Positions 1-22,620 of a stretch of 22,620 nt of DNA are shown here, piece after piece. The position numbers and the translations under genes are program-made. The notes beneath the pieces were generated by a model that was not told the origin of the DNA, searched no databases, and was given only the letters and a program-made list of their open reading frames with translations. Source of the DNA: a virus; IMG/VR virus record IMGVR_UViG_3300031841_000603, positions 1-22,620 of that record. One strand, 5' to 3'. How positions within the stretch are numbered: position 1 is the first letter of the stretch; every line of letters begins with the position of its first letter.

Positions 1-1084
1 CTGCTGTCGATGCGCATGCGTTCAGAGCCGCCAGTAGCAAAAGCTAGTGTGTCCGCAGCTGCTCTAAACATGCCAGTGTTGTCGTCTCCATAAAAAGTAT
101 AGCTAGGGAAAGTATTACTGGCTTGTGCGTTTTGCAAAACAGGATAACCAGTTGCACTATTAACACCAACTGAGTTTGTTAGTGTAGCATTACCACTACC
201 GTCAAGGGTCATACGTGTTGCGGTACCAGCACCTAAAAATAGTTTATCATCCGTGTGGTTATATTGAACATAACCAGCGTATCTGCCTGTTCCTGATGTA
301 GCATCGCCAAAATGAATTGTGTTGTAGCCATTTGTTGCTGCAAGCATTTGTATGATGGTGCTTGCGGTAGATGTGCTGCCTACTTGTAAAGGGCCATATC
401 CAGCGTGTGCCGATGTCCCTAGTAATAGATTACCGCTGCTGTCGATGCGCATGCGTTCTGGATAGGTTCCAGCGCCAAAACCATAGAAAGCAAAAGCATC
501 AACTCCCGCAGGTTGTCCAATACGCCAGTTTGCTACACCAGCTTGGTTTATCGCTAGTTTTGATCCATACGTCCCAGCAGTTGTTGCAAAAGTACCAAGT
601 ATACCATCCGTTGGAAGCCCAGATGCATGAATAGCACTAACTGGCGAACTCGTTCCAATCCCGACATTACCGCTGCTGTCGATGCGCATATACTCCTTAG
701 TATATCCTTCAAAAGCTAAATAGCCATCAGCATTTGCTGTCGTGAATATTTGTATTTTAGTACCGCCAGAGGTATTCCCAGCATTAAAACCAATCCGACC
801 ATTTGTGTGCGTAATTTGCAAAGGGGCAAAAGGCGAACTCGTCCCAATCCCGACCCGTCCACTGCTGTCGATGCGCATGCGTTCTGAGCCATTGGTTTCA
901 AAGTAAGCATTATTGCCTACAGCGCCAATATAAACAGTATCACCACCAGTGTCTTTGAAATTTAAATAAACACCAGTAGAAGAGCCTTCTAAACGGGCAA
1001 CAGTTGTTGAACCATAAACATGAAACTCATGTGCTGGCGAACTCGTCCCGATCCCGACCTGACCAGAGCTGTCGATGCGCATGG
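1..1084 (-). repeat. Dispersed RMRIDSSG / GIGTSSP module repeats in the tail fibre
   Basis: The plus-strand string ctgctgtcgatgcgcat occurs at 1, 436, 673 and 862, with a variant at about 1066, each encoding MRIDSS. At 641, 831 and 1034 it is preceded on the plus strand by a shared tract near ggcgaactcgt, which encodes the GIGTSSP half of the module. Spacing is irregular (about 190 to 435 bases), so these are modules separated by variable domains and not a simple tandem array. Confidence 0.85.
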
Positions 1085-2729
1085 CTTCTGACCAAGAGAT
1101 TGCTGCATCTGCACCGCCTGACGCAGCGGTATACCATACATGCTCTGCATCATTATGGTCATATCGTGCTGCATAGTCTGAGTTAATATATTTCCAACCA
1201 GTGCTTGCCCTGTAAGCATTGCTCGTAAGAGACATAAAGGATGTAGAATCTGTGCCAGAAAGAGCCGCAGCAGCTCCTAGTTGTAAAGGACTAAAGTCTG
1301 GATTAACTCCACCATCTGACCAGCTTTCTAAAGTTACTCCAATTCCGATATTGTCAGCCGTGACAGTGCCAGTTACGTCAATACCTGTGGAGGTGGTGGC
1401 GAGGCGCTGAACCCCTGAATTATATAGCTGTACCGCTGGTGTGCCGCCCGTGTGATTTACAATCAAACCTACGTTTGTGCCTGTAGATAACCGTAAATCA
1501 TTGCCAGAGCTTAACAGATCAAAGCGACCCGTTGATCGAGCATCAAAGTATGTTCCATTCCATTCAATGTAAGCATCGTTGCTATCACCGAAACGCATTC
1601 TATCGCCATCACCAAGATCAATGGTCTGAGCCGTAGCGCTATCTACAGTGATCGTTGTGCCGCTAACCGTTAAGTTACCCTGAATCGTTAGATCCCCGGT
1701 CATGGTATCGCCGGATTTAGATACCTTTGCGGATATCGTAGCAATGTTGGATGCAACAGTATTTACATCAGCAATGTTAGTCGCAACCGTTCCAATATCT
1801 GTGCCATCGGCAGCGACAGTTGTAACATCGCTACTAATCCCGGCCACTGTCGTAACATCAGAGCTAATCCCAGCAACAGTCGTAACATTTGCAGATACAC
1901 CAGCTACCGTTGTGATGTTAGAGTTATTACCCGCAACAGTGTTAATGTTAGTGGTATTACCCGCCACCGTTGTGATGTTGCTATCAATCCCAGCAACCGT
2001 ATTTACGTTTGATATGTTAGTCGCAACCGTTCCAATATCTGCCTCATCCGCAACCACGCTTGCAATGTTGGATGTAATACCAGCAACCGTTGTGACGTTC
2101 GAGCTGATCCCCGCAACAGTGGTTACGTTCGTTGAAATCCCGGCCACAGTTTGAATTGCATCCGTTGCATCTGTCCCGTCCTCAATATCAGCAAGCGTAG
2201 CAATATCCGCTGTGATCGATGCCAGTGAAGAAACATCCGCGATGGTTGGGCCAACCTCTGGATCACCAGATGTCGCATTGAATCCCAAGACTGTTCCTTT
2301 GCGGTTGTCTTTTGTCGGTAACTCGAGATCTGTGTAAACATCCCCAGGGTTTGTTTTGATTGTGCGCCCAACCTTCTCGTCAAGCTGTTGAGTCATAATC
2401 ACCAGGCTATCAAGCTGTTCATTCAAGCTCGATGCCAGGAGATCCCCGGCTGTTACAAAGTCTGTTGTCCTGGATAAATCCCGACCACCGATGATTGTCA
2501 GAACGTCAGAGGAAATGAGAGCTTGTCCCGCATCCAATGTAATCGATCCCGTGCCGTTCGCGTTTGTCGTAACGGTGTAATGTGTTGTGAGCGTGAGTAG
2601 TGTGGTGTTTTTATAAACAGCAATATCCGCATCAGCGAGGATGTTGAACGTAAAGGCAAACGGCCCAGTTCCGGTATTGCCTGTGAACTGAACCCTACGA
2701 GTAACCGGGTTGATTGCGATATCGGCCAT
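1..2729 (-). CDS. Tail fibre protein, 3' end cut by window edge
   Basis: About 909 residues are visible and the frame is open to the left edge, so the C-terminus is missing. The N-terminus (starting MADIAINPVTRR) through about residue 150 reads like a T7-type fibre N-terminal virion-attachment domain, with a phrase like GRDLSRTTDF near residues 82-91. Residues 191-330 are fourteen decapeptide repeats ending in TTV or close variants. They are followed by KSGDTMTGDLTIQGNL, a common fibre-shaft motif, and then by repeated RMRIDSSG...GIGTSSP modules. The start at 2729 has a CGGAG ribosome site seven bases upstream, and the 59-base gap before it follows the last ejection-protein gene. The role would be host receptor binding. 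Many fibres with these modules end in an S74-type intramolecular chaperone, but that part would lie outside the window. Function confidence is high; receptor unknown. Confidence 0.9.
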   Translation of the reverse strand, partial: MADIAINPVTRRVQFTGNTGTGPFAFTFNILADADIAVYKNTTLLTLTTHYTVTTNANGTGSITLDAGQALISSDVLTIIGGRDLSRTTDFVTAGDLLASSLNEQLDSLVIMTQQLDEKVGRTIKTNPGDVYTDLELPTKDNRKGTVLGFNATSGDPEVGPTIADVSSLASITADIATLADIEDGTDATDAIQTVAGISTNVTTVAGISSNVTTVAGITSNIASVVADEADIGTVATNISNVNTVAGIDSNITTVAGNTTNINTVAGNNSNITTVAGVSANVTTVAGISSDVTTVAGISSDVTTVAADGTDIGTVATNIADVNTVASNIATISAKVSKSGDTMTGDLTIQGNLTVSGTTITVDSATAQTIDLGDGDRMRFGDSNDAYIEWNGTYFDARSTGRFDLLSSGNDLRLSTGTNVGLIVNHTGGTPAVQLYNSGVQRLATTSTGIDVTGTVTADNIGIGVTLESWSDGGVNPDFSPLQLGAAAALSGTDSTSFMSLTSNAYRASTGWKYINSDYAARYDHNDAEHVWYTAASGGADAAISWSEAMRIDSSGQVGIGTSSPAHEFHVYGSTTVARLEGSSTGVYLNFKDTGGDTVYIGAVGNNAYFETNGSERMRIDSSGRVGIGTSSPFAPLQITHTNGRIGFNAGNTSGGTKIQIFTTANADGYLAFEGYTKEYMRIDSSGNVGIGTSSPVSAIHASGLPTDGILGTFATTAGTYGSKLAINQAGVANWRIGQPAGVDAFAFYGFGAGTYPERMRIDSSGNLLLGTSAHAGYGPLQVGSTSTASTIIQMLAATNGYNTIHFGDATSGTGRYAGYVQYNHTDDKLFLGAGTATRMTLDGSGNATLTNSVGVNSATGYPVLQNAQASNTFPSYTFYGDDNTGMFRAAADTLAFATGGSERMRIDS
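1740..2159 (-). repeat. Fourteen tandem 30-base (decapeptide) repeats in the tail fibre
   Basis: Translated on the minus strand, residues 191-330 of the fibre fall into fourteen units of exactly ten residues with consensus xGISSNVTTV. Typical units are AGISSNVTTV, AGIDSNITTV and AGNTTNINTV. Two units of DIGTV type (with the following ATNI unit) recur about 80 residues apart, which points to a higher-order duplication. The pattern suggests an extended trimeric shaft of regular pitch. DNA copies are diverged at third positions. Confidence 0.9.
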
Positions 2730-2788
2730 CTATATGCTCCGTTTGTTTATCCGGTTTATACCAGATGTTGCGTTGTAATCCAACATAT

Positions 2789-5314
2789 TTACCTAAAACC
2801 CCCACCCGTAGCGACGATACTAGACGGACGTAACCAAAACTCTGTATCGTTCTCGCGTTCTACTCTTTTCTCCATTCGGCGAAGATACCCAGGATTTACA
2901 CTTTCCTGTAGCTGGTACCAGATCATATAATCCATAGCTTGCTTGGTGTAGAACAGGTTTCCGAATGGTATGTTGCCCTTAAGAAATCTAATCACATCGC
3001 CGCTGATATCTTCCTCGCCGCCCATAACGACACCTCTGGTGCGCTGCAACAGATCCACTAGCTCAGATGCCTCTGTAACCGCTGGACCCGCTAAGGTTTG
3101 CAATGTTCCGCCGCCGTATCTATTGGCCTCACCAAACAAAAAGTCGCCATAGATACCTAAGCCACCACCCTGCATCATTGCTGCAATGAATGCCTCTGGG
3201 CTTGGCTCTCGCATTTCACGGCCTTTCGCAACCTCTTTAAGCTGCATTACATAGTAGCCCATGATAGTTGTGCCTACGACTGTATTCACAAGCCCCATGT
3301 TTGCACCGATGCCGCGTTGTAATTGCTCCACACCATTCGCTGCACCCTGCCCATATAGCTGTCGCCCTAATGGCTTTGTAAGCGCCGTGACACCGAACGA
3401 TTTAAACTGTGTTAAAAAACGAATACCCTCACCCGCCAATGTTCCAGGTCTGTAGCCGCGCCGCAGCATGGCACGTTCTCTAGCGCCTGGGGATGGAACT
3501 GCGTTATCAGCCTCAGATGTAAGAAGGGCAAAGAATCTCTCGCGTAGTCCGGTATCTTGTATCTCACCGGGGATCAGGTAATCACGGCCATCTGGGCCTT
3601 TCTTAACGTCATTGCGAGCTTTGTTCCAAGCGCCCTCATCAATCTCATAGATTGATAGCAACCGCTGTAGATCATCAGGCAGTTCATTGAATGCTTTGCT
3701 TGCCTCACGGCCAAGATCGTTTGAGATCATCAATGTGACGCCGCGCTTGTTGCTCTCAGTCCAAGGCTGCAATAGGTTTAGCTTAAAGAACATAGACATA
3801 ACTTTAGATGTTTGCCCCGGTACATCATCAGATGCATTGAAGCGGCTCATAAAGTCACCAAGCTGCCCCTCGATCCCAACACCTAATCGATCAGAGAACT
3901 CGCGCATTTCACCAGCATTCATGCCACGGAACACCGCAGTAAGTGCATCACCCCATGCATCCATCAGTGAACGACCCTGATACATTCTATTGCTTGCTAT
4001 GAACGCAACGTCTGATAGGGCAGATATCCATGCGCCACCCAGCTTTGCCATTGTTTGCACCGCTCTGAACCAATGCATCCAACGTGCTATCTCGGTATGC
4101 GACCCCAAATTTACATCGCCAGAAACCTCGGCATAGGCCGCCTTGAACGTAAGGGGCGCACTCTCCCTCTTAAGTCTCTTAACCTTCTTAAGATCACCCT
4201 TGTGCTTTTCTAACAATCTTTGTTGTACGCGCTCAATCATGGCCTCTGGGTTTGTGCCAAACACTTGCATCAAAGCAGTAGATCGCATTGATGAGTTAAT
4301 ATCTTGCAAGAACGCCTCGCGCAAAGATGCACGGCCATACGCTTGATCGTACTCAAACCAATCATCTGCGCTCTTGTAAGTAAACAATGCCGAGGCGCTT
4401 TCACGCTTTGCTAAGTTGCCTGGGCCTTTGAACGCCTTAGATATCTCTGTTCTTTCTGTCTGCGAGCGAACACCAGTAATGATTGAGTCATAGGATCTCT
4501 CTAAGAACGCAATGCGCTTCTTGTACATCTCATCTATGAACTTTGCGTCTCTGGTCCCCTCTGGGATCTTAAACTGGCCCTCGGCAGTCTTATCCCAATT
4601 CAGACGCTTATCGATCTCTTGCACCCATTCTGTCTTGCCAGCTTTGACCATGCGGCGGATATCATGGCTCGATCCAACAACACGACCCTCTTTGAGCCGT
4701 ATATAGGCACCAGCTTTGTTTTCACGCTGCAATGCTTGGCGCTGATACTTAAACATGATCTCTGCCATTCTTTGCGCATCAATGCTTACATCCGCTAATT
4801 CTGCGCGTGGCTTTGGATTGGGCGTGTTCAAGTTGCCTAGCGCACGGGAAACCTCTAATTCGAAGTCACCTTTCATGTTATTGAACTTTGCGTGTAGACC
4901 AGAAGCTTTTAGATCAGCGATAAACCCACCCATAAACTCACTGACCAAGCCCTGATTGATAGAGTCCACAGATTTACTAGAGCCTTCGAATACGGCATTT
5001 ACGCCAACAAGTAGTGACTCCAAGCCCAATGATGGATCGCCAGTAAGCTTATCGGCTGCATCAGCACGGGCCATAGCCTTTTGCTCAACCATAATGTTGA
5101 TGTATCTATTCCGGCGCTCAATCTTTCGTGCAATATCTGCATCTTTGATTAGGTTATTGCCACGCTCAAAGATCGCTTCCTCTACTTCATCCAAACGACC
5201 AGCCGCTTGCCGGGCTTTCTTTTCTGCCTGTAGCTCCTCGATGATCTCCACAAGCTCATCATCAGATAGTCGCTTGGCATTTGCCTTATCGATTTCTGCT
5301 AAACAATCTGCCAT
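2789..5314 (-). CDS. Probable internal virion (ejection) protein, gp16-like distal part
   Basis: This 841-residue protein is the last gene before the tail fibre, the position of the largest ejection protein in T7-like virions. The N-terminal 90 residues are highly charged and helical (LSDDELVEIIEELQAEKK) and likely coiled coil. Further on there are a few hydrophobic stretches, around residues 410-440 and near 670-700. I see no lysozyme or transglycosylase motif. The start has a GAGG ribosome site six bases upstream. The upstream gene ends with TAG directly against this ATG in the same frame, so the pair could be a split version of one gp16-sized protein. Ejection proteins travel with the DNA and help it cross the cell envelope. 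Assignment rests on position, size and composition more than on motifs. Confidence 0.7.
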   Translation of the reverse strand: MADCLAEIDKANAKRLSDDELVEIIEELQAEKKARQAAGRLDEVEEAIFERGNNLIKDADIARKIERRNRYINIMVEQKAMARADAADKLTGDPSLGLESLLVGVNAVFEGSSKSVDSINQGLVSEFMGGFIADLKASGLHAKFNNMKGDFELEVSRALGNLNTPNPKPRAELADVSIDAQRMAEIMFKYQRQALQRENKAGAYIRLKEGRVVGSSHDIRRMVKAGKTEWVQEIDKRLNWDKTAEGQFKIPEGTRDAKFIDEMYKKRIAFLERSYDSIITGVRSQTERTEISKAFKGPGNLAKRESASALFTYKSADDWFEYDQAYGRASLREAFLQDINSSMRSTALMQVFGTNPEAMIERVQQRLLEKHKGDLKKVKRLKRESAPLTFKAAYAEVSGDVNLGSHTEIARWMHWFRAVQTMAKLGGAWISALSDVAFIASNRMYQGRSLMDAWGDALTAVFRGMNAGEMREFSDRLGVGIEGQLGDFMSRFNASDDVPGQTSKVMSMFFKLNLLQPWTESNKRGVTLMISNDLGREASKAFNELPDDLQRLLSIYEIDEGAWNKARNDVKKGPDGRDYLIPGEIQDTGLRERFFALLTSEADNAVPSPGARERAMLRRGYRPGTLAGEGIRFLTQFKSFGVTALTKPLGRQLYGQGAANGVEQLQRGIGANMGLVNTVVGTTIMGYYVMQLKEVAKGREMREPSPEAFIAAMMQGGGLGIYGDFLFGEANRYGGGTLQTLAGPAVTEASELVDLLQRTRGVVMGGEEDISGDVIRFLKGNIPFGNLFYTKQAMDYMIWYQLQESVNPGYLRRMEKRVERENDTEFWLRPSSIVATGGGFR

Positions 5315-7156
5315 CTACGACCTCGCCACACATCTAATACCAGCTTGGATAACCTCGACACGCGCCTCATGGTTGCGATCTATTTCATCCATTTCTTCTA
5401 GGGAACGTATCTGTTCATCTGTCAATTCGTCAGATGCCCGAGCCGTTTCAATCATTTGCTCTCGACGCTCATTGATTTCATCGAACGGGATTTCATCAGT
5501 TACCTCATCGGCCCTTGCGGATGCCTCGAAGTCGGCAAGCTTTTCTGCCTCTGGGCGAACTGTTGTCTCAGCAATCATGCGAGATCTAACGTCCTGTACT
5601 TTTATCGCTACGGCTTGCGCTGCGTCTACTGCATCCTCGCCAGTACGCGCCATGCGGTCTGAAATTAAGGCAACCTCATCATCAGTAATATTCTTCATTC
5701 CAAGCATTTCTAGCTCGTCACGAACATCCGATCTAAATTGAAGTTCTCTCTGTAAGTCATTTTCTGCCTGATAGTATTGACGCCACTGTTCAGCTTCAAA
5801 CTCATCTGCTTTAGAAAAAGTAAAGTTGCCACGAATTTCATCGCGCAACCGCTCAACTAATTCATTTGGATCACGGGCGTCCAAGAACCCGTTTTGATAA
5901 GCAAGATCTGCCATTTCATCTAAGTTTGCATCGGCGCTTGTGTTACTTACGCGATTGATCTGCGTACCTTTACTGTTCTTATATGAACGCGCACCTTCTA
6001 TACCTATTGACGCAAGCTCTCCCCGAAACACTGGATCTTGGTCATTAATGCCACCCTTTGATCTAACAAACTGTGACAGCGTTTCTGGGGGTTTGACTTT
6101 TGTTGGCGCAATCAAATCAACTTGTATATTTTGATCTAGGGCAAACTTACGAACCGCCATATCATGGGTGATCTGACCGCCCATAACCCCATACATCTTG
6201 CGCACCTTTGCAACCGCCTCGTTAGATCGAGCAATCGCATCCGCTTCTGTCTCAGTAATATCATCAGCTAATTTTCTAACTTCGAGGACATCCCCGTAGT
6301 CAGTCATGTCAATAGCCTCTTTTACCTTCACTGATCTTGCAGCTATAGCACCGCCAACAGTACCAATAGCGCCACCAAGGAAAAACCCAGCTCCGACATT
6401 GAACAATGCATCAGACATTGTGTAGTCAAGTTGCTGATTTTGTGATAAACTGAAATATACTGGCTCGGTTATGGCCGCACCAAACGCGCCCTCTCTGGCC
6501 CCGGTATAGCCAGATCCCTTGATCTTTCCATACTTTGCAATCGCCCTGCCGCGCCCAGCTTGCCCAACGATAGGAATAAACATCGAGGCAACTTCTAGTG
6601 GATCTACCGCCATAGCAGCGATGCCGCCAGCGAATTGAACTGCACCAGGGATAATGCCTTTAGGGCCAGCTTGGATGATAGCGTTTCTAATCGCTTCTTC
6701 TTTTTTGCCCTTATAGAGTATCTCGGCTTCTTCTTCTGACATTGGCCGATCAAAGTTTAGAAGATCACCGTACTTTTCTGTAAGCTCATCAACGCCCTTT
6801 AGGACGCCCATTTCGATAGCTTTTTCTGTAACCCGATCCGTTTGATAGTTTCCTATTTGTGAGAACACCTCAATCGAGCGGCGGCGTAATCTATCCCGCT
6901 CAATAGGATCGGACTCATTCATTAACTGATCCCGAATTTCGTTTTGCTCATCAAGCAATTCGGACTCAATCTCTAAGTAGGCTTGGCGTCTAGCATCTGT
7001 ATCTGCCGAGCTTTGATCAAGAGCAGTTAAGGCCAGTGTACCCATTGTGGGCATATCAAAAGATGCAGCGAATTGGTCAGTTAGCGTAACCGAAAGCTCG
7101 TTCCCTGCGATCTGTCGCAGTATTCTATTTTCCGTTTGTAACTGTCGTGTTCGCAT
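5315..7156 (-). CDS. Probable internal virion (ejection) protein, gp16-like proximal part
   Basis: The 613-residue product has a charged helical N-terminal third (the region around ESELLDEQNEIRDQL). A central glycine/alanine-rich hydrophobic segment runs at about 160-270, with stretches such as GAVQFAGGIAAMAVDP and AGFFLGGAIGTVGGAIAA that could be membrane-active. The C-terminal part is long, acidic and helical. It sits between a gp15-sized protein and a larger ejection-type protein. Together with the downstream gene it totals 1454 residues, similar to the single gp16 of T7 (about 1,300). It starts four bases after the upstream stop. A role in forming the DNA-ejection conduit is inferred from position and composition. 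Confidence 0.65.
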   Translation of the reverse strand: MRTRQLQTENRILRQIAGNELSVTLTDQFAASFDMPTMGTLALTALDQSSADTDARRQAYLEIESELLDEQNEIRDQLMNESDPIERDRLRRRSIEVFSQIGNYQTDRVTEKAIEMGVLKGVDELTEKYGDLLNFDRPMSEEEAEILYKGKKEEAIRNAIIQAGPKGIIPGAVQFAGGIAAMAVDPLEVASMFIPIVGQAGRGRAIAKYGKIKGSGYTGAREGAFGAAITEPVYFSLSQNQQLDYTMSDALFNVGAGFFLGGAIGTVGGAIAARSVKVKEAIDMTDYGDVLEVRKLADDITETEADAIARSNEAVAKVRKMYGVMGGQITHDMAVRKFALDQNIQVDLIAPTKVKPPETLSQFVRSKGGINDQDPVFRGELASIGIEGARSYKNSKGTQINRVSNTSADANLDEMADLAYQNGFLDARDPNELVERLRDEIRGNFTFSKADEFEAEQWRQYYQAENDLQRELQFRSDVRDELEMLGMKNITDDEVALISDRMARTGEDAVDAAQAVAIKVQDVRSRMIAETTVRPEAEKLADFEASARADEVTDEIPFDEINERREQMIETARASDELTDEQIRSLEEMDEIDRNHEARVEVIQAGIRCVARS

Positions 7157-7160
7157 CTAC

Positions 7161-9770
7161 TTACTCTCTGCTTTTACGGAATGCTGCAAACGAAGTCATT
7201 TCATCTGGGCCAATATCTGGGTTTCTAACTTCACTCAAAAGTAAATTGAAATATTCCCTTTTTTCCTTAGTAGTCGCATCATCAGGATACTCAGTCAGAT
7301 ATTTTTGCTGTAGATCTGTCTTTGCTTTGTTTCTTTCTGCAACACTTGCAGCCTGATCCGCTGGTACTGGCTCGGCAGTAAATCTAGTACCCGTGTCTAC
7401 TGGCTGCGCTTCTTCTAATGCTGCCATGCCAGCCTCAAAGCCGGGAGTACCTGGTTCAAATCCTGGGGCTATTTGCTGCTCCGTTCCCGTAGGCTCGACG
7501 CGATCAACCGACACACCAGATGCTTGTAGCTCATTGAGGGTTGCTCTGAGATCTTTAAATCTTAAATTAACTTCTGATCCGTCTTGCATCTTAGCTTTTA
7601 CTAGATGCCCTTGCTTTGTTTTGTAGTGAAGAACTACACCGTCACCAGTGCTATTGTTTAGCCATACACCTTGACGCGCTAAGTTTGTGAAGGACACCGC
7701 CTCATCGATGTAGCCCTCGGCCCCAAGCACATCTAGCGGCTGTACGCCCATCTTTTCTAAGATATCTGCCCGTAAAAATTGACCAACAAGCAATCCATCA
7801 ACGGCATTTTTATTAAATTCTAATGGCACAATATAAATGCCATTCGCATCATTTACGACATTTTGATACTCTGGAAACATTGCTTCAACGACATACTGCG
7901 CAGCATCTTCCATTGTTTTGCCAGTTTCCGCCATGTGGTTATAAAGTAGTTTTTCCGCTACACCCATAGCCGCAGCTATATCATCTTGCGCTTTAGAGCC
8001 GCCGCCTTGAATGAACGCGGCAGTGTAGTCTGTTAGTTTCTCTTGCAAAATTTTGTAAGTATCATTGGCCTCTGCGCCAGCAAGCTTTTTAATTTCTTGG
8101 GTAGAACGCTGAGAAATCTCCATAAGCTTTGTGTGAAGCCCTAGATCATTAGTCAGCATTGCCTCTGTAAACTCTGGCTTTAGTCCGGCCTTTGATAGCT
8201 CATCAACAAACCGCATTGAGTTTTCACCGAACGCTTCCCGGTATTGACCAAACAAAGCCACCGCCAAATCGGGGTTGTCTTGCGCTTGCCCTTCTAGCGC
8301 TGCCACAATACCCTTGGCCATGTTGCCAGACATGATTTGCCGCGCTTCCATTCTGACGCCGATTTTATCATACGCCGCTGATAGCTCTAAACCTAACGCA
8401 TTTATTTCGAATGCCGCGGCTTGCAGATTACCGCCTTGCAAGGCTTGCATAGCTTTCGTTGCCCTTAAAGCCGCTTCTTTGTTTGTCTCAAGAACATACT
8501 GAGCAGGGTCAGCATTGATGCGATCCGCTCGTTTTGCCGTTTCCGTTTGGAAGTCAACAAGGCGTTTTTGCAATGCTGTTAGTTCTGCGCCGGAAACGCC
8601 ATCAATTTTAGCTTGTTCGTAATCTGCGCGAATTGCCGCTTCTGCTTGCTTCACATCATTTACAGACATTGTGGACAAAGAACCATATGTCAAAACATCT
8701 TCTTTTGCATACTCAACAGATCTAAGTAAAACGTCTAAATCTTCTTCGTTTTCAGCAAAATAAATTTTAACTTCTTCATCATCGAATTGATAATCTAGCG
8801 GGACTTCCCCGGTATGTTTTATTACCTCAATGGCATTCTGAGTGCTTTCAATAAAATCGCGTTGACCGTTTGCGATCTCCCTATCAATCACATTGGAAAG
8901 CCTGTCTTTAAACCCTAAAGTTTGCTCAAAAGACATCCCTGGCAATTTGTCAGTATCTTCAAGCTCCATAAGTATGGCTTGCTTTTCCGTAACCCCAGCG
9001 GCGTTATTAAATCGATATACAATATTTTCACGGATAGCTTTATTAACGGCAGTATCAACAAGCTTTTGCGCTTTCTTTTGGTTTACGCCTCGAGTTTGAG
9101 CAGTGGCAAGCAGACTTTCGCCAGCCTTTTGAATAGCAGTTTTGCCATCTTTATCGACTTGCCCGGCCCCCTCTTGCAAAGCCGTATCCATAATTTTCTG
9201 GACGCCTTCATCTAAAATGACTTGCGTTGTTTCTGCCCATGCGGCTTTTGCTTTACGAGTAACAATCTCAGAATATCTTGTGCCAAACGAAACACTATCT
9301 TCTTGCAATCGAGCATTGAGAACACCCGCAGCCGTTGGGTCTACAACTTGCAATGAGGCAGTGTAACCATCTTGGATATCACTCATTTTCTGATTAAACA
9401 CGCTCATTGCCATGTTATTTTCATCAGCTTCGGCAATAAGTGTGCGCATATCAGAACGCGCGGCAGTTTCTATTTCAACAATCGCCACACGGTTCGCCGC
9501 TTCAAACGCAGATCTCTCTGCTATTGTACGAGGCCCGTCTTGCGCTTGTAGCTGCTCTAGGACAGGAATGGCACCCTCTTGTCTCACACGCTCTTGGCCC
9601 CTTTGCTCGGCTTCACGCGCAGCTTCTTTGAAGGCAAACTCTCCCATACGATCTAACTGAGTAGATATGGCCTGTCCCAATCGGGTGGCTTCTCTTGATG
9701 CAGCAAAATCCATTCTACTAGGTTGACGAACTTTGATGCCTGTCTTTTGATATTTTGGGAGTATCGCCAT
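7161..9770 (-). CDS. Probable internal virion protein, gp15-like
   Basis: The 869-residue product begins MAILPKYQKTGIKVRQPSR and is almost entirely predicted helix, rich in Ala, Glu, Gln and Lys. It has no signal peptide or clear membrane span. Its place directly after a small gp14-like gene, and its length (T7 gp15 is about 750), fit the second internal core protein of podoviruses. The ribosome site before this start is poor (GGATTAAAAG), unlike most genes here. That may reflect translational coupling to the upstream gene, whose TGA lies 11 bases away. I see no enzymatic motif. Function is inferred from synteny and composition. Confidence 0.7.
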   Translation of the reverse strand: MAILPKYQKTGIKVRQPSRMDFAASREATRLGQAISTQLDRMGEFAFKEAAREAEQRGQERVRQEGAIPVLEQLQAQDGPRTIAERSAFEAANRVAIVEIETAARSDMRTLIAEADENNMAMSVFNQKMSDIQDGYTASLQVVDPTAAGVLNARLQEDSVSFGTRYSEIVTRKAKAAWAETTQVILDEGVQKIMDTALQEGAGQVDKDGKTAIQKAGESLLATAQTRGVNQKKAQKLVDTAVNKAIRENIVYRFNNAAGVTEKQAILMELEDTDKLPGMSFEQTLGFKDRLSNVIDREIANGQRDFIESTQNAIEVIKHTGEVPLDYQFDDEEVKIYFAENEEDLDVLLRSVEYAKEDVLTYGSLSTMSVNDVKQAEAAIRADYEQAKIDGVSGAELTALQKRLVDFQTETAKRADRINADPAQYVLETNKEAALRATKAMQALQGGNLQAAAFEINALGLELSAAYDKIGVRMEARQIMSGNMAKGIVAALEGQAQDNPDLAVALFGQYREAFGENSMRFVDELSKAGLKPEFTEAMLTNDLGLHTKLMEISQRSTQEIKKLAGAEANDTYKILQEKLTDYTAAFIQGGGSKAQDDIAAAMGVAEKLLYNHMAETGKTMEDAAQYVVEAMFPEYQNVVNDANGIYIVPLEFNKNAVDGLLVGQFLRADILEKMGVQPLDVLGAEGYIDEAVSFTNLARQGVWLNNSTGDGVVLHYKTKQGHLVKAKMQDGSEVNLRFKDLRATLNELQASGVSVDRVEPTGTEQQIAPGFEPGTPGFEAGMAALEEAQPVDTGTRFTAEPVPADQAASVAERNKAKTDLQQKYLTEYPDDATTKEKREYFNLLLSEVRNPDIGPDEMTSFAAFRKSRE

Positions 9771-9781
9771 CTTTTAATCCA

Positions 9782-10231
9782 TCACGCTAATTGTCCATAG
9801 CGATATATACCGCTTGAGATCGTTCCTAGTGCTTGCACATAAGATGTTTGCACCGCTGTTTTACCAGCTTGCTCATAGATGCCAGCTTGCATTCCAGACT
9901 GCGCAATCGCAGATGTTGCATTATCTGCCGCAATGTTTGACTCAGTAATCCCATCGCCTAAAGATGCAGTCATAATAGTTCGAGCAGAACCGGAGGTTGG
10001 ATCAACATTACCCGCCGCAGCTCTCGCAACGATTGCCGCTAGGGTTTCGTTAAGATTGCCCAGGATCTCTGCACCCTTTTGCTTGTATGCAATCGCCTCA
10101 GAGCGGCCCCTAAGCTTTTCTAGCTCCGCTTGTTGCCTGTATTGCTCTTGTTGCGCTCTACCTGCTTGTATCTGGCCAAATGCGCTGATTGCGCTTGATG
10201 CTAAGAATAAAGGTGCTGCCGCCGCTGACAT
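9782..10231 (-). CDS. Probable internal virion protein, gp14-like
   Basis: This is a 149-residue alanine- and glutamine-rich protein. It starts with a short hydrophobic segment (APLFLASSAISAFGQ) followed by a helical, charged stretch (QEQYRQQAELEKLRG) and an Ala/Gly/Ser-rich C-terminal half. This arrangement and the position right after tail tubular protein B match the small internal core protein of T7-like phages, which forms the outer-membrane part of the ejection channel. The ATG follows the upstream TAG by two bases, with GGGGA as ribosome site seven bases back. Family recognition is moderate because these proteins diverge quickly. Confidence 0.72.
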   Translation of the reverse strand: MSAAAAPLFLASSAISAFGQIQAGRAQQEQYRQQAELEKLRGRSEAIAYKQKGAEILGNLNETLAAIVARAAAGNVDPTSGSARTIMTASLGDGITESNIAADNATSAIAQSGMQAGIYEQAGKTAVQTSYVQALGTISSGIYRYGQLA

Positions 10232-10233
10232 AT

Positions 10234-12807
10234 CTAATTCCCCACGCTAAGTTTATATTCCAGGCCCAAGACCGTCATGGGGAGCGGAACATTTTGTGTA
10301 ATCGTAATCTGTCCGGTTTTCGTATAGCCAAGCATACCATGCGTCGTTTTTACGCCAGTAAATGGTTGAATTGCTGAATCCAAGACACTTTCGCCAAAGT
10401 TTCTGAATGAAACTTGCTTGTTGTTGATAACAAGATCTTTTGTGTCATTGACGAATGCATCAACCTGAACAATGCGCTTTTGAACGCCCTGGACAGTTCC
10501 AGTGTTTAATCTAGGCTCGACTGGCATTGTCCTTGCCCGGACAGTGTAATCCAAACCCAATACATATGATGTTGTTGAATCTGTAGGCAAATCCATGCGG
10601 CCAGTATGATCCGCAACCGTATCATCATCGATAATACCATCACGAATGTATTTAACAGCTCGATCACGCAAGCCTGACTCAGTAACCGTACCAGATGTTG
10701 ATGTTCCTGTTACGGCACGATCTAAGGTTATATCTGGGTTGAACTTTTGAATATGGTACTCGTGCTTGATATAATCGCTTACCCAAGTTTCCCCTGCCGC
10801 ATAAGCTACCCAGAAAGCCTTTTGAAACTCAAGTATCCGGTTATAAATGTAAACAACATCATTGGTTATAGTAATATTAATAATACTAGAAAAAATTTGT
10901 ATTTGGGTAACTACGCCACTTCCATCAAAAGTTACAACCAAACTACCCGCGCCATAAGATTCCCAGAATGCAGCATCTAAAGAGCCTACCACTTGATTTC
11001 TGCCAAGATCAGCTCTTGGATATGAACCGCCACCAGTATCAACTTGTTCAAGCAGCCAAGCATATACACCACCATCACTTGCATCTTTGACGCCATCAGC
11101 AATATCTTTGATAGCTTTAGCAAGTCCGTCTGTAGTATTCCAATCAATGATAGGTGCTTTGACAGCGGCATAAACCTCCGTGTTTTCTACCGCTACCGCA
11201 ATGAAGTCCCCGTCCGTTGTGAACTTGCTAGGAGATATTACGTTCTGCCCCACCAAAATCGAATAACAGGTCATAGACCCATCATCACCATTTACAACAA
11301 AAACCTTATCGGCCTCGTCTGTTGACGTTGATCGACGTGCTGCAAGATCTATCGGGTTTTTAATTAGGTGGGATGATAGAACAGAAAGCTGTTGGATCTG
11401 ATATGCTCTTGTGTTTGACCCAAACTGAAACGCATTAAGTGATTTACCCTGGCGTTGAACAAAGATCGAAGCACCATTTAAATCCTCAACAGGAACACCT
11501 GGTTTTGATCCTTGGCGCGTTTGTGGCCGTACAAGGAAGGTGGAAGGCGTTACCGGGCTATCCTCTGACTGTATAACCACGAACTCCCCACCAGTAGTGA
11601 AGATCCGCAAGTCAGCCGATGCAACGATGTTTACAATGCTATTGAGCTGATTGGTGTTGATCGTGGCCTCTACGCCCTCATCATCCAATCCGGTGCCTGG
11701 ATCAAAGTTAAAGTAATCTATAACTCGAGATCCCCAGACTGTGTTGGGCCGGGACTTAGATCCGCCAAAGTATAAGCGACCCTCATGGAAAGTTGCTGAT
11801 CGAGGCCACCCCCTGGTGCTAGACCAAACATCCTCATAGCCATGTTCGCTTTCCCATTCCCCAGCGACAACAGGATTGGCATCGAAGAAAGGAACCTCCA
11901 CAACCGCCTTCATAACTGTGGCACTCGAAAACTCAACGTATCTTGCCCGACCAAAAGTGCTTGTGACCTGGGCATATTCACCCACTGCCGATTCTGCAAA
12001 GGCTTCTACCTTGTATCCGGTTGTATTGTCTGGCTGTGTATCCCAGGCTGGGTAAACCGTTAGTACCTTCGTTGACGCCACATAATCCTCAACATGGCGC
12101 GTTTGGCCTGATCCAGTGCCGGATGTTAAGGTAATGAACATCCCATTGGGATCATCATCAGATGTGTAGCTTGTCGCTGCTTTGAGGGTAATTGTATCCG
12201 CTCCGCCAGCTTGGGCAGTGCCAGTGTCCGTTGTAACGGCAGATGCAGTAATCGTAATGTTACCATCAACAGCGCTGGGCGTGATTGTAAAGTTTGGTTG
12301 GTGCGTATCAAACGCATAGGCATATTGTGGCAAGTTGGTCAGCGGTAAGTTTTCCAGGGTCCAGCTTGTATCGCTATTGCGCACCAAGCGTTTTGTTTGC
12401 AGATCCTCATGGCAAAGAATAAGCGTATCAACGGCCTGTGTATATTCTAACTCATCGAGCATGGCCGCAGTGATATCTGTAGCGGTAATGTAATCGTTTC
12501 CAGATCCATTTATGTTTGTCTGTAGCGTTCCGCCCTTGAACACATAGATACGACCATTCACAAAGACCAAAAGGTAACTATCAGTAACGCTAAACTCAAA
12601 CGGGATAAGCTTTACCTCTGTAAAGGTTTCTCCCAGGTTATAGATAAATTCTAGGCCATCCCTACGCTTTAGGCCACCTTGTGGCTGCACAATGACATTC
12701 AGTGCCTCCTCGAGGGCGTTCTGATACTGATCGAGATCTGTACGCGCTCTAAGTAGTGGGTCCAGTTCACCAACTGAGAAGTTTGTTTGAAACTGTGTAA
12801 CGCGCAT
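10234..12807 (-). CDS. Tail tubular protein B (nozzle), gp12-like, with an insertion
   Basis: The 857-residue protein opens with the family signature (FQTNFSVGELDPLLRARTDL, then EALNVIVQPQGGLKRRDG). It goes on with the expected beta-rich body, including GWPRSATFHEGRLYFGGS and an RTRQGS-like loop region around 420-445. This is the nozzle at the tip of the short tail. Between the strand ending EVYAAVKAP (about residue 549) and YHIQKFNPDITLDRAV (from about 683), family members normally continue directly. Here roughly 130 extra residues are present. The start is immediately adjacent to the TAA of tail tubular protein A, so translation of the two is probably coupled. Confidence 0.92.
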   Translation of the reverse strand: MRVTQFQTNFSVGELDPLLRARTDLDQYQNALEEALNVIVQPQGGLKRRDGLEFIYNLGETFTEVKLIPFEFSVTDSYLLVFVNGRIYVFKGGTLQTNINGSGNDYITATDITAAMLDELEYTQAVDTLILCHEDLQTKRLVRNSDTSWTLENLPLTNLPQYAYAFDTHQPNFTITPSAVDGNITITASAVTTDTGTAQAGGADTITLKAATSYTSDDDPNGMFITLTSGTGSGQTRHVEDYVASTKVLTVYPAWDTQPDNTTGYKVEAFAESAVGEYAQVTSTFGRARYVEFSSATVMKAVVEVPFFDANPVVAGEWESEHGYEDVWSSTRGWPRSATFHEGRLYFGGSKSRPNTVWGSRVIDYFNFDPGTGLDDEGVEATINTNQLNSIVNIVASADLRIFTTGGEFVVIQSEDSPVTPSTFLVRPQTRQGSKPGVPVEDLNGASIFVQRQGKSLNAFQFGSNTRAYQIQQLSVLSSHLIKNPIDLAARRSTSTDEADKVFVVNGDDGSMTCYSILVGQNVISPSKFTTDGDFIAVAVENTEVYAAVKAPIIDWNTTDGLAKAIKDIADGVKDASDGGVYAWLLEQVDTGGGSYPRADLGRNQVVGSLDAAFWESYGAGSLVVTFDGSGVVTQIQIFSSIINITITNDVVYIYNRILEFQKAFWVAYAAGETWVSDYIKHEYHIQKFNPDITLDRAVTGTSTSGTVTESGLRDRAVKYIRDGIIDDDTVADHTGRMDLPTDSTTSYVLGLDYTVRARTMPVEPRLNTGTVQGVQKRIVQVDAFVNDTKDLVINNKQVSFRNFGESVLDSAIQPFTGVKTTHGMLGYTKTGQITITQNVPLPMTVLGLEYKLSVGN

Positions 12808-13425
12808 TTAGCTTCTCACTTCAACTAGCGAATAATCCTCAACGATCTGTGTTGCCTGGCCACGGCCATCGATGTTCATTGCCTTTCGCATTTCACCGCC
12901 GCGTCCGTTTTCACCGGGGTTTCCGTATGCTTTTGCATAGAAATATTCTGCCTTAGATCCTTGGTCTGTTATGACAATCGCCAATTCAGATGCCAGGGCA
13001 AACTTTAGTAGCTGCACAAAATAAGGCGGCATTTTGCTTTCTGTTACCGTTTGTTGATAGTCGATATAAACGGTTTCCATGTTGGTATAGAGCTGATCGC
13101 CATATATCTCCCAGCCATAGCGCCGGGGGCGTTCAGTAGTCCCGCTTGTTTCAAAGACAGCTAGAACACCGGAAAGCATATCTCCGGGAAGCTGATAGGC
13201 ATATTGCCATTCATTTGTCGGGGCAGTGGATAGCCGGGATATCTGCGTCTTGGTAATTGACCAGGACCAAATATAAGAACTTAGGACCGAATCCCTGATA
13301 TCTGGATAAAGTCGATCACACACCAGGGCGGCGTCAGTGCCTTCCGTAAAAGACGAAATAGGGGAAGCGCCCAAGAGGACTAAAGCATCCGAACAAATTG
13401 AAACGTCAGTATCACCAGTTGCCAT
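12808..13425 (-). CDS. Tail tubular protein A (adaptor/gatekeeper), gp11-like
   Basis: The product is 205 residues; T7 gp11 is close to 200. The opening matches the family pattern: ICSDALVLLGASPISSF, then a helix ending CDRLYPDIRDSVLSSY with WSWSITK after it. The later WQYAYQLPGDML and GDQLYTN phrases are also typical. The protein forms the ring joining the portal to the tail nozzle. A GGAGGG ribosome site lies five bases before the ATG. It is the first gene after a small hairpin that separates it from the capsid pair. Confidence 0.93.
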   Translation of the reverse strand: MATGDTDVSICSDALVLLGASPISSFTEGTDAALVCDRLYPDIRDSVLSSYIWSWSITKTQISRLSTAPTNEWQYAYQLPGDMLSGVLAVFETSGTTERPRRYGWEIYGDQLYTNMETVYIDYQQTVTESKMPPYFVQLLKFALASELAIVITDQGSKAEYFYAKAYGNPGENGRGGEMRKAMNIDGRGQATQIVEDYSLVEVRS

Positions 13426-13447
13426 TATAACCCTCCAGGTAAGTGTA

Positions 13448-13469
13448 AGGGGCCACCGGAGCAGCCCCT
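13448..13469 (-). terminator. Possible weak terminator after the capsid/decoration genes
   Basis: On the minus strand AGGGGC and GCCCCT form a perfect 6-bp GC-rich stem with a 10-base loop, 8 bases after the stop of the decoration gene. The following bases (TACACTTACC) are not a good U-tract, so termination would be partial at best. Position matches the terminator found behind the capsid gene in T7-like phages. It could instead be an RNA processing or mRNA-stability hairpin. Confidence 0.4.
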
Positions 13470-13476
13470 CGGAGTA

Positions 13477-13755
13477 TTAGTCGCCGTCTGTTGCGGCTAG
13501 TGTTGTCCCGTCAGCAACGTCCACAACTCCACCAGTGTTTGATAGAACTTGTGTCAATGTGCTTACGCGAGTGCCACCAGTAGATGAAACAACGTAGATC
13601 AAGTCACCGATTGCCAGAGTGTCTGACATATCATTGAAGTAACCTTCAGTGTTCACTGTCGCAATAGTGTCAGCGGTTTGGTATGTATAGATAACAGGGG
13701 CATTGCCTTTTTTGCCTGGACCCCCATCACCAAAACCTGTTTTATCAAAAGCCAT
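13477..13755 (-). CDS. Small probable head decoration protein
   Basis: This is a 92-residue, acidic, beta-rich protein with a glycine-rich N-terminus (MAFDKTGFGDGGPGKKG), then VIYTYQTADTIATVNTEGYF and GDLIYVVSSTGGT. Proteins of this pattern are common directly after the capsid gene in podoviruses and siphoviruses and are usually considered decoration or head-fibre components. The ribosome site AAGGAG overlaps the capsid gene's TAA, so the two should be produced together in high amounts. The decoration role is inferred from position, size and composition; the family resemblance is from memory. Confidence 0.6.
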   Translation of the reverse strand: MAFDKTGFGDGGPGKKGNAPVIYTYQTADTIATVNTEGYFNDMSDTLAIGDLIYVVSSTGGTRVSTLTQVLSNTGGVVDVADGTTLAATDGD

Positions 13756-13767
13756 TGTTCAGTCTCC

Positions 13768-14601
13768 TTATTCAGTACATGAGATCTTGACGATGCCTTC
13801 GTCGTCAATCGCAACCGCACCCGCTGAGAACATTGAACTTACTAGGAACGATGTTTTCTCTGGGATGTAGTTTACTTCTGACTTCTGAGACATTGACTCA
13901 GCATAACCCATTGAATCCTGGTGCCATGCAAAGCAAGAACGTGTAGATGGTTTTGGAACACCACCTTCGTCACGATCACCCATTGTGATGATGTTGAAGC
14001 CCATGAACGTGTTGATCTCGCCACGAACAAGCGCTTTTACTGTAGCGAAATCAGAAGATGTTGTTTCTGTTTCACCTAGTAGAGCGTCAAGCTGTGATGA
14101 GTGCATCAACAGGTGACGGCCTTCCGCTGGTACGTTTTTCTCGTTCAACGCTTTTGCGGCCGCACGAAGCTTGTCGATGTTCATGTTTGACGCCGCGCCA
14201 CCAACAGATGTTGCCACTGTGGATGGTGAAGATGCAGCGTTTAGAGCGTCGATGCAGATCTGGTCCATACGACGAGCGATTGACTTAGATACAACCTGAA
14301 CCAGCTCACGGCGCTCATCAAAGTTCACATGTGATTGGTGGAAGATATCTGAGTATTCAGCCGCAATATAGTCTGTCATTGTCGCTGTTACTTGTGAATA
14401 AGTCACGTTCAACGGTGTAACGTCTGTTTGTGGAACGCGAACTGTGGCAACACCTTTACCGATTTTCGGGAATTTTACAGTGTTACCTTGGACACCTGAG
14501 CGTGTACGCATGGTGCCGCGAAGTAGGGCTTCGCCCTGATATGCCTGTTTAACTTCTTCATCAAAGAGAGTTACAAAGGCGTTAGTAATACTCTGCGCCA
14601 T
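13768..14601 (-). CDS. Major capsid protein
   Basis: The 277-residue product follows the scaffold gene and has the strongest ribosome site in the window. Recognisable stretches are MAQSITNAFVTLFDEEVKQAYQ, a segment of the form TVKFPKIGKGVATVR, SQVTATMTDYIAAEYSDIFHQ, the helix RRELVQVVSKSIARRMDQ, and a late GFNIITMGDR. These fit the short phage capsid family with the HK97-type fold. It forms the icosahedral shell after scaffold-guided assembly. No N-terminal propeptide or fused protease is evident, consistent with a T7-like uncleaved capsid. Confidence 0.92.
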   Translation of the reverse strand: MAQSITNAFVTLFDEEVKQAYQGEALLRGTMRTRSGVQGNTVKFPKIGKGVATVRVPQTDVTPLNVTYSQVTATMTDYIAAEYSDIFHQSHVNFDERRELVQVVSKSIARRMDQICIDALNAASSPSTVATSVGGAASNMNIDKLRAAAKALNEKNVPAEGRHLLMHSSQLDALLGETETTSSDFATVKALVRGEINTFMGFNIITMGDRDEGGVPKPSTRSCFAWHQDSMGYAESMSQKSEVNYIPEKTSFLVSSMFSAGAVAIDDEGIVKISCTE

Positions 14602-14609
14602 AGCAGAAG

Positions 14610-14615
14610 CCTCCT
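14610..14615 (-). promoter_or_regulatory. Strong ribosome binding site of the major capsid gene
   Basis: A perfect AGGAGG lies eight bases before the capsid ATG. It is the best Shine-Dalgarno match in the window and fits the need for hundreds of capsid copies. The bases just upstream (TAATGGAAACTCTATAGGAG) also look somewhat like a T7-type or sigma70 promoter end; that part is weak and is treated as a finding. Confidence 0.75.
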
Positions 14616-14660
14616 ATAGAGTTTCCATTAAAACGCTTACTGTTAGCCGATGTATCTCGG

Positions 14661-14776
14661 GCAGTCGCTTGCGCGAAAGTGGCCGCGCCAACCAGTGGTT
14701 TACCACATCAACGGGCCGCGCAGCGGTTAGCCGTTACACCACATATACACGCAAGTCTGCCATATTGCAACAATAT
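14661..14776 (-). other. Structured intergenic region (candidate RNA element)
   Basis: This occupies most of the 175-base gap between scaffold and capsid. Plus-strand coordinates of complementary arms: 14661-14664 with 14757-14760; 14668-14673 with 14750-14755; 14679-14682 with 14739-14742; 14695-14699 with 14702-14706; 14710-14714 with 14731-14735, itself enclosing 14716-14719 with 14723-14726. A separate perfect 6-bp hairpin, ATATTG and CAATAT, at 14762-14776 follows the scaffold stop directly. Nested together, the arms give an outer stem enclosing a multi-branch junction. It may be a leader or processing element for capsid mRNA, a stability element, or part of a DNA site. It does not fit a tRNA. 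Confidence 0.5.
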
Positions 14777-15550
14777 CTAGCTGTTGGCCGCTGCCCATTG
14801 TTGTTCAATCTTTGTGCGCCATACCGGATCACTCTGCCATCGAGGGTCTGCAATAGCCTGGCGAAGATCTTGGACATTCATTTCTGGCGTTGCAACAACG
14901 GGTTCTGTCGGTATGCCTTCGTTAGTATATCCTTGGATAAACTTGACCATCGCATTGATGCTATCGGCATTATTTAGACCAATCGCTAGTGCTTCACGCT
15001 CCGCCTGGTTAAGAGGCGCTTTCTTGATATGGTTTTCAAGATAGGTGATCTTTTCTTGCGCTCTTGCCCCCAGCTTTTGCATTTCTTGCTGTTGGTCATA
15101 CTGCATGGCTTGCTCTTGATCCCCGGTCATTTCCAGAATGTTGCCAGCCAATTCCTCAAACGCCTGTTGAGATATGCCATATTTCTGCGCCCAGTCCTGA
15201 TACGCCTGGACAGTCGGATCTTCCAGATCGAGACCTCGATCAACCAAATCCTCCATGTTGTAGCCATCTTCCGGAGCTTTATGCTTCCCGGCTTTGAAGG
15301 CTTTTTCCAATTCGGCATAGCTTTTTGCAAGTTTTTCGACATCGGGTCCATCCTCATCCCAAAATTTCTGTGGATAATAATCAGGCCGCTCTAACGGCTC
15401 ATCATCATCAACATCATTAAAGGATGCATCCTCTTGTGGCTCGTGGACCGGAATAGGTGCTTCTTGTGTTGGCGCTTCTTGTTCTTGCTGAAAGTTTACA
15501 AGCCCTTCCTGGGGCGCTTCCGCTTCTGCTACTTGTGTCTCATCAGACAT
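14777..15550 (-). CDS. Scaffolding (capsid assembly) protein
   Basis: The 257-residue protein is strongly acidic and Glu/Gln/Pro-rich over residues 1-60. A short motif like RPDYYPQKFWDEDGPDVEKL follows, then APEDGYNMEDL, and a long helical, Gln-rich central region (around EMTGDQEQAMQYDQQQ). It lies between the portal group and the major capsid gene, the normal place for podovirus scaffolds. It directs assembly of the prohead and leaves before DNA packaging. Its ATG overlaps the end of the upstream gene by eight bases. Confidence 0.88.
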   Translation of the reverse strand: MSDETQVAEAEAPQEGLVNFQQEQEAPTQEAPIPVHEPQEDASFNDVDDDEPLERPDYYPQKFWDEDGPDVEKLAKSYAELEKAFKAGKHKAPEDGYNMEDLVDRGLDLEDPTVQAYQDWAQKYGISQQAFEELAGNILEMTGDQEQAMQYDQQQEMQKLGARAQEKITYLENHIKKAPLNQAEREALAIGLNNADSINAMVKFIQGYTNEGIPTEPVVATPEMNVQDLRQAIADPRWQSDPVWRTKIEQQWAAANS

Positions 15551-15800
15551 TGTTTGACCTTTCTACCCTGCGCTCGATCAGGCGAACAAGCTCGGCCATG
15601 CCAGTTCTGACATATCCGTGACTTGCATCCTCACCTGGGAACCAGGATGGTTGTTCGATAGTTATCTGCCGCAAGTGACTTAACACCTTTTGGCCTTCCT
15701 CAGATTTAAAGAGCCGACCATACAATAGATCGATCTCATCCGCCTTTGGCGGTTCAGCGAATGCTGGACTTAAACCTTCCCACCCTTCGACTGAACTCAT
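15543..15800 (-). CDS. Bbp19-like small phage protein
   Basis: The 85-residue protein contains the recognisable pattern FKSEEGQKVLSHLRQ, then PSWFPGEDA, then TGMAELVRLIERRV. It resembles the family named after Bordetella phage BPP-1 protein Bbp19, often found between portal and scaffold genes. Its biochemical role is not known to me; the position suggests a head or head-assembly function. Its ATG overlaps the portal stop by four bases (ATGA), a translational-coupling arrangement. Confidence 0.7.
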   Translation of the reverse strand: MSSVEGWEGLSPAFAEPPKADEIDLLYGRLFKSEEGQKVLSHLRQITIEQPSWFPGEDASHGYVRTGMAELVRLIERRVERSNNV

Positions 15801-17356
15801 TGCATTGCCCCCGCGACTTGCTCATCGCCTGGCAACGCTTGTTGCTGTTCTGCCATCATCTGTTGCTGCATTTGCATCATCATCATTTGCTGTTCTTCCG
15901 CTGTGTTAAGAACGCGCTGATCGATGCCCATTTTTTCAGCAATGAATGCAATGGCCTCTTGCGTATTGATTGCTGTTTGCCCCGCTGGACCCATAGCCTG
16001 GGCGATCTGCATAAAGTTTAGCACCTTGTTTACTTCTTCCATCTTTGGCGCTTCTGCCAATGGAGATACGGGTGTTACCTTGATCTGAACGCCGTTGACC
16101 TTGAGTGGTAGATCGATCAAGCCCTGGCGATCCAGGACAAACAAGATCCGCGCGATCAATGGGTTCATAATCTCTGTCATTAATCGACCAAACGCAGATC
16201 CCAGGTTTGTTGCCAGTTCTGCCTGGCGCTGGGCAATCTCTGTCGCTGATCGAGCCGACATTGTATCTGGCGGCAACGTATCATCCATCATCATCTTTTT
16301 GATGTTGACCCGTAAATCCTGGATTACAATCTGACTTGTATTGAAGTCCCCGGCTCTAGGGAGGGGAGCCAGGGACGCGCCCCCTGGGCCACCATTCCGA
16401 GCGACAGGAATGATTGCTCCTGGCTGTATCTTGATGTTTTGCGGATTCAGTACGCCATCATCCGCAGCAAGGAAAACACCAGAAATCGCCAAGCTTGCGT
16501 TTTTCAACACCAGCTCGAGGGTCTTATTCAGCGTCTTAATATCAGCGATAGCGTCTACTAATGGCCCACGGCCATAAACTTCCCCGGCTGTTTTGCTGTA
16601 TCGCGCAACAATGAATGGGCTTGACTCCATTTCACGATAGACAAGCTCCTGTGCCTTTGCTGGCCAGATTACATGATAGTGATATCGACCCGTTTCCTGA
16701 TCAAAAATAATTGCATCGAATAGATCCAGCTCCTCACTTGGGCGGCGGATCATTGCATCCTCAAGCTCTGGTGTCATTTGAATGTCTGGGAACTCGCGCT
16801 GTATCGCTTCTGCCTTAATGCGTAACTTGCGATAGACGTTATCGATAGTGCCGTTTGCACCTTCCTCGATTGCAACCAGGTATTGCGGGACCGCTGTAAA
16901 GCGAACGGGTGTAACCTCGTCACCAGGCATTACCATCATCACGGCTGTACCTACGCAGAGATCGAGCAGAAACTCACCCATTGCCAGGTCAAAGCTTGTC
17001 TGACGTAGCTGATCGAACATGATATCAACGTATGCGTCCAGGATCTCTTGCGCTCGAGGGCGCTCCTGAACCGGGATAGCCATACCAGGCTCTAGCTTGC
17101 ACCAGTGACGGTTAGGCGGGAATAGTCCGGCTTGCATCCGGTTTGCAAAGCGCTTGGTTGAGGACATCGCTGTAGAGTCAAAGACGCGCTGCATCTTGCT
17201 CTTGCCGGGGGTTTTGCCTTCCCAATATCCGCCATAAAGATTGCGCTGTGGTAGGGCATATTCGTAACAATCTTCATAGATTGTGCGCCATTCGTCTTTT
17301 CGCGCTTGTGCCTTAGCTTCGCGCTGCATCACTTCTTTTACGTTTAGCTTAGGCAT
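15797..17356 (-). CDS. Portal (head-to-tail connector) protein
   Basis: This 519-residue protein is close to T7 gp8 in length. The N-terminal region shows typical portal phrases: EDCYEYALPQRNLY, the motif RVFDSTAMSSTKRFANRMQ and GLFPPNRHWCKLEPG, all within residues 28-91. The middle holds the expected SPFIVARYSKTAGEVYGRGP stretch. The C-terminal end (about 484-519) is unusually rich in Met and Gln (EEQQMMMMQMQQQMM). The protein forms the dodecameric ring through which the terminase pumps DNA and to which tail tubular protein A attaches. It overlaps the upstream small gene by eight bases. Confidence 0.95.
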   Translation of the reverse strand: MPKLNVKEVMQREAKAQARKDEWRTIYEDCYEYALPQRNLYGGYWEGKTPGKSKMQRVFDSTAMSSTKRFANRMQAGLFPPNRHWCKLEPGMAIPVQERPRAQEILDAYVDIMFDQLRQTSFDLAMGEFLLDLCVGTAVMMVMPGDEVTPVRFTAVPQYLVAIEEGANGTIDNVYRKLRIKAEAIQREFPDIQMTPELEDAMIRRPSEELDLFDAIIFDQETGRYHYHVIWPAKAQELVYREMESSPFIVARYSKTAGEVYGRGPLVDAIADIKTLNKTLELVLKNASLAISGVFLAADDGVLNPQNIKIQPGAIIPVARNGGPGGASLAPLPRAGDFNTSQIVIQDLRVNIKKMMMDDTLPPDTMSARSATEIAQRQAELATNLGSAFGRLMTEIMNPLIARILFVLDRQGLIDLPLKVNGVQIKVTPVSPLAEAPKMEEVNKVLNFMQIAQAMGPAGQTAINTQEAIAFIAEKMGIDQRVLNTAEEQQMMMMQMQQQMMAEQQQALPGDEQVAGAMQ

Positions 17357-17633
17357 TCTGATTCCTCTTACTTATGGCAGCGGCTTTCTTTCGTGCATCC
17401 GCTTTTGACGAAGCACCCCAGGCACGGAGGGATAGTAGCAGCCGGGTGGGATTTCCCTGACTATCACGCTCCGGCCCAGGGTTCCCCGCCATCCGAGCCA
17501 GGAAGGACGCCCGACGAGGATTGTCGCCTTTCTTCACCGGAGGTTTCAGGTTCGATCCTGTTGTCCGTTTGAAGTAGGCCCGACCAGCGGCGTTTAGACC
17601 GCCTTTAGGATTTTGATGCGCTTTTTTTACCAC
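17349..17633 (-). CDS. Conserved small basic phage protein (DUF6321-like)
   Basis: The product has 94 residues and is very basic. It contains the sequence pattern GGLNAAGRAYF, then TGSNLKPPVKKGDNPRRASF, RMAGNPGPERD and a C-terminal LSLRAWGASSKADARK. I recall this pattern from small proteins frequent in marine phages near the portal gene (a DUF6321-type family). The function is not established. Strong basic character suggests nucleic-acid contact. It overlaps the preceding gene by 29 bases and the portal by 8. Confidence 0.65.
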   Translation of the reverse strand: MVKKAHQNPKGGLNAAGRAYFKRTTGSNLKPPVKKGDNPRRASFLARMAGNPGPERDSQGNPTRLLLSLRAWGASSKADARKKAAAISKRNQNA

Positions 17634-17814
17634 GGGTTGTTGCTTTCTTTTTTGGAGCCGCTTTTTTCTTTGGAGCTTCTCCGCCTTCCCAGGCTTCGTT
17701 TACATCAGGGGTTGATGGATCATCTGCGATAAGCTGACCCTTATCGTTTCTTGCGCGTTTTGGTTCATCCGCTTCCTTGCGATATACGCGGGGATCATCT
17801 TTGATTTTGGTCAT
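17605..17814 (-). CDS. Small lysine-rich hypothetical protein
   Basis: This is a 69-residue, low-complexity, probably disordered protein. An acidic/charged first half (VYRKEADEPKRARNDKGQ) leads to a histone-like, Lys/Ala/Pro-rich tail (APKKKAAPKKKATTRGKK). The start overlaps the stop of the upstream gene by four bases (ATGA). I do not recognise a family. The tail would bind DNA or RNA non-specifically, perhaps helping to condense or package DNA, but that is a guess. Confidence 0.6.
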   Translation of the reverse strand: MTKIKDDPRVYRKEADEPKRARNDKGQLIADDPSTPDVNEAWEGGEAPKKKAAPKKKATTRGKKSASKS

Positions 17815-18236
17815 GATACATTCAAAAGTGTCGCAATTTTCTTTCTCAGGGCTGCAACTCTTTCGCCTTTCTCTTTTTCAAACTTTTTCCTGGCAACTTG
17901 GCCCAAGCGTTTACGTTCTGCTAGTGCTGCCGCTTTGCGTTGCGCTCGTAGCTCGGCCTCTGTTGGCTGTCTTGGTGCTGGCGTTGAGTTATCATCGTTG
18001 CCGTAATCGGTTCGACCAGCAGCTTGTCTTAGACGTTTTGTTCTAGCGGTTCGAGCTTCGTACTTATAATCTTTTTCTTTGAGTCCAGTTCCCATCATAA
18101 CATCACTTATGATGCCACTACGCACTCGGCTGACTGCACCAAGCAAACCACCAGTATTTTTAAATCTTTGCCTAGATAGCGTTGCGGATACCTTTGGGCT
18201 TCCGCCTCGTTTTTTCCCTCCGCGACTGCCAGCCAT
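17811..18236 (-). CDS. Basic hypothetical protein with C-terminal coiled coil
   Basis: The 141-residue protein has a Gly/Lys/Arg-rich N-terminus (MAGSRGGKKRGG), a middle segment containing a conserved-looking GGLLGAVSRVRSG, and a long Ala/Arg/Lys/Glu helix over about residues 92-137. It sits among four small genes between the GNAT-like gene and the portal. I do not recognise it. Its start shares one base with the stop of the upstream gene (TAATG). Confidence 0.6.
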   Translation of the reverse strand: MAGSRGGKKRGGSPKVSATLSRQRFKNTGGLLGAVSRVRSGIISDVMMGTGLKEKDYKYEARTARTKRLRQAAGRTDYGNDDNSTPAPRQPTEAELRAQRKAAALAERKRLGQVARKKFEKEKGERVAALRKKIATLLNVS

Positions 18237-18472
18237 TACGAACCGCCGCCTAATTTAGTAGTCCCGCCGGATGTTCCTGGGCCTTCTCTGCGTAGAGGAG
18301 AGAATAATAAGCGCATACCGCCAGTGCGTAGCATTCTGCGTCTGCGCTGCGCCCCGGTCATTTCTCGACGCTCTTGCGCTTCCGCTCGTTCCTCTTGTCT
18401 CTTTTGAGCTTCGGAAACTTCTGGTGCCGGAGCCTGTTGAACTATGGTTCTTGAACCGCCAAATCCGCCCAT
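18236..18472 (-). CDS. Small Gly/Arg-rich phage protein
   Basis: The product has 78 residues and begins MGGFGGSRTIVQQAPAPE. A charged helix follows (SEAQKRQEERAEAQERRE), then RRRRMLRTGGMRLLFSPLR and a glycine-rich end. Many podoviruses carry small proteins of this build (MGG start, charged helix, R-rich segment before a TGG) near terminase and portal genes, with unknown role, possibly head-associated. Its ATG directly abuts the TAG of the upstream gene. Confidence 0.55.
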   Translation of the reverse strand: MGGFGGSRTIVQQAPAPEVSEAQKRQEERAEAQERREMTGAQRRRRMLRTGGMRLLFSPLRREGPGTSGGTTKLGGGS

Positions 18473-18955
18473 CTACTTAAACCTCGCCATAGAATAATAG
18501 TCGGCCCCCTCTGGGCCAAACTTTCTTAATTTGCACTCTACCTCAAAATATAGTGCTTTGGCAAACCTTAACGCTACCATATGTTGATCTTTTACAAATA
18601 TCTGCATCCTAGTGATACCGTAGTTGTCAAATGCATCCTGTAGTGTAGCCCTTGCACCCACCAAAGTAGTACGCGCATGATTGTCTAGTCCTTCGCCAGG
18701 AATAAACCAGCATTCGACTAGGTGCGGCCATATCTGTCGCAGCCCATAACAGGCAACAATCTTACCCCTGCCGATTGCGGTGAAAGACCATCCAGGCTCA
18801 GAAATGTCGTAGATATAATCCCGATACCCCGAAATCACACGTTCATACTCCTGTTCGTGCGGCCCAAGCTTAATTAGATGCAAATGCTCTCGCTGCAACG
18901 GCACAATGTGTTCATCTGGCCGCATCTTGAACGTAGGAATCTGTATGAGTGACAT
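18473..18955 (-). CDS. GNAT-like protein, possibly related to T7 gp13
   Basis: The 160-residue product shows the order of elements of a GNAT acetyltransferase fold: an N-terminal strand-helix, a central WSFTAIGRGKIVACYGL strand pair, a stretch around HARTTLVGARATLQDAF where the CoA loop would lie, and a C-terminal VKDQHMVALRFAKALYFEVE helix-strand. It resembles the family that includes T7 gp13, a protein used in virion morphogenesis. The usual acetyl-CoA Q/RxxGxG/A loop is not clearly conserved, so enzymatic activity is uncertain. It starts on the last base of the terminase stop codon. Confidence 0.65.
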   Translation of the reverse strand: MSLIQIPTFKMRPDEHIVPLQREHLHLIKLGPHEQEYERVISGYRDYIYDISEPGWSFTAIGRGKIVACYGLRQIWPHLVECWFIPGEGLDNHARTTLVGARATLQDAFDNYGITRMQIFVKDQHMVALRFAKALYFEVECKLRKFGPEGADYYSMARFK

Positions 18956-20478
18956 CAGAATATATTAAAATCTGTATTTGCAGTCATGGCCGGAGCCTGG
19001 GCAAATCCGCTGCCGTAAGTTCCCCGGCGCAATCGACGTTGTTCTCCGCCGCCCAGCATAAGATATCCGAACGCATCCCCGCAGTGTGAGTGTTCGTTCT
19101 TAACTGGCGCGTCCTTGAACCGTTCTTGCCCAGCGCCCAGGGATTGCCTCTTGAAGAAGTAGCCACCGCTCAGAGATTTACGCAGACGAATACACTTTTT
19201 ATCGACCATCAGCCCAGGTTTCGAGTTTACCAGGCGTGACATCGGCCCCGCGCCAGCTTCCCGGCGTACCTGGAAGGCGTTACTTTCTGTCGGTTGTGCC
19301 TTGAAACCAATGGATCGAAGGTGATCGAAGGCTGTAACCTCATAGATCTCGTCGCGTTTATTACCCGCAGGGTCGCCCCAGATCATTATTTCATGCTTAG
19401 AATATCGCTCCGCGATCCTGCCGAGAAGCTCTTGGCCAAATCTTTCCAGGCCCATATCGAACGTCACAAGTTCATCGATGATCCGCCAAGATCCCGCCGT
19501 TGTGCGCTGCCCAAAGATCGCAGCCGGGGTTAAACCAAAGTCAACACCGATCTGTATTGGATAATATGGATCTACCTCGACATCCCCAGACATAAGCTCA
19601 TCATCATACTCTGGCCATACGGGACGCCCCTCTTGGACAAATGTGTACATGCCTTGCGCATAACACCTGATCCAATCGGCATTCTTACCACCGAGTAGCT
19701 GTTGATAGTATCCAGGCGGGAGATTGTTGCTGTTTTCCGCGTTGGGATTAACTTGCCACCATTTACCACCAGAGAATACAAATCCTTGCGCATCAGGGTT
19801 CTCCTTTGGGATATCTTCTTTCTTGGGAAGTATGACACCGCCAGGCTGTCGAAAGAATGACCAAGCAAACTTGCCCGTGATCGGGTTCTTTTCTGCAAGC
19901 TCATGCCACCAGTGATCACTGTCCGGCGGGTTCGTATCCATCCAGATCCCGTACCAGGTAGGACCGCCATCGGATTTCGTAGGATATCGCCCGACCCGGT
20001 GCGTCAATCCATCGATCACGGCCTTGGGAAGCTCTCGAGCCTCGTTCACCCAGGCACCCGTAAGTTCCAGGGACAACAGTTTCCGCACATCTTGCGGCGA
20101 AGAAAGCGCCATAAAGATAACTTCACAATCAATCCCAGGGATATCGCCCCGCGTAGGAATACGAATGTGGTGGGAAATCGGCGGCTGCCAGCGCATTGAT
20201 CCCCAGGTATCTTCGGGAAATAGCTCTTGCCAGGTCTTAATGGTGGTCGTGCGCAGCTCGGGATAAGTATTACGAACGATAACAAAGCGGGAATAGCGGA
20301 TACCGTCGCGCGGGCTAGGTCGTTGCCTCACTGCCCTAAGCATTATCTCGGCTGCACAGCCATAGGACTTACCCGAACCAACTGGACCCATCAACCCCCT
20401 AACGAAGCTATCGTCATGTAAAAACTTCCAAACAGTCGGACTGTTCTCGAAATTCAAATCAAGACTTGGAATATCCAT
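18955..20478 (-). CDS. terL: Terminase large subunit
   Basis: This 507-residue protein is the packaging motor ATPase and nuclease. Visible motifs: Walker A GPVGSGKS at 31-38; Walker B-like region LTGAWVNEARE at 140-149 with Glu146 as likely catalytic base; TNPP at 182-185 in the coupling-motif position. The RNase H-like nuclease acids are Asp313 (GVDFG), Asp369 (GDPAG) and Asp468 (HCGDAFGY). All key residues appear intact. The first 20 bases overlap the upstream transporter gene. It is separated from the small subunit by two genes of a probable base-modification cassette, which is unusual since terS and terL are normally adjacent. Confidence 0.96.
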   Translation of the reverse strand: MDIPSLDLNFENSPTVWKFLHDDSFVRGLMGPVGSGKSYGCAAEIMLRAVRQRPSPRDGIRYSRFVIVRNTYPELRTTTIKTWQELFPEDTWGSMRWQPPISHHIRIPTRGDIPGIDCEVIFMALSSPQDVRKLLSLELTGAWVNEARELPKAVIDGLTHRVGRYPTKSDGGPTWYGIWMDTNPPDSDHWWHELAEKNPITGKFAWSFFRQPGGVILPKKEDIPKENPDAQGFVFSGGKWWQVNPNAENSNNLPPGYYQQLLGGKNADWIRCYAQGMYTFVQEGRPVWPEYDDELMSGDVEVDPYYPIQIGVDFGLTPAAIFGQRTTAGSWRIIDELVTFDMGLERFGQELLGRIAERYSKHEIMIWGDPAGNKRDEIYEVTAFDHLRSIGFKAQPTESNAFQVRREAGAGPMSRLVNSKPGLMVDKKCIRLRKSLSGGYFFKRQSLGAGQERFKDAPVKNEHSHCGDAFGYLMLGGGEQRRLRRGTYGSGFAQAPAMTANTDFNIF

Positions 20479-21028
20479 TTTTCATCACCCAAAGAATGCC
20501 AGCGGCCAAGATGCTGATTGCAAGCTTACCAAATATTTGCCCTTCGATATAGGCCAGAGATCCAAACGCAATGTAAAGAAACACTACGCTATCAAATATT
20601 GCCCCAACTAATCCTGAAACTGCTATCGCTAATTCCCGGCTTTTCTGTCGAACTTTTGTATATGCAAAGAAATCCACAAGTTCCGACACTCCAAACGCTA
20701 ATATGCTTGCAATCGCAATGAACGGGTCTGCCAATAAGTAGGACAGCACCGCGCCAATTAAAATTGCAAACAAAGACCACTTGGTTCCGAGGTGTTCTTG
20801 AACCTGATCGCGCAAAACAAGTGCTGCACCCACCATCAATACGCCGCTCGGTGCAGTCATTCCAAACCCAACAGGGATCATGCAAGGCCCATCAGGAATA
20901 CAAAACGTCCCAATATTCCCGATCATCCAGTTTGCTAGCGGTATCGTTGCGATATATCCACCTAGATACGCCCAGGGCGTCAGCCCACCATTTCCAACAA
21001 CGGTTGTTGCTTTAGTTTTTGTAACCAT
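20459..21028 (-). CDS. yhhQ: VUT/YhhQ-family queuosine-precursor transporter
   Basis: The 189-residue integral membrane protein has about six hydrophobic segments: about 18-37, 51-72, 84-100, 102-122, 133-157 and 164-182. Family hallmarks include APSGVLMVGAALVLRDQVQ (59-77), GVSELVDFFAYT (113-124) and GLVGAIFDSVVFL (139-151). Members of the VUT (DUF165) family, such as E. coli YhhQ, import the 7-deazaguanine precursors preQ0 and preQ1. This copy resembles the shorter version of the family with TFCIPDGPCMIPV near residues 41-53. It overlaps the dpdA-like gene by 49 bases and terL by 20. It would act in the host inner membrane to supply modified base for the neighbouring enzyme. The family assignment is firm; the exact substrate is inferred. 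Confidence 0.9.
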   Translation of the reverse strand: MVTKTKATTVVGNGGLTPWAYLGGYIATIPLANWMIGNIGTFCIPDGPCMIPVGFGMTAPSGVLMVGAALVLRDQVQEHLGTKWSLFAILIGAVLSYLLADPFIAIASILAFGVSELVDFFAYTKVRQKSRELAIAVSGLVGAIFDSVVFLYIAFGSLAYIEGQIFGKLAISILAAGILWVMKNGYSKS

Positions 21029-21585
21029 TCTTCTATCTTTCCCTTCCTGTTATCCGGCTCAAATGCCAGATAGGTTCCATCGACGCTATCGCATCCTATG
21101 GCCGCTGCCAATCTCATTCGTTTAAATGAGTTTACACGGCCCATGTGGACCCACTTCCCACGCTTTTTTGCTTCAGAAGCTATATCCGCAGCAATAGGTC
21201 CAAGCTTCCATTCCGTAGACCCACCAATAAATATCGCATCCAATTCATCCCAGCGAATTTGATCCGGCGTTTCTCCGTCCTGAATTACAAACGCAGCCTT
21301 AAATCCAAGCTCCCGTATCTTTGGAAGCATAGGATAACTGCGGTCTCTCGTTTTTTCAGCATCCCCAACAACGTCAGGCGCAGCCGCAAACAGACAAGAT
21401 CCTCGATCAAGCTTATCCAACCATGCTAGATAACCCTCATCGCTATACTTTTCCGATTGAACAAAACACCCGTTATCTGCCGCGAATAGGCTATGACCTC
21501 GCAAAGATTGCTTGCCAGCATTAAAACTTAGCATCACACCCAAGCTATCAGTGCATTTAACCTTTTTCCCGCTCAGGTAAATCAT
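20980..21585 (-). CDS. dpdA: DpdA-like 7-deazaguanine transglycosylase (DNA base exchange)
   Basis: This 201-residue protein aligns by motif to tRNA-guanine transglycosylases. D37-N-G-C-F41 matches the TGT DSGGF loop (general acid/base Asp). P70-D71...D75 sits where the substrate-recognition Asp lies, VIQDG (100-104) matches the VQGG stretch, and IGGS (120-123) matches the GG loop. HMGR (147-150) matches HLLG, and CDSVDGT (165-171) carries the nucleophile Asp of the FDCVLPTR motif. Cysteines are only at 11, 40, 64 and 165, so the C-terminal zinc site of tRNA enzymes is absent. That, and the small size, favour a phage DpdA that swaps guanine in DNA for a 7-deazaguanine. Its GAGG ribosome site lies six bases upstream, inside terS, which it overlaps by 29 bases. 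Confidence 0.82.
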   Translation of the reverse strand: MIYLSGKKVKCTDSLGVMLSFNAGKQSLRGHSLFAADNGCFVQSEKYSDEGYLAWLDKLDRGSCLFAAAPDVVGDAEKTRDRSYPMLPKIRELGFKAAFVIQDGETPDQIRWDELDAIFIGGSTEWKLGPIAADIASEAKKRGKWVHMGRVNSFKRMRLAAAIGCDSVDGTYLAFEPDNRKGKIEEWLQKLKQQPLLEMVG

Positions 21586-21982
21586 CTACCACCTCGGCAT
21601 ATTCTGTGGTTGCCGGACCCTTCATGTTAATCCCAACGATTGAGGGCTTATCGCTTTCCTTCTCTGGATTATCCAGAAACCCAGCCGCCTTAGCCAAGAC
21701 ACGCAACACCGCAACCTTATCATGCAACTCTATCGCAACCCGGCCATCCGGCATTGGCGTGATCTTCTTGATCGCCCTCAATGCATAATCCGGGATATCT
21801 TCCTGTTTCTTCATCGTACCATCAAGATTCATTATCTCAGTGATCGATGTGGTCCCAAGAGCTATTAGCTCCTGGGCAACGGCTTCCTTGTGGTTCTCTA
21901 ATGTCTCACTCGTCTTTAATCGACGCTGCGCAACACGGATGCCACCAAAGCGGCCAATCGGTGTTTGCCTGGTTCGAGCCAT
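21557..21982 (-). CDS. terS: Terminase small subunit
   Basis: The 141-residue protein has a basic N-terminus (MARTRQTPIGRFGGIRVAQR), a helical middle (residues 25-60), a short beta hairpin (PMPDGRVAIELHD) and the family phrase HDKVAVLRVLAKAAGFLDN at about 87-105, then a disordered acidic end. The phrase resembles that of small terminase subunits, which recognise the packaging site and feed DNA to the large subunit. The ATG overlaps the upstream stop by one base (TAATG). The last 29 bases are shared with the dpdA-like gene. Confidence 0.8.
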   Translation of the reverse strand: MARTRQTPIGRFGGIRVAQRRLKTSETLENHKEAVAQELIALGTTSITEIMNLDGTMKKQEDIPDYALRAIKKITPMPDGRVAIELHDKVAVLRVLAKAAGFLDNPEKESDKPSIVGINMKGPATTEYAEVVDDLPEREKG

Positions 21983-22239
21983 TAGAACGGGATCTCATCA
22001 TTCATGCCGCCAGAACTATTTTGCGGAGAAGATTGATCTTGTTTCTGACCACCGCCAGACCCATCATCCTCAAACAAGCTAATCCAAACCTCACCATTCT
22101 CATCAGGCAATGGCAGCGCATTCAGCTTAATCCGCGTTCCCTTGCTATCAGACCAACCAATGCCCAAACGTACCCAATCAGTCTTGTCTGGATCATTGCG
22201 GCGTTTCTGTGGCTGCACCACTCTCAATTTTTTTTTCAT
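21982..22239 (-). CDS. Small protein with an SSB-like C-terminal tip
   Basis: This is an 85-residue protein. The N-terminal part is basic (MKKKLRVVQPQKRRN), followed by a compact beta-like segment at about 21-57 (WVRLGIGWSDSKGTRIKLN). A Gly/Gln/Ser-rich linker then leads to a terminal MNDEIPF. The layout of small core, flexible linker and acidic tip ending in I-P-F copies single-stranded DNA-binding proteins, whose tip recruits DNA repair and replication enzymes. I do not recognise an OB-fold sequence, so it may be a minimal ssDNA-binding protein or a mimic of host SSB. An AAGGA ribosome site lies six bases before the start. It is translationally coupled to terS. Confidence 0.65.
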   Translation of the reverse strand: MKKKLRVVQPQKRRNDPDKTDWVRLGIGWSDSKGTRIKLNALPLPDENGEVWISLFEDDGSGGGQKQDQSSPQNSSGGMNDEIPF

Positions 22240-22297
22240 AACTCGTCCTTCCTAGTTGAGTGCTTAAGGTATCGCACACCCATGCGGAAAATTCCAG

Positions 22298-22307
22298 AAA
22301 ATATTTT
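22298..22307. other. AAAATATTTT palindrome in the upstream leader
   Basis: A perfect 10-base palindrome lies in an AT-rich patch between the G-rich tract and the 85-residue gene, next to GGAA..TTCC arms at 22287-22296. The patch might belong to a promoter for the packaging operon, but no clear -35/-10 pair can be named. Confidence 0.3.
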
Positions 22308-22333
22308 TGTGGGGGACTGTAGCAGTAGCAGCA

Positions 22334-22396
22334 GGGGGTGGGGGGCAAGGGGTCGCATGTGCGCGGGCAGCGCGGGCGGGCAAGCGCGGGGGCGGG
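22334..22396 (+). other. G-rich tract with quadruplex potential
   Basis: The plus strand carries eight runs of three or more G within 63 bases (runs of 5, 6, 4, 3, 3, 3, 5 and 3), including GGGGGTGGGGGG and CAAGGGG, and three copies of GCGCGGG at 22361, 22370 and 22384. Transcripts of the minus strand would be C-rich here, so a quadruplex would form on the DNA template strand. The tract is far more GC-rich than the flanking genes. It lies in the 166-base gap upstream of the packaging operon. Confidence 0.8.
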
Positions 22397-22405
22397 TGTT
22401 ACTGC

Positions 22406-22612
22406 CTACCTAGCGCGTAGGGATCGCACGGCCTGTGCTAGGGGATCGTTTCTCTTGGGTGTACTGGTGCCAGTGGCTTTGGCTACAGGGTTTGCAAAGT
22501 ATCCTATGCCCCGTGCATAGTCTCTCAGGTTCTTGCGGCAGTAGTCCCAATGGCTTTGGAGGATGGTTGCCCATTGCTCACGGGTTAATCCGTTCCTGAT
22601 CCATGATGCCAT
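22406..22612 (-). CDS. Small hypothetical protein, possibly 5'-truncated
   Basis: The 68-residue reading frame starts MASWIRNGLTREQWATILQ and ends in a basic tail (RNDPLAQAVRSLRAR). The frame remains open upstream to the window edge (only two codons visible), so the true start may lie outside. The middle is rich in aromatic residues (HWDYCRKNLRDYARGIGYF). I do not recognise a family. It is separated from the packaging genes by the G-rich gap and may belong to the preceding transcription block. Confidence 0.5.
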   Translation of the reverse strand: MASWIRNGLTREQWATILQSHWDYCRKNLRDYARGIGYFANPVAKATGTSTPKRNDPLAQAVRSLRAR

Positions 22613-22620
22613 AACATCGA

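Follow-up and report, generated by a model that had tools for sequence, protein, structure and literature searches.

The analysed window is the 22,620-base virus record IMGVR_UViG_3300031841_000603, a genome fragment of a short-tailed phage. On its minus strand it carries, in this order, an ssb-like gene, the small terminase gene terS, a gene encoding a 201-aa enzyme, a gene encoding a 189-aa importer and the large terminase gene terL (Table 1). The enzyme and importer reading frames had been described in the original prediction, and their presence between terS and terL is confirmed by the ORF coordinates and by the Pfam and PHROG matches of the flanking genes. The successive frames from terS to terL overlap by 29, 49 and 20 nt. 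The overlap between the enzyme and importer genes is found at the same length in the related records L002–L008, and translational coupling of the two genes is possible. At the other end of the window, a tail-fibre-like frame with many tandem 'TVAGI' repeats (positions 3-2729, minus strand) runs off the window end.

Table 1. Genes and features of the terS–terL slot in the window
Feature	Position	Strand	Evidence
Small terminase gene terS, flanking the slot upstream	21557..21982	-	Pfam Terminase_2 6e-6; 49% identity to MEP301 terS
Predicted DpdA-like transglycosylase, 201 aa (S family, PHROG 15826)	20980..21585	-	PHROG 2e-60; structural model; profile comparison; invariant residues
Overlap of the enzyme and importer reading frames, 49 nt	20980..21028	-	ORF coordinates
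Putative VUT/YhhQ-type importer, 189 aa (PF02592, PHROG 4899)	20459..21028	-	Pfam; six-helix model
Large terminase gene terL, flanking the slot downstream	18955..20478	-	PHROG terL 6.5e-26; 67% identity to MEP301 terL

The closest isolate is MEP301, a phage of OM43 (Methylophilales), which shares the packaging and virion genes and their order with the window; its major capsid protein is 62% identical. Three small ORFs of unknown function replace the enzyme and importer genes between terS and terL of MEP301. The terS–enzyme–importer–terL arrangement is kept in seven IMG/VR relatives (L002–L008), one of which is a 29.5-kb record. Across these relatives the enzyme shows 95-98% identity and the ssb-like protein 53-91%. 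The dN/dS values, which are slightly biased by the gene overlaps, are 0.02-0.07 in the enzyme gene and 0.05-0.15 in the importer gene. The values for terL and the major capsid gene lie in a like range, and both proteins are therefore regarded as being under purifying selection. A PAPS-reductase-like gene is located between the ssb-like gene and terS in some relatives (L002:6648-7487 and L162:1045-1884; Pfam 6e-7 and 1e-8) and is missing in others such as L003, which marks a second cargo site beside the packaging genes.

Assignment of the enzyme with curated models failed. It has no match in Pfam or NCBIfam, and none of its scores exceeds the curated DpdA/TGT cut-offs (PF23859, PF01702, NCBIfam). 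Its PHROG family is of unknown function, and no TGT was retrieved when PDB sequences were searched with a sequence profile. The link to DpdA was therefore made through profile-profile comparison and fold. The family of the window enzyme (S) matches the 9g-type phage DpdA with an E value of 2.7e-7 and a family of 226-aa proteins (T) with 1.9e-6, while the importer, included as a decoy, was negative. The T family itself matches the 9g-type DpdA with an E value of 1.1e-13 and is placed in PHROG 887 alongside the Seuratvirus DpdA. The structural model of the window enzyme (pLDDT 92, pTM 0.89) contains eight strands, as in a complete TIM barrel. When the PDB was searched by fold with this model, the matches included tRNA-guanine transglycosylases (E about 1e-4) and the DpdA structure 7ui4 (E 2e-4, TM score 0.50); the top-ranking one was ribulose-phosphate epimerase, a barrel of generic type. 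In a search of viral models, the highest-scoring hit with a name was the classical DpdA from phage Sonali, at E 1e-5.

The TGT/DpdA active-site motifs reported in the original prediction are present, and they do not vary among 71 aligned relatives, in which D37, P70, D71, Q102, G122, H147, R150, N152, D169 and G170 are invariant. The residues D37, D71, H147 and D169 align with residues of the 9g-type DpdA (D169 by MAFFT alignment), H147 with a histidine that may correspond to the conserved one specific to DpdA (H196 of the reference enzyme). The zinc site of TGT is missing from the enzyme sequence. Members of the family with 49-53% identity to the window enzyme (GreaseLightnin 55, Aoka 40 and Sonali 81) are already named 'DpdA-like tRNA-guanine transglycosylase' by SEA-PHAGES, a function given by annotation only. 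As judged by profile comparison and predicted fold, the window enzyme is a distant and smaller relative of DpdA, DpdA-like but outside the curated DpdA families. With the 9g/Seuratvirus DpdA, which is accompanied by a preQ0/G+ pathway, it shares the predicted TGT-superfamily barrel, the aligned catalytic aspartates and an aligned histidine, the location in phage genomes and the neighbourhood of DNA-modification genes. It differs from this protein of about 300 aa in its size, in the lack of accompanying folE, queD, queE and queC genes, in its position outside the curated models and in its linkage to an importer. Distant relatives of the enzyme are also encoded in 142 Pseudomonas plasmid records; no importer was detected near the relative in plasmid record L035.

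The importer matches the Pfam family Vut_1 (PF02592, COG1738) with 43.8 bits against a cut-off of 27.2 (E 4.5e-11). Its model (pLDDT 91) has low confidence in the first approximately 15 residues, which lie inside the overlap with the enzyme gene. No solved structure matches the model significantly, and the nearest are S-components of vitamin transporters. The importer scores below the NCBI equivalog cut-off for queuosine precursor transporters (TIGR00697; 39.3 versus 50.95 bits), as do its relatives. By its sequence the protein belongs to the VUT/YhhQ family and is not a canonical YhhQ, and transport of preQ0, preQ1 or a close relative is its putative role. The DpdA-like and YhhQ/VUT-type identities originally proposed hold, but neither protein is canonical.

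To what extent the two genes belong together is evident from their distribution. Sampling of IMG/VR by the importer alone yielded 80 loci, which fall into 26 clusters at 80% identity. In 25 of them a transglycosylase-like gene adjoins the importer gene, namely a T-type gene in 19, an S-type gene as in the window in five and a gene of the Pfam DpdA family in one. All 25 neighbours are on the same strand as the importer, with gaps of -210 to +304 nt, and the only cluster without such a neighbour starts at the edge of its contig. Of the other genuine neighbours, the most frequent is found in only 5 of the 26 clusters; commoner antisense ORFs were discounted as shadows of the importer and enzyme genes. 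This difference indicates that the pairing is not due to chance. In the reverse direction, an importer lies within 1.5 kb of the enzyme in 41 of 61 S clusters and in 22 of 44 T clusters. The enzyme precedes the importer in the window and in L009, and the order is reversed in L010, ReqiPine5, Aoka and GreaseLightnin, as well as on a Streptomyces plasmid. In Aoka and GreaseLightnin, where the genome position also differs from that in the window, the importer is annotated as 'hypothetical' or 'membrane protein'. A VUT protein is paired with a T-type enzyme in the phages Pam5 and RHph_N3_2 and with a Pfam-DpdA protein in phiLM21.

The exchange of one enzyme type for another can be seen within a single slot. 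The records L162, L171 and L173 are relatives of the window phage (terL 81%; portal 69-72% where covered), and their terS–terL slot contains the importer together with a T-type enzyme, not an S-type one. In L055 (terL 63%), the importer and an S-type enzyme are located upstream of ssb–terS–terL, and the enzyme gene is directly followed by a Mom-family DNA-modification gene (L055:10613-11311; Pfam Mom 1e-38). These layouts indicate that the enzyme is exchangeable while the importer stays, and that the position of the pair is not fixed. The view of the importer and the DpdA-like transglycosylase as one unit, already put forward from the window sequence, gains strength from the near-constant adjacency, the involvement of three enzyme families and the occurrence of two of them in the same slot. 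Three findings appear to be new relative to the literature consulted, although an earlier description of part of this is possible: the near-obligate adjacency across three enzyme families, the missing QueD in importer-bearing members of these lineages, and the replacement of one enzyme by another within a slot.

Phage DpdA is known to insert preQ0 into DNA, and YhhQ to transport preQ0 (PMC6884629); inactivation of phage DpdA removes the modification. We propose that the two genes probably form an 'import and insert' cassette. Placed in the inner membrane of the host, the VUT protein would take up a 7-deazaguanine as the free base (preQ0, preQ1 or a closely related compound). The TIM-barrel enzyme would exchange selected guanines of the phage DNA for the imported base, so that the phage would need no encoded synthesis pathway, and the modified DNA would resist some restriction enzymes. 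The Mom-family gene next to the pair in L055 and the T-type enzyme found with the importer in the slot of the sister phages speak for this function. So do the near-constant adjacency of the two genes, the resemblance of the enzyme to DpdA in fold and profile, the purifying selection on both genes and, as described below, the absence of synthesis genes and the scarcity of TGT in host genomes with the pair. Against it count the position of the enzyme beyond the curated DpdA/TGT models, the generic TIM barrel as its best fold match and the occurrence of the importer together with a complete pathway in EC151 and Seuratvirus (PMC8310023). The recurrence of an importer with a base-exchange enzyme in many unrelated phages looks like a portable disguise of viral DNA with a scavenged base. 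In its broadest form, this would mean that phages have repeatedly assembled a minimal hypermodification device from an importer and a base-exchange enzyme drawn from three or more distantly related types, with the enzyme swappable in one slot while the importer stays and the base scavenged from other organisms, and that the window enzyme represents a large, so far unrecognised group of DNA base-exchange enzymes of about 200 aa. We consider this generalisation about evenly balanced between right and wrong.

Vid5 was the first phage for which a preQ0/preQ1 transporter and salvage were suggested (PMC6266253). The salvage proposals date from 2018-2019, and no demonstration was found in the literature. 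Vid5 and EC151 combine a VUT importer with a DpdA gene in one genome, as the window phage does with its DpdA-like gene. In these two phages the synthesis pathway is present as well, completely or in part, whereas only the importer and the enzyme are seen in the window. The DpdA-only phages (group 3 of Hutinet et al. 2019, e.g. Orion and 7-11) resemble the window phage in having a transglycosylase without synthesis genes. Uptake was suggested by Hutinet et al. 2019 as one source of the base for these phages; a trace of dADG was detected in 7-11 but no modification in Orion. In that study the importer was not correlated with any group, whereas it is tightly paired with the enzyme in the present IMG/VR sampling. 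If the proposed function is true, the armour of phage DNA can hinge on what neighbouring microbes release, and restriction resistance becomes a condition-dependent, community-level trait. It would also explain the source of the base in many phages with a lone DpdA-like gene, assign a function to PHROG 15826 and PHROG 4899, and provide unusually small enzymes with which DNA bases could be exchanged. The question is directly testable, as laboratory mycobacteriophages carry the pair and their host is reported to lack the whole pathway.

The absence of preQ0 synthesis genes noted in the original prediction is borne out. Searches for folE, queD, queE and queC found none of them in the window or in the near-complete 29.5-kb record of the close relative, for which the 34.8-kb genome of MEP301 serves as a yardstick of size. 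Of 50 viral records taken as a whole, each 25 kb or longer, QueD is encoded in none of the 36 with the importer and in 4 of the 14 without it (p = 0.004). QueC occurs in seven of the 50, three of them importer-positive. In the neighbourhood of the enzyme, que genes were found in 1 of 63 importer-positive and in 10 of 42 importer-negative clusters (p = 0.0004), three of the latter ten resting on the less specific QueE-like matches alone. It might be argued that the DNA is indeed modified, but mainly with the host's own preQ0, and that the importer only supplements this pool, a role suggested for EC151, or retrieves base that has leaked out. The importer of EC151 accompanies a full pathway (PMC8310023), the host of the window phage may make preQ0, and about one third to one half of the enzyme-bearing clusters have neither an importer nor que genes nearby and presumably use host precursor. 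However, importer-positive records lack QueD, and in several host genomes with the pair, TGT is missing and the sole importer is one that scores like the cassette type. Furthermore, the importer almost never occurs without the enzyme, which suggests a needed rather than an optional supply. We regard this explanation as unlikely. An origin of the pair from a chromosomal TGT–VUT pair of the host, as in Nocardia, was set aside, since that pair consists of a full-length TGT and a strongly scoring VUT protein, unlike the cassette.

The cassette enzyme could also act on phage or host tRNA instead of DNA, with the 7-deazaguanine helping late translation. The enzyme family lies within the TGT superfamily, the known TGTs act on tRNA, and neither the fold nor the motifs reveal by themselves which nucleic acid is the target. 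However, the profile relatives of the enzyme are phage DpdA proteins and not tRNA TGTs, and the TGT zinc site is missing. Six of the eight host genomes with enzyme and importer have no TGT above the cut-off, and this speaks against a function in tRNA queuosine formation; a TGT is present in 9 of the 11 with the enzyme alone (p = 0.024, with four Nocardia and two Paenibacillus genomes as a confounder). With a DNA-modification gene of the Mom family also adjoining the pair in L055, a tRNA target is quite improbable.

Insertion of a scavenged 7-deazaguanine is not the only conceivable DNA-base job for the enzyme. It might handle a different base or derivative, serve a second motif or remove a modification, with the importer carrying a related purine. 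Three phages with a classical DpdA and preQ0 synthesis genes, namely Sonali, SHIN8 and R29Z, encode the small enzyme as an additional copy, which implies that its role may differ from that of DpdA. The respective copies are located at L023:4941-5558, L028:4896-5488 and L030:4767-5351, and that of SHIN8 is split into two overlapping ORFs. Some cassettes add QueC and lack QueD, which hints at an imported precursor other than preQ0. In L064–L066 the QueC gene is found between the enzyme and importer genes (at about 10629-11177), and in L198 a single open frame beside the importer matches both the T-type enzyme and QueC (L198:3803-4936). Against such a different job stand the alignment and invariance of the DpdA catalytic positions and the 9g-type enzyme in the same slot of the sister phages, which suggests the same job. 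We consider a function of this kind very improbable.

The originally suggested link of modification to late DNA or packaging is scarcely credible, since the position of the pair varies. Although it is located between terS and terL in the clade of the window and likewise near TerL in ReqiPine5, L010, Aoka and GreaseLightnin carry it, in reverse order, among early or replication genes, in L055 it lies ahead of ssb–terS–terL, and other small ORFs fill the slot in MEP301. The record L010, which encodes both importer and enzyme, also carries a Mom-family gene (L010:1235-1870; Pfam Mom 2e-51).
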